64,000 nucleotides of DNA from assembly GCA_029260575.1 (NCBI GenBank), contig JAJDDB010000016.1, forward strand, positions 248,001 to 312,000, in the 5' to 3' direction. This DNA is from Phycisphaerales bacterium (GTDB taxonomy: Bacteria; Planctomycetota; Phycisphaerae; Phycisphaerales; SM1A02). The position numbers were made by a program, and so were the translations under genes. Position 1 is the stretch's first letter. The number at the start of each line of letters is the position of its first letter. Shown here piece by piece: positions 1 through 64,000 of the stretch. Below the pieces are notes generated by a model. It worked only from the letters and a program-made list of their open reading frames with translations. It made no database searches and was not told where the DNA came from.

Positions 1-3000
1 CTTTCCAGCGACTCGTTTATCAACGGCTTCTATCGCAAACCGCGGATGGACAAGCAAACGCTGCAACGTTGGAGCGACGGACTCATCGCTATCAACGGCC
101 ACCTTGGTTCCTCACTGGCCCATTATCTGCTGCTCTATGCACAAACCAACAACGAAGCGCATTTTGACGCCGCGGTCGAAGAAGCCCAATGGCACGCACA
201 AGCATTCGGCACGAACGAGAATGGTGAGTCGCGTTTCTTCGTCGAACTGCAGCGCAACGGCGTTTCGGAACAGGACCGCATCAACCCGCACCTGATGCGC
301 CTGGCGAAACAACTCGATCTGCCGTTGGTCTGCGACAACGATGCGCACTTTCTCACCGCTGCGGACCATGACACGCATGATTCGCTTTGCTGCATCTCGA
401 TGGGCAAGACCAAGAACGAACCCAATCGGCTGCGCTACCCCACAGAGTTGTACGTCAAGAGCCCGCAGCAGATGGCGGAGCTCTTTGCGGATGTGCCCGA
501 AGCAATTGAAAACGCTGTCCGTATTGCGGAGCGCTGCAACGTCGAATTGGATTTCAGCGCAAGCCACGCCCCGGTGGTGAAGATTGTCCGCCACGACGAA
601 TCGCCGGATGATGCCAACTCGGCTGTCGGTTCAACAGAATGGTTCAAAAAACAGTGCGAACGCTTCCGTGTTGAGCCGTTTGATACCCATGCGGAACCGG
701 ATATCTCCAAAGATGATCTCAGCTACCAGTGTGATGCAGCTCTGAAAGATCTATGCACGCTCGGTCTGACCTGGCGGTACGGCCAGTCGGGCGCGAAAGA
801 CCCGCAAATCATCGCTCGCCTCGAACGAGAACTCGGCATTCTTGCTGACAAGAACATCAGCGCATACTTCCTGATCGTGTGGGATTTCGTGAACTGGGCC
901 CGCCAGCAGGGAATCCCTGCAGGCGCGCGCGGCTCCGGCGTGGGCACGATGGTCGGATATGTGCTCGGCCTGTCCAATGCGTGTCCAGTGCGCTACGGTC
1001 TGCTGTTCGAGCGTTTCACCGATCCCGATCGAAGCGAATACCCCGATATCGATATTGATATCTGTCAGGACGGCAGAGCTAAAGTGCTCGAATACGTTCG
1101 ACAGAAGTACGGCCACGTCGCGCAGATCATCACGTTCGGCCGACTAAAGGCTCGGGCGGCAATCAAAGACGTCGCTCGCGTCAACGGTTTGCTTCCCGCC
1201 GAAGGCCAGCGCCTGGCGAATCTTGTTCCGCAAGAACTGAACATCACGATCGACAGCGCGTTGGAGAAAGAGCCGGACTTCAAGAACGAATACGATGGCA
1301 ATCCGCAATCACGTGCGGTCATCGACACTGCACGCGCGCTGGAACACCACGCACGACATGCAGGCGTACACGCAGCAGGCGTCGTCATTGCGACCGAACC
1401 GCTGGATAACATCGTTCCGCTGTGCAAAGCGACCGGTGGCGATGACATCATCACGCAATGGGACGGCCCGACCTGTGAACGCGTCGGCCTGCTCAAGATG
1501 GACTTCCTCGGCTTGCGCACGCTTTCGACAATGGAACGCGCGATCGGACTCATTCACCAGACATTGCCCGAAGACGCAATCTGGAATGCTGTCGGCCGAA
1601 CGCCCAACGATGGCGGGCCGCATCCATTGGATCTGGAACGCATCGAATTCACCGATCAGCGCGTGCTTGATCTGTTCCGGCGCGCAGACACAGCAGGCGT
1701 CTTTCAGTTTGAATCGGGCGGGATGCGCAAATTGCTCCGCGACATGCTGCCGGACCGGCTGGAAGATCTGATTGCTGCCAATGCTCTGTTCCGTCCCGGG
1801 CCGATGGATCTGATTCCCGAGTATTGCAAACGCAAGCACGGCAGGGAGCCGGTGCCGAAGCTGCACGCCATCGTCGATGAATACACCGCGGAAACGTACG
1901 GCATTATGGTGTATCAGGAACAGGTGATGCAGATCGTGCATGCGCTTGGCGACATTCCACTGCGCAGCGCATACACGCTGATCAAAGCGATCAGCAAAAA
2001 GAAGCACGATGTCATTGATGCGGAACGACCGAAGTTTCTCGACGGCGCCCAGCATCGCGGTCTCACCAAGCAGCAGGCCAATCAGCTCTTTGATCACATT
2101 CTGAAATTTGCAGGTTACGGCTTCAACAAAAGCCACTCCACGGGTTACGCAATCATTGCGTACCACACTGCGTATCTGAAGACGTATTACCCGAATCAGT
2201 ATATGGCTGCGGTCATGACGTTTGAGAGCAGCGCTCGCAAGATTGAAGACTGGGTGCCGTACCTCGAAGACTGCAAGCGCACGCCGTTTCCTGATAACTG
2301 CGAAGCGACGCCGCATATTGGTTTGGAAGTGCGCCCACCGGATGTCAATCGCTCCGAAGCGGATTTCTCGGTTACGTTTGATGATGACGAACCGCGCACT
2401 GCATGCACAGGACACATACGGTTCGGCTTGGGCGCAATTCGAAATGCCGGCAAATCCGCAATCAGTGCGGTCATCAAAGAACGCAATGACCGTGGGCCGT
2501 TTCATTCGATCTTTGATTTCTGCGAACGATTGAGTTCCCGAACTGTCAATCGGGCGACGATTGAATCACTGATCAAAGCCGGCGCTTTCGATTCCGTTCA
2601 CAGTGCGCAGTTGCGTGCAGCAATTCTTGCGTCGCTGGATGATGCTATTGCTGCTGGGCAAACACTTGCTTCAGATAGACAGTCCGGGCAATTGAATATC
2701 TTTGCTGCGATGGGCGGCGACGATGACGCTACTGCATCAACGACGGATACCTCGGACCAACTCGAACGGCCGCTGCCTGCGATTCCGCCGTGGGATGAAT
2801 TGATAATGCTCGGCCACGAGAAAGACGTGCTGGGCTTTCACATCACCGGCCACCCGCTTGATCAGTTTGCTGATGATCTCGCGCAATACTGCAATACCAA
2901 GACGACCAGTTTGCCTTCCATGGCGCAGGACGCGCCGGTCGTCATCGGCGGTATGTTGACCGAAGTGCGGTTCGTATTCTCCAAGCGCGGCACAAGCGAA

Positions 3001-3552
3001 GGCCAGCGCATGGCGATCCTGCGCATACAGGATCGGCACGGCACGATAGCCGGCGTCATGTTCCCGGATGATTTCGGCAGGTTCGGCCAACACCTGACGC
3101 GCGATGCCATCGTGCTGCTCGTGGGGCGTGTTGATCTGACGCGCTCGGACCCGCAGATCATTATCAGCGCCGCCTTCCCGCTTCCGGATGCTGCAGCGCA
3201 TCTTGCAGGCGATATTCAGATTGACTTTATGGACGATGAAGACACGCACGGACCGGCCCGGGGGCAGATGCAGATGGTGCGCGGCATTCTCACACAGGCG
3301 TCGGCAAACCCCAGCGGCGAATCCGGCAGGACGGCGGGAGTGCTGCTGCGCATTCTGAATAACGGTCACGCTGTCACGCTCAAGAGCCGCCCACTGAAAG
3401 CTGTTGCGACCGGTGATCTGTTGTCCCGGCTGCGCCAAGTCGTCGGTGATGAAAACGTCCACATCATGCCCGGCGATTATTCGTATCTGCTGGAACGTAC
3501 AAACCGACCGCGCTATCCGCAGCGAAAATCACGTGAACCCGTGGAAGTGTAA
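1..3552 (+). CDS. dnaE: DNA polymerase III alpha subunit, 5'-truncated by window edge
   Basis: Catalytic subunit of the replicative DNA polymerase. The reading frame is open from base 1, so the true start and the first part of the PHP domain lie outside the window. What remains begins in the PHP domain (NGFYRKPRMD, then CDNDAHFL). The polymerase palm follows, with PDIDIDICQDGR carrying two catalytic aspartates and KMDFLGLRTLST carrying the third. Then come the fingers (FRPGPMDLIPEY, YGIMVYQEQVMQI, FNKSHSTGYA), a helix-hairpin-helix region and a C-terminal OB-fold (VIGGMLTEVRFVFSKRG). The usual PDxDxDF motif ends in Ile here. At about 1180 residues without its N-terminus it is on the long side for DnaE. 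holA and holB, for other subunits of the same polymerase, lie further along the window. Confidence 0.97.
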   Translation, partial: LSSDSFINGFYRKPRMDKQTLQRWSDGLIAINGHLGSSLAHYLLLYAQTNNEAHFDAAVEEAQWHAQAFGTNENGESRFFVELQRNGVSEQDRINPHLMRLAKQLDLPLVCDNDAHFLTAADHDTHDSLCCISMGKTKNEPNRLRYPTELYVKSPQQMAELFADVPEAIENAVRIAERCNVELDFSASHAPVVKIVRHDESPDDANSAVGSTEWFKKQCERFRVEPFDTHAEPDISKDDLSYQCDAALKDLCTLGLTWRYGQSGAKDPQIIARLERELGILADKNISAYFLIVWDFVNWARQQGIPAGARGSGVGTMVGYVLGLSNACPVRYGLLFERFTDPDRSEYPDIDIDICQDGRAKVLEYVRQKYGHVAQIITFGRLKARAAIKDVARVNGLLPAEGQRLANLVPQELNITIDSALEKEPDFKNEYDGNPQSRAVIDTARALEHHARHAGVHAAGVVIATEPLDNIVPLCKATGGDDIITQWDGPTCERVGLLKMDFLGLRTLSTMERAIGLIHQTLPEDAIWNAVGRTPNDGGPHPLDLERIEFTDQRVLDLFRRADTAGVFQFESGGMRKLLRDMLPDRLEDLIAANALFRPGPMDLIPEYCKRKHGREPVPKLHAIVDEYTAETYGIMVYQEQVMQIVHALGDIPLRSAYTLIKAISKKKHDVIDAERPKFLDGAQHRGLTKQQANQLFDHILKFAGYGFNKSHSTGYAIIAYHTAYLKTYYPNQYMAAVMTFESSARKIEDWVPYLEDCKRTPFPDNCEATPHIGLEVRPPDVNRSEADFSVTFDDDEPRTACTGHIRFGLGAIRNAGKSAISAVIKERNDRGPFHSIFDFCERLSSRTVNRATIESLIKAGAFDSVHSAQLRAAILASLDDAIAAGQTLASDRQSGQLNIFAAMGGDDDATASTTDTSDQLERPLPAIPPWDELIMLGHEKDVLGFHITGHPLDQFADDLAQYCNTKTTSLPSMAQDAPVVIGGMLTEVRFVFSKRGTSEGQRMAILRIQDRHGTIAGVMFPDDFGRFGQHLTRDAIVLLVGRVDLTRSDPQIIISAAFPLPDAAAHLAGDIQIDFMDDEDTHGPARGQMQMVRGILTQASANPSGESGRTAGVLLRILNNGHAVTLKSRPLKAVATGDLLSRLRQVVGDENVHIMPGDYSYLLERTNRPRYPQRKSREPVEV

Positions 3553-3681
3553 ATCAATGGATTGCACCCGCGCGTATGCTCTGTTTGAGTCGCAAGAAAC
3601 CAGCAGTTTGCGAAATATCCTGTGAGGCAGCGTGGTTGCGCAGTTTGTTCGTTCGCATACACCGCAACCCAGGAGTCGTGC

Positions 3682-4113
3682 ATGGCTCGCCCGGGCGTAT
3701 TCCTCATTTCGATGATTGCACTTGCGATCACAACAGGTTGCCAAACATCGACAGAACGTGGTGCTGACGCAACAAACCAGATTCGAACAATGTCCGATGT
3801 CGAAGCAAATGCTGTGCAGATCGAATTCCTTGGGTTTCCGGATTGTCCCAATACGCCGCAATTACGCAGAGCGCTCGTCGATGCGCTCAGTCAATTCGAA
3901 GGCGCATGGGAGCTTTCTGAAATTGACCAGGAGCAACTCGTATCGGATGATCCGCGCCGCGGCTATCCGGCTCCGACAATATTGATCAACGGCACAGACC
4001 TGTTCGGAATGCCGACTCCGACGCAACCGTCTCTTGGTTGCAGGCTGTATCCGGGTGGTCTGCCGGGCGCAAAAGCAATCCTGGCGCGTATCGAAGAAAT
4101 CCGCTCGCAGTAG
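3682..4113 (+). CDS. Thioredoxin-fold lipoprotein (CPNT type)
   Basis: Small predicted lipoprotein of 143 residues. ATG 3682 is preceded by AGGAG and opens a signal peptide ending in the lipobox LAITTGC, so the mature protein should be a lipid-anchored envelope protein. The body has EFLGFPDCPNTPQLRRAL and, near the C-terminus, PAPTILINGTDLFG and CRLYPGGLPG. These match small thioredoxin-like proteins often found near mercury-resistance or other metal/thiol genes. The redox motif is CPNT, with a single cysteine, so a dithiol reductase mechanism is unlikely. It follows dnaE by about 130 bases and converges with the receiver protein at 4164. Function unknown; no mer genes are visible nearby. Confidence 0.8.
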   Translation: MARPGVFLISMIALAITTGCQTSTERGADATNQIRTMSDVEANAVQIEFLGFPDCPNTPQLRRALVDALSQFEGAWELSEIDQEQLVSDDPRRGYPAPTILINGTDLFGMPTPTQPSLGCRLYPGGLPGAKAILARIEEIRSQ

Positions 4114-4163
4114 CTGAGCAATATCGACACAATCGCACGTGGCACACAATCGAACTGGCGTCG

Positions 4164-5318
4164 TTACGCAGCAATGCCCCCACTGTCCCCGTAGCCGAAC
4201 CCGAAGTCATCGACATCCAGTTCGTCGTCAAACGCTTCGCTTGGCCATTCCGGTTCCAGACGGTTGTGGATCTTGATGACCCGGCCGAGCTGCTCTGCGA
4301 AAATCGTTCGCATTAGGTGCAACACGCCCGCCAATTCGTCTTCGAACGGTGTGTCTTGAGATCGGAACAACACACACACCGCAAGGCACTCATCTTCTCG
4401 GTGACACGAGAACGCAATCACCTGCGACTGGTCCAGAATGCCCGGCTCCATGTCGATCCATTGCGAGAATTCTTCCGCATCTTCGAAGTAGACCAACTCG
4501 CGCTCATCTTCCATCTGCGGGCAGATCGCTGAACACAGATGATCCAGCAGCATGGCGATCGATTCGCGCGGGCAGTCATAATTCACATACGCGCCGAGGT
4601 TGTAATATCCCATGCCATCAGGCAGAAAGACCGCTGCATTCGTCGGCCCGCTCTTGGTGAGCATGTATTCCAGCGTTGTGCGCAGGAGTTCTTCAATATC
4701 GAGTTCCTGGCGAAGCAACGTGCGCAATTCCGTTGCCATGGACGCTTCGCTCACCTGCTCTGCAACGTCTTCGTATGCAGTGACTAGTTCCTGACACAGC
4801 GAATCAACTTGCTCGGTGACTTCCCTGCGAGCGCTGTTCAGCTCTCGGCAGACCTTCTTCAGGCGCATCAGCTTGGCTTGTTTGCTTTGTTCCTCACGGC
4901 TGTGCTGCAAAGCGACATCCATGCGGTTGGCAAGCTCGTCCAGTGCGTCTGCTGTGTGTACAAGATCAACCGCACCGCAGCGCATGGCCTGCACAGTCAA
5001 TGCCGGGGTTGCCTTGTCTGCTGTCACGATTGTCTTGACATGCGAAGCTGTTTCGCGGGTGTTGCTCAGGAACTGTTGCCAGTCGCCGACGGTGGAATCG
5101 CAATCGAGAATCAATATCTCGAAACGTTTTCGGCTGAGTGTTCGCCGAGCATCATCAAGCGTCGCGCAACATTGGCAGCGATACGGCCGATGTTGAATTG
5201 CTTCGAGTACTCTTTGCTGCAGAGCAGCATCTGCGCCAACCAGCAGCACGCGTGCAGATCCGCCATGTCCGCCGGCGTCATGCGGAGCGTTGATCGTGTC
5301 ATGGTCGAGCGGTTTCAT
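4164..5318 (-). CDS. Degenerate receiver / GAF-like signalling protein
   Basis: Residues about 22-135 have the shape of a response-regulator receiver (VLLVGADA, LILDCDS). The acidic pocket is incomplete (VGADA instead of a double Asp) and the conserved lysine near the end is missing (DLVHTADAL), so this looks like a pseudo-receiver. A coiled coil follows (about 140-205), then a GAF-like domain (about 210-355) and an acidic Asp/Gly-rich tail. It is the last of three same-strand signalling genes (7743-8342, 5398-7701, 4164-5318) separated by short gaps, so it probably works with the kinase just upstream. No enzymatic output domain is visible. ATG 5318 has a purine-rich stretch before it. Confidence 0.75.
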   Translation of the reverse strand: MKPLDHDTINAPHDAGGHGGSARVLLVGADAALQQRVLEAIQHRPYRCQCCATLDDARRTLSRKRFEILILDCDSTVGDWQQFLSNTRETASHVKTIVTADKATPALTVQAMRCGAVDLVHTADALDELANRMDVALQHSREEQSKQAKLMRLKKVCRELNSARREVTEQVDSLCQELVTAYEDVAEQVSEASMATELRTLLRQELDIEELLRTTLEYMLTKSGPTNAAVFLPDGMGYYNLGAYVNYDCPRESIAMLLDHLCSAICPQMEDERELVYFEDAEEFSQWIDMEPGILDQSQVIAFSCHREDECLAVCVLFRSQDTPFEDELAGVLHLMRTIFAEQLGRVIKIHNRLEPEWPSEAFDDELDVDDFGFGYGDSGGIAA

Positions 5319-5397
5319 ACTGTTGCTTTCTTTCTTCCCTGACGAATTGCTGTTCCTGTCTCACGAGCGTCGGCATTTCCGACGCTGCGGTTGAGCC

Positions 5398-7701
5398 TCA
5401 AGCAACATGACGCTGCTTTCCTGGATTGCGCCATTGGCTCAGTTGGATCGTTACAAGTGCTCCTGCCTTGGACGCGTTTCGAATGGTGATCGAACCACCG
5501 TGCGCCTCCACAATTCGTCGGGCCCGCGCCAGGCCCATTCCCGGTTGTCGACCGGCCGGCTTTGCGCTAAAAAACGGATCAAACGCGTGGGCCAGAGCAT
5601 GGTCTGTCAGACCGCGTCCATCATCAGCGACCTGCACAGTCAATCGGTCATTCGCGGGGTCGATTTGAACGCGCACCGTCACCTGCGATGCACCTTCTGC
5701 TTCCAATGCGTTGCAGATCAACTCGGTAAGTGCGTCCGCAAACTGGCCGCCGTCCACAAAAATGTTCGCAACTGCCTGCTGTGAAGGAAGCTGCTGCACC
5801 ACGGGCAGTTTCTGTCCGCATTGCTCGACAGCGTTCTCGATTGCTACATCCAATAACTGGCTGAGGTTTGCGGACGTTCGTCGGAGGCGCATCGGCTCCG
5901 CAAGCTGGCGAAGACCTGTAATCATGTCGCTGAGTCGATGCGTAGCTTCGGTGATCTGCTCAGCCATGTCGCGCATCGACGGATCATTCAGTCGTGTTGC
6001 CAGCAACTGCGAGCGGCCGCTGATCACCGTCAACGGGTTGTTCATTTCGTGGGCCGCTCCCGCTGCAACTTCGCCAATCGTGGCAAGTGCCCGCGCGCGA
6101 GCCAGTTCATCCTGCGTCTCACTGAGAATCGCATTGGCCTGCGCGAGTTCTTCGCCGAGGCGCTTGGCGCCATCATGTTGCACAGCAGCCATGACCGCTG
6201 CTGCCCAGGTTCTGCTGAGCGCTTCAAGCTGCGGCGTCCGCAACGCGCCTTCGGCCGGCGGCCTGTGCAGCACCGCAGCCAGTACCGCTGACCCGCATCG
6301 CAGCGGAAGCAATCGCCAATCCGGAGCTATCGGGACATTGGGCATGGATGCCTGCAGCCAGTCGCGCAGATTCAGCGCCGTCAACGGCAGGTCCGATTGC
6401 GCATCAAATTCAGACAGATCGCAATGGTTCGGCGGCGGCGCTGTTGTTGCATTGGCGAGATTCTGCCCATCGTTTGCAAACGCCAGCACATGCCACTGCC
6501 TGCCGGGTTTGGGTTGGAACAGAATCGCAGAGTGTTCGCCGCCGGTCAGTTCGCAGACTGAAGTCGCAACGTTGGTCAATGCTGCAAGAATCGAGCCGCC
6601 GGGACTTGCTGTACGGTGGAAGGTATTGATCGCAGCTATTGTCGCTGCCTGTTGGGTTGCCAGATCAGCACTGGATCGCAAATGATCGTTAATGCGCCCA
6701 AGGGCTGCGTTTGCCTTGGCGAGCGCTTTGAGCAATTCATGCGCATCCTGCTCGACGGACATCCCCAGTGCATCCGCCCGCATCTTCACAGCAGCGGGCA
6801 ATGCGCGAATGATCTTCTCAACCCGCGGGCTGCTGAGCCCAAGCCATTGCTGCAGCGGCTCGGTGAATTCACACCGTCTGCCCTGATCCACAGGCGCGAT
6901 ATATCTGCAGTGCACCATCGAATCGGCAAGCGAAACCACTGCGATCAGTTTTCGATGCGGCAGGTTCGGCAAGAGCTCAGGCTGCTGGCCGTGCAGCCAG
7001 ATCACATCCGTAATAGCGTGTGGCAACTGCCAATGTTCCGCAAGACGTTTACCTGCTGTGACGGTGTCGATGCCGATGATCCGCCTGCATGCATGATCCA
7101 TACCGACCGCATTGAGTTCCGCATACCGGCACGCCTGTTCCAGCGGCGCCGGCAGCGTAACGTGCAACGCGAGCAGACCGAGTTCGTGCAGCAGCCCGGC
7201 CAGAAATGCCTCGCTCTTGTTGATTTGTTGTTCCAACTCGGGCGTGCCCGCGAGCGCTTCAGCTGCACATGCCACCGCAATACTGTGCTGCCAGAACGCA
7301 CGACGGTCAAACAATTGCGGCTCTTCATCGCGTAGCGATGCGGAACCAATTTGTTCCAACGTGTCAAACACCTGCACCGACAGCACTGCGTTTCGCACTG
7401 CCTGGAAACCCATCATCAGAACCGCGCGGTCCACCGTTCGCACATTGGCTGATCTACCCTGTTCAGAACAACGACAGAGCTTCAACACCTTTGCTGACAA
7501 GGATGGGTCCGTTCCGATCAGTTCAATGACTTCATCCGCTTTGAAGCGATCATCGCTTGTCAATTCGAGCACGCGCACAGCAATCGAACTGAGCGTCGGC
7601 AGCGCATCAAGCTGTTGCAGAATCAAGTCAGCATACAGATGCGGCGCAGCAGTGTGGACCGAACTGATACTCGACCTGTCATGCGAAAGCTGCCCGGACA
7701 C
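5398..7701 (-). CDS. HDOD-GAF-histidine kinase
   Basis: Sensor kinase with an unusual sensory half. An HDOD domain (about residues 30-240; LPTLSSIAVRVLELTSDD near its start) belongs to a helical fold related to HD phosphohydrolases. A GAF-type region follows (about 350-500), then a HisKA phosphoacceptor (GAAHEMNNPLTVISG, His near 550) and a HATPase_c domain with the N and G boxes (LICNALEAEG, VADDGRGL, GMGLARARRIVEAHGG). No membrane segment is seen, so it should be cytoplasmic. The start is chosen at GTG 7701 because AGGGG lies 8 bases upstream; an in-frame TTG at 7719 adds six residues but has no ribosome site. It sits directly after a response regulator, its likely partner. Confidence 0.88.
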   Translation of the reverse strand: MSGQLSHDRSSISSVHTAAPHLYADLILQQLDALPTLSSIAVRVLELTSDDRFKADEVIELIGTDPSLSAKVLKLCRCSEQGRSANVRTVDRAVLMMGFQAVRNAVLSVQVFDTLEQIGSASLRDEEPQLFDRRAFWQHSIAVACAAEALAGTPELEQQINKSEAFLAGLLHELGLLALHVTLPAPLEQACRYAELNAVGMDHACRRIIGIDTVTAGKRLAEHWQLPHAITDVIWLHGQQPELLPNLPHRKLIAVVSLADSMVHCRYIAPVDQGRRCEFTEPLQQWLGLSSPRVEKIIRALPAAVKMRADALGMSVEQDAHELLKALAKANAALGRINDHLRSSADLATQQAATIAAINTFHRTASPGGSILAALTNVATSVCELTGGEHSAILFQPKPGRQWHVLAFANDGQNLANATTAPPPNHCDLSEFDAQSDLPLTALNLRDWLQASMPNVPIAPDWRLLPLRCGSAVLAAVLHRPPAEGALRTPQLEALSRTWAAAVMAAVQHDGAKRLGEELAQANAILSETQDELARARALATIGEVAAGAAHEMNNPLTVISGRSQLLATRLNDPSMRDMAEQITEATHRLSDMITGLRQLAEPMRLRRTSANLSQLLDVAIENAVEQCGQKLPVVQQLPSQQAVANIFVDGGQFADALTELICNALEAEGASQVTVRVQIDPANDRLTVQVADDGRGLTDHALAHAFDPFFSAKPAGRQPGMGLARARRIVEAHGGSITIRNASKAGALVTIQLSQWRNPGKQRHVA

Positions 7702-7742
7702 CGCTGCATCCCCTGTCAAGAATGATGCGCCGCGTTGCCGGC

Positions 7743-8342
7743 TCAGACGTTGAGCAGGTTCGTCATGCGCTCGATGAGTTGATCGATACGGAACGGCTTC
7801 TTGATGAAATCATCAGCGCCGCGTCGGGTGAGTTCATCGATCTCGTTCTGATTCACCACACCCGAGACAATGATGATGCGCGCATCGGCCAATGCATGAT
7901 TTGCGCGGATCCGCTCACACACCACGTTGCCGTTGATGTCCGGCAGCATGTAATCCAGAAGCACGATGTGCGGCTTGAAGGACTCGGTCAGCAGCCCGGC
8001 GTCGTACCCGGTGCTTGCGGTCTTGACTTCGAATCGTTCATCCTTGCCGATCGCATCCTGCAGCAATTCGATGATCTCCGGATCGTCATCAACGATAAGC
8101 ACGCGCTTGATGTCGCTTGCTTCGAGGACGTCCGAGGGAATCTCATTGGCCCGCATGAAGCGGATCAGTTCATTGCGCGGGATTCGCCGAAAGCGTGACC
8201 CCGGAACGCGAAAGCCCTGCAGCCGGCCGCTGTCAAAACAGCGGATAATGGTCTGCTGCGAGACCTTGCAGACTTCCGCTGCTTCGCCTGTCGTGAACAC
8301 CTGCTTCTCTGCCCACGACTTTTGACCATTGTTCTTGCCCAT
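7743..8342 (-). CDS. Response regulator with N-terminal excisionase-type helix-turn-helix
   Basis: About 199 residues. The N-terminus is a MerR/excisionase-like DNA-binding domain (FTTGEAAEVCKVSQQTIIRC, then GSRFRRIPRNELIRFM). A complete receiver follows: VLIVDDDPEIIELL for the acidic pocket, LLDYMLPD for the phosphoacceptor Asp, IIIVSG for the switch residue and FIKKPF for the Lys. DNA-binding domain first and receiver second is the reverse of the usual order. ATG 8342 is used because GGAGG lies just before it; a TTG at 8354 is less likely. It begins a three-gene signalling locus and probably receives phosphate from the HDOD kinase downstream. Confidence 0.88.
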   Translation of the reverse strand: MGKNNGQKSWAEKQVFTTGEAAEVCKVSQQTIIRCFDSGRLQGFRVPGSRFRRIPRNELIRFMRANEIPSDVLEASDIKRVLIVDDDPEIIELLQDAIGKDERFEVKTASTGYDAGLLTESFKPHIVLLDYMLPDINGNVVCERIRANHALADARIIIVSGVVNQNEIDELTRRGADDFIKKPFRIDQLIERMTNLLNV

Positions 8343-8545
8343 GACTCCCTCCAAGAGCTTTCCCCCGCTGGTGGCACTGCCGCTGAGAGCCCTCAGCCGA
8401 CGTGCATACAGCTTTCCCAGCTTGCCGTATTTCCCAATCGGACCGGTTGTGGGCTGACTTCATTCCATGACAGCGTCAAGATCGCCGCTGCCTGCGCAGC
8501 CCGCACAGCCAGCATACGTTCCGCACCGACAAGTAGTTATGACGC

Positions 8546-9271
8546 CTACTGGCTGGAGTTTCCGTGCCGCTGCTGCCATAGCGAAACCGCCTCCGGCTGG
8601 CGTGGATAAAGCGGATTGAGGGCCAGAGGGTCTGTCACAGCACCAGCCCGCAACATCCGATCAGCCGCCGCCAGGCACGCCTCAGCTGTGAGATCCAGGG
8701 GTTCGATCGGGACTGAACCGGTTTCACAGGCTTCTTTCATAGATTCGGGCAGAAATTCATCTGCGAGCACAGCTGTGAGTCCGGCGCAATCAACCGAGTC
8801 AGCATCTGCCAAGCCGGGCGTACCAGCAACCGCCCAGGAACCATCAGCATCACGCTGCAGAACCGTCCACCAGAACCAGCCGCGTTTACTGGTCAACGCA
8901 ACACTGATCGGGCCTTTGCCCGAAAACGATTCTGCCGCAACAAGCGCAGAAGGCACAGCGACGATCTTCACGCCCAGCGTCTCCGCAAACATCTTTACAG
9001 TGGTCACCGCAATCCGCAGACCGGTGAATCCGCCCGGACCGACCGACACGCCAACCGCATCAAGATCGCCAGGCGACACATCGCAGCGCCTGCACAATCG
9101 ATCAATCGCAGCCAGCAGATCATCTTCATGCCTGTCATGTGTGCGCAGCCGTTCGACATGTACTGCACTATCGCCCGTGCGCAGCGCCACACTGCCAGCC
9201 CGCTGCGATGTTTCAATCGCCAGCAGTACGCTGGTCTTCAGATCGCCGTGCTGATGCGCTGCTTCTGTCAC
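8546..9271 (-). CDS. tsaB: tRNA threonylcarbamoyladenosine biosynthesis protein TsaB
   Basis: TsaB scaffolds TsaD in formation of the universal t6A37 tRNA modification. Family features are LLAIETSQRAGSVAL at the N-terminus and VGVSVGPGGFTGLRIAVTTV, the TsaB form of the ASKHA nucleotide fold. About 241 residues, normal for the family. GTG 9271 is chosen because it lies just after the stop of the metallophosphoesterase gene (9279) and precedes the conserved core. Upstream in-frame sequence overlaps the neighbour and is rich in unlikely residues. No tsaD, tsaE or rimI is seen nearby. Confidence 0.88.
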   Translation of the reverse strand: MTEAAHQHGDLKTSVLLAIETSQRAGSVALRTGDSAVHVERLRTHDRHEDDLLAAIDRLCRRCDVSPGDLDAVGVSVGPGGFTGLRIAVTTVKMFAETLGVKIVAVPSALVAAESFSGKGPISVALTSKRGWFWWTVLQRDADGSWAVAGTPGLADADSVDCAGLTAVLADEFLPESMKEACETGSVPIEPLDLTAEACLAAADRMLRAGAVTDPLALNPLYPRQPEAVSLWQQRHGNSSQ

Positions 9272-9278
9272 GTTCGTT

Positions 9279-10157
9279 TCACGCTGCAGACATTGCAGAC
9301 AACGGCCGTACAAGCAGCGCAGCTTCGTGCGCATTGCTCACATTGGCCAGGTCAATCGGCAGACATGCTGCACGTTGATGATCGCTGTTGAGCACCATGA
9401 TCTGCTGGCCGACAATGTCAAAACCATCCGGCACGTGTTGATGACCCAGCACGAACATCTTTACGCTCCACTGGGCCGCAAGCTCAGCAGCCTGGGCCAC
9501 GGTATAAGCCCGCCCCCAGCACATGAGATACGCGCTGCCGAACGGTCCGTGGTAGTCCGCCTCAACCAGTTCGCGATCAAGCACGTCCGATTCAAAACGA
9601 TTCATCATGCGTTCGTTCGGCAGTGAATGCGCGCAGCACACGCCATCATCACTCAACAGCGCGAGCGGCATCGCGCGGAAGAACGTTCGAATCGACTCCG
9701 CTACGCCTTCCCAATCGTCGCCGAAGACATAGTCAAGTGCTTCTTCGAAGAGTTCGACACTGTTCCCCGCGCCTTTGCTGACGCCCGCGCCGGTCAGTTG
9801 CGACATTTCGTGATTGGCTAGCAGCGGATGAACCTGCGTGGGATATTGCACAACCAGTTCCGCCACACGCGCCAGCATCCGGTAGCTGAAATCCATCCCA
9901 TTAATGAGTTGATCGCCATGAATGAGTTCGTGCAGCATGACATGGTTGTTCAGCGAGCCATCCAGTTGCGCGAAACCGATGACCTTCTGCAGGTGCATCG
10001 TGTTGTCGTGCAGATCGCCTGTCGCCAACAGCCGGCCCTCCGCAGGCAAGTGCAGCGCGCAGCCACGGCGATGCGGATCGTCGCGCATCAGCTGCGCTGC
10101 CTGCTCCATCAGATCAATGATCGCTGCTGCATCGTTGAGGTTGAGTGCTGCTTCCAC
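9279..10157 (-). CDS. Calcineurin-like metallophosphoesterase
   Basis: About 292 residues. Metal-binding motifs of the calcineurin-like phosphoesterase fold appear in order: LLATGDLHDN (GDxH), HGDQLINGMD (GD), LLANHEMSQL (NHE) and VLGHQHVPDGF (GHxH). This predicts a dinuclear-metal phosphoesterase; the substrate cannot be read from the sequence. No signal peptide. The start appears to be GTG 10157. It is 44 bases after the sugar dehydrogenase gene on the same strand and 7 bases before tsaB, so the three may be co-transcribed although no shared pathway is evident. Confidence 0.85.
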   Translation of the reverse strand: MEAALNLNDAAAIIDLMEQAAQLMRDDPHRRGCALHLPAEGRLLATGDLHDNTMHLQKVIGFAQLDGSLNNHVMLHELIHGDQLINGMDFSYRMLARVAELVVQYPTQVHPLLANHEMSQLTGAGVSKGAGNSVELFEEALDYVFGDDWEGVAESIRTFFRAMPLALLSDDGVCCAHSLPNERMMNRFESDVLDRELVEADYHGPFGSAYLMCWGRAYTVAQAAELAAQWSVKMFVLGHQHVPDGFDIVGQQIMVLNSDHQRAACLPIDLANVSNAHEAALLVRPLSAMSAA

Positions 10158-10201
10158 ATCCGCAGCATAGTCCAGCGCCCGCGTGTCTGCGCGCCAGCCG
10201 T

Positions 10202-12154
10202 CTACCCCCAGTTGGCCAGCAATTCCAATAAGTCGAACACGTTCACAGCACAGTCAGGTTGGCCGCCGACTGCATCGGTAATGTCTGCCGGGCACGTCGG
10301 CGGGCATGGTGCCGGGCAATCGCCCCAGGCATCGAGCAAATCCAGTAGATCAAACACATCAACAGTTCCGCTTGCGTCAAGATCGCCACGCTTGGTTGTA
10401 ATGCGCAGGACAACGCCGGTGTTTTCGAACGGCGTGCCCGTTGCGTTGGCCATGACGTACAGCTCGCCATCAGCATCCTCACCGAAACCGAGTACGAGTA
10501 ACTGGAATCCCGCAGGATCGACGAACTGAAATTCGTTCATTGCGCTTGCACCATCCAGGAAGAACAGCCTGCTGAGAAACTCACCAAAGACATACTTGCC
10601 CTGCAGCGGCTCAATGCGCGAACCTCTATAGACGAATCCACCGAGCACGACGACACCTTCATCATGGTCGTACTGCGCGACCGGATCGACCATATCCGCA
10701 GGCACACCCGGTGAATCGGCGAACACAAACCCGGGGTCGCCGCCGTTCATGTCAAACAGGAACGAACCCTCTTTCACCGGCCAGCCGAGGTTGTCACCCT
10801 TATTGACAACATCAACTTCTTCAATGTCATTTTGGCCTGCATCCGCCAGCCAGAGATTTCCCGTTTTCGTATCAAACGAAAATCGAAACGGATTGCGCAG
10901 ACCGAACGCGTAGATTTCATCCACACCCGGGCCGCCGACAAACGGATTGTCAGCCGGGATACCGTACTGTCCGTTGGCAGAGTTGTTGCCCTGCGGATCA
11001 ATGCGGATCACAGTGCCGAGGATATTTGCGGTGTCCTGTCCGTTGCCAATGGCGACATGACCAGCCCCCTGATCGTCACCCGCGCCGCCATCACCAAGTG
11101 CGATGTACAGCAAACCATCCGGGCCGAAATTCATCGCCCCCGCGTTGTGATTGAATTGCGGCTGATCGATGCGCAGGATTTCTCGCGCGCTCTTCGTATT
11201 CACCACCGACTCCGGGCTGGCCGGCTTGGCAACCTGCCATTCGGTAATCACGGTCTGGTGATTTGCAGGCGTGCCGGCCGGCATCGTCGAGAAGTCCGCT
11301 TTGTTATCCACCGGATGCGATTCGTATGTATAGAGCAGCCCATTGTTCTGATAGTTCCGATGAAATGCCACCCCAAGAAGGCCGCGCTCATCAAATGTTC
11401 CCGGGCCGGCAATACCAAGCGCAATCAACCTGTTGCTGACATCCAGAAATACGCTTTTCGTGTTCGTGTCCAGGTCAATCGCCCACAGAATGCCGGGTTG
11501 ATCTGTCACAAACAATCTGCGGTTCGGATCGTCGGGCGCGCTGATGCCCCAGTTGGGTGCGGTAAGCCCTGACGCCACGACTTCAAGAGCAATGTGCACA
11601 TCACCCGCTGCGATCGGCCCGGGAATCGGATCGTCCAGCGGCGCCGGCCCGGCAGGCGGGGCAGCGCAATATGTGAAACTGTCCATAACGGTCCACCCCG
11701 AGACGCCGTTGTTCGACAAGGTAATCGACCCGATCAGAACATCGATCTTCGGGTCAATAGTGACGTTGACATTCTGATACACAGTCGTTGCGTTCACGGT
11801 CGTAATGACTGCGCCGCCCGTGTCAAAAACCGTCAGAACGCCGGCGTTGGAATTGAACTGATCGCGAATAAACAGATTGACACTCTCACCCGGCGATTCA
11901 AACGTAATCGTCCCGGTTACCCCCGCAGGAATCATCCACGCCCGACTGCCAGTGCGATATAAGCCTGGTATGCCGACTGTCTGCGCCCGACCGTTCAGAA
12001 AGGTCGCCGAATTCGGGCTCGTGCCGAGTGTGAAAACACCATCGACATCATTGAATTCAAAGCTCGTATTCACATCATTTGCAAATGCTGCACCGCACAG
12101 CGCTATTGCGAGAACTGTCATCGAAATCATCTTGTATGTATGGAATTGTTGCAT
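10202..12154 (-). CDS. Secreted PQQ-type sugar dehydrogenase with dockerin-like tail
   Basis: 650 residues. ATG 12154 follows GGAG and opens a cleavable signal peptide (MTVLAIALCGAAFAND). An N-terminal beta-rich domain (about 25-170) precedes a six-bladed propeller of the glucose/sorbosone dehydrogenase family (about 195-575), with NFGPDGLLYIALGDGG, AFGLRNPFRFSFD and DAGQNDIEEVDVV. Such enzymes oxidise sugars using PQQ. The C-terminus carries two Asp/Leu-rich repeats, GDLDASGTVDVFDLLDLLDA and CPADITDA...VNVFDLLELLANWG, resembling the Cys-containing dockerin-like tails found on many secreted Phycisphaerae proteins. These probably anchor or assemble the protein outside the cell. Substrate unknown. 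Confidence 0.88.
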   Translation of the reverse strand: MQQFHTYKMISMTVLAIALCGAAFANDVNTSFEFNDVDGVFTLGTSPNSATFLNGRAQTVGIPGLYRTGSRAWMIPAGVTGTITFESPGESVNLFIRDQFNSNAGVLTVFDTGGAVITTVNATTVYQNVNVTIDPKIDVLIGSITLSNNGVSGWTVMDSFTYCAAPPAGPAPLDDPIPGPIAAGDVHIALEVVASGLTAPNWGISAPDDPNRRLFVTDQPGILWAIDLDTNTKSVFLDVSNRLIALGIAGPGTFDERGLLGVAFHRNYQNNGLLYTYESHPVDNKADFSTMPAGTPANHQTVITEWQVAKPASPESVVNTKSAREILRIDQPQFNHNAGAMNFGPDGLLYIALGDGGAGDDQGAGHVAIGNGQDTANILGTVIRIDPQGNNSANGQYGIPADNPFVGGPGVDEIYAFGLRNPFRFSFDTKTGNLWLADAGQNDIEEVDVVNKGDNLGWPVKEGSFLFDMNGGDPGFVFADSPGVPADMVDPVAQYDHDEGVVVLGGFVYRGSRIEPLQGKYVFGEFLSRLFFLDGASAMNEFQFVDPAGFQLLVLGFGEDADGELYVMANATGTPFENTGVVLRITTKRGDLDASGTVDVFDLLDLLDAWGDCPAPCPPTCPADITDAVGGQPDCAVNVFDLLELLANWG

Positions 12155-12500
12155 CTGGAATACTCCGTGTGATCATGCATCGAGTTCGGCTACGGCAGTC
12201 GGTACGCGCGAGAACGTGGCACCGCACAAAAGCGCCGCGTCATCGGTCATCGCCCGTCGTGTCGTTCGGTTTCAACATATGAATGTCTGTAGTGCGTCAC
12301 ATTCATGCACAAACCAGTGAATTCCACGAGCAGTGCTGTACGGTGCCGCGTTTTGTTTCATCGCTACCGCACACGCCGTACGATGTACAACAGCAACGCA
12401 ATTGCGAACGCCAGCCGTACAACCACGGGAACCTCGTTGCCGCAACACGCGAATGCTGTGATGTCGTTATTTAGTCCGACGATTGTGAGGGTTTGCGACA
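12155..12500. other. Intergenic region between divergent genes
   Basis: About 350 bases separate the divergently transcribed sugar dehydrogenase and DUF457 genes. The ribosome sites of both genes are at its ends. It should contain two promoters, but no convincing -35/-10 pair or inverted repeat was seen. Open frames across it are short and lack family features. Confidence 0.5.
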
Positions 12501-13064
12501 ATGCCTACCGCCATCACGCATGCCGTCGTCGCCGTTGCCTCCGGCAAGGCGGCATTCGCAGGACGAATGCCGAAGCGTTTCTGGCCAATCGCGCTGCTGT
12601 GTTCAGCCGGACCAGACCTTGATATCGGGCTGATGCACTACGGCGTGGCATACGCCGACATGTGGGGCCACCGCGGAATGACACATTCCATTGCGTTTGC
12701 ACTTACGCTGAGCTTTGTTGTCACGACATGGCTGTTTCGCGATTGGGCAGGGTTCGGCAGCCGGCGCTGGTGGATGCTCTTCACATACTTCTCACTATTG
12801 ACAGCATCGCACGGCTTTCTCGATGCGTTCACCAACGGCGGGCTTGGCATTGCATTCTTCGCGCCGCTGAACAACACACGCTACTTCATGCCATGGACGC
12901 CGATCGAAGTCTCAGCCATCGGCCTGCGCGGTTTCATCAAGTACGGCGGGTTGCAGACACTCATCAGCGAGATACTGTGGATCTGGGTGCCGGTGATGGC
13001 GGGGTTCGTGGTAGTTTTGTTGATTCGTCGCTTGCTTCGCAGACAAAGACCTCTTGCTCAGTAG
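12501..13064 (+). CDS. DUF457/YdjM-like membrane-bound metal-dependent hydrolase
   Basis: 187 residues with about four hydrophobic segments. Family motifs are the N-terminal PTAITHAVVAVASGK, PDLDIGLMHYG and HRGMTHSIAFAL, whose His and Asp residues are the presumed metal ligands, and a later HGFLDAFTNGG. The family (YdjM, predicted inner-membrane hydrolases) has no firmly assigned substrate. GAGGG lies before ATG 12501. The stop is one base from the stop of the convergent gene at 13066, and no terminator is visible between them. Confidence 0.87.
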   Translation: MPTAITHAVVAVASGKAAFAGRMPKRFWPIALLCSAGPDLDIGLMHYGVAYADMWGHRGMTHSIAFALTLSFVVTTWLFRDWAGFGSRRWWMLFTYFSLLTASHGFLDAFTNGGLGIAFFAPLNNTRYFMPWTPIEVSAIGLRGFIKYGGLQTLISEILWIWVPVMAGFVVVLLIRRLLRRQRPLAQ

Positions 13065-13065
13065 T

Positions 13066-13632
13066 TCATGGCTCGTCAATTTCTTCAACAAGTGGGAACC
13101 ACTTCCAGTCGTGTTCGACAAAGATCAGGTCTTCATCGTCATCAAATTCGGCATGATATTGATGCACGTGCGGCGACGGGTACTCAAACGGCTGCGAAAT
13201 GAACTGATTGTGCCGCAGCGTTTGCTCGAACCGGTCCAACGGTCCGTAAGCAAAGATGACATTGTGATTGTCGTAAATGATCTGGCTTTCATCGCCGATA
13301 CCGAATATCCAGATGTGATGTCGGCCATCCTGCTCGAAATAAGTGCGAAACTCATCGAGAAACGACAGCACTGGTGCTTTGTCCATCGGTTGGCTGGATT
13401 GGTAGCGCCCCGGTTTGTGGTCACCACGTGGCACGACAAGAATGTACAAGAGGCCGAAGGGGCCGCGCATGTCCTCCACTAGGTTCATGAACAATTCAAT
13501 GTGATTTGATTCCGGTCCAATCACAAGTCGCTCTGGACCCGTGGTTTGCTCTCGAAACCAACAATTCAGATATGAGAATGGATCAACCAGATCCATATCG
13601 CCTGGAACTCCAAATTTGATCAGCGCTGCCAT
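13066..13632 (-). CDS. Unknown protein coupled to the DNA methyltransferase
   Basis: 188 residues, acidic and soluble, with no signal peptide or membrane segment and no recognised domain. ATG 13632 lies two bases after the stop of the methyltransferase gene, so it is almost certainly translated with it. Notable stretches are IELFMNLVEDMRGPFGLLYI and a C-terminal acidic patch (AEFDDDEDLIFVEHD). No PD-(D/E)xK, HNH or GIY-YIG nuclease signature is visible, so calling it a restriction enzyme is not justified. It could be an accessory or immunity-like partner of the methyltransferase, or unrelated cargo. Confidence 0.75.
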   Translation of the reverse strand: MAALIKFGVPGDMDLVDPFSYLNCWFREQTTGPERLVIGPESNHIELFMNLVEDMRGPFGLLYILVVPRGDHKPGRYQSSQPMDKAPVLSFLDEFRTYFEQDGRHHIWIFGIGDESQIIYDNHNVIFAYGPLDRFEQTLRHNQFISQPFEYPSPHVHQYHAEFDDDEDLIFVEHDWKWFPLVEEIDEP

Positions 13633-13634
13633 GC

Positions 13635-14672
13635 TTATGCATCCTGGTCTGTGGCAAGTGCGGTTCGTTTAGTTCGCCGTGGTTCGAAGATCGCCGACGA
13701 TTGCGGGCCAGTACTGTCGCGCTGGATCATGCCGACTTTTGTGATGCGCTCCCAGGCGCTCTTGGCATTCACTGCTGAATATTCGATACCGATCGATCGA
13801 CGTTTCAATGCGCGGGCGACTGTGCAGGTTGTACCGCTGCCGAGGAACGGGTCGAGCACAAGATCGCCCTCGTTTGAACATGCTTTGATCACCCGCTCCA
13901 GATACACCTCGGGAATCTGGTTGTGGTGCTGATGCCGCCGCTCTTTGTTATTGCCCTGAATGCGCCCCCAGTATTTGCCGTACCACACATCCATCGGCAC
14001 GCGCATGCCTTTGTTGGTGTCCTTGGCCATCGTGCGCGGGTCAGAATATATTGCTGCGCGATCGCTCAATTCCAGAATGTCATCGCCGTTCCAGATGCGC
14101 GTTGCCGAGTTCTTACAGAAGTACAGCGCATGCACTTTGCTCATAATGAATGAACTGCTGCGGTTCTGGCCGAAACGGAAGTGCCACACGCACCAGTTGA
14201 TCATCGTCAACCCGCGACGCTTGAGATGCACAACGATTTCCGCTGCGGTGTCGTCAGGAATATTCACCCACAAACTTCCATGCGGCGCGAGTGCGTCAAT
14301 GCAGCCGTCCAGCCAGTCGAATGTGAATCGTTCGTATTCGCGGCGGGCCATGCCGTCATCCCAATTCTCGTATGGCACGTCCCAGTTGAACGGCGGATCT
14401 GCAAAGATGAGATCAACGTCACCTTTGCTCGGCAGGTGCGCGAGAACATCACGACAGTCGCCAATGATGACCTGCGTGTGCGGATTTTTCGTTTCGTGTT
14501 TCGGTTTCAGCGAGCGTGGTTTCTTTGGCGTGTGCGCATCAACTGCATCGCCGAACAACCGAATGTCCGCATCCAGGTACGACTTTGCATCGCGTGCCTG
14601 CAGCGCCGTTGCCCCGGTCGGCATCGCATACCCGCCGGGTCGATTAAATTCCGTATTCTTACGTTCAGCCAT
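13635..14672 (-). CDS. Site-specific DNA methyltransferase (beta-class, DPPF motif)
   Basis: 345 residues. Catalytic motif IV (DVDLIFADPPFNWDVPYENW) comes before the AdoMet-binding motif (LVLDPFLGSGTTCTVA), the order of beta-class amino-methyltransferases that make N6-methyladenine or N4-methylcytosine. The central target-recognition part includes VWYGKYWGRIQGNNKERRHQ. No restriction endonuclease is recognisable beside it, so it may be an orphan or regulatory methylase. The coupled gene at 13066 is unknown. The region just upstream carries four copies of a GCGCAAT half-site, suggesting a dedicated regulator or autoregulation. Confidence 0.9.
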   Translation of the reverse strand: MAERKNTEFNRPGGYAMPTGATALQARDAKSYLDADIRLFGDAVDAHTPKKPRSLKPKHETKNPHTQVIIGDCRDVLAHLPSKGDVDLIFADPPFNWDVPYENWDDGMARREYERFTFDWLDGCIDALAPHGSLWVNIPDDTAAEIVVHLKRRGLTMINWCVWHFRFGQNRSSSFIMSKVHALYFCKNSATRIWNGDDILELSDRAAIYSDPRTMAKDTNKGMRVPMDVWYGKYWGRIQGNNKERRHQHHNQIPEVYLERVIKACSNEGDLVLDPFLGSGTTCTVARALKRRSIGIEYSAVNAKSAWERITKVGMIQRDSTGPQSSAIFEPRRTKRTALATDQDA

Positions 14673-14673
14673 G

Positions 14674-14751
14674 GCGCAATATCCTCAACCTTAGTGCGTG
14701 AGACATCGTAGCGCATAGACGCAATTGCGCCAGCGCAATTCCTGATTGCGC
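14674..14751. promoter_or_regulatory. GCGCAAT half-site array upstream of the methyltransferase
   Basis: Four copies of the 7-mer GCGCAAT (either orientation) lie between upp and the methyltransferase start: 14674-14680, 14724-14730 (as ATTGCGC, inside the palindrome CGCAATTGCG at 14720-14729), 14733-14739 and 14745-14751. The last two form a perfect 7-bp inverted repeat around TCCTG. No T-run follows, so a terminator for upp is less likely than operator sites. Confidence 0.55.
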
Positions 14752-14777
14752 GCAAGCTGTCCATAGTGCAAATATGT

Positions 14778-15425
14778 TTATTGTGTCCCGAAAATGCGAT
14801 CGCCCGCATCGCCGAGGCCGGGCATGATGTAGCCCTTATCGTTGAGTTGGCGATCCAACGCTGCGGTGTAGACCATCACATCCGGGTGTTCTTGAAGCAT
14901 CTTCCGCACACCCTCCGGAGCACACACCAGACAGATCATCCGCACATCATCACAGCCGCGCTCGCGCAGGACATTCACCGCATGTGATGCGGACCCGCCG
15001 GTCGCCAGCATCGGGTCAATCAGCAGCACCGGCCCCGCAGCAACATCCGGCGGGAACTTGGCGTAGTACGCAACCGGCTTGAGCGTTACTTCATCGCGAT
15101 ACACACCTATGTGACCAACGCGTGCTTCGGGCACCAATGCCAGTATCCCATCGGTCATGCCGATGCCCGCGCGAAGAATCGGCACCAGCGTCACCGGCTT
15201 GCTCAGGACGCGCGATGTCGTCATCTCAAGCGGCGTCTCGACTTCAATTTCCGCAGTCGGGAATTCTCGACTGATCTGAAACGTCATAAGCCCGGCAATC
15301 TCATTGAGCCGGCGCCGAAACGTTTCGGTATTCGTGCGATTGTCACGCAACTGCGTCAGCTTCTGCTGAATCAGCGGATGCACAAACACATGCAGGTTCG
15401 GAAAATCCGGATGCTTCTGCGGCAT
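14778..15425 (-). CDS. upp: Uracil phosphoribosyltransferase
   Basis: Pyrimidine salvage enzyme converting uracil and PRPP to UMP. The 215-residue protein starts at ATG 15425 (MPQKHPDFPNLHVF). The open frame extends 113 codons further upstream, but that part is low-complexity and lacks homology features. Visible motifs are PILRAGIGMTDGIL, the PRPP loop LLIDPMLATGGSA and the uracil-binding C-terminal GYIMPGLGDAGDRIFGT. Length and motif order are typical. Transcribed towards the methyltransferase on the same strand, with a 105-base gap holding operator-like repeats. Confidence 0.95.
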   Translation of the reverse strand: MPQKHPDFPNLHVFVHPLIQQKLTQLRDNRTNTETFRRRLNEIAGLMTFQISREFPTAEIEVETPLEMTTSRVLSKPVTLVPILRAGIGMTDGILALVPEARVGHIGVYRDEVTLKPVAYYAKFPPDVAAGPVLLIDPMLATGGSASHAVNVLRERGCDDVRMICLVCAPEGVRKMLQEHPDVMVYTAALDRQLNDKGYIMPGLGDAGDRIFGTQ

Positions 15426-15889
15426 ACGGTGCAGTGTAGCGGGAAACGGGCACATGCCGCGAGTTGAGCGCGAGAGGCGGGACGGCAAGCCATGATCACA
15501 ACAATACATTGTGATTTCTGCGTACTGAGTGATGAGATGTGCATCAGAACTGCGCGCGCTGCAGGCGATGAAAAAAGTCAGCGCTGCGGCGCGCGCGCGA
15601 CCTTCGGCAGGCGCTTTTTCCGGGGGGTCACCCCCGCTGGCGCGGTGCAATCGACGCGTGCAACAGTGCGGCGCGCGCCACACGCAACATTTTGCGCTCT
15701 TGCTATGCGAATCCGGGACAATCCGAACACTTCTGCTGTGGAAACGTTCTGCGCAAAACCACAATCGAGAGCAATATGCTGTTGATCTGAGACAATCTTT
15801 GCTACCGTTTTGGACGTTGCGCGCGCCAGTCGCTGGGTTTTGCGCAGAAGTGCGTAATAACGCAACGGCGCGCGCCAGATCGTGTCTAA
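15426..15889. other. Non-coding region upstream of upp
   Basis: No gene with family features is seen. The DNA contains repeated GCGCGC tracts (near 15586, 15668, 15817 and 15869) and a short perfect hairpin GGGGG-TCA-CCCCC near 15630. It probably includes the upp promoter and marks the boundary of the accessory patch that follows. Confidence 0.45.
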
Positions 15890-16282
15890 GTCTCGATTGG
15901 TGTTCTACAGGCCGGTTCGTCGCCGTGCGGGTTCATGTGTTGCAAGGTCTGCACGCCGGCGACGGAACATTGTCGGTGTCCGGACGGGCCTGACCCTTTC
16001 AATGAAGGGGCAGCATTTGGCGTAACTCAATTCGTCGGACAATCAGCGATTTATATTGAAGTGATCAGAGAGTTTTTTCATGGATCATCAATGACGTTGG
16101 ATTTGACCTGCGCGGAATTGGAGAAACAAAGGTTCTCGCCCACGAAATTGGACATCGGTTTGGGTTGATGCATCCCACTACCAATAACGGTCACTTAATG
16201 GATAGCGATCCAAAAATCCTGCACACAGTTCATTTCTACCCTTCGAATCTGGCCACCATTCGTAATACAATTCAAAGTCCAT
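15890..16282 (+). pseudogene. Frameshifted remnant of a zinc metallopeptidase
   Basis: Two frames together look like the end of a broken secreted metallopeptidase. Frame 2 from 15890 reads a Cys-rich stretch (CTPATEHCRC) then FGVTQFVGQSAIYIE. Frame 1 from 16060 reads DVGFDLRGIGETKVLAHEIG and continues HRFGLMHP, then HLMDSDP, ending at TAG 16280. HEIGHxxGLMH is the zincin zinc-binding and catalytic motif and LMD a plausible Met-turn. The second frame has no start codon before the motif, so a frameshift near 16055-16070 is inferred. The stop lies beside the ribosome site of the next gene, suggesting an operon before decay. A sequencing error is the alternative. Confidence 0.65.
15948..15979 (+). 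repeat. 32-bp direct repeat, copy 1
   Basis: Matches 17214-17245 in 31 of 32 positions. Both copies can be read as CTPATEHCRC. The single difference (15976 G versus 17242 T) is synonymous in that frame (Arg CGG/CGT), suggesting that the peptide is or was coding. Confidence 0.85.
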
Positions 16283-16294
16283 AGGAACATGCCA

Positions 16295-17170
16295 ATGCCT
16301 TCTCCTATCAACTCAATCAAGATCCGCAGCTTGCTCGCGATTGTTGCAGTTTCATGTTTGCTGTGGTTCTCTACGAAATGCATCGCCTCTATAGATGCTC
16401 AAATCGACATTCGAATTGAAGCGGCTGGGAACGAAATATTGATCCAAGAAGCTTTACCAATAATGATCAATTGGCGTGTTGTAGGCGACTTTCCGATCAG
16501 AGCGAGCCACATATCGATGGATAGTGGTGCGACCTCAATACATGTGCAATCTCCGTCCGGCCAGGAAGTGAGAATCACGCAAATGAGCGCCGATCCTCCT
16601 CCGTACGAAAGTGTTCCAAGGCAAATGCTGGAACGTGGCGAATCGGAGAGCGAAGAAGTCGTTGTGAGTTGCGCCTGGCCGGATGTAGAGACTCCAGTGT
16701 TTGATGAAGAAGGAGAATACAAAATCTGGGTAGAGTTCAACGATGAGGGCACGGTCAGGAAGAGCAACAGCATCAAATTGGATGTTCAAGCACCAGTTGG
16801 ACCCGAGAACGATGCTTTGAAGCTTGTTCGCACATTGAAGCCGGCAGGCATCCTGTACGACGTGGCACTGATTCCTCCGTTTGATAACTCCGCTACAGAT
16901 GTGCTGGAGAAATTGGCACGACTCACGGAAAGTGAGGTGTACGCAAGCTACGCGCGTGTGGCTTTGGCGACAAAGCAGATGAATACTGTGAAGTACAACA
17001 GATATATGGGAGCGCGACCGGAAGACCTGCTGACACTGATTGGTAAAGCCGAAGAGTTGCTTAAGCCAGTCTCTTTAGACGTGAAGACTCTTAAATTCAG
17101 CATTGAGAATCTTCGCCAATTTATCGAATTCGAACGCCGCAAAGTGACGGATTCTCAAGATGCGAATTGA
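16295..17170 (+). CDS. Exported protein of unknown function in accessory patch
   Basis: About 291 residues. A basic N-terminus and hydrophobic segment (LLAIVAVSCLLWFSTKCIAS) indicate Sec export. The next part (about 35-175) looks beta-rich and immunoglobulin-like (IDIRIEAAGNEILIQEALPI, then EGEYKIWVEFNDEGTVRK), and the C-terminal third is helical. No family recognised. ATG 16295 is preferred over ATG 16289 because AGGA lies 8 bases before it. The coding sequence is visibly AT-richer than its neighbours and sits between two 32-bp direct repeats, so recent acquisition is plausible. A 7-bp hairpin follows the stop (17179-17198). Confidence 0.75.
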   Translation: MPSPINSIKIRSLLAIVAVSCLLWFSTKCIASIDAQIDIRIEAAGNEILIQEALPIMINWRVVGDFPIRASHISMDSGATSIHVQSPSGQEVRITQMSADPPPYESVPRQMLERGESESEEVVVSCAWPDVETPVFDEEGEYKIWVEFNDEGTVRKSNSIKLDVQAPVGPENDALKLVRTLKPAGILYDVALIPPFDNSATDVLEKLARLTESEVYASYARVALATKQMNTVKYNRYMGARPEDLLTLIGKAEELLKPVSLDVKTLKFSIENLRQFIEFERRKVTDSQDAN

Positions 17171-17213
17171 GTCAACTTCAAGCCTGTTTATGCGGGCTTG
17201 ATCTACTGGCTCA

Positions 17214-17245
17214 TCTGCACGCCGGCGACGGAACATTGTCGTTGT
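17214..17245 (+). repeat. 32-bp direct repeat, copy 2, at start of Cys-rich remnant
   Basis: Second copy of the repeat at 15948. It is in the same frame as the gene ending at 17170, beyond its TGA. The frame continues through a Cys/Pro-rich stretch (GGDPGPSPCPSYPCNSEC) and DITGQVNSVAAAQ before running into the convergent gene at 17354. Probably the truncated start of a second copy of the protein represented by the remnant at 15890. Confidence 0.75.
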
Positions 17246-17353
17246 GGCGGCGATCCCGGACCAAGTCCGTGTCCATCGTATCCGTGCAATTCGGAGTGCG
17301 CGAATTGGTTGCGGGATATCACAGGTCAAGTAAACAGTGTTGCAGCCGCTCAG

Positions 17354-20155
17354 TTACGATTCGTGACGCAGTGTTATGCGCACCTTCTTTGGGTCGAAGC
17401 CGTGTTCGTCGAAGAGCAGGACTTCGTTCATCGCTTTGGGTTTGAGCCAGGGCTCGGGAATGTACAGGCGTTTCTGTGGGCCGACGGCTGCGCCGGTTGC
17501 GGTGGCGGTAAAGTATCGGCCGAGGTTGTGGCCGTTGATGTAGGCCTGGCCCTTGCTCATGCCTGAAACATCCAGCCAGGCGGGCAAACTGCTTGCGGGC
17601 AGTTCAACTTTTGTCTTCCACCAGCACGGCATCCCGAGGCGGGCTTTCCCGTTATTAGGCGGATCGCTGAACGATGTCGCTTTGGGCGGTTCCCATTTGG
17701 CGAACGACCATGTCGCTTTTTCGGTGAGGTTGTCTGCACATTCAAAGATGTTGATCGCAGCGATTGCTTTTTTCAAGCTACTGCCCTGGCCGACATCGGG
17801 TGCGAAGCGCAGTTCGTTGTTGCCGCGCTTGAAAGCATCCATCGTTGCGGGGTCCAGCATGAGGTTGAGTGGCTGGTGGCCGTACACGCCTGCGTAGTAG
17901 TGAATCGGTACGTCGTTGAGCACGAAAGTTCCGCTGATCGGCAGGCTGGGCGCGTATACGAACACGGCTGTCTTCTTGAGGTGCTTGAACGCCCAGAGCG
18001 CCTGTTTGGGTTCGCTGAGTTGGCCGACGGCGCGCATCGCAATGTATTGGTGCAGGGAGAACGGATCGACGGGATCGGTGTCGATCATCTTGGGCTTGTT
18101 GGTGCGCAACTGTTTCAAGCCGTAGAGGTGGTCGAAGATCCCCTTGAACATTGCCAGATCGTTGCCGTCGAAATATCTACCGAGGTTGTCAACCAGCGCG
18201 ACCAGCAGGTGTTTGCCCTTGGTGAGGCTGAGTTCGAACGGCGCCGGGTCTGCGCCCGGGCCGCAGCCGGCGATGTGCTCGAGCGTGCCGTCCAGATACA
18301 GGTGCGTCCGATCAAGTGCGCTGGGAAGCGCGCATTGGTACTTGCGGCCGGCCGTGACGTTCATTTCGATGCGATACCAGCCGTAACCAACCGTCGCGCC
18401 GCAATTGGTCAGCGTTTGCGGGCCGTCGAGTGATGCATACCGTGGAAACGTGCCCTCAATCTGCGGGGTTGCTGGTGCACATTTCCAATTGTCCGGCGTT
18501 ATTGATTTGCTGCGCGCGTTGACGGCTGTTGCGGCAGCCTTCGAAAACTCCACCGGCTCGGCGACAGCGCCAGGGCGGATCACGAACGCTTTGGTTGTAC
18601 CCGCGCGTGGCAGCGGTTCTTCGTTTTCGTCAAGCCCGCCGACGCCGACGTACACCGAATCTTCCGCAAGGTAAGTGCTGTCAATCTGTTCGTCGTTGCA
18701 GATGACGATTGTCAGATCGCGCTGTTTGACGACCAGCGGTTCCGCGCCGCTGGGCACGGTCGCTTCGATCGGCGAGCCGTTTATCGACATCAACGCCGAC
18801 GTCTTGGCCGGCCCGTGGAATACGATGATTGATCGGCCGATCATGGCAAACGGACTGATGTTTGCGTATTCGAGATGCCCGGCCCCTGCGATATCGGCAT
18901 CAAAGAGGTACCACCGCACGGGTTGATCGCCAAAGTACACAGGCATGCGCAAGCCGTTGTCCAGCAGCAACGTGGTGGATTCTGTTTCACCATCGGAAAA
19001 TGCAAAGATCACTCTGCCGCGGGTGCCTCGCTGGGCCACGATCGAAACCGAAGGCGATCGTACTGCGCTGCGCGGGTTGTTCTTCTTGCTGCTGAGCGCG
19101 CGCGTGCCGAGTTCGACAACATCCTGCGCCACCGGTCGATGATCTGGATCGAGCTCCGCAAAGATGTGCGCAAACCGATTGGCAAACGTCACGAGGCGTT
19201 TCACGATGTCGTACTTTTCGCCGCGTTGACCAGCTTCGCCCAGCGGCGCATCGGGCGCGATCGCTGTCGTGGCCGGCCCGCCGCCGGGTCCGCTGTACTG
19301 GCCGCCAAGGAATTCAAAATTCGTCGCGCACAGGAACGGGTTTACGACAACCTGGCTACCTGCAGCAAGCGCTTCAGCCAGATGCCAGAGTGTTGCGATG
19401 GCTGAACGATCATCGCGCGACTTCTCGCCCCAGATGCTTGGCGCGGATGTTTCGAACGCACTGACCAGCAGCGGCTTCTCCGGATTGACGGTGCGCAGTT
19501 GCCGGAGATGTGACAACAGATCATCCCAGCCGCGCCAAGTGTCGATCGTGTCAGGAACTTCCTGCCACAGCTCGTTGGCATTGGTGATCGGCACAGCAAT
19601 GCCGCGCTCGCGCATATAGCGCAGCAGTTCGCCGTGGTACTTTGTCGCTTGTTCGGGGTTGGAACACAGCCAACGATGTTCGAGTTGGACCGCAATGATC
19701 GGCCCGCCTTGCGTTGCCTGCATCGGTGCAACTTCTGCCATGAGTTTGCGGATGTACCGTGCGACTTTCTCCATGAGTGCTTCGTTTGATTGACGAAAGG
19801 CGATGCCGTCTGCCGCGATAAGCCAGCCGGGGATGCCGCCGCCGTCATACCCTGAGCCGACAAACGGGCCGGGTCGCAGAATGCTTTTCATGCCGAGCGA
19901 GTTGCACAACTCCAGGAAGCCTTTGACGTCGGATTGGCCATCGAAGACGAACCGGCCGTCGCGCGGTTCGTGGATCATCCACGGGCATGCGGTGTCGATG
20001 GTGTTGAACCCTGCTTGTTTGGCGGCGAGGATCCGATCCGCCCAAAGCTCGGGCGGAATCCGGGCATACTCCACGTTCGCGCCCAAAACCCACATCCGCC
20101 TGCCGTCGAGAAGCAGGCACTGCTCGTTGTACGTCACATCCGCCATAAGATTCAT
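17354..20155 (-). CDS. GH35-like (beta-galactosidase fold) protein lacking usual catalytic residues
   Basis: 933 residues without a signal peptide, so probably cytoplasmic. The N-terminal TIM barrel follows family 35 glycoside hydrolases closely (RIPPELWADRILAAKQAGFN, ILRPGPFVGSGYDGGGIPGW, GGPIIAVQLEHRW), with beta-sandwich domains behind it. The glutamates expected in GH35 are absent. The acid/base position of QxENEYG reads QLEHRW (Arg161). The nucleophile position of SEFxxGWxDHWG reads SAFETSAPSIWG (Ala233). The CAEW of the substrate pocket reads GSGY. A shifted nucleophile (Glu235) cannot be excluded. It may be a binding or regulatory protein or use other residues. It is divergent from the TolC gene. 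Confidence 0.8.
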   Translation of the reverse strand: MNLMADVTYNEQCLLLDGRRMWVLGANVEYARIPPELWADRILAAKQAGFNTIDTACPWMIHEPRDGRFVFDGQSDVKGFLELCNSLGMKSILRPGPFVGSGYDGGGIPGWLIAADGIAFRQSNEALMEKVARYIRKLMAEVAPMQATQGGPIIAVQLEHRWLCSNPEQATKYHGELLRYMRERGIAVPITNANELWQEVPDTIDTWRGWDDLLSHLRQLRTVNPEKPLLVSAFETSAPSIWGEKSRDDRSAIATLWHLAEALAAGSQVVVNPFLCATNFEFLGGQYSGPGGGPATTAIAPDAPLGEAGQRGEKYDIVKRLVTFANRFAHIFAELDPDHRPVAQDVVELGTRALSSKKNNPRSAVRSPSVSIVAQRGTRGRVIFAFSDGETESTTLLLDNGLRMPVYFGDQPVRWYLFDADIAGAGHLEYANISPFAMIGRSIIVFHGPAKTSALMSINGSPIEATVPSGAEPLVVKQRDLTIVICNDEQIDSTYLAEDSVYVGVGGLDENEEPLPRAGTTKAFVIRPGAVAEPVEFSKAAATAVNARSKSITPDNWKCAPATPQIEGTFPRYASLDGPQTLTNCGATVGYGWYRIEMNVTAGRKYQCALPSALDRTHLYLDGTLEHIAGCGPGADPAPFELSLTKGKHLLVALVDNLGRYFDGNDLAMFKGIFDHLYGLKQLRTNKPKMIDTDPVDPFSLHQYIAMRAVGQLSEPKQALWAFKHLKKTAVFVYAPSLPISGTFVLNDVPIHYYAGVYGHQPLNLMLDPATMDAFKRGNNELRFAPDVGQGSSLKKAIAAINIFECADNLTEKATWSFAKWEPPKATSFSDPPNNGKARLGMPCWWKTKVELPASSLPAWLDVSGMSKGQAYINGHNLGRYFTATATGAAVGPQKRLYIPEPWLKPKAMNEVLLFDEHGFDPKKVRITLRHES

Positions 20156-20405
20156 CAGCCCTTCGCGCTGCCCCGGGGTGGCCGATCACCGACACCCAAG
20201 CCGTGGGACCGGCCAGCCAAAGCTGGTATCGTAGTCACTCTGGAATTGCCGTTCAGGTATCGACTCGGATTCAGCCGGCATGCAACATCGGCTGGCTCAT
20301 CTCGGTATCACTACACCGCCACATCGACTGAACCTGTCACTCCTACCCCTGCACAGAAATTTCCGCGCCGCGATCATGGCCGACACACACCGCGACACGA
20401 CACAC

Positions 20406-22265
20406 ATGTTGAAATCGCTGCCTGAAACCAGCCATCTTTTGCGCGCCGCAACAGGGTTCGGTCTGTGTATTACACTTCTGGCGTTATCAGCCTGTGATAA
20501 TTCGATGAGCCGCATCGATCGGGATGTCAATGCGCTGATGCAGCGAACAACTGCAGACATGGGCGGTGATGCAACAGCACCGACCGCGCAGCCTGCCCGA
20601 GAATCCGATGGCGCTGTCAGCCCTGCTGGTGATCCGAACCTTGATTACACATCCGAAGGGCTGCGCACGATTAATCCATCCGCGTCGGAGTTGAGGTATG
20701 ACCCCATCGAAGATGAAGCGGATGATGTCATCAGCCGGCTGGATACATACAGCGAGGTTGCAGATGATGCACTGCGCCTTGATCTTGATGATGCGCTTGC
20801 GTATGCGATCGCACACAGTCGGGAATATCAATTTGCTGAGGAAGAATATGTTCTGGCGGCGCTGCGCCTGCTGATCGAGCGCCACCGCTGGGGACCGCGA
20901 TTCTTCGATGATGTCACAGCAGATTTTGTCGGCGACGCAAATGACGGCCTATACGATTCCTCGGCTCGACTGGTCAATGAGTTTCGCATCACACAGCGCT
21001 TGCCGTATGGCGGCGAGGTTGCGGTGCGGGCCATTACCGCAGCGACAGAAGACCTGCACCAGCGCGTGGCAGGCGAAAACGTCCAGAATGCAGATGTCAT
21101 TCTCGAAGCGGACATCCCGCTGCTGCGCGGAGCCGGCTTTGTCGCACGTGAACCGCGCATCCAGGCGGAGCGCGATGTGATCTATGCCGCCCGCGAATTC
21201 GAACGTTTTCGCAGGCAGTTTCTGTTTGATATTTCGGTCGATTTTCTTGATCTCGGCGTGACCGTTCGAAGCATAGAAAACAACGTTCGGCAGGTTGAAT
21301 CGCTGCAGCAACTGCAGACGCGAGAGACGGCACTGTATAAGAGCGGCAGAAACACACGCTTCGAAGCTGCGCTCGCTGAAAACTCAACGTATGAGGCGAT
21401 CGACCGGCTGAACAATGCCCGCGAGAGGTATCGACTGTCGCTTGATCGATTCAAATTGCGCCTGGGTATGCCGATTGATCAGCCTGTTGTGATCATTCCG
21501 ACGCAGATTGAATTGACGGCTCCGGACACCACTGTCAATGAAGCAGTTCGGCGAAGCCTGCAGTACCGACTCGATCTGCAAACAAGGCGGGATCGCATGG
21601 ATGATTCCCAGCGCGCGCTTGCCAACGCGCGCAACGGTTTGCTGCCTGATCTGAACCTGACTGGTTCGGTGACGTTTCGCACTGATGAAGATAAGCAGCG
21701 TGCGGGTTTTGATATCGATCCGGAAGAGACGGACTTTCGAGCAGGCGTGACGCTAGGCTTGCCACTTGATCGGGAGATTGAACGGCTGAATGTGCGGCAG
21801 TCGCAGGTCAACCTCGAACGGTCGATTCGTGAGTATGAGCGATTCCGTGACAGCATCATGATTGATGTGCGCAGTGCAGTGCGCGTCATCGATCGGTCGC
21901 GCTTCAGTTTGGATATTCAGGAACGCAATATTGACATTGCTGAGCAGCGCAAGGCCAGTATCGAAGCTGACCCGGACGCTGCGACGGCTCGAGACTTTGC
22001 CGAGGCGGTGAATGATCTGCTGGACGCGCGGGATGCCCGCGATTTTGCCCGCAGGGATGTGGATGTTGCGATTCTCGGGTACCTGCTGGATTCCGGGCAG
22101 ATGCGTGTGAATGCAGCCGGCCAATTTGAGCCGCTTGATGGCATGACGATTCTGAGGCGCGATTTCGCTGATGATGATGAAACGGAAGCTTCCCCAGCCG
22201 ATATCAACAGCGATGTTCCCGCCACGCCCCAGCCGGGTGCAGACGGCCCAGGCAACGGCAACTAG
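20406..22265 (+). CDS. TolC-family outer-membrane efflux lipoprotein
   Basis: Outer-membrane channel component of a tripartite export system. A lipoprotein signal with lipobox LLALSAC is followed by an acidic linker and two helical repeats of the outer-membrane efflux family (LDDALAYAIAHSREYQFAEE near residue 120; TVNEAVRRSLQYRLDLQTRR and the second repeat later). Length fits the family. The start is uncertain: ATG 20406 puts the signal peptide nearest the N-terminus, but ATGs at 20376 and 20280 are in frame and none has a clear ribosome site. The next gene is an HlyD-type adaptor, the usual periplasmic partner. No inner-membrane pump is encoded in the window. Confidence 0.85.
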   Translation: MLKSLPETSHLLRAATGFGLCITLLALSACDNSMSRIDRDVNALMQRTTADMGGDATAPTAQPARESDGAVSPAGDPNLDYTSEGLRTINPSASELRYDPIEDEADDVISRLDTYSEVADDALRLDLDDALAYAIAHSREYQFAEEEYVLAALRLLIERHRWGPRFFDDVTADFVGDANDGLYDSSARLVNEFRITQRLPYGGEVAVRAITAATEDLHQRVAGENVQNADVILEADIPLLRGAGFVAREPRIQAERDVIYAAREFERFRRQFLFDISVDFLDLGVTVRSIENNVRQVESLQQLQTRETALYKSGRNTRFEAALAENSTYEAIDRLNNARERYRLSLDRFKLRLGMPIDQPVVIIPTQIELTAPDTTVNEAVRRSLQYRLDLQTRRDRMDDSQRALANARNGLLPDLNLTGSVTFRTDEDKQRAGFDIDPEETDFRAGVTLGLPLDREIERLNVRQSQVNLERSIREYERFRDSIMIDVRSAVRVIDRSRFSLDIQERNIDIAEQRKASIEADPDAATARDFAEAVNDLLDARDARDFARRDVDVAILGYLLDSGQMRVNAAGQFEPLDGMTILRRDFADDDETEASPADINSDVPATPQPGADGPGNGN

Positions 22266-22442
22266 GCCGCTGTTCATCTGGCCACATCGTTCAAACAGCG
22301 TTTGCACTGCGGAATCAGCGATTTTCACCTCGATCGGCGTGCCGGGACGCGCTAGCCTTGAGATGCTGATGCATAAATACGTCTGCGGCTTCGTTGGATG
22401 ACTGACTGGATATTTAATTCGCCCACCCGGGAGGAGCCCGAC

Positions 22443-24059
22443 TTGAAGTACCCAAACGCCCGAACAGCCGGCGTGCTGACCATTTTGCTAATTGTTACCG
22501 TCGCAGCGGTTCTCATTGGTATCGGTGCGGTGGTTGTGGGCGCAACGCGCGGCGCAACGGCCAGCCAGTCGGACATTTTTGCCGTTTCGCAAGGTGAATT
22601 CGATGTCACAGTTCCCGCAAGCGGTGAATTCTCAGCACTGAATCAGATCGAAATCAAGAACGATCTGGAAGTGCGCGCGGTCATTACCGAGATCGTTGAT
22701 GAAGGGATCATCGTTCGCAAGGGTGATGTGCTGTTCAAACTCAACGATGAGGACATGATCAACCGCGTCAAGGACATGCAGAATTCGGTGGATGAAGCGC
22801 AGAACCGCTTCGACACCGCCACCGCTGACTTGGAGATCATGATCAAGGAGCGCGAGTCGAAGCTTGCAGAAGCTGACGTTACGATTGAACTTGCAGAGTT
22901 GGCGATGAAGTCATGGGAAAAGGGCGACAGTGTCTCCCGTGAAAGCGATCTCAAGCTGGCAATCAAGACAGCACAAAAAAATTATGATCGTCTCGTCGAT
23001 CGATTCGAAGCATCGAAACGGTTGCTCGAGCAGGAGTTCATTAGTGAAGATGAGTATCTTCGAGATGAAATCGAACTGATAGAAGCTGACGCCAAGCTGA
23101 TTCAGGCGAATCTTGACCTCGAAGTGTATATGGAATACACGATCAAACAGGATCGCAAGAAGAAAGAGTCTGACCTGAAGCAGGCCAAGGACGAGCGCGA
23201 GCGCACCGAAGCGAGTTATAAAGCCCGCGTCGCCAGTGCCCGCAGCACCGTACAGAGCCGAAAGAACCAACTCGACAGCGACACCGAGCGCCTGGCAGAT
23301 GCCCGCGATCAACTCGAACGCTGCATCGTGTATGCACCATCCGATGGATTAGTCGTGTATGCATCAAGTATTGATCGCGGGGGGTGGCGCGATGATTCCA
23401 ACCCACCGCAGGTCGGCACGGAACTGTATCGCAATCAAACGGTGATCGTCCTTCCCGATACGTCGAAGATGGTTGCGGAAGTCAAGATCAATGAAGCTCT
23501 GAGCGGTCTCATTGAACCCGGCCAGCTGGCGACGATTCGTTCGGATGCCCAGCCGGATGATGTGCTGTCCGGTGAAGTACTCAGCATCGGCGTGTTGGCG
23601 GAATCGGGCGGGTGGCGCGATCCCAATCGGCGCGACTATACCGTTCGCATCCGACTCGATGGCGACAACGACAACGGCCTGAAGCCCTCGATGCGCTGCA
23701 AAGCCAACATCTATGTAGACAAGGTTGACGATGCGACATACGTGCCGGTGCAATCGGTCTTCCGCACCGGACCACTGGCCTATGTGTATGTTCCAGATGG
23801 TTCGGGTTACGCGCAGCGGGAAGTGGAACTCGGCAGGGCGTCGGAGTTGTATGTTGAGGTGCTCAACGGTGTGCAGCCGGGCGATGATGTGCTGACCCGC
23901 AAGCCCAAACCCGAACGCATCACCGTCAAACTCGAAGCCCCCGAGCAAAAGCAGCGCGGTCCCGGCAGCGGCCCGAAGAAAAATAACAGCTCCGCCCGCG
24001 TGGCAGCCAATGAGACGACCGAGGCCGAGATGAAACCCGGAGCCGAACCTGGTTCGTAA
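22443..24059 (+). CDS. HlyD-family periplasmic adaptor (membrane fusion protein)
   Basis: About 538 residues. One N-terminal membrane anchor (AGVLTILLIVTVAAVLIGIG) is followed by a lipoyl/barrel half (FDVTVPASGEFSALNQIEIK, IVRKGDVLFKLNDED), a long charged coiled coil (about 105-295), the returning lipoyl half (IVYAPSDGLVVYAS) and beta-barrel and membrane-proximal domains (YVPVQSVFRTGPLAYVYV). TTG 22443 is chosen because GGGAGGAG lies 6 bases upstream; ATG 22398 adds 15 residues and has no ribosome site. It lies 177 bases after the TolC gene. The two presumably form an export path with a transporter encoded elsewhere. Confidence 0.86.
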   Translation: MKYPNARTAGVLTILLIVTVAAVLIGIGAVVVGATRGATASQSDIFAVSQGEFDVTVPASGEFSALNQIEIKNDLEVRAVITEIVDEGIIVRKGDVLFKLNDEDMINRVKDMQNSVDEAQNRFDTATADLEIMIKERESKLAEADVTIELAELAMKSWEKGDSVSRESDLKLAIKTAQKNYDRLVDRFEASKRLLEQEFISEDEYLRDEIELIEADAKLIQANLDLEVYMEYTIKQDRKKKESDLKQAKDERERTEASYKARVASARSTVQSRKNQLDSDTERLADARDQLERCIVYAPSDGLVVYASSIDRGGWRDDSNPPQVGTELYRNQTVIVLPDTSKMVAEVKINEALSGLIEPGQLATIRSDAQPDDVLSGEVLSIGVLAESGGWRDPNRRDYTVRIRLDGDNDNGLKPSMRCKANIYVDKVDDATYVPVQSVFRTGPLAYVYVPDGSGYAQREVELGRASELYVEVLNGVQPGDDVLTRKPKPERITVKLEAPEQKQRGPGSGPKKNNSSARVAANETTEAEMKPGAEPGS

Positions 24060-24095
24060 GTCGGCTCCGAACATCGATGAATCAAAGCGCAACAC

Positions 24096-24125
24096 AAACA
24101 CCCCGGCATATGGACCGGGGTGTTT
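24096..24125. terminator. Bidirectional stem-loop terminator
   Basis: Perfect 11-bp stem AAACACCCCGG / CCGGGGTGTTT with an 8-base loop, between the convergent HlyD and ClpP genes. The flanking A and T runs allow it to work in both directions. Confidence 0.85.
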
Positions 24126-24154
24126 GCACATTCACCTGTTATTTGTGAGTCGTC

Positions 24155-24775
24155 CTACTTCTTCTTGCCGTTCTTGGTATCCGTTGGCAGATGTCTGAGC
24201 ACCGCATCGACGAGGCCGTACTCTTTCATCTCTTCGCTGCTGAACCACTTGTTGCGTTCGCAGTCCTCGGCGATCTTTTCAACCGTCTGGCCGGTGGAGT
24301 CGGAGTACAGTTTGTATCCGATTTCGCGCAAGCGCAGCATTTCGCGGGCTTCGATTTCAAGATCAGTTGCCTGACCTTCAAGCACGCCACTGAGTAGCGG
24401 CTGGTGCATGAGGTTTCGTGAGAAGGGCAGCGCGAAGCGTTTGCCTTTGGTACCGCAGCAGGCGATCAGCGAACCCATCGACGCTGCCTGGCCGATGATG
24501 TACGTCGACACTTGCGCGGGCACGAATCGCATAGTGTCGATGATGCCCATACCTGCGGTGACGGACCCGCCGGGGCTGTTGATGTACAAGTTGATATCGA
24601 GCTTGGGATCTTCGTTGGACAGGAACAGAATCTGTGCAATGACCAGATTCGCCAGTTCATCGTGGATTCCGCCGCCCAGAAAGATGATCCGGTCCTTGAG
24701 TAGGCGTGAATAGATGTCGTACGCCCGTTCACCTCGGCCGGTCTGTTCAATCACGATTGGAACGAGTGTGGACAT
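24155..24775 (-). CDS. clpP: ATP-dependent Clp protease proteolytic subunit
   Basis: 206-residue serine protease subunit that forms tetradecameric barrels with a Clp ATPase. The catalytic triad is visible: Ser in [10 protein letters not shown], His in RNLMHQPL and Asp in the AEDCERNKW region. [16 protein letters not shown] and the C-terminal EYGLVDAVL are standard. It follows a second clpP (24833) on the same strand with a 57-base gap, so the two are probably co-expressed and may form a hetero-oligomer. No clpX or clpA is present in the window. Confidence 0.95.
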
Positions 24776-24832
24776 GTATCTGGCAATCCGCTGTTAGCTT
24801 TGTGATCAGGGAAAACGAAACGGCGAACCGTG

Positions 24833-25507
24833 TTAGCTTTTCTTGGTTTTCTGCTTGTCAGCGTTCGGCATGAACACTTCATCGACAAGCCCGTAGTCTT
24901 TGGCCTGCTGAGCATCGAAATACTTGTCGCGCTCGCCATCGTCTGCCACCTGTTTTACATCCTGGCCGGTGTGATTGGCGATGATCTCGTTGAGCGTCTG
25001 TTTGGCCTTGATGATCTGCTCGGCCTGTATCTGAATGTCGGATGTCTGGCCGGTCACCCCGCCGTAGGGCTGGTGAATCATGACCTTGGCGTGCGGGAGA
25101 ATGTGTCTTTTGCCCGGATGGCCAGCACACAGCAGCACCGACCCGCCGGAGTATGCCCGGCCGATGCAGAATGTCGCCACATCGGAGCTGATGAACTGCA
25201 TCGTGTCGTAGATCGCCAGCGTGTCGTCGACCGATCCGCCGGGGCTGTTGATATAGAGGTTGATGTCCTGGCCTCGCTTCTGATCTTCGAGGTACAGCAT
25301 CTGCATCATCACGCGGGCAGCGGATGTATAATTGATCTCGCCGATCAGGAAGACAACGCGGTTCTCCAGCAGCAATTCGTCAATCGACATCTCGCGGGTG
25401 CGCTGGTACTGCACTGCTGCCTGCGGGTTGGGCAGCGGAGGGGCGGTCATGGAGTGGCCGATCGGGTTCGGCAGTTGCATCGGCGGCCACGGTCGCGTCT
25501 GGTCCAT
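24833..25507 (-). CDS. clpP: ATP-dependent Clp protease proteolytic subunit, divergent paralogue
   Basis: About 224 residues, with an N-terminal extension rich in Pro and Gln (DQTRPWPPMQLPNP). The triad is preserved: Ser in GRAYSGGSVLL, where most ClpPs have GQAASMGA; His in KVMIHQPYGG; Asp in ADDGERDKYF. The altered residues around the nucleophile suggest different specificity or activation. ATG 25507 is chosen for the AGGAG 8 bases upstream; ATG 25555 is less likely. It forms a tandem with the canonical clpP downstream. Confidence 0.93.
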   Translation of the reverse strand: MDQTRPWPPMQLPNPIGHSMTAPPLPNPQAAVQYQRTREMSIDELLLENRVVFLIGEINYTSAARVMMQMLYLEDQKRGQDINLYINSPGGSVDDTLAIYDTMQFISSDVATFCIGRAYSGGSVLLCAGHPGKRHILPHAKVMIHQPYGGVTGQTSDIQIQAEQIIKAKQTLNEIIANHTGQDVKQVADDGERDKYFDAQQAKDYGLVDEVFMPNADKQKTKKS

Positions 25508-25849
25508 CAGTCCGGCTCCTGCGGGCGAAAGGTCGGTGCGGAAACTCCGCAACAATCAGCGCTGTGATTGCTGCTGCCGCATCATAGGCACAGCCCTACC
25601 TTCGGCAAGCGGGCCGCCCAGCGTAACTGTAACCGCCTCACATGTAGCGCTTTCCACACGGCGAAAAGGGCTTGCCACAGAGCCGCAGAGTGCGCAGCGA
25701 AGATCGATTGACTGGATTTGATTGATGTCGGGTTGCTGTGGATGCACGTGGCATGAAAAATGCGCAGTTGTTGCGCGACGATGGCACCGTCGGGTCTTGC
25801 ATCAATCCTGCGACCTCATCGACCTTAGCGCCTTTGCGGTGAAATCACT
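25508..25849. other. Intergenic region between clpP pair and histidine kinase
   Basis: About 340 bases between genes on the same strand. It should contain the clpP promoter, since the ribosome site of clpP is at its left end. No clear heat-shock-type promoter, inverted repeat or small gene was recognised. Confidence 0.45.
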
Positions 25850-27532
25850 TCAGAACTCAACATCAAGCTCGCCGGGCGACATCGGCCGGGGCTGATGCGT
25901 TTTGCCCGCATCAAAGATCTTCTGGTCGGCAGGCACAATGATCCGAATTGTCGTACCGCTACCGTGGTCGCCTTCAACCAGTTCGATCGAACCGCGATGC
26001 TCGCGCACGATTTTTCGTGTGACTGCCAGGCCGAGTCCTGTGCCACGCTGGCCCTTGGTTGATACGAACGGTTCGAAGACTGTCGAACGCACCTGTTCCG
26101 CAATGCCGGGGCCGTTATCCGAAACGTCCACGATTGCCTGCTGTTTGGCTTCATCGAAGTGCGTGCGCACGGTCACGATGCCGGTCTTGCTCGGGGCTGC
26201 TTCCACCGCGTTGCTCAAGACGTTCATCAGCGCTTGATGGATTGCGGTCGTGTCCATCGGAATCGGCGGCAACGTCTCTTCAAGTTCCATGATCAGCACC
26301 GAGCGTTTGCGCTCACACATTGGTCGAACCAGTTCTGCTGCGTCTGTGATCAGCGCGTTGAGCGATGATAATTCCAGTTCAAGAGCTGACGGTTTGGAGA
26401 ACGTCAGCATGTTGAGTGTCAGCGACAGAATGCGATCGAGATTGCGCGAGAGGATTGCCCAGCCTTCGCTTGCAAGTTCCAGATCACCACGATTGATAGC
26501 AAGTTCCACAGCATCAGCACCGCCACGCAACCCCTGCAGAATGTTCTTTATGGAATGGCTGACTGATGCGACCGTCTCGCCGACCGCTGCGAGCCGTTCG
26601 GTTTGAACACGGCGAGCGACGAGTTCCAGATTGCGAAGTGCTAAACCAGTATGTTGTCCAATCGCGCTAAGCAAGCGCAATTGTGATTCTGTGAACGTGA
26701 AGTTCGCCAATTGACTGTCGATATGAATCACGCCAAACACGTTGGGGCCGGCGGTGATCGGAACGCAAAGAGCAGAGCGTATGCCGTAATCACGCACAGA
26801 ATCGCCGGCCTGGAATCGGCTGTCGTTCATTGCGTTGGTCGAGAGAGTGCCGGCGTTCTTGTTGAGCGTGTGCTGAATGATTGTGCGGCTGACCGGGATG
26901 CGGCCCTCATCGATTGTGCGCGGTTTTTCCCGATACCGCACAACGGCCGGGTCCGGTTGAGCTTCCGCGGAATGCATCAACAACACAAACCCGCGATCGG
27001 GGCGGAACTGTTCAAAGACCAGGTCCATCATCCTGTGCAGCAACTCATCTGCTTGCTGTGCGCCGCTGGTGAGGGCGGTGAGTTGATAAATCACTCGAAG
27101 GTGATCCGCAGCAGCGCTTGCGGGGTCAGGCGAAGCAAGCACCATCGATTCTGCGCTGGCGTCCGTCACATGCTCAACTGTGACATCGAACGCGTCCGGC
27201 GGAAGCAGGCGCACCATGCTGGAGTCACTGCGCGATCGGTCCGGCGGGGCTGCAAACGACAACAATGTTGAGCCGCAGCGAATCTGATCGCCGGGCGAGA
27301 GTACGACAAGTTCAGTGATGCGCTTGCCGTTGACGAACGTGCCGTTGGCTGAATCGAGATCGCGCAGATACCACTTGCCCTCATCTGGGGTCAGTTCAGC
27401 ATGACGACGGCTGACGGTGCTGTCGGTGATCGGCAGCGCCTCGCTCGACCGGCCGATGAGCTGCGGCTCATTGGTCGGCAGCTCGAACTTCTGGCCGCGA
27501 TCCGGTCCCTGGATGACATGCAGCAGCAGCAC
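25850..27532 (-). CDS. FHA-GAF-histidine kinase
   Basis: 560 residues, no membrane segment. An N-terminal FHA domain for phosphothreonine recognition (GRSSEALPITDSTVSRRHAE, then DLDSANGTFVNGKRI) is followed by a GAF domain (about 145-300; SALCVPITAGPNVFGVIHID), a HisKA-type helix pair with the phosphoacceptor in SVSHSIKNILQGL (His near 327) and a HATPase_c domain (DVSDNGPGIAEQ, GTGLGLAVTRKIVREHRG). GTG 27532 has GAGG before it. FHA at the front of a histidine kinase suggests crosstalk with Ser/Thr phosphorylation. No response regulator is adjacent. It is divergent from holA. Confidence 0.9.
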   Translation of the reverse strand: MLLLHVIQGPDRGQKFELPTNEPQLIGRSSEALPITDSTVSRRHAELTPDEGKWYLRDLDSANGTFVNGKRITELVVLSPGDQIRCGSTLLSFAAPPDRSRSDSSMVRLLPPDAFDVTVEHVTDASAESMVLASPDPASAAADHLRVIYQLTALTSGAQQADELLHRMMDLVFEQFRPDRGFVLLMHSAEAQPDPAVVRYREKPRTIDEGRIPVSRTIIQHTLNKNAGTLSTNAMNDSRFQAGDSVRDYGIRSALCVPITAGPNVFGVIHIDSQLANFTFTESQLRLLSAIGQHTGLALRNLELVARRVQTERLAAVGETVASVSHSIKNILQGLRGGADAVELAINRGDLELASEGWAILSRNLDRILSLTLNMLTFSKPSALELELSSLNALITDAAELVRPMCERKRSVLIMELEETLPPIPMDTTAIHQALMNVLSNAVEAAPSKTGIVTVRTHFDEAKQQAIVDVSDNGPGIAEQVRSTVFEPFVSTKGQRGTGLGLAVTRKIVREHRGSIELVEGDHGSGTTIRIIVPADQKIFDAGKTHQPRPMSPGELDVEF

Positions 27533-27617
27533 GGAACAGTCCTCGCCTTCGCGATCATCGTACGGCCGAAGTGCATTGGAGGTGCGATTGAGTGGTGCTT
27601 GGGTTGGGGCAACGAAT

Positions 27618-27641
27618 GCCCGGGGAAAGCTTTCCCGGGGC
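27618..27641. repeat. GC-rich inverted repeat in divergent intergenic region
   Basis: An 11-bp stem centred on AAAGCTTT with CCCGGGG arms and one G-G mismatch, between the divergent kinase and holA starts. It could be an operator or an attenuating hairpin for either gene. Confidence 0.45.
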
Positions 27642-27693
27642 TTTGGGAACAGCCGATTGAATGTAGCGATGGAATCACGAACTGCTCGGTATC

Positions 27694-28743
27694 ATGCACG
27701 CCATGGCCACGCGCGGGACACGAAAACCTGAAGCATCTGCGACATTCACCGCGTCGCCGGAGCATCGCATTGTCGTGCTGCATGGCAAGGAACACTATCT
27801 GCTGCGCGAATTCACCCGCAAAATCGAAAAATGCCTCCGTGATGCACACGGCGACATCGAGCGATTTGATTTCAATGGCTCTGAAGCAAAGCTGGCGGAT
27901 GTACTCGATGAGCTGCGCAGTTATGGCTTGATGCAGCAACACAAACTGGTCGTGCTCAATGAAGCGGATCAGTTTCTGTCAGCGGGCGGTGATGGCGACA
28001 AGCGCAACCGCAAAGCTCTGGAGCACTATGCGCAGTCGCCGGTGGAAGATGCAACGTTGTTGCTGCGTGCGGCAGCGTGGCGGCCGGGCAATTTTGACAA
28101 GTATGTAAAGAAGGTTGGCGTGGTTCATAAATGCGACCCGCCGCCGCGCGACAAGGCTGTGATCTGGTGCAAGCAGCGATGCACCAAGGAATACGATGCG
28201 GAAATCGACAAGCAGGCAGCTCAGATGCTGATCGAACTTGTCGGCGTCGACCTGTCGCGGCTGGACAGCGAGCTGGGAAAGCTGGCGACTTTCGTCGGCA
28301 CCGGCGGTGTCATCAAAGCTGAAGATGTCACCACGCTGGTCGGAATGACTCGCGAACAGCTTGCATGGTCGATTCAGGATGCAATCTGCACGTGTGACGC
28401 TGCAACTGCGTTCAGACAATTGCGTGAGCTGATTGAAGTTTCACAGGTAAGCACGACGCCGATGATGTGGTCGGTGATAGAACTGCTGCGCAAGGTGCAT
28501 GCAGCTTCGGTGTTGATGCGACAGGGAGTCAGCAGGGGGCAACTTGCGGGGCCGCTTAAGTTGTGGGGGAGCGTCGGAGATGGCATTATCGCAGCGGGGA
28601 AGTTGCTGGAGCCGGCTCAGGCGGCGCAACTTCTGCGGCAGGCAGTGCAGACCGACCGCCGAACAAAGAGCGGTTTTGGAAATGATGTACGGTCTCTTGA
28701 ATCCCTGACGGTGCTTGTTGCCGATACGATGGGCCGCGGATAA
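27694..28743 (+). CDS. holA: DNA polymerase III delta subunit
   Basis: Clamp-loader subunit that opens the sliding clamp. 349 residues with the typical delta order: N-terminal AAA-like start HRIVVLHGKEHYLLREFTRK, KLVVLNEADQFLS, a helical middle (QAAQMLIELVGVDLSRLDSE, LGKLATF) and the C-terminal collar helices (WSIQDAICTCDAATAFRQL). There is no Walker A, as expected for delta. ATG 27694 and ATG 27703 are both possible starts. It is divergent from the FHA kinase. Confidence 0.92.
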   Translation: MHAMATRGTRKPEASATFTASPEHRIVVLHGKEHYLLREFTRKIEKCLRDAHGDIERFDFNGSEAKLADVLDELRSYGLMQQHKLVVLNEADQFLSAGGDGDKRNRKALEHYAQSPVEDATLLLRAAAWRPGNFDKYVKKVGVVHKCDPPPRDKAVIWCKQRCTKEYDAEIDKQAAQMLIELVGVDLSRLDSELGKLATFVGTGGVIKAEDVTTLVGMTREQLAWSIQDAICTCDAATAFRQLRELIEVSQVSTTPMMWSVIELLRKVHAASVLMRQGVSRGQLAGPLKLWGSVGDGIIAAGKLLEPAQAAQLLRQAVQTDRRTKSGFGNDVRSLESLTVLVADTMGRG

Positions 28744-28811
28744 CCGAATCGGACCAGTCACCGGCTGGTCTCCGACCTCAATTTGAGACAATGGCCAGGA
28801 GGGCCGAACAT

Positions 28812-30098
28812 ATGTCCACGGATCTGGACGCCCGCACGATGCGACGCTTTCGACGCACTTTGACCGCCATGTTGCTGACTGGCAGTATTGCCTGGCTGGG
28901 CGGATGTGATCCTGCATCCACAACCAAAGTACGCAACGGCCTCAGCGATTCATCCACATCGCCGCAGCAGCTCGAAGCTGGGCCTGCGACCCCTGATGAA
29001 GAGACGTTACTCTCGCAGGCGCAGCAGGATGTGGATTTTTTCCTCAATCAACGAAATTCAGCCGACTCAAATGATCCCGAAGAGTCTGTGCATAGCGACG
29101 CGGGTTTATCCACAGATCATCACGGTGATTCGACAGTCGTTGCCGCTGCCGGGGCTGCTCCGATTGAGTGGAATGATGCGGGTACTGGCCGAAGCAGCGT
29201 TGATTCTGCGACCGGAGCTGCGATTCGGAAGCTGGATCCACTGAATCCATCGGCTGACGGTACATCGCAGGCGGCAGCGCCCAATCAACATCCGGTGATG
29301 AATGAGCCGCTGTATCAGGATGGACCACAGCGGCCGATGCAGACTGATGCCGGCGTCGACCCGCTGCGGGTCAACCGCGTCCAGCAGCTTGTTGTTGATC
29401 TTTCCGGAGCGCTATTTCGGGATGCCCAACGATCAGACGCGCCCATGCGCGAATTGATGCTCGTTGCTGCGACATCGCTGATTTCGCCGGACCGATCAAT
29501 CAACGCGCAGGGGATTGCTGCACTTTCTGAAAGCGACCGCGAAACACTGGCAGCAATGCAGTTGTTTTTTTCAGCGCTCGGCAATCGTCTGCAAAGTGCT
29601 GAACCGACTGACGACGTGGTGCGCAGCGCTCTTGTGGAGCTTCAGAAAGCACTTGATCGTCGGCCGCCGTTTGGCATTACAACTGCAACACTCTGCACGG
29701 GCGTGCAAGGCTTCGGCAACTTTGATGAGTTCGAAAAGCTGTCGTTTCTGGCCCATCGCGATCAGAAAGTCATCGTGTATGTGGAACTGGAGAACTTCTC
29801 CAGCGAACTAAATGACTCTCAGGAATGGGTGACGGAACTTGCCCAGGAGCTTGTGATTTATTCGGGCAGGGATGGCATCGCGGTGTGGAGCGAAGCCTGG
29901 CAGAGTGTCGTGGATGTTACCCGCAACAAGCGGCAGGACTTCTTCACCGTGCAACTTGTGACGCTTCCGGAAGCGCTTTCGGTGGGTCGATATCACCTGA
30001 AGGTGCGGATTCGAGACGAAGCGACCGGAGCGATGGCTGAGCGGAGCATTCCCTTTGAGATGGTGGCGGATCCGCGCATGGCAGCACCAGTCCGGTAA
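28812..30098 (+). CDS. Predicted lipoprotein of unknown function
   Basis: About 428 residues. ATG 28812 has AGGAGG 9 bases upstream. The signal peptide ends in the lipobox IAWLGGCD, so the protein should be lipid-anchored. The first half (about 30-190) is low-complexity, rich in Ser, Ala, Asp and Pro, and probably an extended linker. The second half is folded: a helical stretch (PMRELMLVAATSLISPDRSI) and a beta-rich C-terminus (KVIVYVELENFSSELNDSQE, RYHLKVRIRDEATG). No family recognised. It follows holA by about 70 bases. Confidence 0.82.
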   Translation: MSTDLDARTMRRFRRTLTAMLLTGSIAWLGGCDPASTTKVRNGLSDSSTSPQQLEAGPATPDEETLLSQAQQDVDFFLNQRNSADSNDPEESVHSDAGLSTDHHGDSTVVAAAGAAPIEWNDAGTGRSSVDSATGAAIRKLDPLNPSADGTSQAAAPNQHPVMNEPLYQDGPQRPMQTDAGVDPLRVNRVQQLVVDLSGALFRDAQRSDAPMRELMLVAATSLISPDRSINAQGIAALSESDRETLAAMQLFFSALGNRLQSAEPTDDVVRSALVELQKALDRRPPFGITTATLCTGVQGFGNFDEFEKLSFLAHRDQKVIVYVELENFSSELNDSQEWVTELAQELVIYSGRDGIAVWSEAWQSVVDVTRNKRQDFFTVQLVTLPEALSVGRYHLKVRIRDEATGAMAERSIPFEMVADPRMAAPVR

Positions 30099-30331
30099 AT
30101 CGGACACCAGGCAGCAGCGAAAAATGAACATACAACCTGCAAAGTTTGCCTAGTTTCGCGCGCTAATCCAGTTTGTGCGATTGCTGGGCATCCTGCAGCT
30201 TGATCGGGCTGTGCGGGCGATGCCGTTCAGGCCCGGCAGTGCCGAAAGTGCGTTCCGGGAGGGTTTTTCCAGCTTTTTGACTTGCACCGTCGCCGCCGTG
30301 CTGTAGGGTTGCTCACGAGAAGTAAGAGTCT

Positions 30332-30360
30332 GCCGGTCTCCGTGACGCACACGGTCCGGC
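30332..30360 (+). promoter_or_regulatory. Leader stem-loop upstream of PEP-CTERM gene
   Basis: Two-part stem in the presumed leader of the gene at 30386: outer GCCGG/CCGGC, inner CCGTG/CACGG, 5-base loop, small internal loop. The rest of the 287-base gap from 30099 shows nothing else convincing. Confidence 0.5.
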
Positions 30361-30385
30361 CAGCCAAGAGAAGAGAGAGATTGTC

Positions 30386-31078
30386 ATGCAAATCAAGATT
30401 GCAGGAATTGTCGCAGTTGCGACGTGCGCCTCGAGTGTGCTTGTCTCACAAGCACAGGCGGGAGCAGTTTTCCACTCACCGACTTCATACAAGAGTTTTA
30501 CGAATAGTCCGTGGGCCTCGGAAAACAACGATGTCACCGTTGAGGATTTCGAGGATGGCGAGCTCAATGCACCGGGGCTCAGCGCGGATGCAGGTATTGT
30601 TCGAGCTCCGAGCCTCTACACCGATTCGGTCGACTTGGATGACGGGTTGCTCGACGGCTTCGGGCAAGACGGGTTCTCATACCTGAGCACCGACGGCGCT
30701 GCGGGAATCACGTTCACCTTCGACGGCACCGTCGATCGCGGCGCGCTTGAATTCCCAACCATCGCTGGTCTCGTGTGGACCGATGGCAACTGGGCATCAA
30801 TGGTCACGTTTGAAGCGTGGGATGCGCAGGGGGATTCGCTCGGTCTCGTGCAGTATGTCATCGGCGATGAGAATGACGGCACCGGCCAGACCGATGAAGA
30901 TCGATTCCTCGGCGTCGAATTCGATGGTGGTATCTCAGCGATCCGCATCTCCACGGAATTCGGCGGCATCGAAGTCGATCACGTGCAGTTCGGAACGCAG
31001 CCGGTTCCCGCACCAGCAGCACTGTCGCTGCTCGGCGTTGCGGGGCTCGTCTGTCGTCGCCGACGACGCCGCGCGTAA
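30386..31078 (+). CDS. Secreted protein with PEP-CTERM-type sorting signal
   Basis: 230 residues. A Sec signal peptide (IAGIVAVATCASSVLVSQAQ) precedes a beta-rich acidic ectodomain (DVTVEDFEDGELNAPGLSAD, GITFTFDGTV). The C-terminus is a sorting signal: Pro-rich motif VPAPAALS, one hydrophobic helix (LLGVAGLV) and an Arg tail (CRRRRRRA). Such proteins are processed by exosortase-type enzymes and sent to the surface or matrix. No exosortase is in the window. A GAGAGAG stretch lies before ATG 30386. The ectodomain has no enzymatic motif. Confidence 0.87.
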   Translation: MQIKIAGIVAVATCASSVLVSQAQAGAVFHSPTSYKSFTNSPWASENNDVTVEDFEDGELNAPGLSADAGIVRAPSLYTDSVDLDDGLLDGFGQDGFSYLSTDGAAGITFTFDGTVDRGALEFPTIAGLVWTDGNWASMVTFEAWDAQGDSLGLVQYVIGDENDGTGQTDEDRFLGVEFDGGISAIRISTEFGGIEVDHVQFGTQPVPAPAALSLLGVAGLVCRRRRRRA

Positions 31079-31139
31079 ACAATTCACGCTGATTGCAACA
31101 GACTTCTCCTCCTCAACTGCTGTTGTCATTCCTGCCTTG

Positions 31140-31166
31140 CAGCCCTGGGTCCAACACCCGGGGTTG
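31140..31166 (+). other. Strong hairpin downstream of PEP-CTERM gene
   Basis: An 11-bp stem (two G-T wobbles) with loop CCAAC, about 60 bases after the stop at 31078. There is no T-run behind it, so it may protect the mRNA 3' end rather than terminate transcription. Confidence 0.5.
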
Positions 31167-31217
31167 CTGCATGCGCGAACGCAGTAGAATGTGGTGTCCA
31201 TTGCACTTTGATTGGGG

Positions 31218-31976
31218 ATGCCGGTGAAACGCTGGTTTGCGCGCATTGTGGTGTGCCTGCTTCTGGGTGCGATATTGAACATCCTGGTGGCGTGGGGAAT
31301 TGCGCTGTGCAGCGAGTTGCGGGTGAATCCGGGATCGGATCACTTTCGAGGCTATGCAATCGAAGTACTGCCTGGCGGCGAGAAATGGATTCTCATAGCC
31401 GATGGCGGCGCGGGGGTGCTGAATGTGTTGTTGTATGTCGAAGGCGCCGCACCATTCGTCGGCCTCGCTGAATCGGTACGCGATTGGCAGCGCTTCAGCG
31501 GGGCCCAGTTTGATCCGCCGAATTGGTTGGCAGATGCGCAGCGGATGCCGGTGGGCAAGCGGGGCTTAACCGAGGCGGCTGTGTTTGCAACGGGTTGGCC
31601 GTGTGTGAGTAACTATGCGCTGTTTGAAGTGACATCGACACCGCCCGCTACGGGCGGCATGGGCGGGCGGGGGTTTGAGCTTGCCGGTTCAAGTGGAATC
31701 GTTGTGAAGCATTCGCCCGGCAAACGGTTGCCGGAGCGCGTGTTGCCGATGCGGCCGATCTGGTTCGCAACGGCGGTCAATACGGCGTTCTATGCAGCAT
31801 TGTTGTATGGCTTGTACATGAGCTCCATTTACGGTCGTCGCACTATGCGCCGGCGGCGCGGAAAATGTGTGCAATGCGGACACATTATGCTGCCCGAACA
31901 GATCGTGTGCCCGGAATGTGGGCGACAACGATACATGCGCATCAACTCGCGGCAAAGCGAAGCTCCTTCATTGTGA
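31218..31976 (+). CDS. Membrane protein with C-terminal zinc ribbon
   Basis: About 252 residues. It has an N-terminal membrane helix (IVVCLLLGAILNILVAWGIA), an extracytoplasmic domain of about 160 residues, a second helix (TAVNTAFYAALLYGLYM), then a cytoplasmic zinc ribbon with CVQCGHIMLPEQIVCPECG. The layout matches the N-terminal halves of the ankyrin proteins at 37770 and 39549, but no ankyrin repeats follow. ATG 31218 is preferred to the TTG at 31212. It converges with the tricorn gene, with only two bases between the stops. Function unknown. Confidence 0.8.
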   Translation: MPVKRWFARIVVCLLLGAILNILVAWGIALCSELRVNPGSDHFRGYAIEVLPGGEKWILIADGGAGVLNVLLYVEGAAPFVGLAESVRDWQRFSGAQFDPPNWLADAQRMPVGKRGLTEAAVFATGWPCVSNYALFEVTSTPPATGGMGGRGFELAGSSGIVVKHSPGKRLPERVLPMRPIWFATAVNTAFYAALLYGLYMSSIYGRRTMRRRRGKCVQCGHIMLPEQIVCPECGRQRYMRINSRQSEAPSL

Positions 31977-31978
31977 AC

Positions 31979-34900
31979 TTATTCGCGCGTGGGGTACGGC
32001 GGGACAGGCGGCATATCCATCGGATCGCCTGTGAGCTGCTGCGTGAGATACTCGATCGCGCGATCGAGCTGCGGGTCTCTGCCGTTGATCTGATCTTCAG
32101 GCGTCAGCGGCACTTCAATATCAGGATCAACGCCGTAGTTCTCGATCGTCCACCCGCCGGGCGCTTCCCACCACGCGTATTCGGGCTGGGTCACCATTCC
32201 GAAATCAACAAACGGTTTGTCTGAGCGGATGCCGACGACGCCGCCCCACGTGCGCGTGCCGATGAGCGGGCCGAGGTTCAATTTCTTGAACATCGTCGGG
32301 AAGATGTCGCCGTCGGAACCGGCATGTTGATCGATGAGAGCAGCCATGTGCGCATGCAGAGCATGCATCGGGTAGCGATAGGTCATACCGTGGCGCGGCT
32401 GGGCGTATGCAAGAGCCTTGCGCGCCAGCCGTTCAATGATCATCTGGCTGACGAAGCCGCCACCGTTATCGCGCACATCAATGATGAGCGCGTGCTTTTG
32501 AAACTGCGGATAGAAGTATCGGCTGAAAACGGACAACCCCTGTCCACCCATGTCGGGAATGTGCAGGTACCCGATCGCGCCATCGCTCGCATCAGCGACG
32601 TACTGCCTGTTGGACTGCACCCAGTCGATGTACCGCAACCGTGACTCACTCGGAATTGTTTCAACTTCGATGTTCCTGCGGTTCACGCCGTCTGCATCGT
32701 CTGCAATGGTGAGCAGCACGCGTTTGCCCGCCTGATCCTGCAACAGTTCATAGACGTTGCTTCCGAAGTTCAATGATTCGCCGTTGACGCCGAGGATGAC
32801 ATTTCCTTCTTCAACGCCGAGGTGTGATGATGCAAGCGGGCTGCGCAGTTGTTCTGCGAATGCGGGAACGTTGATGATGCGCGAAATGCGGAAGCCGCCG
32901 TCGAAATCGATATCCGCGCCGAGCAGGCCGACGGATATGGGATCTGCTTCGTCGTGTGCTTCGCCGCCCCAGATGTACGTGTGGCTGGTGCCGAGCTCGC
33001 CGATCATTTCACCGATGACGTCGTTGAGTTCGGCGCGCGTGCCGACACGTGGCAGAAGCGCTGCATACTTGTCGCGCATGGCCGGCCAATCAACGCCGGC
33101 CATGTTCGGCGCCCAGTAGAAGTCTCGCTGCAATCGCCAGGCTTCGTTGAATATCTGTTGCCACTCATCGGGAACGTTTACGCGGACCTGCACATCTTTC
33201 GTGTCGAGTTGTTCAGGCTCGCCGCCGGTTGTTGAAATAATCGTAAAGCCGTCTTCCGTTGCGACAGCAATCGTGCTGCGGTCGCGGCTCAATGCGTAGC
33301 TATCAATATTTTCAGCAAGTGATTTGGCCTCGGCTTCTGGAATGTTGTAGTACAGGAGCGTCGCATTGCCGCCGCCGCCCGCCCCATTGTCGTTGTCGCT
33401 GAGCAGCCCGGTCGTGGGGTGCGCGAGATATGTCACGCCACCGTTGACTGCCTGCAGATCAGAATAATTTCCCGGGGCGATTCGAAGAATGAACTGCCGC
33501 TGCGCAAGCGACTCGGTGTCCAGCCGCATCGGAAGCGGGCCGGCATCGACAAATGCTTCGAGGTCAACATCAGCAGGTACAAAGCCATCCGGATTTTGCT
33601 CAGCCGGCGGCGCTGCAGGATCCTCATCATCAGCAATCGCTGCATCGTCAGGAAATACTTCAATTGGCTCGGCTAAATCGCCAGTCGCCCAGAGCTGCAT
33701 ATCAAACTTCGCAGCCCGCGCAGCGTCGGGATCGGGCGGTGGATATGACTCGGCAAGCGGCACCGCAATGATTCGGTTGCTGTCGGTAAAGATGTGATTG
33801 AAATCGTAGGAGCCCATAACGGGATCGAAGTTTCGCTGGGACAGGAAATACAGATAGATGCCTGCGGGATCCCAGCGAGGCTCGGCATCATTGGACAATC
33901 CGCCGCTGACACTAAAGCTGCGATTGGTGCGCAGCGAATACACATGCACAGTTGCGAAACCGTTGTCGGTGGGCAGTCGATACGCCAGCCAGTTGCTGTC
34001 CGGCGAGAAACTGTAATCATTGATTTCTTCAGCGGTGGATTGATCGACAACGCGCTGTTGGAGTGTGTGCATGTCAAGCAGATGCAGGCGCAGCGTTTTG
34101 TCTGCAAAGGCGATCCATCTGCCATCGGGTGACGCTTGTGGCGAGAACAACCATGTGGTGAGCTGATCGGTCGCAGCTGAGGGCGCTTCCGAGCCGTCTG
34201 CGGGAAGAAGAGCAATCTGCTGCTCGCCGCCCTGATCGGAAATCAGCACAAGCTGATCATCACCAATGTATGTCGCGCCCCATTCGCGGGCTGTTGCGGA
34301 TCGTGTGAGCTGGCGCACGGGCCCGCCGTTGACAGCAATGGCAAGCAACTCGCCGCGGGAGCCGACGATGAGCGTTTGTCCATCAGGCGAAAGCGTAAAC
34401 CGTGTGCGTGTTTCATTGATCGGCGCAAGCCGCTGCCTGCGGGCGATTCGATCGGAGGCCAGTTGAATGTCCAGGCGGCGCAATTGGCCGCTGACGGTAT
34501 CGAACAACACGATCTGCCCGGCCTGGGCGAAGACGATCCTCGTGCCGCGGGGACGATTCTCGCCGCTGGCCCAGCGAATGTCGTAGCTGTTGAGATCAGT
34601 CGGGTCCGCGCCGGTGCGCGAGAATGTGGTCAATTGTTTGAGGTCTCCGCCTTCGGGCGAATCGGAATAGAGATTGGATGTTCCATCGCGATCGGAAACG
34701 AAGAAGACTCGGCCGAGCATCCACATCGGAAACAGATCGTTTGCATCGTTGTCAGTGAGATTCGAAAACGTGTTGGCATTCAGATCGCCGACCCAGATAT
34801 CAGGCGCGGTGCCGCCACGATAGCGCTTCCACGTCCAGGCTTCATTGGAGTACGGCGTAAACGCAATCCGCCGTCCAGTGGAGCTCAGTGAACAGAGCGT

Positions 34901-35419
34901 GCAGTTGCCAAGGTCATAGCGCTGCGGCATGCCTCCACTAATTGAGATGCGCCACAATTCATCGCGACCGTTGGGGTCGCGCCGCGCGCTGCGAAACATG
35001 ATAGCGCGGGAGGTCGGCAGCCAGGCGATGGATTCATCATCTCCCGGGTGAAATGTAAGGCGAGTGGGCGCGCCGCCGGTGATAGGCATGACATAAACGT
35101 CAACGTTGCCATCGTATTCACCGGTAAAAGCGATGCGCGTGCCATCCGGGCTGATGGTTGGATGCGATTCGTTACCCGGGCTTGAGGTAAGTCGATACGC
35201 AACGACAGGAGTTTCGTCGTTTGCATCATCAACAACTGTTGCGGTCCAGATGTCGCCTTCACTTACAAAGATGACCGTTGATTCATGCACAGCAGGTTGG
35301 CTGTAGTACCCGGGTTCGGTGGCAATTGCGGAGCTGCCCGCCACGAGAGCCGCAATGACTCCGGCTGCATGTTTCGAGTTGGAGAAACGATGTCTAAACC
35401 GAATCGCGTGTGCAGTCAC
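31979..35419 (-). CDS. Tricorn-like serine protease (S41 family)
   Basis: About 1146 residues. GTG 35419 is chosen because AGGAG lies 7 bases upstream and the next 35 residues form an export signal (HAAGVIAALVAGSSAIATEP). WD40-like PD40 propeller repeats follow (HPTISPDGTRIAFTGEYDGN near 85, and more to about 560), then a helical core, a PDZ domain (about 845-925) and the S41 protease domain. Tricorn active-site elements are present: LGTSHTY (near 811), the nucleophile context AGSDGDIF (near 1036) and TIENYGVDPD (near 1093). Tricorn normally degrades peptides to short products. The signal peptide suggests an envelope location here. Confidence 0.92.
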   Translation of the reverse strand: MTAHAIRFRHRFSNSKHAAGVIAALVAGSSAIATEPGYYSQPAVHESTVIFVSEGDIWTATVVDDANDETPVVAYRLTSSPGNESHPTISPDGTRIAFTGEYDGNVDVYVMPITGGAPTRLTFHPGDDESIAWLPTSRAIMFRSARRDPNGRDELWRISISGGMPQRYDLGNCTLCSLSSTGRRIAFTPYSNEAWTWKRYRGGTAPDIWVGDLNANTFSNLTDNDANDLFPMWMLGRVFFVSDRDGTSNLYSDSPEGGDLKQLTTFSRTGADPTDLNSYDIRWASGENRPRGTRIVFAQAGQIVLFDTVSGQLRRLDIQLASDRIARRQRLAPINETRTRFTLSPDGQTLIVGSRGELLAIAVNGGPVRQLTRSATAREWGATYIGDDQLVLISDQGGEQQIALLPADGSEAPSAATDQLTTWLFSPQASPDGRWIAFADKTLRLHLLDMHTLQQRVVDQSTAEEINDYSFSPDSNWLAYRLPTDNGFATVHVYSLRTNRSFSVSGGLSNDAEPRWDPAGIYLYFLSQRNFDPVMGSYDFNHIFTDSNRIIAVPLAESYPPPDPDAARAAKFDMQLWATGDLAEPIEVFPDDAAIADDEDPAAPPAEQNPDGFVPADVDLEAFVDAGPLPMRLDTESLAQRQFILRIAPGNYSDLQAVNGGVTYLAHPTTGLLSDNDNGAGGGGNATLLYYNIPEAEAKSLAENIDSYALSRDRSTIAVATEDGFTIISTTGGEPEQLDTKDVQVRVNVPDEWQQIFNEAWRLQRDFYWAPNMAGVDWPAMRDKYAALLPRVGTRAELNDVIGEMIGELGTSHTYIWGGEAHDEADPISVGLLGADIDFDGGFRISRIINVPAFAEQLRSPLASSHLGVEEGNVILGVNGESLNFGSNVYELLQDQAGKRVLLTIADDADGVNRRNIEVETIPSESRLRYIDWVQSNRQYVADASDGAIGYLHIPDMGGQGLSVFSRYFYPQFQKHALIIDVRDNGGGFVSQMIIERLARKALAYAQPRHGMTYRYPMHALHAHMAALIDQHAGSDGDIFPTMFKKLNLGPLIGTRTWGGVVGIRSDKPFVDFGMVTQPEYAWWEAPGGWTIENYGVDPDIEVPLTPEDQINGRDPQLDRAIEYLTQQLTGDPMDMPPVPPYPTRE

Positions 35420-35699
35420 TTGCGAACTCCTGCGTGATGGATGCAACCTGAAGCCTGCTTGATGAAGCATACCGCGCGGCAATAGCGCTCTTATTATCGG
35501 GCGGTTTCAACCGCGACTGTGCCGCCCTGGCAAGGATGCGCCGTGAAACTGGGGGGCTTGGGACCGATAAGGAACCCCATCAACTATGCGAATGCGCCTT
35601 TCTTGCCAGCAAAACCCACATTTTCCATTCGACTGGTACGTCCGTCGCAAGTTATATTCTTGACTTAGCTGGCATGACCTGCATGTTTCGAGCTTACGT

Positions 35700-35767
35700 A
35701 TCGGCCGGCGCCGATGCGGACACCAGCGTGGTGGGCGCTGGTTCGGGTGGCAGGACTCTGTGTCCTG
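35700..35767 (+). promoter_or_regulatory. Three consecutive hairpins in the leader of a PEP-CTERM gene
   Basis: Three perfect stem-loops just before the start at 35782: ATCGGC/GCCGAT with loop CGGC (35700-35715), ACCAGCG/CGCTGGT with a 7-base loop (35722-35742), and CAGGAC/GTCCTG with a 5-base loop (35751-35767). The ribosome site GGGAGAAAG follows directly. No known riboswitch class is recognised. The remainder of the 362-base divergent region (35420-35781) must hold promoters for both flanking genes; only weak matches were seen. Confidence 0.6.
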
Positions 35768-35781
35768 TGGGAGAAAGAAAG

Positions 35782-36498
35782 ATGTTGACTAAGAGTTCTG
35801 CGCTGACGCTTTCAGTGTGCGCATTCACTGCGCTCCTGTTGAGTCCTGTTGAGTCGCATGGCGCTGCGATCCTGGACGGCCTGTACAACCTGTCGAACCA
35901 TCCGGATGCGGCGCAGGGGCCTCCCGGTTACGGCATTCGACTCGATGAATTAATCGACGTCACAGGCAGCAAGGATGTCTTTACGTTTGATTTTGATGAC
36001 AGTCGTTCCAACATGCTCATGGAAGTCAGCGGCTCAACGATCCGCATCTTCGGCATAGTGTTCGGCGGTCTTGATGTCGGCGACGAATACGACGATGACC
36101 TCTCCGGCCTGTGGGATGTCGACTTCACGTACAACAACGCACAGAAAATGCCCAACGATAATGATGTCTGGGTTCGCGCGGGACAGCCGACCAACACCGG
36201 TTCAATCTCGGCGCTCTTTGACAACCTCGGCACATTCGGATTGACCGACTATGCCGGTAACCATCCGTTTACATTCCGACTCGGTGATGAAAACAGCGAC
36301 GATGGACATCGCGGCTTCGACGGCATCAGCGGCTGGGGCTGGCTGAATCACGGTGATCGCGGGCACATCGCTTCCTCAGACTTCATTTTCACTGCGACTC
36401 CGGTGCCGGTGCCGCCGGCTGTACTGCTCGGCGCGATGGGCCTGCTCGGAATGGTCGGCGTGAAAACGCGCCGCAAAATGAAGAACACCGCAAGCTGA
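35782..36498 (+). CDS. Secreted protein with VPLPA/PEP-CTERM-type sorting signal
   Basis: About 238 residues. ATG 35782 has GGGAGAAAG before it and opens a signal peptide (LTLSVCAFTALLLSPVESHG). The open frame extends 82 codons upstream, but that part covers the hairpin leader and is not protein-like. The ectodomain is acidic and beta-rich (KDVFTFDFDDSRSNMLMEVS; HRGFDGISGWGWLNHGDRGH). The C-terminus has the motif VPVPPAVLLG, a hydrophobic helix and a basic end (KTRRKMK), typical of exosortase substrates. A clear terminator follows. Confidence 0.87.
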   Translation: MLTKSSALTLSVCAFTALLLSPVESHGAAILDGLYNLSNHPDAAQGPPGYGIRLDELIDVTGSKDVFTFDFDDSRSNMLMEVSGSTIRIFGIVFGGLDVGDEYDDDLSGLWDVDFTYNNAQKMPNDNDVWVRAGQPTNTGSISALFDNLGTFGLTDYAGNHPFTFRLGDENSDDGHRGFDGISGWGWLNHGDRGHIASSDFIFTATPVPVPPAVLLGAMGLLGMVGVKTRRKMKNTAS

Positions 36499-36536
36499 TT
36501 CACCCAGCAAAGATCTGCTCACCTGAAACTGAATCC

Positions 36537-36571
36537 GCCCGTGTGTCGATTGACGCGCGGGCTGTTTTTTT
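36537..36571 (+). terminator. Rho-independent terminator
   Basis: An 11-bp stem (two wobbles) starting GCCCG and ending CGGGC, loop GATT, followed by TGTTTTTTT. It ends transcription of the gene stopping at 36498 and reaches the 3' end of the convergent gene at 36570. Confidence 0.9.
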
Positions 36572-37688
36572 ATGCGAACAACCCGTCCAGCAGTTCGACG
36601 ATGCCCTGGCCCTTGGTGGCGACGGTTTCGTAAATAGCCCGGCCGGTGGAGATGTCGAGCAGTTCGCGTTTGAGCTTGTTCTCGCCTGCGAAATCAGCTT
36701 TGTTGATGACGAACACATCTGCGATTTCGAGGATTCCAGCCTTGTCCATCTGGACGGAATCGCCCATGCCCGGCACGACAACGACAGCGGTGCGATCGAC
36801 ATACTCACGAATGCGCACTTCGTTCTGGCCGGCCCCGACGGTTTCGATGATCAGGCGATCAAATCCCGCGCCGCCGATGAGTTCGATGATGGCGGGCAGC
36901 GTGGAATAATCCTCGCCGGTGATTGCGAGTGATCTGTAGAACACGTTTTCATCAACGGTATTGAAATCAACGCGCAATCGATCGCCGAGCAATGCGCCGC
37001 TTGTAATGGGTGACATCGGGTCGAACGCCACGACGGCGATCTTCTCACCACGGCGGACTGTTTCAGCAGCCATTGCGGCCACGAGCGTGGATTTACCTGC
37101 GCCGGGCGCGCCGGTCAGGCCGATGACTTGCGACGGGCGTTTGCGCGTGCCGGAAAATCCTGTTGACCCTGCATGTGCGAAACTGATATCGCGCGCGAGC
37201 CGGGCAGTGGTGTGATCGCTCTGCAGCGGCTTGTAATCATGCGTCGCATCGCGCACCGAATCGATGATCTGTTCCATCGATGTACCTGTGTGGAAGATGC
37301 GGTGTACACCTGCATCGAGCATTGTCTGCACATCTTCCTGGGGAATAATGCCGCCGACGTTGACGATCATGTCAGCCCGGCCGACGGCTGCGCATTCCTC
37401 AAGCAAACGCGGCACGAGCACAAGGTGACTGTTGCTCATCATTGAACAGGCGATGCAGTCGGCATCTTCATCACGGGCGCTGATTGCAAGGCTGCGCGGT
37501 GTCTGCCACAAGCCGGAATAGATGACGTGGATGCCGGAATCGCGCATGGCCCGGGCGATGAGCTTGACGCCGCGGTCGTGGCCGTCGAGGCCCATCTTGC
37601 CCAACAGCACGCGTGGGCGGTGCGGCAGGTCGTCGACGCGATCGGTTTTCTCGAGGCTTGAAGTTGGTTCAGCAAGTGGTTGGGCCAT
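36570..37688 (-). CDS. Cobalamin-binding domain fused to MeaB-type GTPase
   Basis: 372 residues. Residues 25-155 form a B12-binding domain of the mutase small-subunit type, with the cobalt-ligand motif DGHDRG (His37), YSGLWQTP, and VGGIIPQEDV. Residues 186-372 form a MeaB/ArgK G domain: Walker A GAPGAGKST (near 193), FDPMSPITSGALLGDR, ETVGAGQNE and the guanine-specificity motif NKAD (329). MeaB protects and reloads acyl-CoA mutases. The order B12 domain then GTPase is that of IcmF, but the mutase domain is missing and the protein ends right after the G domain. It may serve a separate mutase large subunit, which is not in this window. Confidence 0.9.
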   Translation of the reverse strand: MAQPLAEPTSSLEKTDRVDDLPHRPRVLLGKMGLDGHDRGVKLIARAMRDSGIHVIYSGLWQTPRSLAISARDEDADCIACSMMSNSHLVLVPRLLEECAAVGRADMIVNVGGIIPQEDVQTMLDAGVHRIFHTGTSMEQIIDSVRDATHDYKPLQSDHTTARLARDISFAHAGSTGFSGTRKRPSQVIGLTGAPGAGKSTLVAAMAAETVRRGEKIAVVAFDPMSPITSGALLGDRLRVDFNTVDENVFYRSLAITGEDYSTLPAIIELIGGAGFDRLIIETVGAGQNEVRIREYVDRTAVVVVPGMGDSVQMDKAGILEIADVFVINKADFAGENKLKRELLDISTGRAIYETVATKGQGIVELLDGLFA

Positions 37689-37769
37689 GACGGGTGCATG
37701 GTAGGGGATGGGTAAGCAGAAGGCGCGGCGGAAGTTCCATCACAAAGCCGCGATCGCTGGTCGCTCTGA

Positions 37770-39527
37770 TCACTGCTCGTCGAACGCGGTCCATTGATCT
37801 GCGGCTTCAATCATGGTGTCAAACAGCTCGGATGTGACGACGTAGTTTGCGCAGTATCGCCTGTAGCGCGGATCAGCGCCATATGCAATAAGGAGGAGCG
37901 CATTGAGATCGCGTTTTGAACTCACTGCCCAGCAGAGTGCAGATTGGCCGTTGGCGTCGAGGAGATTGGGATCAGCGCCGTTGCGGAGCAGGAAGAGCGT
38001 CAGGTGATGATCGTGCCATTCGCCCGCTGCGTGCATGAGTGCGGTTTCGCCGGCATTGTTCTGCGCGTTGACATCGATGCCTTCATCGATCAGCCGCTGC
38101 AACAGCGAATAGTTCGGTTCGGAGTCGTATTCTCGGAGCGCGAAGAGTAGTGTCTCACCGGAGTTCGAGCGCGCACTTGGATCGCCACCGCACGCAATCA
38201 ATTCGTCGAACAGCACAGTGTTACCTTTGCGCACTGCAGTGGACATGGCCGATTCGTTGGGCACAGCGCCGTGTTCAAGCAGGAGCCGTGCGACAGCTTC
38301 ATGGTCGAACAGAATGGCGCCACGCAGGGCAATTTCATCGAGGGCGGGATTGCCGCCGTAGTCCAGCAACAGATTGACGGCGTCCAGATTTCCATAATGA
38401 GCAGGAAAGAGGAATGGTGTAGCGCCAAACTGGGTGGGTGCGTTGATGTCGAAGCCTGCTCTGAGCATCGCCTCGGCGCAGTCGTAACACTCATGCTGCA
38501 ATGCCGCATCCAGAGCGTCATAACTTCCGTTGATGGGATACGTCGCATCGGCACCGGCTTCGAGCAGGACCTGCACCGTCTCGTGATGACAATTCACAGC
38601 TGCGGCGACGAGCGGCGTGAGCTTGGTGGGACGATTGTCATCTCGTTCGATCAAGAGCAACTCGTCGGGGTCAGCGCCTTCTGCGAGTAACTCCGTGACG
38701 CGCTGGGCGTTGCCGTGATAGGCAGCGTAATGCAGCGCTGGCGTCGGGTCGTGAAGGTGTGCCAGTATCAGGAATGCGCTGCACGCCGCAAGAAGAACAA
38801 TGCACGCCACTGCAAGCGGGCCGAGGACAAATCGGCCGATGATCGGAATCGCCTCCGCCGCGTGTCTGCCGCATTCCGGGCAGCGAACAAATGCGCCGTG
38901 CAGTTCGTAAGAACAAAAAACGCATTTGTTCCGTCGGCGCTTCCAGGTAGCGCGCTGCTTTCGGTTGGCGTAGAGAAGCAGCAGGAAAGCGCAAAGTGCG
39001 CCGGCCACGAGCAGCGTATTCACCACGAGCCCCGGCCAGTACACCGCAGTCGGAAGTGTGCGCACATCAGCAGGCGTGAGTTCAAATTCTGAAAGTGGAT
39101 TGCCGACGAACAGCACGCCGTGGTTCTCATAATCCCAGTTGAGCACCATGCGGTAGTCGGTCGTCATGCGGGTGTAATAGAAACACCGCATCGGCCAACC
39201 GACGCTGAACGTTTCGGCTACGCCCTCGACCGCGCCTGCGATGTGTTCGTGTACATCATCGACAGGTCCTATGAGATTCGGCACCTGAGAACCGGAGTAG
39301 GAACGATCGCTGAACATGCTCCACACTTTTGGTATTGCATTGGTCTGCGTGGCGCCGGCGTTTGAATACACGAAAATATGCTGATATTCATTCAGCGATG
39401 CGCCTTGTGCATCGGCCGAAGCAGGGTCAAACAGCCACGCAGCAGCCCATGCAAGAGTCGCGCTCACCAATACCCCGAACAACAAACAGAGCGTGATGGC
39501 GACAACAGCGCGGCGCATTGGCTGCAT
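37770..39527 (-). CDS. Membrane zinc-ribbon protein with ankyrin repeats (copy 1)
   Basis: 585 residues (582 if ATG 39518, which aligns better with its paralogue). It has an N-terminal membrane helix (AITLCLLFGVLVSATLAWAA), an extracytoplasmic domain, a second helix (VVNTLLVAGALCAFLLLLYA), the zinc ribbon CVFCSYELHGAFVRCPECG (near 200), a third hydrophobic segment (LGPLAVACIVLLAACSAFLI) and about nine ankyrin-type repeats (for example PALHYAAYHGNAQRVTELLA and ETALMHAAGEWHDHHLTLFL). It lies 21 bases after a paralogue of the same design on the same strand. Ankyrin repeats usually bind proteins; the partner is unknown. Confidence 0.85.
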   Translation of the reverse strand: MQPMRRAVVAITLCLLFGVLVSATLAWAAAWLFDPASADAQGASLNEYQHIFVYSNAGATQTNAIPKVWSMFSDRSYSGSQVPNLIGPVDDVHEHIAGAVEGVAETFSVGWPMRCFYYTRMTTDYRMVLNWDYENHGVLFVGNPLSEFELTPADVRTLPTAVYWPGLVVNTLLVAGALCAFLLLLYANRKQRATWKRRRNKCVFCSYELHGAFVRCPECGRHAAEAIPIIGRFVLGPLAVACIVLLAACSAFLILAHLHDPTPALHYAAYHGNAQRVTELLAEGADPDELLLIERDDNRPTKLTPLVAAAVNCHHETVQVLLEAGADATYPINGSYDALDAALQHECYDCAEAMLRAGFDINAPTQFGATPFLFPAHYGNLDAVNLLLDYGGNPALDEIALRGAILFDHEAVARLLLEHGAVPNESAMSTAVRKGNTVLFDELIACGGDPSARSNSGETLLFALREYDSEPNYSLLQRLIDEGIDVNAQNNAGETALMHAAGEWHDHHLTLFLLRNGADPNLLDANGQSALCWAVSSKRDLNALLLIAYGADPRYRRYCANYVVTSELFDTMIEAADQWTAFDEQ

Positions 39528-39548
39528 TCTAGCGGCTGGTTTCAGCCC

Positions 39549-41324
39549 TCAGCGAGCAGCTTCGATGAGCTCGCGAACTTCCTGCGAAGCGAACGACAGG
39601 TTTTCTTCTGTAATCGCAGACGGATCGGCGCCGGCATCGAGCAACAGTTTTATCTTCTCTGCATCGTCTGAAATGACTGCCCAGTACAACGGTATTCGGC
39701 CCTGTGTTGTGGCCGCGTTGGGGTTTGCCCCGTAATTCAGAAGTAACTGCACGGTGGACAGCGGACGAGCTTCGGCAGCAAAGGCGAGCGCGGTTTGACC
39801 CGTGGGCGTTGCGGTGTTTACATCGTGGCCGGCATCGAGGGCGATGCGAAGCAGTTCATCACTGCATTTCCCATCAAGTATCTCCAGCAGCAGAGTATGT
39901 TCGCGGCTGCTGCTCTTCCATGCGGAAGGAATCTCTTGCGCGTGTTGTAAGAGAACTTGTAGTGCATCAGCATCACAGGCCCAAATCGCCCACTCATAGG
40001 AGTCCAGCGAAATCGGGCAACCCATTTCGATCATCAGGGAAACACAATGCTGCGTACCCTGCGTGGTCGGCGCGCGACTTGTCTGACTAACCGATTCGCG
40101 CATTATCCGGGACAGTGTGTGCGAATGAGATGAATAGTCGACCCCGTAGTCCGCAAGCAAATCGATGAAGGCCGGATTGCCGTTGATTGCAGCCCACCAG
40201 ACCAGTCCCGATTCGAGGAATGGTGACGACGTTACTGTGGCGCCAGACTCCAGCAACAGCTTCGCAATCTCAAGATCGTCATTGGCTATGGCCTCGCCCA
40301 GCGGGGTCGCGACCACTGAGGTGCGTGTATTCACACTTGCGCCATGTTTGATCAACCATCGCACAGTTTCGATTGAGCCCGCCGCGACAGCTGCTCGCAG
40401 CGCAGTGTAGGTTGCAGCATATTTATCGCCGTTCGCCGAAACATTCTTGAGGTAGTATTGATTGATGTCTGCGCCGTCATCGAGCAGGGCCTGCATCGCG
40501 GAGATATCACCCGCGTACGCCGCACGAAGCAATCGATCGGGAGCCGGCCAGAAATACACCGCTGCTGCAGTACCAGCGACGAGCAACGATGTCTTGATGA
40601 ATGCCAGCCAGAGCACAAAGAGTGCGCGCCGGTCGACCAGGGGGGTGGGCGCAGATTGATCGGTTCCGCATTCCGGACAGATCGCTGTATTGCCGCGCAT
40701 GTCGTATTTGCAACAAATGCATCGCTGACGAGCTCTTAGTCTGTTGGCGCTTGACCGCAGGCAGTAATACAACCACGCAAGCACCAGCACCCAACCGGCG
40801 GCGAAGATTGCGCTGTTGATGAAAAGACCGGGAAACAACGGCCGGATCGGAAGTTCCACATCTTCGTTCGCATAATCGAGCTCGACAAATCCGCCAAGAT
40901 TGATTCCGGAAAGCAGACCGTGCCGACCGATTTCCCAATCCACGAACAGCGGCTGTTCGTGGGGTGCCACGTAGAAATGCAGGCTTCGCATTGGCCATCC
41001 GGCTGCAGCACCGCGCATATAGATGACTCCGGAAGACTGCGGAGATTCATCAAGGGGAAGCCAGTCAGGAGGATCGCCCGGAGATCGGCCGGCCCCGAAG
41101 GGTGGGGGTGCATCTCGACCATCCGGAAAGTAGCGACGTTCAACGACGCGCACAGTTGTCACGGTTGTGGATCGATCAACCGCGCCATACCAGCCGTTCG
41201 TTTTGAATTCCAGAAGTTGCGCTTCGTTGGTGTCGAAGGGGAGAACTGCGGCCCAGGCGATGATCGTGCTCGTGAGGAATCCGAGTAGAAGGCACAGAAT
41301 CAACGCAAGGACTGCCCGACGCAT
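39549..41324 (-). CDS. Membrane zinc-ribbon protein with ankyrin repeats (copy 2)
   Basis: About 591 residues from ATG 41324, placed by similarity to the paralogue at 37770 (MRRAVLALILCLLLGF versus MRRAVVAITLCLLFGV). The upstream in-frame part overlaps the gene at 41344 and is not protein-like. Same order: membrane helix, extracytoplasmic domain, helix (INSAIFAAGWVLVLAWLYYC), zinc ribbon CICCKYDMRGNTAICPECG, helix, ankyrin repeats (DISAMQALLDDGADINQYYL; GQTALAFAAEARPLSTVQLL). The two genes look like a tandem duplication that has diverged considerably. Function unknown. Confidence 0.85.
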   Translation of the reverse strand: MRRAVLALILCLLLGFLTSTIIAWAAVLPFDTNEAQLLEFKTNGWYGAVDRSTTVTTVRVVERRYFPDGRDAPPPFGAGRSPGDPPDWLPLDESPQSSGVIYMRGAAAGWPMRSLHFYVAPHEQPLFVDWEIGRHGLLSGINLGGFVELDYANEDVELPIRPLFPGLFINSAIFAAGWVLVLAWLYYCLRSSANRLRARQRCICCKYDMRGNTAICPECGTDQSAPTPLVDRRALFVLWLAFIKTSLLVAGTAAAVYFWPAPDRLLRAAYAGDISAMQALLDDGADINQYYLKNVSANGDKYAATYTALRAAVAAGSIETVRWLIKHGASVNTRTSVVATPLGEAIANDDLEIAKLLLESGATVTSSPFLESGLVWWAAINGNPAFIDLLADYGVDYSSHSHTLSRIMRESVSQTSRAPTTQGTQHCVSLMIEMGCPISLDSYEWAIWACDADALQVLLQHAQEIPSAWKSSSREHTLLLEILDGKCSDELLRIALDAGHDVNTATPTGQTALAFAAEARPLSTVQLLLNYGANPNAATTQGRIPLYWAVISDDAEKIKLLLDAGADPSAITEENLSFASQEVRELIEAAR

Positions 41325-41343
41325 AGGCAACAGTGTACCTGCG

Positions 41344-41775
41344 TCATGCGTATTCCAAAATGACGAGCGCGCTGATCCACTCTGTAAGGACCGCCAGAAT
41401 TGCATTCGCGACGGTTCGCCTGCAGATTCGGTGCTCGCGAGCATGCCACAACATCGCGCCGAGGATGAGATGCGCGAGGGCAATCATCGACACTTCGCTG
41501 CCCGAACTCGAACATCCACGGCAGCAGAAATAGCGATACCCCCACGTTGATACTTCATCCAAAGATACTTTGATGACGAGGCAGACCGTCGCAAGAGCGA
41601 CACCGACCGAAATTCCAGCTGCGCTGCGGGCCAGATCTGGATCGATCGGTTCCGGCTGATCGTTCGGGTCAAAGGCGTTGCCGCATTCCTGGCAGACATC
41701 GTTCGGCAGGCCGAAGAGGTCATACCCACAGTGCGCGCAGCGCAGACGATGCGTGTCATCGCAAGTGCGTCGCAT
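41344..41775 (-). CDS. Small zinc-ribbon membrane protein
   Basis: 143 residues from ATG 41775. It begins with a zinc ribbon (LRCAHCGYDLFGLPNDVCQE followed by CG) and continues with two or three hydrophobic helices (AGISVGVALATVCLVIKVSL; MIALAHLILGAMLWHA). The ribbon is at the N-terminus rather than after the second helix as in the two downstream genes. It is 19 bases upstream of the copy at 39549 on the same strand, so all three probably form one operon. No family function known. Confidence 0.75.
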   Translation of the reverse strand: MRRTCDDTHRLRCAHCGYDLFGLPNDVCQECGNAFDPNDQPEPIDPDLARSAAGISVGVALATVCLVIKVSLDEVSTWGYRYFCCRGCSSSGSEVSMIALAHLILGAMLWHAREHRICRRTVANAILAVLTEWISALVILEYA

Positions 41776-41919
41776 TGGCTGTGTTCCCGCACGGCAGTTG
41801 AGAAATGAAGTGAGCGAATGCCGTGTGTGGAATATAGATACGCGGCGTTGATGCGCGCGGTTGCGATGTGTGCGGCGCATCTCTTGGTGGCGGCGATGCA
41901 GAGCTTTGGGGCGGGTGGT

Positions 41920-42844
41920 TTAGCGCGCGGGTTCCAACGGTATGCAGATTTGTGTGAGCAGTTTGTCCTGCGGTGTGTTCTGTGGATTGTTGAGATACAT
42001 TTCTATGACAGGCGCAGCGGCGGGCGCTTTGCCGGAGGTGGGGAGCCATTGTTTGAACAGTTGCAGATACACATCCTGCAACTGATCGTACGGACCCTGG
42101 TGGGTGGTGGTCGCGTATGCACCTGCGTGGGTTTTCTGAATACCGACATCGCCCTCGGGTTGAATTGAATCATCAACGACGAGGCAGGCGTCGTAACGGA
42201 GTTTGTCTTCGGGCGTGACTGCGGGATCATCCCACGCCATGCCGAAGGTTTTCATGTCCGGCCCGAGCAGCTGCTTTGGGCCGGCCCACGCCATGAGCTG
42301 TTGCCACGTCTGGCCGACGTCTTTGTAACAGCCGGTATGGCGCACAAACGCGACGCGGTGTGCTGGAATTTCTCGAATGTTGACCTGCATGTTTCTGTCC
42401 TCTTTACATTGGGCGGGTGTGAATTCGTGCAGCGCATCGCCGGCCTCGTTGTAGTGCGTCTCGGTGGGTGCGCCGATGTGATGCGTCCTGCGGGTTTCGG
42501 TGCGGTAGGTCGATGGCGGCATATTGAACGCCGCCTTGAACGCGCGTGAATGATTCGTGGTTTTCATAACCGCAGTCAAACGCAATAGTGGTGATCGGCT
42601 GTGTTGTGTGCTGCAGCCGCAGAGCAGCACGCTCCAGGCGCAGCCGGCGGATGTGCTGCGCGAGTGTCTCGCCCATCATGGCAGTGAAAACGCGGTGGAA
42701 ATGGAACGGCGAGAAGTGCGCAACCGCAGCGAGATCTTCGAGCGGAAGATTGGTATCAAGATGCTTTTGAATGTGTACGAGCACGCGCAGCAGCCGCTGG
42801 CGGTAGTCGATCTGAGCGGGGGTTGGTTCGATCTGGTCTGACAT
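41920..42844 (-). pseudogene. AraC-type regulator with GyrI-like domain, interrupted by a frameshift
   Basis: From ATG 42844 one frame encodes an AraC DNA-binding domain (LLRVLVHIQKHLDTNLPLED, HFSPFHFHRVFTAMMGET, ITTIAFDCGYENHESFTR). At 42541-42546 the match jumps to the next frame (AFKAAFNMPPSTYR) and continues as a GyrI-like ligand-binding domain to 41920. Restoring one CG in the CGCG run would rejoin Thr-Arg-Ala-Phe-Lys, so a 2-base deletion is inferred. The upstream frame stops at 42404. ATG 42390, with GAGG 8 bases before it, could still express the GyrI-like domain alone (about 156 residues). It is divergent from argS. Sequencing error remains possible. Confidence 0.75.
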
Positions 42845-42923
42845 CACCAAAGAAGATACGAATCGACCTGCGGGTGTGCTTGACCATTCTTGCGGAAGTG
42901 CTGCGGGGGCTATACTGGCGGCC

Positions 42924-44795
42924 ATGACGACGCCGGCGAACGTGCAAACTGTGGATGTGACCGCGGCAAAGCAGCCCTTGGAGTTGCTGGAAGCTGCGCT
43001 GCGCGATGCATTCGCGCGGGTTACCGGAGTGGCAGACGCCGACCCGATGCTGCGCGCATCGGCCAAGCCGGAGTTCGGCGACTTTCAGGCCAACGGTGTG
43101 ATGGCGCTGGCGAAGAAAGTCGGCCTCAAGCCGCACGACCTGGCGAAGAAGATCGTTGCTGATGCTGATGTCAGCGCGGTAGCGGAGCCGCTGGAAATCG
43201 CAGGCCCGGGCTTTTTGAATATTCGATTGAAAGCCGAAGCGCTGGCTGCGGCAGTGGCCGCAATGGACAACGAATCGCTGGGCGTGCATCCGGATGCTGA
43301 TACACATCCGATTGCGATTGACCTGTGTGGTGTGAATGTGTCTAAGCAGATGCACGTTGGTCATCTGCGCAGCACGATCATCGGTGATGCGCTGGCGCGG
43401 GTTCTGGAGCGTCGCGGCCGAACCGTACACCGCGAGAATCATCTGGGTGACTGGGGCCTGCCGATTGCAATGGTGCTGCACACATTGCAGCAGATGAACT
43501 CGGATTGGGACACGCTTACGCTGAGCGATCTTGACGATGCGTACCGCAATGCGCAGCTTGAAGCACGGGCGGATGTGCGCGGCCTTGCTGCTGCGATTGA
43601 ATTGCGTGCCGGGCCACATCGCATGATTGAGCTGGAAGAACAAAATGCCGGTGCACACGAAGCCCGCGAAGCTGCGAAGAGCGCGCTGGTGAAGCTGCAG
43701 CAGAACGATGGTGCGATGGTGCGCGACTGGAATCGACTGATCGACATCACCATGGCGGCGGTCTACGAAGCGTGCGACATATTGAATGTGAAACTCGGCC
43801 CGGCCAACACGCGGGGCGAATCGTTTTATCGTGAACGGCTCGAAGGCGTTGTGGACACGTTTGTCAGCAGGGGTGTTGCCGAAGAAGACGCAGGCGCAAT
43901 CGTTGTGCGGTTTGCAAATCGTGATCGGCCGATGCTCATTCGCAAATCCGATGGCGGCTTTCTGTACGCCACGACAGATATGGCTGCGATTCAATACCGC
44001 ACACAGGAACTCGGGGCGGATCGGCTGGTGTATGCGGTGGATGCGCGACAGCGCGATCACTTTCGCGATCTGTTTGACGCAGCAGCGCTGGTCGGCTGGG
44101 ATACAACGCCGGACGGCGCGCCTGTCGAGTTCACACACATTGCCTTCGGCGCGGTGCTGGGTGAAGACCGCAAGCCGTTGAAAACGCGCAGCGGCGCGAA
44201 TGTGACGTTGAAGAGCCTGCTTGATGAAGCATGTGATCGAGGCACGCAGGAAGTCGTCAGCCGGGCTGCGGACCCCAAAGCACCGACACATGGTTTGAGC
44301 GACGATGCACTGGCTGCGATCGGCAGGCAGGTCGGCATCGGCGCGATCAAGTATGCAGATCTGTCCAGCGATCTGGTCAAGGATTACATATTCAATTTCG
44401 ACAGGATGCTGAGCTTCGAGGGTAATACCGGGCCGTACCTGCAGTACGCCCATGCCCGGATATGTTCGATCTTTTCGAAGGCGGGAATTGACCCGGATGA
44501 GTCCATTGCGGCAGAATTGGTGATCAGCGACCCGGCAGAGAAAAAGCTGGCCCTGGCGCTATTGCGATACGGGCCGGTGGTTGCGGATGTAGCCCGAACA
44601 CTGGAGCCGCATCGTTTGGCAACCTACCTTTATGATCTGGCGGACGCGTACAGCGGGTTTTATCAGCAGTGCCCGGTCATCCGAGCGGAAGATGCTGCCC
44701 TGCGAGCCAGCCGGCTGCGGCTGTGCAACCTGGTTCGGCGGGTTCTGGCAGATGGGCTGGATGTATTGGGCATAGATGCCCCACGACAGATGTAA
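42924..44795 (+). CDS. argS: Arginyl-tRNA synthetase
   Basis: Class I aminoacyl-tRNA synthetase charging tRNA-Arg. About 623 residues from ATG 42924 (a TTG at 42876 is unlikely). The N-terminal Add-1 domain (ASAKPEFGDFQANGVMALAK) is followed by the HIGH-box equivalent KQMHVGHLRSTIIGDALARV and the ArgRS-type replacement of KMSKS (DRKPLKTRSGANVTLKSLLD). The C-terminal DALR anticodon-binding domain has NTGPYLQYAHARICSIF. Length and order are normal. Confidence 0.97.
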   Translation: MTTPANVQTVDVTAAKQPLELLEAALRDAFARVTGVADADPMLRASAKPEFGDFQANGVMALAKKVGLKPHDLAKKIVADADVSAVAEPLEIAGPGFLNIRLKAEALAAAVAAMDNESLGVHPDADTHPIAIDLCGVNVSKQMHVGHLRSTIIGDALARVLERRGRTVHRENHLGDWGLPIAMVLHTLQQMNSDWDTLTLSDLDDAYRNAQLEARADVRGLAAAIELRAGPHRMIELEEQNAGAHEAREAAKSALVKLQQNDGAMVRDWNRLIDITMAAVYEACDILNVKLGPANTRGESFYRERLEGVVDTFVSRGVAEEDAGAIVVRFANRDRPMLIRKSDGGFLYATTDMAAIQYRTQELGADRLVYAVDARQRDHFRDLFDAAALVGWDTTPDGAPVEFTHIAFGAVLGEDRKPLKTRSGANVTLKSLLDEACDRGTQEVVSRAADPKAPTHGLSDDALAAIGRQVGIGAIKYADLSSDLVKDYIFNFDRMLSFEGNTGPYLQYAHARICSIFSKAGIDPDESIAAELVISDPAEKKLALALLRYGPVVADVARTLEPHRLATYLYDLADAYSGFYQQCPVIRAEDAALRASRLRLCNLVRRVLADGLDVLGIDAPRQM

Positions 44796-44857
44796 TCCAG
44801 CACGGCTGAAGGCGTTGTATTACACCAAGAAAAGCTTCCCGGAGGAGACCCCGGCAT

Positions 44858-46864
44858 ATGTCACAACCAAACGCTCGCGGAACCAACAAATCAGGCAGGC
44901 AGGCACACAAGGGGCCAACCGTTGCGGCGGTGGAATCGACGCCGATACCTTCGGCATTGATCGCGGGGGGGGCGCTCGGTTTGCTTCTGGCACTCATCGG
45001 AAGCGGGATGTTGTCGTACGGCCACCTTGCAAATGTCTACCCGCCCGGCTGCGGCGAAGGCAGTGGGTGCGCCGAAGCGACCCGAAGCGCATGGGGATCA
45101 ATCCCCGGCATCGGTTGGCCGACATCGCACATCGGGCTTGCATATTTCCTTGCATTGGCGGTTGCGTGGTTTACGATTGCGCGGCGCGGCATCTCCTCAG
45201 GCCTGCTGTTCGTGGTGCGACTGGGAGCACTGGCAAGCGTGTTGTTGAGCGTGGTCATGTTCACCAACGGGTACGTGTGCAAGTACTGCCTCCTGGCGCA
45301 CGGCGGCAACTTGCTGTTCTGGTTGTGTGTGGAGATGGCGGCGCGCGCAAGTGCGGGACGATCACTGATGCCCGCCAAGGCGGCTCTCGGAGTATTCGTG
45401 TTCGCAACGGTGATTCTGATTCCGATTCAAGTCGTTGCACAGAATCTCGCAGACGAGGTTGTCGAGAAGAACTTCGACGACGACATCAAGGCAATCGAAG
45501 AGACACCCGACGAGCAGCGCGAAGTCTTCACCGGCCGGTATCTCTATGGGCCGGAGAGAGCTGCGATTCGTATTGTCGCGCTGACGGACTATCAGTGTCC
45601 GGACTGCGGGAAGTTCGAATCGGAACTGCGCAGCATCATGAACAGCCGCGATGACATATCGCTGTCGATCAAGCAGTTCCCGATGAGCGATAAGTGCAAC
45701 GACTACATGCAGCAGGACATGCATGCCAATGCGTGTATGGCAGCCCGGGCAGCGGAAACCGCAGGCATAATCGGCGGCCCCGACGCATTTTGGGACATGC
45801 ACTTCTGGTTGTTCGACCAGGGGGGTGAATTCACCAACGCCACATTCCGCGGCGATCTGGAAGCAATGGGATATGACTATCAGGAATTCACCAGCATCAT
45901 GCTCGGCGATCAACCGATGGAGTTGATCAAGAAAGATATCGAGGAAGGTGTCGATCTCGGTTTGTTCTTCACGCCGATGGTGTTCATCAACGGCGTTGAA
46001 CTGCGCAGTCCACATCTCGCAGGAAACATCACCCGCGCGATTGAGCAATTGACGAGGGACAATCCGCAGCCGATGACAATTGCACAGGCCAAGGACATTC
46101 CGCCGACGGCACGCGAGAAATTTGTCAACGATTGGGATACGACACCAGTCCGTACGATGCCGGAAGATACGCATGACTTTCCCACCGGAGATGACGACCC
46201 GATTCTCGATATCGTGGTGTGGGGTGATTACTCCGAATTCAACACCGTGATGGTTGATGTTGAGATTCGTAAGCGCATGGCTGTGCAGGACGGCATCCGA
46301 TATCGATTCCGGCACTTCCCGATGGATCAGTCGTGCAACAATCTTGCCTCGCGAACAATTCACCCCAAGGCATGCCTCGGCGCACAAGCTGTTGAAGCAG
46401 CCGGAATGGTCGGTGGCAATAAAGCCTGGTGGGACATGCATTCCTCAATCATGCTCAACTATCTGACATATGACATCAGGCTTATTGAAGATGCTGCGAA
46501 ACAGCTTGGTTACGATGCCAATCAGGTACTCGCGTATCTGAACACCGAAGATACAAACGAGCGCATCCTGGAAGATGCACAGGCCGGCAAGGACATGGGC
46601 CTTGACCGAGTACCGTTCATCTTCATCAACGGCAAGCGCCTGTTTCGCATCATGATGAAGAACAAGATCGCACTTGACTACATCTTTGATGCCAAACTCG
46701 GCGCATTGACCGAACAACAGCAGCGGGGCTTGCGCGGTGCTGATCTTGGCGGAATCGGCAAACAGAACGTGCGCTATACCGATCCGAATGCGACCAAGAC
46801 GCCGCCGGCAAACGCGCCCCCGACGAATCTCCAGGGGCCTGCAGGGCCGCCCGGCGAAAACTAA
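44858..46864 (+). CDS. VKOR - DsbA - DsbA-like fusion protein
   Basis: 668 residues in three modules. Residues 30-195 are a vitamin K epoxide reductase-type membrane domain with the loop cysteines C65 and C71 and the active CxxC at 141-144 (YVCKYCLLAH). Residues 225-415 are a DsbA-like thioredoxin domain with CPDC (247-250) and a cis-Pro context (FTPMVFING). Residues 450-625 are a second DsbA-like domain where the active-site position reads WGDYSEFN, with no CxxC, although its cis-Pro region (RVPFIFINGK) is kept. VKOR reoxidises DsbA using quinone to form periplasmic disulfides. GGAGGAG precedes ATG 44858. Its stop overlaps that of the convergent sulfotransferase (CTAA). Confidence 0.92.
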   Translation: MSQPNARGTNKSGRQAHKGPTVAAVESTPIPSALIAGGALGLLLALIGSGMLSYGHLANVYPPGCGEGSGCAEATRSAWGSIPGIGWPTSHIGLAYFLALAVAWFTIARRGISSGLLFVVRLGALASVLLSVVMFTNGYVCKYCLLAHGGNLLFWLCVEMAARASAGRSLMPAKAALGVFVFATVILIPIQVVAQNLADEVVEKNFDDDIKAIEETPDEQREVFTGRYLYGPERAAIRIVALTDYQCPDCGKFESELRSIMNSRDDISLSIKQFPMSDKCNDYMQQDMHANACMAARAAETAGIIGGPDAFWDMHFWLFDQGGEFTNATFRGDLEAMGYDYQEFTSIMLGDQPMELIKKDIEEGVDLGLFFTPMVFINGVELRSPHLAGNITRAIEQLTRDNPQPMTIAQAKDIPPTAREKFVNDWDTTPVRTMPEDTHDFPTGDDDPILDIVVWGDYSEFNTVMVDVEIRKRMAVQDGIRYRFRHFPMDQSCNNLASRTIHPKACLGAQAVEAAGMVGGNKAWWDMHSSIMLNYLTYDIRLIEDAAKQLGYDANQVLAYLNTEDTNERILEDAQAGKDMGLDRVPFIFINGKRLFRIMMKNKIALDYIFDAKLGALTEQQQRGLRGADLGGIGKQNVRYTDPNATKTPPANAPPTNLQGPAGPPGEN

Positions 46865-47751
46865 CCGGGGTCGATTTCTGCTGCAGCAATTTCGGGATCG
46901 ATACTGCCCGCCAGCCAGTGTGAGAGGTCGCGTTCGAGCAGTTGCCCGAGTGCTTCAACATCGTCGTGATAGTACGCCGCCAGGCGCATGCGCGTCTCCT
47001 CCGGGAGTTTGGGAAAGTCATCACCTTTGTTGACTCGGTGAAACGCGTCGACATATCCCTTGCGGCGCATCGCCTCCACGAATTGATCGCCCAGACGGCT
47101 TGATCGACGAATGGACCGCATCAACTTCACGGCGCCGCTGTACAGCCACTGCACCCGTGGGCGATTCTTGGTTGCGTGATAGCGCTGCTCCAGCACTGCC
47201 GGACAAAACTCGGAATCGACATTCAAAAACGAATATATCGAAGCGAGGAATGTCTTCGGATCGGCACGCAAGTCGTCATAAAGCATGATCCTTATCTGCC
47301 TGCGGTCGAAGTGCTGTAGAAACCGCTGCATATGGTCGTGGTATCTGCCTTCGACGACCAGAGGCGATTGTTCATTCAATTCCGAATCAACATTGTTCGT
47401 TACCAGACCGCCACGCAGCCACATGCAGTAATGCGAATACGCGCGATCAATCGGCTGGCGCAGAACAAAGACCAGTTTCATATCCGGGTTGTATGCGGCA
47501 ATGCGCTGCGGCGCTTCTTCGGAAATAATGTACGAACTCGATTTCTCGCCAACGACGGATGCGTCGCCGCGCTCCTCGAATTGCGCACGATACCAATCGG
47601 TGCCATTGTCGAATCTGCGGCTGAAAAAATCCAGCGTATGCCCGCCGGAAGGCACATGTATGTCCGGGTGTTCCCGCAGGGCCAACCGGAGCCATTCGGT
47701 GCCCGCTTTCGATGCACCGGCGACGAGGAAATTGGGAATGATCTCAGGCAT
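46861..47751 (-). CDS. PAPS-dependent sulfotransferase domain protein
   Basis: 296 residues, cytoplasmic. The 5'-phosphosulfate loop near the N-terminus reads FLVAGASKAGTEWLRLALRE, and the 3'-phosphate motif reads LVFVLRQPIDRAYSHYCMWL. Both are family signatures for transfer of sulfate from PAPS to an acceptor, often a polysaccharide. PSGGHTLDFFSRRFDNG between them fits the heparan/NodH-like branch. The acceptor cannot be predicted. Overlaps the convergent VKOR-DsbA gene by four bases. Confidence 0.9.
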   Translation of the reverse strand: MPEIIPNFLVAGASKAGTEWLRLALREHPDIHVPSGGHTLDFFSRRFDNGTDWYRAQFEERGDASVVGEKSSSYIISEEAPQRIAAYNPDMKLVFVLRQPIDRAYSHYCMWLRGGLVTNNVDSELNEQSPLVVEGRYHDHMQRFLQHFDRRQIRIMLYDDLRADPKTFLASIYSFLNVDSEFCPAVLEQRYHATKNRPRVQWLYSGAVKLMRSIRRSSRLGDQFVEAMRRKGYVDAFHRVNKGDDFPKLPEETRMRLAAYYHDDVEALGQLLERDLSHWLAGSIDPEIAAAEIDPG

Positions 47752-47826
47752 GGTTCAGAACGGCGCTCCCCGTGGAGCGTTGATTGTACGGATGAATCTA
47801 CACTGCGGATCGTCGAGTCTGCATCG

Positions 47827-50361
47827 TCAATTCGGCGGCGCAGCTTCGACAAATCGATCGACCGTGATATTCCCGGTGTCCTCGATAGTGATCGTGCACA
47901 TTCCATCACGGGCGGTAATGAGCCGGTCAATCCCGGCAAGATGCTTTGCCCAGCGGTCTCTGGAGTATCGCGACCAGCCGCAGGACTGGAAAACAACCGA
48001 AGGATTCAGGTACTCGATGAACGCAATGGCGGACTCATTGTGGCTTCCGTGGTGGGGAATCTCCGCAACATCGACCTGAAGTCGGGGATATTCGGCCAGA
48101 ACCTGTTCGATTGCCTGCTGCTGTATATCGCCGGCCAACAGGACAGTTCGATCTGCTGCGTTAATGTTCAGCACCATCGACGTGTCGTTGACGCGTTCGT
48201 AGATCGCCTCGGCGGGCGGATGCAGCACTGTCATTGACGCGTCGCCAAGTTGGCGCTGGAAGCCGGCCGACACAATGCGCACTGCAACATTGCGCACGGC
48301 GAGCAACTGCAGAAGCGACGCAGCGGTTCCTTCAAAGTCCATTTGAGCTGCACGTTCGAACTGCGGAGATATCAAGACTTCACGGCATTTGAACGCATCC
48401 ACGACTTCAATGACGGCAGCGAAGTGATCAAGGTTTGCATGCGTGATGACAACGGTATCAACATGAAAGACATTCATCCGGCGCAGTGCCGGGACAATGA
48501 TGCGCTCGCCGAGGTCGAGGTTCTGCCCGCCCGCATCAACGACAACGGTCTTGCCGCCGCTGCGCAGCACAGCACACGAGCCATCTCCAACGGCAAGCAC
48601 ATCAACGCGCAATGCCGGGCGGTTGTGAATTGGCAACTGTGGCCAATACAGCCAGACGATAAGCAACATTGCAGCAACCACGAGCGGCCAGCGTAGTCGC
48701 CCCCGGGATCGATCCCACAGGCCGCGATTGATCCACGCAACGCTCCAAAGCAGCGCACCTGCGGCCCACACAGCTGACGGCGGCGGAACCTGCAATGTCG
48801 ACCCGGGCGCTTCGTCAATGACAGCGACAACCGCAAGCAGAAACTGCGCCGCAATTGTCAATGGTATCGCTACCAGCAATGCAGCGCTCGGCAGAATCGC
48901 TGCGAGCAACATCTTGGTGTATCCCACAAGCAGCAATACGCCAACCAGCGGAATCGCAACAATGCTCAGCGGCGCCGCAAGCGGACACAGCATGCCGAAG
49001 TGCCAGGCGACGATCGGCGTGGCGATCAGCCATGCAACAACCGCCGCTGCTGAAGTGGTTTTCAACCATTCAACGAGCATCTGTCCGACACTGACGGGGT
49101 TGTTGTTGCGCAGTCCGAACCATCTGCTGCGCAGGCGCGGCGCGAAGATCATCAGGCCAAGCACAACGCCGAAGCTGAGCTGGAAGCCCGGCGTGATGAG
49201 TTGATCGGGCCGCCAGATCAACAGCGCAATCGCTGCCAGAGAAATCGCGCCGCTGAGGCGCACCTGCCGCGCAAGTGCAAGTGCTGCTCCGACCGTAATG
49301 AGCATGACGCCGGCGCGCAGCACGGGCAGTCGCACTTCGACGAGAAACAGATACGCAATAGCGACCAGAACAAGCAGCACGCCGCAACCGCGCTCGGAGA
49401 CGCCGACCAGGCGGGCACCAAACACAACGCCCGCAGCGACGACAGCAAGATGCATGCCCGAGATTGCAAGCAGGTAGGCCAAGCCGATGCGCTTGAACGA
49501 ATCGGAGATTTCATCGAGCTGCGGTTCGCGCCGCCCCAGCAGCAGCGCCACCAGCAGCGCATCCTGCTGCGGGCTGGCTGCGGGAAGATCGCTCAGGAGC
49601 CAGCCGGTGGCCCGCTGGCGGACTGTTTCACGCCATGCAAGAAATGTACTGCCCGGAGAACTCCGATCAGCAGGTTCAATTTCCACAAGCTCGCGGCGCG
49701 GCACGGTAAGCATTCCTGCCTGGCCGAGCGAACGTGCATAGCGTGCGTAGTTAAATTCACCGGGATTGCGTGGTGTTGCCGGTGCGCGCAATTTTCCAAA
49801 AACAGTTACACGATCACCTGCACGGAACGGCGCGACCGTTTCATCCAGCCGAACATACACAGCGCCGGTCGCGGCGATGGTGTTGCCATCGCTGTCAAGT
49901 ACGCTGTCCACCGTCATAGGAAAGTACGTGGCCGGTCTGCGATAGTCGAAACTACTGAGGGAACCGCCGGACTGCTGTCGAAGCTGTGGATCGCGCGTGG
50001 CAATTCCGGTGATGCGCACGAGTTTCGGATGTGTCGTCGCAAACGATGCCAGGTCATTTGCTGCGATGTGGAAGTGGTGGATATTCAGCCAGGCTGCGCC
50101 GATGGCAAATGTCGCAAGTATCAAAGCAGCCAGCGCAACGCGCGGCCGTCGATACATTGCCGCTGCGCCGATCGCTGCTACAACGGCACCACAAAGCCAC
50201 GGCCAGACAAAGGGGGTTTCGAGCTGCCAAGCCAATGCGATGCCCGCAGCAAGGGCCGTGGCAAGAATCGTGAGGCGCCCGGCCGGGGGCCGGCTGGCGA
50301 CTGCTTGGTCTTGATCCGGCTGCGCTGTGGCGTTGCGATACCATGGGACGGTCCGGGTCAT
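47827..50361 (-). CDS. comEC: ComEC/Rec2-type DNA uptake channel
   Basis: About 844 residues from ATG 50361. An N-terminal membrane segment and DUF4131 domain (DRVTVFGKLRAPATPRNPGE, FNYARYARSLGQAGML) are followed by the multi-helix competence domain (LVALLLGRREPQLDEISDSF, LAYLLAISGMHLAVVAAGVV). The C-terminus is a metallo-beta-lactamase-fold domain (VDVLAVGDGSCAVLRSGGK, VVITHANLDHFAAV, DVAEIPHHGSHN). ComEC carries single-stranded DNA across the inner membrane in transformation. The lactamase domain keeps the HxNxDH ligands. No other competence gene is in the window. It is divergent from holB with only 46 bases between the starts. Confidence 0.93.
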   Translation of the reverse strand: MTRTVPWYRNATAQPDQDQAVASRPPAGRLTILATALAAGIALAWQLETPFVWPWLCGAVVAAIGAAAMYRRPRVALAALILATFAIGAAWLNIHHFHIAANDLASFATTHPKLVRITGIATRDPQLRQQSGGSLSSFDYRRPATYFPMTVDSVLDSDGNTIAATGAVYVRLDETVAPFRAGDRVTVFGKLRAPATPRNPGEFNYARYARSLGQAGMLTVPRRELVEIEPADRSSPGSTFLAWRETVRQRATGWLLSDLPAASPQQDALLVALLLGRREPQLDEISDSFKRIGLAYLLAISGMHLAVVAAGVVFGARLVGVSERGCGVLLVLVAIAYLFLVEVRLPVLRAGVMLITVGAALALARQVRLSGAISLAAIALLIWRPDQLITPGFQLSFGVVLGLMIFAPRLRSRWFGLRNNNPVSVGQMLVEWLKTTSAAAVVAWLIATPIVAWHFGMLCPLAAPLSIVAIPLVGVLLLVGYTKMLLAAILPSAALLVAIPLTIAAQFLLAVVAVIDEAPGSTLQVPPPSAVWAAGALLWSVAWINRGLWDRSRGRLRWPLVVAAMLLIVWLYWPQLPIHNRPALRVDVLAVGDGSCAVLRSGGKTVVVDAGGQNLDLGERIIVPALRRMNVFHVDTVVITHANLDHFAAVIEVVDAFKCREVLISPQFERAAQMDFEGTAASLLQLLAVRNVAVRIVSAGFQRQLGDASMTVLHPPAEAIYERVNDTSMVLNINAADRTVLLAGDIQQQAIEQVLAEYPRLQVDVAEIPHHGSHNESAIAFIEYLNPSVVFQSCGWSRYSRDRWAKHLAGIDRLITARDGMCTITIEDTGNITVDRFVEAAPPN

Positions 50362-50407
50362 GATCCGGCTATGGTCATCTGGGTGTGGGCTTGTTGCAAG
50401 GGGCGAA

Positions 50408-51505
50408 ATGAGCAAACGAATAATCGGACAAGACATCGCCCTTGCGGCGCTACGGTCAGCAATGAGAACCGGGCGGTTTCACCATGCGTGGATTCTTGCC
50501 GGTCCGCGCGGTGTGGGCAAATGCACCACAGCAGTGGAACTCGCCAAAGTTCTGCTCGATCCTGAGGGTGATCTCGCTGCTTTGGGTTTGGGAAACGCTG
50601 CAAACAATAATGTGCAGCACATGGTTGATGCGGGCATGCATCCGGACCTACATGTCATTCGCAAGGAGCTTGCACTGTATTCTGAATCTGCAGCCGTTCG
50701 AAACCGCAAGCAGATGAATATTCCGATCGACGTATTGCGCGAGCACATGCTCGGCGGAGATGTCGGCAAGAAACATCAGGAAGCAGCTGCATACCGCACA
50801 TCAGCGCTCGGTCACGGCAAAGTCTTCATCATTGACGAAGCGGAACTGCTCGCTCGTGAAGCACAGAACACGATGCTCAAGACGCTCGAAGAACCGCCGG
50901 CTCGCACATACATTTTCCTTGTGACCGCACACCCTGAGCGGCTGTACCCGACGATTCTCAGCCGATGCCAACAGGTGCGATTTCATCGGCTGGATGATGC
51001 GGCAATGCAGCAATGGGCTGCTGAAGCGCTTGCGGATATTCCGGCACAGCAGCGCAAGTGGATTTTGCAGTTTGCGCAGGGTTCGCCGGGCATGGCGCTG
51101 CGGGCTGTGCAGTTCGGGTTTGAGCGGTGGCAACTGCAACTCGAACCGATGCTGGACACGCTCAACAGCGGCGATTTTCCACTTGAAATGGGCAAACTGC
51201 TGGGTGATCTCGTTGAGCAATATGCTGAACAGTGGGTGAAGAACAACACCAACGCAAGCAAGGATGCTGCGAACAAGGACGGGTGCGGTGTGCTGCTGTC
51301 ACTGCTTGGTCTGCACGCGCGAACGCAGATGCTGAATGCGGCAACGGCCGACGATGGCGATCTAACAGAGCGATGGACAATTGTGATTGATCTGCTGCGC
51401 GAATCAGAACTGCAAATGCGCTCGAATGTCAATCACAAACTTGCGTTGGAAAATCTCGTCGCACAATGGGCATCAGCGATGCGCGGCGAGATCGCAATGG
51501 TGTAG
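50408..51505 (+). CDS. holB: DNA polymerase III delta' subunit
   Basis: Clamp-loader AAA+ subunit, about 365 residues from ATG 50408. Features: IIGQDIALAALRSAMRTGR, P-loop GPRGVGKCT, Walker B region GHGKVFIIDEAELLA, the Asn/Glu-rich sensor QNTMLKTLEEPP and the SRC motif TILSRCQQVRF. The residue after the P-loop Lys is Cys instead of Ser/Thr, and the cysteines of the usual zinc module are absent, so ATP binding may be weak or lost. holA and dnaE are elsewhere in the window. Confidence 0.92.
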   Translation: MSKRIIGQDIALAALRSAMRTGRFHHAWILAGPRGVGKCTTAVELAKVLLDPEGDLAALGLGNAANNNVQHMVDAGMHPDLHVIRKELALYSESAAVRNRKQMNIPIDVLREHMLGGDVGKKHQEAAAYRTSALGHGKVFIIDEAELLAREAQNTMLKTLEEPPARTYIFLVTAHPERLYPTILSRCQQVRFHRLDDAAMQQWAAEALADIPAQQRKWILQFAQGSPGMALRAVQFGFERWQLQLEPMLDTLNSGDFPLEMGKLLGDLVEQYAEQWVKNNTNASKDAANKDGCGVLLSLLGLHARTQMLNAATADDGDLTERWTIVIDLLRESELQMRSNVNHKLALENLVAQWASAMRGEIAMV

Positions 51506-51596
51506 TAAAACGCTGAATGCCATGAATCCAGACACGATGCCGCGACTGGTGGTCGCGCCGATCGGCGAATCCCCGGGGCGGTACGGTATCGATTTG

Positions 51597-52883
51597 TTAT
51601 TCCGCCGACGTTTCGGCCGCCAGTTGCTGGTTCAGTTCCTGGAGCATGTGGTCGCGCAGCTGACCGGGCGGTAACTGTTCAAGCCACTCAATCTGATGCG
51701 TGCGCAGTTCGCCGACCCGCATTGCCTGTTCCACCAAGGACAGCGCTACCCCATTGTTGTCCTCGAGATCCATCAATATCCCGGCAATCTCGGTGGCTTC
51801 ATCGTCGCAATCAGCTGCGAGGCATATTGCATAGAGTCGCGCCACGGCTTGATTGCGAATGCCATGCATGGTCTTGACTATATCGTTCCGGTTAATGCCC
51901 TCGGGCGCCTGACCCATGTGAGCAATCGTGGTCTTTGTCTGCATGATTGTCTGCTTCGCCTGCTGCACCGGGTCAGGATAGAGCGCGATTGCATCAGCCA
52001 GTCGATTGCGATCGGCGAGTATTTCGATCAGGTCGTCATCGAGCAATTGCAGGTCGGCTCGCCGTTCCGGTCGTGACATGGAATCGTCGAACCACTGAAC
52101 AAGTGCGTCCGCATCGCCAATCATCCGGGACAGATGCCCCCAGTCGACAACCTGGTCACGGTCGGCAGTTCCATTTCGAACTGGCGGCGTCAATTGATCG
52201 CGAAGCTCTGTGAACGCTGTCTTTGCTGGCGGGTGCAGGGTAATCAGTTGCTCGATATCACTCACCATGAATGACATTCGGACGCCGTACATGGACGGCT
52301 GGTACTCGAGCATATTCTCCCACAGCCAGATGAATTCTTCGGTGGCTTCGTCAAGCTTCCCGGATCGCATGAGCTGAGACGCCAACATGTACCGCTGCTG
52401 CATATCTGCCTGTTCGCCGGGCGCCGGGCGATCGCCAACGCTTGCGCGCATTGTTTCAAGGGCCGTTCTTCCCTGGCGTGCGTTCTCCAGCCACCTGATG
52501 AAGTCGTCCGGGCCGCGATAGCCAACAATGCGATCAACGACCGTTCCGTCGCGCTCGAGCACAATTGTCGGCATCGCGCTGACGTTGTACTGCCGGGAGA
52601 TGTCTGGTTTCTGATCCACATCAATCTGAACTGCAACCGCGTGTTCATCAATCCACTCGACGACACGTGAATCCGACCAGGTGTCTGCATCCATCTTCTT
52701 GCAGGGAGCGCACCAGGTCGCTGTAAAGTCGATCAGCACATATCTGTCATCATCGCTGGCCTGTTGCTTGGCGTCATCAAGATTGGGCGCTGCAAACGCG
52801 CCGGTTTGTTTCTCGCACCCCACGAGCAGTAACGCGCAGGAAACAAGTAGTAGCGTGGCGGCTGGCGTTGTGAAGCGTGTCAT
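51597..52883 (-). CDS. Thioredoxin-domain lipoprotein
   Basis: 428 residues. A signal peptide ends in the lipobox CALLLVGC. The thioredoxin domain (about 30-140) has VLIDFTATWCAPCKKMDADT with an intact CAPC and the cis-Pro site SAMPTIVL, resembling the C-terminal domain of DsbD and other thioredoxin-like reductases. The remaining 280 residues are helical, possibly TPR-like (MLASQLMRSGKLDEATEEFI). It lies 21 bases after lgt on the same strand. Lgt acylates prolipoproteins such as this one. Likely an envelope disulfide reductase; the partner is unknown. Confidence 0.87.
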   Translation of the reverse strand: MTRFTTPAATLLLVSCALLLVGCEKQTGAFAAPNLDDAKQQASDDDRYVLIDFTATWCAPCKKMDADTWSDSRVVEWIDEHAVAVQIDVDQKPDISRQYNVSAMPTIVLERDGTVVDRIVGYRGPDDFIRWLENARQGRTALETMRASVGDRPAPGEQADMQQRYMLASQLMRSGKLDEATEEFIWLWENMLEYQPSMYGVRMSFMVSDIEQLITLHPPAKTAFTELRDQLTPPVRNGTADRDQVVDWGHLSRMIGDADALVQWFDDSMSRPERRADLQLLDDDLIEILADRNRLADAIALYPDPVQQAKQTIMQTKTTIAHMGQAPEGINRNDIVKTMHGIRNQAVARLYAICLAADCDDEATEIAGILMDLEDNNGVALSLVEQAMRVGELRTHQIEWLEQLPPGQLRDHMLQELNQQLAAETSAE

Positions 52884-52904
52884 GGTGATCGTTCCGTAAA
52901 TAAA

Positions 52905-54083
52905 TCACTCCTGGGTCGTTTCTGCAGACTGCTCTCGCGCCTGAATCCATCCGCCGAGCTTTTCGGTACTTTGACGGCTGGCCCAGATCAGGCAGGCAAT
53001 GCCCGCAAGCACCATCAGAATACTAAGCTGCTGACCGCGTGAGAGCCCAAAAAGCAATGAAACGCCTTCGTCGGGCTGGCGGAACTGCTCGGTAAATATG
53101 CGCAGTACGCCGTAGACGATCAGCCACCATGACCCGATGACGCCGGGCTTGCGCGGTTTGATCCAGATGATCGCCAACACCACGAAGACGAACAAACCGT
53201 CGCCGAGCGCCTGGATGATCTGTGATGGGTAATACGGAGTGAGCAGCGGACGAAGCGTCTGGACAACTGCTTCGTAATGACTCGACGATGCATCCTGCGC
53301 TGCCGTGATGACTTTGTTGTAGATACTGTCGGCATAACCGAGCGTGGGGCGCAATTGCATTTCGATCTGATCGAGACGGCTTGTGACTGCGATGATGGTC
53401 TGCTCGCGCAGTGTGTCGACATCCGGCGCGGTCACGTTCAGATCGCGGGCGATGCGCCGCACAAGTTCCGGCGAGGCTTCGTTGTCTTCGGTCACAAGGC
53501 GCAACCAGTTGGATGTGACTTCGCGCGGATATTTGACGGACCACCACGGCGGATTGTTGCGCATGGTTGCATCGAGCGGCCGGCCCCAGAGTTCCGCGTT
53601 GGTAAAATTTGCCAGTCGGCCGAAGAAGAAACCTGCTGTGCATCCCAGCGCGCCGAGGTCGATGAGATGCCTCCACGAGATTCTGCGCCGCCAGGCAAAC
53701 CACATGCACGCAAGAATGACGCCGATCATCCCGCCGTGGCTGGCCATACCCCCGCGATTAATCGCAAGTACGCCCCAGAATGGAAACTGTGATGAAAAAT
53801 CTATGAGGAGGCTTGGTTCGTAGAAGATGCAGTAGCCGAGTCTTCCGCCAAGCAGCACGCCGAGAATAATCGGCATCATGATGTCGCTGGTATCGCGGAG
53901 CGACATCGGGCTGCGGCCGGTCTTTGCCATCCACCGCAGAAACAGCCAACCGAGCAGGAACCCCACAGCGTACGCAAGGCCGTACCATCGAATCCCGAAG
54001 GTTTCGGTAATCTGGATTGCAAACGGATCAAGCCGATGAACGTATGAATCTGCGAGGAACATTGACAGCGATTCGATGAACAT
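52905..54083 (-). CDS. lgt: Prolipoprotein diacylglyceryl transferase with central insertion
   Basis: Transfers diacylglycerol from phosphatidylglycerol to the lipobox cysteine of prolipoproteins at the inner membrane. Signatures: TFGIRWYGLAYAVGFLLGWL, NRGGMASHGGMIGVILACMW and GRLANFTNAELWGRPLD. At 392 residues it is about 100 longer than usual. The extra part (about 185-282, including LVRRIARDLNVTAPDVDTL) is soluble and helical and lies between ELWGRP and YPSQIIQALGDG. The first ATG (54083) is used; ATG 54062 is possible. Several lipoproteins in this window would be substrates. Confidence 0.93.
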   Translation of the reverse strand: MFIESLSMFLADSYVHRLDPFAIQITETFGIRWYGLAYAVGFLLGWLFLRWMAKTGRSPMSLRDTSDIMMPIILGVLLGGRLGYCIFYEPSLLIDFSSQFPFWGVLAINRGGMASHGGMIGVILACMWFAWRRRISWRHLIDLGALGCTAGFFFGRLANFTNAELWGRPLDATMRNNPPWWSVKYPREVTSNWLRLVTEDNEASPELVRRIARDLNVTAPDVDTLREQTIIAVTSRLDQIEMQLRPTLGYADSIYNKVITAAQDASSSHYEAVVQTLRPLLTPYYPSQIIQALGDGLFVFVVLAIIWIKPRKPGVIGSWWLIVYGVLRIFTEQFRQPDEGVSLLFGLSRGQQLSILMVLAGIACLIWASRQSTEKLGGWIQAREQSAETTQE

Positions 54084-54140
54084 ACGTGCGGTAGCCTATC
54101 GCACTTGGACGATGCGCCCAAGCGCAGCGGGAGTGATGAG

Positions 54141-55247
54141 ATGACAACACAGCCGGAACACCCTGATGCAGCCGCCAATCCGCATGCCCAGCAGGAAGCA
54201 CCTGCAGAGTTCATGCGGGGCGAGGTCTCGGCTGATCTTACGCCGATGCTCAAACGGCTGCTGTCGGGATATACGCTTTCAGCGGAAGAAACAACGGCTG
54301 CGTTCGAAGCCATGATGACCGGACGGGTGCATCACGGCGAGATGGGTGCGCTGCTGGCGCTGCTGGCAACGCGCACGCCGACGCACCAGGAAATCGTCGG
54401 CGCGGCGCGGGTCATGCGCCGTCATGTTGATGCTGTGCAGAGTAAGCACGACCCCGCTGAGATTGTCGACACTGCGGGAACCGGCGGCGCACCCAAGACG
54501 TTCAACGTGTCCACAGCCGCAGCGATCATAGCAGCCGCCGGCGGGGCAATTGTCGCCAAGCATGGCAACAGATCGCGCACGGGTCGCGGCAGCGCGGAAG
54601 TCTTGCGACAGCTCGGCGTGAATGTCGATGCGGATCGCGCCGTGCAGCAGCGCTGTCTGGATGAACTTGGTGTGTGTTTCTGCTTTGCGATTCATCACCA
54701 TCCTGCGACGAAACACGTTATGCCGGTGCGGCAGACGCTGGGGTTCCCGACGATTTTCAACTTGCTCGGGCCGCTGACGAATCCTGCGGGCGCACGGCGG
54801 CAGTTGATGGGTGTATATGATGCGCGGTTCATCAAGCCGATTGCTGAAGCGCTTGTCGATCTTGGCGCGATTCGCGCAATGGTCGTGCACAGTGAAGACG
54901 GTCTGGATGAGATTTCCATTGCAGCGCCGACGATCGTGATGATGGTTGATGATGGTCGTGTGCATGAAGAGGTAATCAGCCCGGAGTCGCTGGGCATTGA
55001 ACCCGCAGCGCTGGAAGATGTGCAGGCAACTGATCTTGAACACGCAACGCAGATGATTCGCGATGTCCTGAGCGGAGCAGACACAGGTCCGGTGCGGAAT
55101 ATGACGCTGCTGAACGCTGCTGCGACGCTGATGGCTGCGGGCGTGGTGGATTCATTTGCTGCGGGTATTGAGCGTGCATCGCAGGCCATTGATCTCGGCG
55201 ATGCTGCTGTGAAACTGGAACAGTTGGCAAAGTTGTCACACGGTTGA
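54141..55247 (+). CDS. trpD: Anthranilate phosphoribosyltransferase
   Basis: Second step of tryptophan synthesis: anthranilate plus PRPP gives phosphoribosyl anthranilate. About 368 residues from ATG 54141, with GGGAG upstream; a TTG at 54105 is unlikely. Motifs: DTAGTGGAPKTFNVST for PRPP, VAKHGNRSRTGRGSAEVL, FNLLGPLTNPAGARRQLMGV and VHSEDGLDEIS. The first 30 residues are an Ala/Pro-rich extension. No other trp gene is adjacent. It is divergent from lgt. Confidence 0.96.
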   Translation: MTTQPEHPDAAANPHAQQEAPAEFMRGEVSADLTPMLKRLLSGYTLSAEETTAAFEAMMTGRVHHGEMGALLALLATRTPTHQEIVGAARVMRRHVDAVQSKHDPAEIVDTAGTGGAPKTFNVSTAAAIIAAAGGAIVAKHGNRSRTGRGSAEVLRQLGVNVDADRAVQQRCLDELGVCFCFAIHHHPATKHVMPVRQTLGFPTIFNLLGPLTNPAGARRQLMGVYDARFIKPIAEALVDLGAIRAMVVHSEDGLDEISIAAPTIVMMVDDGRVHEEVISPESLGIEPAALEDVQATDLEHATQMIRDVLSGADTGPVRNMTLLNAAATLMAAGVVDSFAAGIERASQAIDLGDAAVKLEQLAKLSHG

Positions 55248-55373
55248 ATCTATGCTGATGCTGCGCTGCTGCGTATTATGAAAGCGGCTTGTCTGAAGTC
55301 CCAATGTAAGAGTTGCCGGCGTCGGCGTTCGGCAGAGCCGGGCGGCGCTGCGCTCCCAATCGAGGAGTCTGTC

Positions 55374-55877
55374 ATGACCGTCTCTGCTGTTGTATTTGCC
55401 TGGCTGTTCATTCATCTTGGCGTGATTCTTGTTGCGGCGTCGTATTTCACGGTGGGAGCTGCGGTGCTTCCCAACATGACCGAACGGGCGCGGAATCGAT
55501 TTGCCCGTGCAGCGTGGTTGCCGGCTGTGCTTGGAATAGTTGTGTCGATTCCCTGGGTTGGCGCGGGCGTCGTCCTGCTGAACCTGCCGAACGGCGCACT
55601 CAAATTTGCGGGTGCAACTCTGCTTGGTTTCTGGTTTCTCTTTGGTTTGCTCGGCTCGGCGGGGCTTGCCCAGCACATCGGCCGTGTTGGTGATGCTGAA
55701 AGTGCGACGTGGAAGGCGACGTTTCGCGGCGGCGTCTTTCTTGCGTTGACGTGGGCGCTGCCCGTCGTCGGATGGATCGCCATGATGCCGATGACGCTCG
55801 CAGCGGGGGTTGGTTCACTTATGCTCAACGCGATTCCGGCCCGCTCGCAACCTGTAGCAGTCGTGCCGGTGGCTTGA
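55374..55877 (+). CDS. Four-helix integral membrane protein, unknown function
   Basis: About 167 residues from ATG 55374, with GAGGAG 8 bases upstream. Hydrophobic segments near 5-28, 47-68, 74-95 and 115-145 predict four membrane helices (VFAWLFIHLGVILVAASYFT; AGATLLGFWFLFGLLGSAGL). No family recognised. It is 10 bases before the DUF1800 gene on the same strand, so it may belong to that operon. Confidence 0.75.
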   Translation: MTVSAVVFAWLFIHLGVILVAASYFTVGAAVLPNMTERARNRFARAAWLPAVLGIVVSIPWVGAGVVLLNLPNGALKFAGATLLGFWFLFGLLGSAGLAQHIGRVGDAESATWKATFRGGVFLALTWALPVVGWIAMMPMTLAAGVGSLMLNAIPARSQPVAVVPVA

Positions 55878-55887
55878 AGCATCGATA

Positions 55888-57354
55888 ATGCGTTTTACCA
55901 GACGACAATTCGTGAAGGTAAGTGGCGCGGGTCTGGCAGGCGCAGCCACAGCGCTGGTCGGCTGCGATGATGTTGTCACGCAGCAGCTTGCCCAAGCACT
56001 GGAAGACAACCCCAATGCCTTTCAACCGCCTCGAGGCAAAGACATTGACGTGGCAACGCATGTGCTGAATCGATGCGCCTTCGGACCGACTGTTCGCGAT
56101 GAACAGAGCATTCGTGAAATCGGTGTAGAACAGTGGATTGAGCAGCAACTTCGTCCGCTGCAGATTCGTGACCGCGCGTGTGATTGGCGATGCATGGGCA
56201 TTGAGTCCATTCATCTGCCGACTGCGGAAATGTACGAATGTAACGAGCAACGGCTGCTGTTTGACCTTACCCGAAACAAGATTCTCCGGGCGGTGTATTC
56301 CAAACGGCAACTCTTTGAGGTGATGGTCGATCACTGGACGGATCAGTTCAATATCGTGGCGTTCAAGCAGGATTGCAGATGGCTCAAACCTGCAGAAGAC
56401 CGTGATGTGATTCGCGCGCATGCGTTGGGGCGGTTTCGGGATCTGGTGCGTGCATCTGCCACGAGTGCTGCGATGCTGATTTATCTCGATGGGCACGACA
56501 ACAAGGTGATTGAGCCGGCTGATCGTCCCAACGAAAACTATGCTCGCGAGTTGTTGGAACTGCACACGATGGGTGTGGGTTCGGGATACACCCAGCACGA
56601 CATCGTCGAAATTGCGCGTTGCCTGTCCGGGTGGACGTATGAAAATTCGCCGTTTCGGTTTCGGGCTGCGACTGTGGTGTTTGATCCATCGCGACACGAC
56701 AACGGCGCGAAGCAAGTGCTTGGTGTCGCAGTACCTGCCCGCGGCGGGGCGGATGATCTGGAGCGCGTCATTGACATCGTCTGCGATCATCCTGAGACTG
56801 CGCGATACCAGGCAAGACGATTGTGTCGCAGATTCATCGCAGACGAACCACCCGCTGACGCCGTCAATCAAATTGCCAAAGCATTTACAAACTCGAGTGG
56901 CGACATCGCTGCGACTCTGCGCGAACTGTTTCGGAGTGATGCATTCCGAGCAGCCGAGCATCGCGGCAGCCTTTTGAAACGGCCGTTTGACTTCGTGATA
57001 AGCGCGCTGCGAGTGACCGGATCGAGCACAGACGGTCGCAGTCCGATCATGGATGCTCTGGAGCGCATGGGGCACGCGCCGCATCAATACCCGACGCCGG
57101 ATGGGTACCCGATGGAAGCTGCGCCGTGGCTGGGAACGATGTTATGGCGGTGGAAATTCGCAATCGCGCTGGTTCGGGGTGAACTTTCGGGAACCACCGT
57201 CAGTGCAGATGGACTCGTCGGCTGCGCAACACCTGTTGATCAACTCGCCGGGCGCGCTTGGGGGCGCACAGCGAGCGACACTGAGAAGGAACTGTTGGCT
57301 GGTCATGACGGTCTTACACTTGCGCTGGCTGCACCCGCATTCATGTTTCACTAG
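55888..57354 (+). CDS. DUF1800 family protein with Tat signal
   Basis: 488 residues. The N-terminus has a twin-Arg motif and a lipobox-like end (FTRRQFVKVSGAGLAGAATA, LVGCDD), suggesting Tat export and perhaps lipidation. The body matches DUF1800: THVLNRCAFGPTVRDEQSI near the start, VMVDHWTDQFNI, NENYARELLELHTMGVGSGY, and LKRPFDFVISALRVTG near the end. Its partner DUF1501 gene follows after 9 bases. The pair is common in planctomycetes and other environmental bacteria; its biochemical role is not established. Confidence 0.92.
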   Translation: MRFTRRQFVKVSGAGLAGAATALVGCDDVVTQQLAQALEDNPNAFQPPRGKDIDVATHVLNRCAFGPTVRDEQSIREIGVEQWIEQQLRPLQIRDRACDWRCMGIESIHLPTAEMYECNEQRLLFDLTRNKILRAVYSKRQLFEVMVDHWTDQFNIVAFKQDCRWLKPAEDRDVIRAHALGRFRDLVRASATSAAMLIYLDGHDNKVIEPADRPNENYARELLELHTMGVGSGYTQHDIVEIARCLSGWTYENSPFRFRAATVVFDPSRHDNGAKQVLGVAVPARGGADDLERVIDIVCDHPETARYQARRLCRRFIADEPPADAVNQIAKAFTNSSGDIAATLRELFRSDAFRAAEHRGSLLKRPFDFVISALRVTGSSTDGRSPIMDALERMGHAPHQYPTPDGYPMEAAPWLGTMLWRWKFAIALVRGELSGTTVSADGLVGCATPVDQLAGRAWGRTASDTEKELLAGHDGLTLALAAPAFMFH

Positions 57355-57363
57355 GACTCCGCG

Positions 57364-58536
57364 ATGATGCCACACCAACATCTTCCAGCAGCGCGGACCG
57401 AATCACGGCATGATCTTGTCAGCATCGATGGTAGTGGCAGCAACGACCGTGTTGTGGTGGTTGTATTTCTTCGCGGCGGCGCAGACGCGTTGACACTGGT
57501 GCCGCCTGTTGGTGATGACCGATATCACGTTGCCCGACCGATGCTTGGCGTTTCAATGAAAGATGCGTTGCCGCTGGACGGGTATTTCGGAATGCATCCG
57601 GCACTGCGGCCGATGATGAAGCTGTGGGAGACGGGTCAACTTGGAATTATGCACGGCACGGGCACGGAAGATGATTCGCGGTCGCACTTCCAGGCGCAGG
57701 ACGTGATGGAACACGGCGGCGCAGGGCGCGGCAGCGGCTGGCTGGCCAGGTATCTTCGAGCTGCGACGAAGTCGCCGGCGGCGATGGCGTCTGTCTCGAT
57801 TGGCACAACCCGCGCCGAATCGCTGCGCGGCGCACCGGCCGGCGCGGTCATGCAGTCGATTGCGGATTTTGACATAGATGCAGAGCCTGAACTTCTGGCG
57901 CGTTTGCATGGACTGTACGCAACACTGCAGTCTCCACTCGGCGCCGCAGCACGCGACACTGTTGACGCGGTTCGGCGACTGCGCGTGCTGCGCACGCAGC
58001 CAACTGCAAATGCAAATGCGCTAGGGTATCCAGATACAATGTTTGGCCGGGGGCTTCATGAACTGGCGCGATTGATCCGTACAGATGTGGGGCTGATTGC
58101 AAGCACGATTGATCTTGATGGATGGGACACGCATTTTGTGCAGTCGCAGTTGATCGGCGGACTGATGCAGCAGCTTGCCAGCGGTCTTGATGCGTTCATT
58201 GCAGAGCTTGGCGAACATGCAGCGCGCACCAGCATTGTGGTGATGTCCGAATTCGGCAGGCGGCTGCGCGAGAATTCCAGTTTCGGAACAGATCATGGCG
58301 CCGGCGGCGTGATGTTTCTTGCAGGTGGATCAGTCAGGCAAACAGATCTGCATGGTCTGCACTCAAGCTGGGCAGACCTTGGTGAGTCGAATCTCGATGA
58401 CGTTGGTGATGTGCCCGCTGCGGTGCATTTCAGTGGTGTGCTTCGGCCGGTGCTTGAATGGGCTACACCTGGTGTTGACCTGTCCACCGTGTTCACTGAA
58501 GGCGCAAACGTCGGTGTTCTGCGGCGGCGAATCTGA
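57364..58536 (+). CDS. DUF1501 family protein
   Basis: 390 residues, partner of the DUF1800 gene upstream. It starts the core with RVVVVVFLRGGADALTLVPP and has FGMHPALRPMMKLWETGQLG, IMHGTGTEDDSRSHFQAQDV, DLDGWDTHFVQ and VVMSEFGRRLRENSS, the metal-site-like motifs of this sulfatase/alkaline-phosphatase-fold family. DUF1501 proteins often carry a Tat signal. None is obvious here, so it may be co-exported with its partner or stay inside. AGGA lies before ATG 57364. Confidence 0.92.
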   Translation: MMPHQHLPAARTESRHDLVSIDGSGSNDRVVVVVFLRGGADALTLVPPVGDDRYHVARPMLGVSMKDALPLDGYFGMHPALRPMMKLWETGQLGIMHGTGTEDDSRSHFQAQDVMEHGGAGRGSGWLARYLRAATKSPAAMASVSIGTTRAESLRGAPAGAVMQSIADFDIDAEPELLARLHGLYATLQSPLGAAARDTVDAVRRLRVLRTQPTANANALGYPDTMFGRGLHELARLIRTDVGLIASTIDLDGWDTHFVQSQLIGGLMQQLASGLDAFIAELGEHAARTSIVVMSEFGRRLRENSSFGTDHGAGGVMFLAGGSVRQTDLHGLHSSWADLGESNLDDVGDVPAAVHFSGVLRPVLEWATPGVDLSTVFTEGANVGVLRRRI

Positions 58537-58559
58537 CGCAACGATCAATTCCAAGCGGT

Positions 58560-59756
58560 CTATTCACTGTCGAGCAGGAACATCGCTTCGCGAAGCACGA
58601 GGCGATCCTGGATCGGACCCCGCGCGCCGGGCTTGAGAGTGATCGTGAATTCTCTGCCGTGCAACTCAGTATTCAACCTCGCAACGGGATTCGATTCGTT
58701 GAGATGTTCTTGATACACAACGGTGCCGTCGCATTCCATGATTAACTCGAAATCGCCCCACGTCCGTGAATCAATCGGAAGTTCTGCTGTGGCTGCAAAT
58801 CTGCGGACACCGTCGGGAAGCATGTAGCGTACCGTCAACGGTCCGCGGTATTCGATTGGCGAGAGATTGCCAAGGGCATCGGACTGCAGCATCTTCGGCG
58901 CAGGAATCGTGTAGCGATCTTCAGAACCCTCAATGGAATGTGGTTCGAGTTGTGCCAGCGGAAGCAGTGCGCCGCTTTGGAAAAATATTGCCATGACTTC
59001 ACTCAGCGGGCACTCTGCCTGCAGAAGCGTATTGCCTGCTGGATTCGCAGCAAGGCGCACGTAGCTGTCATCGCCAATCAGCAGTCGTCGAACATTGATG
59101 ATGGTGCCATCGACAAGCCAGACTCGCCGGCCGGTGGCGGGGCGGGTTTTACTGACCAACGACACTGCCGCGACGCGTTCAACGGGAATATTCAGTTCGG
59201 TCGAACCGTCCGTGGATTCCACATCGAGCACAACCGGATCGCCGAGTTCAACAATGATGCCGGTGAGTTGATCACCATTTGATAGCAGCACAACATCGCC
59301 GGCGTTTGTCGGCGGCGGCTGCACATGCGGCGAAAACGACACGGATGCAACCGCGTTGAGCGGGATCTCCATGCGTCCGATCCACAGGTGATCCCACGCA
59401 AGTGCATCACGATTGGGATCAGCATTGGACAGAGCTGCGCCGGGAAGAATCTGGCCGTCAGCAAGTTGCACGGAGCCGGCGGATGCGTAAGGCGCTTGCA
59501 CGCCGGGGCGAATCAGCGCAAGGCAATCATCGACAGCGATGGAGCGCCACCCCCGGCCGGCGTCAAGGTAGTGCAGCTTCTGTTGGTCCAGCGATCCGAT
59601 CTGCACGATGTCCTGCGTCAGGTCTTCGCGAATGAGCAGGAAACGGTCGGAGTGCAATCGATTCTGCGCTGCGGCAGTTGCGCTGGATGCAAGTAGCGCA
59701 GCGCACGCAACTGTGCGCAACATCGAAGCCAGATGTTTGATCGCGTTTTTTTTCAT
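58560..59756 (-). CDS. Exported beta-rich protein at end of Gln-rich operon
   Basis: About 398 residues from ATG 59756, which overlaps the stop of the upstream gene as ATGA. A Sec signal peptide (MLRTVACAALLASSATAAAQ) precedes a mostly beta-rich protein with a repeated pattern, GDVVLLSNGDQLTGIIVEL and a similar stretch earlier (SVQLADGQILPGAAL). These resemble small SH3- or LSm-like units. The C-terminal part (LTVRYMLPDGVRRFAATAEL; ELIMECDGTVVYQ) resembles NPCBM-like carbohydrate-associated domains. No catalytic motif. Fourth gene of an overlapping set. Confidence 0.8.
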   Translation of the reverse strand: MKKNAIKHLASMLRTVACAALLASSATAAAQNRLHSDRFLLIREDLTQDIVQIGSLDQQKLHYLDAGRGWRSIAVDDCLALIRPGVQAPYASAGSVQLADGQILPGAALSNADPNRDALAWDHLWIGRMEIPLNAVASVSFSPHVQPPPTNAGDVVLLSNGDQLTGIIVELGDPVVLDVESTDGSTELNIPVERVAAVSLVSKTRPATGRRVWLVDGTIINVRRLLIGDDSYVRLAANPAGNTLLQAECPLSEVMAIFFQSGALLPLAQLEPHSIEGSEDRYTIPAPKMLQSDALGNLSPIEYRGPLTVRYMLPDGVRRFAATAELPIDSRTWGDFELIMECDGTVVYQEHLNESNPVARLNTELHGREFTITLKPGARGPIQDRLVLREAMFLLDSE

Positions 59757-60946
59757 TTCTGAAAGATCGGGAGATAGCGTTTGGGCATTTGCAGAACGAT
59801 AAGCCCCATCGCAGTAGCGTATGCGCCGCCGGCGTGGTGGTCGAGCCATGCACCTGTACTGGCTTGCTTGGCGAGAAGTTCATCACGAATAGCCGGCCAC
59901 CAGATGCGCCAGTTTTCGCCGCCAGCGAGATACATTGCCTGCACAGCGTAGTAGTGACCGTAGTAGTAGTGAGCCTGCGAAGCAGGGGCCCGTCCGGGCA
60001 TCGCGTTGGTCATCAGGTATGCAATGCCGCGATCAATGGATTCATCGTCATAGATGCCCGCATAAAACAAACTGGCGACTCCGGCTGCGGTGCGCGGCCA
60101 GGCGCTGCCGCCGGACTGCAACATGTATTTGAACCCGCCATCTGGATTCTGACAGCGGCGCACGTAACTGACTGCACGATCAATTGTAACTTTGGGGACT
60201 TTAATGCCTGCGTTGCGAGCGCTGCGCAATGCCATGATCTGGCAGATGGTGACGGAGATATCCGCGTCGTACGGAACCGGGTTGTAGCGCCAGCCGCCTT
60301 CTTCGTTTTGTGTGCCGACAATGAGATCAACGGCTTTGACAAGCGCATCGCGCACGCGCTTGTCCTCGGGATTCATGCCATAGATTTCACCGAGGAAAAG
60401 CGCAGCAAAACCGTGGCCGTACATCGGACCATGCGATGTTTCTGCTGCAAGCAATCCGGTTTCAGTGGAGTGTACGAGTACGAACTCAAGAGCTTGTTTG
60501 ACCTGCTCGCCGTACGGACCTCTGCCGGGCAGGTTGCCATCGCTCATGAACGCAAGCGCGCACAGCGCTGTGATACCAACGTGCCTGCCGTATCTGCCGT
60601 GGCCGAACGAACCATCGGAATTCTGTTGACTTCTGAGATAACGAAAGCCTGCCTCGACCGAAGAGTGCAGGCGAGGCGGCATTTCGTCCTGAAGCGGAGT
60701 GTTCTGCGCGCCGAGGTTTTCCGGCGCCGCAATGCCGTCATCGGTTTCCGCCGGCGGCGCGTCCTGCATCGCCGACTCAAGTGCTGGAAGCATAGCTGGC
60801 AATACCGCCGGCGCGAGAGCGGCTGCATTGTTTTGCGGGCCGATGCATGCAGCGAACAGCAGAACAGTTGACAACGACAGGCTGGAGAGTGTCGTTGTGA
60901 TCGCGTGGGAAAACTGTGCTGTGTGACGACTGCGGCGCGGCATCAT
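59753..60946 (-). CDS. Squalene-cyclase/prenyltransferase-repeat protein
   Basis: 397 residues with an N-terminal hydrophobic export signal and several alpha/alpha-toroid repeats: VEAGFRYLRSQQNSDGSFGH, VDLIVGTQNEEGGWRYN, AVSYVRRCQNPDGGFKYML and a degenerate fourth. The fold is shared by terpene cyclases and prenyltransferases, but the DxDD acid motif of squalene cyclases is not seen, so this exported planctomycete type is probably not a cyclase. Start and stop overlap the flanking genes by 4 bp, indicating translational coupling. Confidence 0.9.
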   Translation of the reverse strand: MMPRRSRHTAQFSHAITTTLSSLSLSTVLLFAACIGPQNNAAALAPAVLPAMLPALESAMQDAPPAETDDGIAAPENLGAQNTPLQDEMPPRLHSSVEAGFRYLRSQQNSDGSFGHGRYGRHVGITALCALAFMSDGNLPGRGPYGEQVKQALEFVLVHSTETGLLAAETSHGPMYGHGFAALFLGEIYGMNPEDKRVRDALVKAVDLIVGTQNEEGGWRYNPVPYDADISVTICQIMALRSARNAGIKVPKVTIDRAVSYVRRCQNPDGGFKYMLQSGGSAWPRTAAGVASLFYAGIYDDESIDRGIAYLMTNAMPGRAPASQAHYYYGHYYAVQAMYLAGGENWRIWWPAIRDELLAKQASTGAWLDHHAGGAYATAMGLIVLQMPKRYLPIFQK

Positions 60947-61686
60947 GGCGATGATTCCTCAGCAAGGCGTTTGTAGTATTCGCGCGTCAGGCGATCGTAG
61001 ATGCTCGAGAATTTTTCACGCCGGCCCTGATAGAGTTCCTGGCGGATGCGCTCGGGAAGTGAACCCCATTCCGTACGGCTTTCTTCAAGTACGGTGTTAA
61101 GGTCGCCATCCTGCCGCGCGGGTGGATCGCCGGATGACGAATCTGATGGATTCTGCTGGCGCTGATTGGCCTGCGACTGACTCTGCTGCTGGCGCTGCTG
61201 TTGTCCTGGTGATTGTTGCTGCTGTTGCTGTGAACTGGAACTGGAAGACGAACTTGATTGCTGTGACTGCATCTTGCGCGCTTGTTCGAGAATCTGATCG
61301 AGACTTGCGAGAATTTCTTCCTGCACACGCTGCGTGCCGAGGCCGGTGTCGAACTGTACATCGAGCAGTTTCGCGCTGAGCTTCATTTTCTCCACTGCAA
61401 TCTTGAATGCATCAGAAAGTTCCTGCTCAGCAAGGCGGCGCTGGAGTTCTTCTTCCTGCTGACGGCGCGCTGTCTCAGAAGCGGTGTCCTGTTCATCTTC
61501 TTCAAGGCCCAGCAGATCATCCAGCGAGGGTGTATCGGTGGAATCCTGCTCGTCATCTCTCGATGGCGCTTCGGCTTCGCTTTGCGGAGCGTCTTGCGCA
61601 TCTTCTTGAATTGCGAATACTGCTGCGCTTGGAACGAACATTGTCGCGCTGCAGATTGTGATGGCTGTGATTCGGAACACGTTCAT
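60943..61686 (-). CDS. Exported Gln/Ser-rich coiled-coil protein
   Basis: 247 residues. Signal peptide (ITICSATMFVPSAAVFAIQE), an acidic linker, a helical section (ARRQQEEELQRRLAEQELSD, MKLSAKLLDVQFDTGLGTQ) and a long Gln/Ser tract (about 140-185) before a basic C-terminal helix (SLPERIRQELYQGRREKFSS). Proteins of this look recur in planctomycete operons with large Gln-rich proteins and squalene-cyclase-repeat proteins. It overlaps both neighbours by 4 bp. Function unknown. Confidence 0.82.
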   Translation of the reverse strand: MNVFRITAITICSATMFVPSAAVFAIQEDAQDAPQSEAEAPSRDDEQDSTDTPSLDDLLGLEEDEQDTASETARRQQEEELQRRLAEQELSDAFKIAVEKMKLSAKLLDVQFDTGLGTQRVQEEILASLDQILEQARKMQSQQSSSSSSSSSQQQQQQSPGQQQRQQQSQSQANQRQQNPSDSSSGDPPARQDGDLNTVLEESRTEWGSLPERIRQELYQGRREKFSSIYDRLTREYYKRLAEESSP

Positions 61687-64000
61687 AGTGTTGGCTCCGG
61701 CGACGCATCGCCTTCTGGCTCATTTGGCGACTGTGGTTGCGGACCTTGCTGTTGCTGCATCATTTCCTGAATCAGCTCTTCACCAAGCTCGAGCAGTTCG
61801 CGCTGCATGCGGCCAAGATCCCGCAACCGCAGTCGTCGATCAGCATCTTCAGATTCGACATGGTCTTCAATATCCTTCGTTTGATTGTATATCTGCTCCT
61901 GCATCCCGCGGATAAGTTTCAATTCCGCAACCGGCGGAATGAGCGGCGTCTGGCCGCTTTGGCCTGACCCGCCGCCTTGCTGCTCGGATTGGTTTTCCGC
62001 AAATTCATCCTGAGGTGCGTTTGATTCGTTGAGCGCATCAATCAGAAGTCCAATGCTTTGTGCTATTCGCAGTTGTTGATCGGTGACCGCAGTGTTGACG
62101 TTTCCGTCCCACAATGACTGGCTGATTTGTTCGGACCAGCCATTCATCAGATCGTGGACTTTCGAAAAGACGCGTGCCTCGCGAAGCTCATCGGTCGTTG
62201 CCTCCATGTCGAGAAGTGCGGTGCGGATTTCATCCTGCGCGTTGCCGAAGCGTCGAGCTTCGACGAGTTGTCTGCGGTCCAGATCTTCGACATCCACGAG
62301 TGCTGAGGTGTCCTGTCGCACGACGAGCTGTTTCTCGGAGAGCGCACGATATTGTTCGATCAATCCTTCGCGTTGGCGGCTGATTTCATCTTCCTGCACC
62401 TGCTGTTCGAGTTCCTCAGCAAGTTGTTGCGCTTCCTGAAGCAGCGCAAGCGAGCGTTCTTCCGCGTCGAGCGCGCTTTCGTGGTCAATCGGGGTTGCGC
62501 GCAGCCCGCCGACTGCGGCGCCTTGCGCATCGCCGGCGCGGTCCAAAGCGCGAGCGATGCGCCGTGCCTGCTGGCCGGCCGCCCGGGCTTCGCCTTCCAC
62601 TGCGATCGTATTCTGGTTGAGGCGGATCATCGCCCGATCGCGGCCGTCGTACTCGTCAGCTGCCAGCGCCTGTGCAAGGGCAATCAGTTCGTTTTCCTGC
62701 ACCGACACAAGGCGCTCAATGGACTCGACCAGGCTTGCGAGTTGGCGAAGCAATTGCTCTGCCTGGGCGCGTTTTGTCTGTTCGATTTCCTCGAGCATCT
62801 GCTGCATGGTCTGCGATGCGGATTGCTGGGACGCCTGCGCGCTGTTGAGCTGGTTCTGCTGGGCGCGCTGAGCAGCCTGCTGCATGTCCTTATCAAGCTC
62901 GCGCTGTTCAGCGGTGCGGGCAGCATTGCGCATGCCTTCTGCAGACTGCGGGTCAATTTCTTTGAGTGCTTCGGCACGCTCGCGTGATTCTTCGATCACA
63001 TCGCGGGCTTCATCGCTGAGCTGCTGCTGCTGTTCAACTATGCGGTCCAGTTCGGATCGTTCTGCATTTGTGAGTTCATCGGTGGAGCGACCGACCGTCT
63101 GTTCACTGAGCTGCTGGGTTGCGTCCGCCAGTTCCTGTTGTTGTTGCAGAAGGTTTTCAATTCTGCGGGTGATGACCCAGGTGTCTTCATCACGATCGAG
63201 CAGTTCGATGAGGTCTGCCAGTTCGTCGCGCACCTGCTGCTGAGCATCAACGATCTCACGGTCTTCTTCTGCCGGTTGACTCAGGTCAAACTGATCCGGG
63301 TGGTTTTCAGGATCGGTGGCAGGCTCAGCATCGTCGGCGTTGTCTTGTGATTGCTGATCGCCGGACGGTTGTTGGCCGGCTTGTTGCGAGCTTTGATCGC
63401 CCGACTGAAACGACGAATCGGAATTCTGTGGTTGGGCGCTTTTGCCGTCGGCGCGATCGCCGCGCGGTTGTTGTTGTTGATCGTTTTGCTGCTGTTCGAT
63501 GTGCTGGGCAGCCTGCGTGGAAGCCCGACCGGCATATTCGAGCAGATCGCCGGTCTGATCGAGCAGGCCGTCAAGTTGCTCATCGTCGAAGCGATTGCGC
63601 TGCAGATCATCAGCGAGTTTCTGGATCATTTCACGTTGTTCGGCGATGCGCTGGCCGATCTGGGCTTGCGCGCGGGCAACGCCCGGTTGTACGCCGTCTT
63701 CAATGACATCTTCCTGCAATTCTGACTGGAGCGTTTCAATACGGATTGCGTTCTGGCGAACGCCGCCGAGTTGTCTGCGAATCTGTTCTGCATATTCGAG
63801 TGCGCTGATAACCTGCAGCCGTCGGACCGCAGATTCAGACGGCGCGTGCTGCATGCCGTCAAGATCGAAACTGTCTGATGCATAGGCTGTCAAGAGAAGA
63901 ACATCGCCGATGCTCAACTCGAGCTGTGACAGGTCAAATTGTTCGGTCATTTCCGCTGTAATGTCAGTCGTGATCAACGTCTGTGACCAGACTTCTTCAT
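61683..64000 (-). CDS. Large Gln/Glu-rich coiled-coil protein, cut by window edge
   Basis: The frame is open to base 64000, so the start lies outside; 772 residues are visible. It begins with a short beta-rich segment (TEQFDLSQLELSIGDVLLLT), then is almost entirely charged coiled coil with Gln-rich linkers (QHIEQQQNDQQQQPRGD; NERSELDRIVEQQQQL-like repeats). The composition and operon position resemble the large DUF4175-like proteins of planctomycetes. No enzymatic motif. First visible member of a set of four genes joined by 4-bp overlaps. Confidence 0.82.
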   Translation of the reverse strand, partial: EEVWSQTLITTDITAEMTEQFDLSQLELSIGDVLLLTAYASDSFDLDGMQHAPSESAVRRLQVISALEYAEQIRRQLGGVRQNAIRIETLQSELQEDVIEDGVQPGVARAQAQIGQRIAEQREMIQKLADDLQRNRFDDEQLDGLLDQTGDLLEYAGRASTQAAQHIEQQQNDQQQQPRGDRADGKSAQPQNSDSSFQSGDQSSQQAGQQPSGDQQSQDNADDAEPATDPENHPDQFDLSQPAEEDREIVDAQQQVRDELADLIELLDRDEDTWVITRRIENLLQQQQELADATQQLSEQTVGRSTDELTNAERSELDRIVEQQQQLSDEARDVIEESRERAEALKEIDPQSAEGMRNAARTAEQRELDKDMQQAAQRAQQNQLNSAQASQQSASQTMQQMLEEIEQTKRAQAEQLLRQLASLVESIERLVSVQENELIALAQALAADEYDGRDRAMIRLNQNTIAVEGEARAAGQQARRIARALDRAGDAQGAAVGGLRATPIDHESALDAEERSLALLQEAQQLAEELEQQVQEDEISRQREGLIEQYRALSEKQLVVRQDTSALVDVEDLDRRQLVEARRFGNAQDEIRTALLDMEATTDELREARVFSKVHDLMNGWSEQISQSLWDGNVNTAVTDQQLRIAQSIGLLIDALNESNAPQDEFAENQSEQQGGGSGQSGQTPLIPPVAELKLIRGMQEQIYNQTKDIEDHVESEDADRRLRLRDLGRMQRELLELGEELIQEMMQQQQGPQPQSPNEPEGDASPEPTL

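What the first reader, a model, noticed from the sequence alone, without database searches (positions are those of the whole stretch)
14674..14751. Array of four GCGCAAT half-sites before a DNA methyltransferase operon
Between upp and the methyltransferase there are four copies of one 7-mer in about 80 bases, including a 10-bp palindrome and a perfect 7-bp inverted repeat with a 5-base spacer; one copy sits just before the start codon. Such clustering looks like cooperative operator sites. Methyltransferase genes are often controlled by small regulators or by their own methylation, but no regulator gene is adjacent.
Basis: partly seen in the sequence, partly recalled or inferred. Interest (0 to 1): 0.6.

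Follow-up and report, generated by a model that had tools for sequence, protein, structure and literature searches.

The report
Conserved promoter of a methyltransferase gene
Four repeated short DNA words really do sit in front of a DNA-methylating gene in this planctomycete; the exact array is private to this genome, but it lies on a promoter element shared by many distant relatives of the same gene and few other genes, which hints that the gene has its own dedicated control.

Summary
The four GCGCAAT copies (14674-14751) are real. The 7-mer and its pairs are ordinary genome-wide, but this is the only irregular (non-tandem) cluster of its kind in the 346-kb contig. The array is absent from 33 of 33 other upp-methyltransferase pairs, so a conserved GCGCAAT operator is not supported; no congener was available. 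Outside the finding, orthologous methyltransferase upstreams share a related element: TKGCGC-N16/17-[TG]AYNNT, a -35/-10-like promoter, in 26 of 131 upstreams (18 sequence clusters). An .AYNNT box follows TKGCGC at exactly 17 bp 23 times, against 0 in 193 other gene upstreams from the same loci. A fresh hold-out gave 3 of 15 (0.46 expected). In 14 relatives' genomes the strict pattern occurs 14 times; six are this gene. Here the element is TGGCGC (14727-14732) and TACGAT (14705-14710); array core 14720-14755 overlaps and flanks the -35. Best reading: a near gene-specific promoter of an order-wide, probably solitary adenine methyltransferase, with its GCGC core locally multiplied as operator-like sites, perhaps for autoregulation. 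The binding factor and any methylation feedback are inferred, not shown.

The parts
14674..14680 (-). GCGCAAT copy 1 (reads ATTGCGC on the gene's strand), ends 1 bp before the ATG
14705..14710 (-). -10-like hexamer TACGAT, preceded by GCGC; 32 bp to the ATG
   Evidence: GCTAYNNT is in 19 of 131 ortholog upstreams against 1.57 expected
14711..14726 (-). 16-bp spacer, ends ATGCGC against the -10
14727..14732 (-). -35-like hexamer TGGCGC (the conserved TKGCGC element)
14720..14755 (.). array core: palindrome CGCAATTGCG, copies 2-4 of GCGCAAT and palindrome TTGCGCGCAA, overlapping and flanking the -35 element
14724..14730 (-). GCGCAAT copy 2 (reads GCGCAAT on the gene's strand), overlaps the -35 hexamer by 4 bp
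14733..14739 (+). GCGCAAT copy 3 (reads ATTGCGC on the gene's strand), abuts the -35 hexamer
14745..14751 (-). GCGCAAT copy 4 (reads GCGCAAT on the gene's strand)
14714..14764 (-). possible RNA hairpin, -18.3 kcal/mol; 20 of 200 shuffles fold as well
13635..14672 (-). DNA methyltransferase gene, 345 aa, PF01555 N6_N4_Mtase; order-wide ortholog family
14778..15425 (-). upp, uracil phosphoribosyltransferase, upstream neighbour; 105-bp gap to the methyltransferase
13066..13632 (-). 188-aa ORF just downstream, no family match; not found near the methyltransferase in 29 relatives' loci

Best explanation
The region is the methyltransferase gene's own promoter. Its conserved parts are TGGCGC (-35 position, 14727-14732) and GCGC+TACGAT (-10 position, 14705-14710), the local version of TKGCGC-N16/17-[TG]AYNNT, which many orthologs of this gene carry and other genes rarely do. 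The GCGCAAT array is a lineage-specific multiplication of the same GCGC core over and next to the -35, and most likely serves as a cluster of protein-binding sites that tunes transcription by competing with RNA polymerase at the -35. Shown by comparison: the cluster, the conserved element, its fixed spacing and its near gene-specificity. Inferred: that it is a working promoter, that a protein binds the repeats, that the effect is repression, and that the binder may be the methyltransferase itself.
For: Discovery set, 82 usable upstreams without G000: GCGCAA/TTGCGC 21 against 6.1 in same-locus random windows (0 of 2000), GCGCTA sense 12 against 0.8; control intergenic DNA is not enriched (18 against 15.6; GCGCTA 1 against 4.9). 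First hold-out, 48 usable: GCGCTA sense 7 against 0.98 (0 of 2000), TTGCGCTA 3 against 0.27 (2 of 2000), GCGCAA 11 against 5.7 (62 of 2000). Full pattern in 26 of 131 upstreams, which form 18 sequence clusters; the spacer histogram with .AYNNT peaks at exactly 17 (23 hits) against 0 in 193 control upstreams. Second hold-out, fetched after the pattern was set: 3 of 15 against 0.46, 15 of 2000. Anchoring on the -10 alone, the commonest hexamers at spacer 17 are TGGCGC (14) and TTGCGC (6) of 76. In 14 genomes the strict 17-bp pattern occurs 14 times: 6 before this gene, 2 before an IS630-like transposase (my reading), 6 elsewhere with an open ORF of 152 aa or more over the site; 5 of the genomes have it only at this gene. 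In contig C16, TKGCGC at spacer 16-18 occurs once in 211 gene upstreams, at the spacer (16) of this promoter.
Against: 105 of 131 upstreams lack the pattern. G000's spacer is 16, not 17, so the strict pattern would not match G000 itself. The sigma-70 consensus scan found nothing here. GCGCAAT as such is not enriched in relatives and the array has no counterpart in 33 other upp pairs; only L007 and L121 among 89 other distinct orthologs have three TTGCGC-type copies in 150 bp. The element was noticed post hoc and the second hold-out is small. Starts of divergent orthologs were projected from the alignment and may be wrong. The 14 genomes were picked because nearly all showed some form of the element. 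No transcription-start or binding data exist.
Confidence: 0.5

Rival explanations
1. A neutral quasi-palindrome: template-switching during replication turned imperfect repeats around the GCGC-rich promoter into near-perfect ones; the copies have no binding function.
For: Array private to G000 among those compared; 7-mer and its pairs near background genome-wide; a paper reports intergenic tandem-repeat variation in Planctomycetota (PMC9426551, passages read); the contig has other repeat arrays.
Against: Clusters with mixed orientation are absent from 20 Markov simulations; position directly over a conserved -35-like element.
Confidence: 0.3
2. An RNA element: a hairpin between upp and the methyltransferase that ends or attenuates upp transcription or protects the upstream mRNA.
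For: The 19-nt repeat folds to -7.8 kcal/mol (0 of 200 shuffles as good) and the 51-nt segment to -18.3 (20 of 200); the genes are codirectional.
Against: No T-run terminator found; the whole intergenic fold is no better than shuffles (z 0.13); no Rfam match; some other upp pairs have gaps of only 0-7 bp.
Confidence: 0.15
3. A dedicated transcription factor encoded elsewhere, conserved in the order, recognises TKGCGC/GCGCTA at this promoter; the array gives it more sites.
For: Fixed position and near gene-specificity of the element; the repeats have the inverted symmetry typical of dimeric regulators.
Against: No candidate regulator identified; neither neighbouring gene matched a family that suggests one. 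A factor serving one gene without being linked to it is less usual.
Confidence: 0.3

Closest known systems
CcrM of Caulobacter crescentus and its GANTC-containing promoter
   Same: Related adenine methyltransferase; CcrM structure 6pbd matches at E 9e-22. ccrM has GANTC methylation sites in its promoter and is transcribed from hemimethylated DNA (PMC2217572, passages read).
   Different: Far below the CcrM equivalog cut-off (110.9 against 830 bits); no GANTC in 14673-14777; target sequence unknown.
Restriction-modification systems whose methyltransferase represses its own promoter (Ecl18kI type)
   Same: Operator-like repeats over the methyltransferase promoter; such enzymes bind an operator that overlaps the promoter (PMC3874152, passages read).
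   Different: Those use an N-terminal helix-turn-helix; Pfam finds only PF01555 here; neither neighbour matched a nuclease family.
C-protein controlled restriction-modification systems (C-boxes)
   Same: Clustered inverted sites at a methyltransferase promoter.
   Different: No C gene recognised next to it.
Taxon-wide solitary methyltransferases such as CamA of Clostridioides difficile
   Same: A solitary adenine methyltransferase common to a whole taxon (PMC8187626, abstract start in the search listing only).
   Different: Different lineage and, as far as known, a different target; no phenotype known here.

Membership tests
CcrM (NF050803) | score above the curated cut-off of 830 bits | tested here: not met
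   110.9 bits, aligned 65-332
CcrM (NF050803) | GANTC sites in its own promoter | tested here: not met
   no GANTC in 14673-14777
CcrM (NF050803) | methylates GANTC | not testable with these tools
   needs methylation data
YhdJ-type adenine methyltransferase (NF008572) | score above 292 bits | tested here: not met
   117.3 bits
N6_N4_Mtase superfamily (PF01555) | score above 26.7 bits with DPPF and FLGSGTT motifs | tested here: met
   144.4 bits over 86-300; motifs seen in the translation
C-protein regulated R-M system | small HTH regulator gene and nuclease next to the methyltransferase | tested here: not met
   neighbours are upp and a 188-aa ORF without matches
Self-repressing methyltransferase (Ecl18kI type) | N-terminal helix-turn-helix domain | tested here: inconclusive
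   only PF01555 found; the N-terminal stretch matched no Pfam family, no structure predicted
sigma-70 promoter | two hexamers at 16-18 bp close to TTGACA/TATAAT | tested here: inconclusive
   consensus scan negative; spacing and -10 type agree and are conserved

The most novel reading that the evidence does not exclude
An order-wide solitary adenine methyltransferase of Phycisphaerales recognises a sequence containing GCGC[CA]A (the complement of TKGCGC) and shuts down its own gene by methylating or binding that site in the -35 of its promoter, a feedback loop independent of CcrM/GANTC; G000 has strengthened the loop by multiplying the site.
Probability: 0.17. Interest if true: 0.7.

Novelty: new variant of a known kind. 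Interest (0 to 1): 0.45.

Why it matters
Solitary DNA methyltransferases kept across a whole order usually act in gene control or the cell cycle, and none of the papers I saw listed or read describes one for this group of planctomycetes. A promoter element kept through large sequence divergence and nearly unique to this gene gives a concrete handle: a defined DNA site, a predicted feedback and a candidate methylation target that long-read sequencing could settle.

Tried and rejected
GCGCAAT as a genome-wide regulon motif: rejected; it is at background in C16 and its pairs are near chance. Of the other pair loci, each one whose sites were located has an open ORF of 133 aa or more over it (one locus, L037, gave no answer).

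A repeated or mobile element: the 141-bp region has no second copy in the genome (next best match 24 bp).

Relaxed palindromes (up to 2 mismatches) gave 47 and 72 places, too many to interpret; their contexts were not examined.

Rfam and consensus promoter/terminator scans were negative. The literature search for the bare 7-mer gave 1,214 papers, 15 listed and none opened, and a ccrM-promoter search gave 0 papers. PMC6329791 was searched for planctomycete terms and has none; PMC9516812 was searched in the same way without a relevant passage. The structure tools were not used: a fold would not reveal the target sequence.

Dropped rows: ortholog loci that duplicated an upstream region (110 loci gave 90 distinct; 46 of 100 dropped; 5 of 20), and upstreams with under 20 noncoding bases (7 of 90; 6 of 54). 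The 131 pooled upstreams include G000.

Full report
What was checked. The 7-mer is ordinary in this genome: 36 in the window against 33.3 in shuffles, 149 in contig C16 against 145 expected, 1461 in 4.11 Mb. Its clustering here is not ordinary: no 7-mer reaches four copies in 78 bp in 100 window shuffles, and 20 Markov contigs average 0.05 such clusters. In the real contig five places do: three tandem arrays, one run of repeats that looks coding, and this one, the only irregular one. After allowing for all 7-mers in a whole genome the cluster is noteworthy, not extreme: by my arithmetic from the counts, four GCGCAAT in 78 bp somewhere in the genome has a chance of about 0.004, before counting other 7-mers.

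The gene. The product is an N6_N4 methyltransferase (PF01555); the nearest solved structures are MboIIA and CcrM, and it is below the CcrM and YhdJ cut-offs. Orthologs are widespread: 235 of 400 genomes of the order at E up to 1e-60. upp lies upstream within 120 bp in 34 of 90 distinct orthologs including G000. Of the 33 others none has the array and one (L097) has a single GCGCAAT. No congener was available. The 188-aa downstream ORF was not found near the gene in the 29 other loci of the first set, so it is probably not part of the system.

What is conserved instead. Reading the upstream regions showed recurring TTGCGC and GCGCTA. In 82 usable upstreams other than G000, GCGCAA/TTGCGC occurs 21 times against 6.1 in random windows of the same loci and GCGCTA (sense) 12 times against 0.8; the exact 7-mer does not clearly differ from chance (3 against 1.04). 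Control intergenic DNA of the same loci is not enriched. This was post hoc, so 100 new stretches were fetched; 46 duplicated the first set or each other and 6 had too little noncoding DNA, leaving 48. They confirmed GCGCTA (7 against 0.98) and TTGCGCTA (3 against 0.27), more weakly TTGCGC (11 against 5.7), and not GCGCAAT (1 against 0.74).

The geometry. In the pooled 131 upstreams TKGCGC is followed at exactly 17 bp by a -10-like hexamer: 14 times with TAYNNT and 23 times with .AYNNT, against 0 and 0 in 193 control gene upstreams of the same loci. The pattern with spacer 16-18 is in 26 of 131 (the script's rule also allowed C as first -10 base, but each of the 26 has a T or G form), falling into 18 clusters of dissimilar upstreams. 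Since TKGCGC is fixed by that rule, I also anchored on the -10 alone: the commonest hexamers 17 bp upstream are TGGCGC (14) and TTGCGC (6) of 76. A second hold-out fetched afterwards (20 stretches, 5 duplicates) gave 3 of 15 against 0.46 (15 of 2000). In a subset the -10 ends 6-9 bp before the start codon, which suggests leaderless transcripts.

Specificity. In C16, TKGCGC at spacer 16-18 before TAYNNT appears once in 211 gene upstreams, at spacer 16, which is that of this promoter. In G000 the related pattern GCGC-N14/15-GCTAYNNT has 18 matches; five are preceded by TK, and the only one of these that lies outside a long ORF and before a gene of 90 aa or more is this promoter. In 14 relatives' genomes, picked because nearly all showed some form of the element, the strict 17-bp pattern has 14 matches: six directly before this gene's orthologs (G003, G224, G198, G282, G279, G054, the last five having no other match), two before an IS630-like transposase (my reading of the protein start), and six elsewhere with an open ORF of 152 aa or more over the site (the same is true on one strand or other of some ortholog promoters, so this is weak evidence that they are coding). 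Four of the 14 genomes have no match, and G012, G222, G039 and G043 have matches only elsewhere, because their own promoter deviates from the strict pattern.

Back to the window. G000 carries TGGCGC (14727-14732), a 16-bp spacer ending in GCGC, TACGAT (14705-14710) and 32 bp to the ATG. The array core 14720-14755 overlaps the -35 and extends just upstream of it. Copy 2 shares four bases with the -35; copy 3 abuts it. Copy 1, next to the ATG, is 43 bp away from the rest and may be unrelated.

Reading. The promoter is well supported by comparison. That the repeats are operators is an inference from position, symmetry and the shared GCGC core. The near gene-specific element fits autoregulation, which is known for other methyltransferases (PMC3874152 and PMC2217572, passages read), but nothing here shows the enzyme's target or any binding. 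An RNA hairpin is possible and weakly supported; a neutral repeat remains a serious alternative because the array is private to this genome among those compared.

Noticed in passing
L015, L078, L079, L082, L083, L085 (upp-methyltransferase gaps of 91-98 bp): A related clade keeps GTGGCGCGA and GATCATCG unchanged at fixed distance in an otherwise diverged intergenic region: a second, clade-specific form of the same promoter.
   Followed up: partly
L013, L014, L015, L078, L086, L129, L138, L140, L280: The -10-like hexamer ends 6-9 bp before the start codon, suggesting leaderless transcripts for this gene.
   Followed up: no
L007 upstream of the start: TTGCGC/GCGCAA appears three times (two sense copies 17 bp apart) before the ortholog in genome G003, the nearest thing to an array outside G000.
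   Followed up: partly
contig C16 173202-173347 (L059 13202-13347): A 20-bp tandem repeat of TTGCGGAGAGCGCCCGCGAC type.
   Followed up: no
contig C16 161152-161511 (L059 1152-1511): An 18-bp repeat rich in Lys/Arg codons, like a histone-H1-type basic tail (my reading).
   Followed up: no
contig C16 72883-72954 (L054 12883-12954) and 2458-2511 (L051): Short tandem arrays with 21-bp and 16-bp periods, the latter with an inverted last copy.
   Followed up: no
window 15545-15885: Stretch rich in CGCGCGC runs and TTGCG words upstream of upp.
   Followed up: no
L338 and L339: The strict promoter pattern also lies 37-38 bp before an IS630-like transposase start (my reading) in two genomes.
   Followed up: no

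What the first reader, a model, noticed from the sequence alone, without database searches (positions are those of the whole stretch)
17354..20155. GH35-fold protein with the usual catalytic glutamates replaced
The barrel aligns well with family 35 beta-galactosidases, but three active-site spots differ. QxENEYG reads QLEHRW, so the acid/base Glu becomes Arg161. SEFxxGWxDHWG reads SAFETSAPSIWG, so the nucleophile Glu becomes Ala233. CAEW reads GSGY. The scaffold is intact over 933 residues with no frameshift, so selection appears to have kept the protein. It may be a sugar-binding or regulatory pseudoenzyme, or a new hydrolase using shifted residues such as Glu235 or Glu159.
Basis: partly seen in the sequence, partly recalled or inferred. 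Interest (0 to 1): 0.72.

Follow-up and report, generated by a model that had tools for sequence, protein, structure and literature searches.

The report
Order-wide GH35 pseudo-galactosidase, dismantled active site
This is a large protein with the fold of a sugar-cutting enzyme (family 35 beta-galactosidase) that has lost both cutting residues and the sugar-holding pocket around them; most members of one bacterial order keep it as a full-length, well-preserved gene, so it probably now does a non-cutting job that nobody has described.

Summary
The 933-aa minus-strand ORF is a clear GH35 homologue (Pfam 198 bits), with R161 at the acid/base position, A233 at the nucleophile and GSG in place of CAE. 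It is not a one-off. Full-length orthologues, normally one per genome, occur in 44 of 61 sampled relatives and 50 of 65 genomes of the order (Planctomycetota). Among 58 altered sequences, 44 lack both catalytic Glu and only 2 keep both. The wider galactose (-1) subsite is gone too: Tyr83, Cys127 and Asn187 (human GLB1 numbering) are retained by 0%, against 80-100% in intact GH35s. The rest of the barrel is mostly conserved. dN/dS is 0.04-0.16, the same as in catalytically intact relatives, so this is not decay. Three members of the same order, the relatives checked outside the class and most of the related f15 clade keep an intact site. Residues fixed in this order (W162, W197, W207, R218-Q219) are shared with the intact sisters and outlived catalysis. 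E235 is not conserved, which argues against a shifted nucleophile. Best reading: a cytosolic GH35-derived pseudoglycosidase, probably ligand-binding; its ligand is unknown. New variant of a known kind.

The parts
17354..20155 (-). GH35-derived pseudoglycosidase, 933 aa, no signal peptide apparent
   Evidence: dN/dS of orthologue pairs
19187..20116 (-). GH35 barrel domain (residues 14-323)
   Evidence: Pfam PF01301 E 3.8e-58; PDB profile hits E 1e-97; low-confidence model matches GH35 structures first
19988..19990 (-). Ala56, equivalent to galactose-binding Tyr83 of human GLB1
   Evidence: Tyr in 26/30 intact GH35s, 0/58 altered orthologues
19850..19858 (-). G100-S101-G102, equivalent to Cys127-Ala128-Glu129
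19673..19681 (-). E159-H160-R161, equivalent to Glu186-Asn187-Glu188 (acid/base is R161 here)
19457..19459 (-). Ala233, equivalent to nucleophile Glu268
19259..19261 (-). Ile299, in place of the SYD tyrosine of the sugar pocket
   Evidence: Tyr 97% in intact, 2% in altered
19670..19672 (-). Trp162, fixed in the order (57/58 and 3/3 intact sisters)
19565..19567 (-). Trp197, aromatic fixed in the order (51/58 Trp, rest Tyr or Phe)
19535..19537 (-). Trp207, invariant 58/58 and in 3/3 intact sisters
19499..19504 (-). R218-Q219, invariant 58/58 and in 3/3 intact sisters
18422..19138 (-). extra domain (residues 340-578) absent from short GH35s, no PDB match
18125..18421 (-). weak match to BetaGal_ABD_1 (residues 579-677), below cut-off
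   Evidence: 15.9 bits against cut-off 27; PDB alignment
17630..18130 (-). second extra domain (residues 676-842), weak similarity to a beta-galactosidase/GH2 accessory domain
   Evidence: 6s6z E 5e-4
17435..17629 (-). BetaGal_gal-bd domain (residues 843-907)
   Evidence: E 5.7e-19
20280..22265 (+). divergent neighbour: TolC-type outer membrane protein, conserved in synteny in families f1, f2, f3, f6
22398..24059 (+). HlyD-type periplasmic adaptor following the TolC gene

Best explanation
A GH35-derived pseudoglycosidase: a cytosolic, normally single-copy, ~930-residue protein inherited vertically through one planctomycete order from a long GH35 enzyme. Shown from sequence: the retaining double-displacement machinery and the -1 galactose subsite have been dismantled while the barrel, the accessory domains and a set of lineage-specific residues stay under strong purifying selection. 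Inferred: it cannot act as a retaining glycosidase and now works by binding, with the remodelled aromatic cleft (W59, W162, W197, W207, plus E159/H160/C164) holding a ligand or partner other than a terminal galactoside. The ligand, and whether binding regulates something or serves as a scaffold, is unknown.
For: 44 of 58 altered orthologues lack both catalytic Glu, 26 of 58 have no carboxylate at either position, and only 2 keep both Glu. Six -1 subsite positions that are 80-100% conserved in intact GH35s fall to 0-19% identity, while 62 of 82 other conserved barrel positions are kept (Fisher p 4e-4, descriptive). Some f1 members have lost the nucleophile segment altogether. dN/dS is 0.035-0.16 across altered orthologue pairs against 0.10-0.17 in intact ones. 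Orthologues occur in 44/61 relatives and 50/65 genomes of the order. Parsimony needs at least 10 changes at position 161 and 8 at 233. W207, R218 and Q219 are invariant in all 58 and in the 3 intact sisters. Head-to-head synteny with a TolC gene supports vertical orthology.
Against: No activity or binding data. Some members keep one or both Glu (L019, L082 keep both; several f4 have E161 plus D233), so the clade may be mixed. Structure predictions were poor (pLDDT 33 and 46), so pocket geometry was not checked. Ligand binding is inferred only from conserved aromatics. Placing the new Trp residues in the cleft rests on sequence alignment alone, and around W207 that alignment is ambiguous.
Confidence: 0.66

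Rival explanations
1. Retooled enzyme: the barrel catalyses a different reaction with new residues such as E159, H160, C164, D104.
For: E159 is invariant, C164 is 54/58, H160 is 44/58 and D104 is 53/58 in the altered clade; strong purifying selection.
Against: E159 and D/E104 are equally typical of ordinary GH35s; H160 is replaced by S, Q, D, F or A and others in 14 of 58; no newly fixed carboxylate pair appears in the barrel.
Confidence: 0.15
2. Still a glycosidase, with E235 or a D/E at nearby positions acting as shifted nucleophile.
For: Window has E235 two residues after the nucleophile site; D occurs at 233 in 22/58 orthologues.
Against: E235 is present in only 7/58; the window has Ala at 233, and the acid/base and sugar-contact residues are gone too.
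Confidence: 0.06
3. Relaxed or decaying gene on the way to loss.
For: Absent from 15 of 65 order genomes, including many with 2.0-2.8 Mb assemblies; catalytic positions vary freely.
Against: Full-length ORFs nearly everywhere; dN/dS 0.035-0.16, including the pair L122/L042 with an eroded nucleophile segment, 0.098.
Confidence: 0.05
4. Non-catalytic partner of the adjacent TolC/HlyD export pair (for example binding an exported glycoconjugate).
For: Divergent TolC/HlyD genes beside it in most f1, f2, f3 and f6 loci, including intact-site members L035 and L040.
Against: TolC/HlyD occur in many genomes without the GH35-like gene; f5 genomes keep the GH35-like gene without a close TolC homologue, and in f4 the pair lies elsewhere.
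Confidence: 0.08

Closest known systems
GH35 beta-galactosidases (human GLB1 3thc, B. thetaiotaomicron 3d3a, B. circulans BgaC 4mad)
   Same: barrel sequence and architecture ending in the BetaGal galactose-binding-like domain
   Different: both catalytic Glu and the -1 subsite residues are replaced; two extra domains of about 240 and 165 residues
IaSGT, beta-1,2-glucosyltransferase of Ignavibacterium album, GH35 (PMC8861115)
   Same: cytosolic GH35 member without signal peptide and with non-galactosidase function
   Different: IaSGT keeps nucleophile E343, acid/base E176, Y52, E102, N175 and Y378 and needs both Glu; the window lacks the equivalents
Long GH35s of related planctomycete families f15/f25/f58 (L097-L116, L141-L142)
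   Same: about 880-990 aa co-linear architecture, full-length homology
   Different: most keep ENEY and the nucleophile Glu; lack W162/W207/R218-Q219 as a set
Pseudoglycosidases: klotho (GH1-like), YKL-39 (GH18-like), CyRPA (GH33-like) (review PMC7828330)
   Same: glycosidase fold without catalytic activity, with a binding role
   Different: from other GH families; here derived from GH35, cytosolic in bacteria, and the classical sugar subsite itself is erased

Membership tests
GH35 (sequence family) | match to GH35 profile over the whole barrel | tested here: met
   PF01301 198 bits against cut-off 27, profile positions 2-317 of 319
GH35 (sequence family) | acid/base and nucleophile glutamates | tested here: not met
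   R161 and A233
GH35 (sequence family) | -1 subsite residues (Tyr83, Cys127, Glu129, Asn187, SYD Tyr in GLB1 terms) | tested here: not met
   A56, G100, G102, H160, I299; residue roles from PMC8861115 and own knowledge of GLB1
GH35 (sequence family) | hydrolytic or transglycosylating activity | not testable with these tools
   needs recombinant protein
GH35 fold | predicted structure superposes on GH35 crystal structure | tested here: inconclusive
   model pLDDT 46; Foldseek nevertheless ranks GH35 structures first, 3d3a E 1.9e-11, TMq 0.62
Pseudoglycosidase | homology to a glycosidase with loss of catalytic residues | tested here: met
Pseudoglycosidase | maintained by purifying selection | tested here: met
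   dN/dS 0.035-0.16 in altered orthologue pairs
Pseudoglycosidase | binds a glycan or partner | not testable with these tools
   no binding data

The most novel reading that the evidence does not exclude
The remodelled GH35 barrel has acquired a new catalytic chemistry or a new conserved cellular role in the cytosol of a whole planctomycete order, with E159/H160/C164 and the Trp cluster forming a functional centre that replaced the galactosidase site.
Probability: 0.15. Interest if true: 0.75.

Novelty: new variant of a known kind. Interest (0 to 1): 0.5.

Why it matters
I found no paper on GH35 pseudoenzymes in the held open-access library. This gives an order-wide, normally single-copy pseudoglycosidase with intact sisters in the same order, so the route from enzyme to non-enzyme can be followed step by step. 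Automated pipelines would call these genes beta-galactosidase from their Pfam score; in most of this order that label, and any lactose or galactan metabolism inferred from it, is probably wrong.

Tried and rejected
AlphaFold of the full protein with two sequences failed (pLDDT 33), and the barrel with six sequences was poor (pLDDT 46). A functional link to TolC/HlyD was tested by co-occurrence and not upheld. E235 as replacement nucleophile was rejected by conservation. Gene decay was rejected by dN/dS. One against several losses: the free tree nests altered f5 and f6 members with intact ones, but a single altered clade is not rejected (p-AU 0.53), so the number of origins is open. Viral-contig scans gave only ordinary short GH35s. 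The first extra domain has no PDB match. Literature searches for GH35 pseudoenzymes gave nothing relevant.

Full report
The observation. The finding sits on the minus strand: an uninterrupted 933-codon frame from 20155 down to 17354. Pfam scores the barrel at 198 bits (cut-off 27, residues 14-323) and the C-terminal BetaGal_gal-bd domain at 68.5 bits. Its nearest solved relatives are GH35 beta-galactosidases. The window's genome (4.1 Mb, 41 contigs) has no other GH35.

It is an orthologous family, not one odd gene. Searching 61 relatives found a homologue in 44, normally a single full-length copy. A profile of 26 members found it in 50 of 65 genomes of the order in a class-wide sample. One hit lies in a named record, a Planctomycetota MAG. 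Related long GH35s occur in families f15 and f25 of the class and in a few genomes elsewhere in the phylum.

What happened to the active site. I aligned about 100 sequences and compared 58 altered orthologues with 30 intact GH35s. In the altered set position 161 is G, E, A, R, Q, H and others; position 233 is D, A, E, L, S, I and others. Forty-four of 58 have Glu at neither position, 26 have no carboxylate at either, and only two (L019, L082) have Glu at both. The loss reaches the whole -1 sugar subsite: the equivalents of Tyr83, Cys127 and Asn187 are retained in none and the SYD tyrosine in 2%, although they are 80-100% conserved in the intact set. Of the other conserved barrel positions 62 of 82 are kept (Fisher p 4e-4; the intact and altered sets were sorted partly by these same sites, so the p value is descriptive). 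Some f1 members have lost the nucleophile segment altogether.

When it happened. The six relatives checked outside the class and most f15/f25 members keep the site. Within the order three members (L024, L035, L040) are intact. These three already share W162, R179, E183, W197, W207, R218, Q219 and W415 with the altered clade, so those residues were fixed while the protein was still an enzyme and were then retained after catalysis was given up. Parsimony on the tree needs at least 10 changes at position 161 and 8 at 233, so both sites have been free to vary repeatedly. The tree places intact and altered members together in f5 and f6, but one single altered clade is not rejected.

Selection. dN/dS by Nei-Gojobori is 0.035-0.16 in twelve pairs of altered orthologues and 0.10-0.17 in three intact pairs. 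Purifying selection is as strong on the altered proteins as on the intact ones. (Some of the altered pairs, in f4, keep Glu at 161 with Asp or Glu at 233; the f2 and f1 pairs do not, and give 0.085-0.16.)

Surroundings. In families f1, f2, f3 and f6 the gene stands head to head with a TolC-type gene, usually followed by a HlyD-type adaptor, including next to the intact L035 and L040. This supports orthology. It does not show a functional partnership: TolC/HlyD persist in genomes without the GH35-like gene, and f5 has the GH35-like gene without a close TolC homologue. No signal peptide is visible and the orthologues start directly with the barrel, so a cytosolic location is likely (inference).

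Structure. Two AlphaFold jobs gave low confidence. The barrel model still ranks GH35 structures first in Foldseek (3d3a, E 1.9e-11, TMq 0.62). This agrees with the sequence result but cannot settle pocket geometry.

Mechanism. In GH35 both glutamates are needed even for transferase activity; in IaSGT the acid/base and nucleophile Gln mutants show under 0.4% and 0.1% of wild-type activity (PMC8861115). With R161 and A233 and no conserved substitute, retaining glycosidase chemistry is very unlikely. E235 is present in only 7 of 58 and E159 is ordinary for GH35. The best-supported reading is a pseudoglycosidase that works by binding. The conserved tryptophans suggest a remodelled cleft, but this is inference. 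Precedents exist in other families (klotho, YKL-39, CyRPA; PMC7828330). I found no report for GH35 in the held papers.

Noticed in passing
20280-24059: TolC-type and HlyD-type genes stand together without an adjacent inner-membrane transporter; some relatives carry two or three HlyD copies in a row (G024, G036).
   Followed up: partly
L101 and L115 (family f15): Two members of the otherwise intact long GH35 clade also show active-site changes (L101 NENQY with Asp at the nucleophile position; L115 ENEY kept but the nucleophile Glu lost), hinting at separate losses.
   Followed up: partly
L119, L120, L121 (genus g55): Extremely divergent copies of the family at the same TolC-linked locus, with the nucleophile strand motif missing.
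   Followed up: partly
10202-12154: Glucose/sorbosone dehydrogenase-like protein with a C-terminal duplicated dockerin-like DLDASGTVDVFDLLDLL motif.
   Followed up: no
24155-25555: Two different ClpP-like proteases in tandem on the minus strand (by eye, not searched).
   Followed up: no
25850-27532: FHA-GAF-histidine kinase fusion (Pfam).
   Followed up: no
17630-18130: Second extra domain (residues 676-842) shows weak similarity to an accessory domain of GH2 and archaeal GH35 beta-galactosidases (E 5e-4).
   Followed up: partly
L137-L140: Ordinary short GH35 genes with intact ENEY on contigs catalogued as viral.
   Followed up: no
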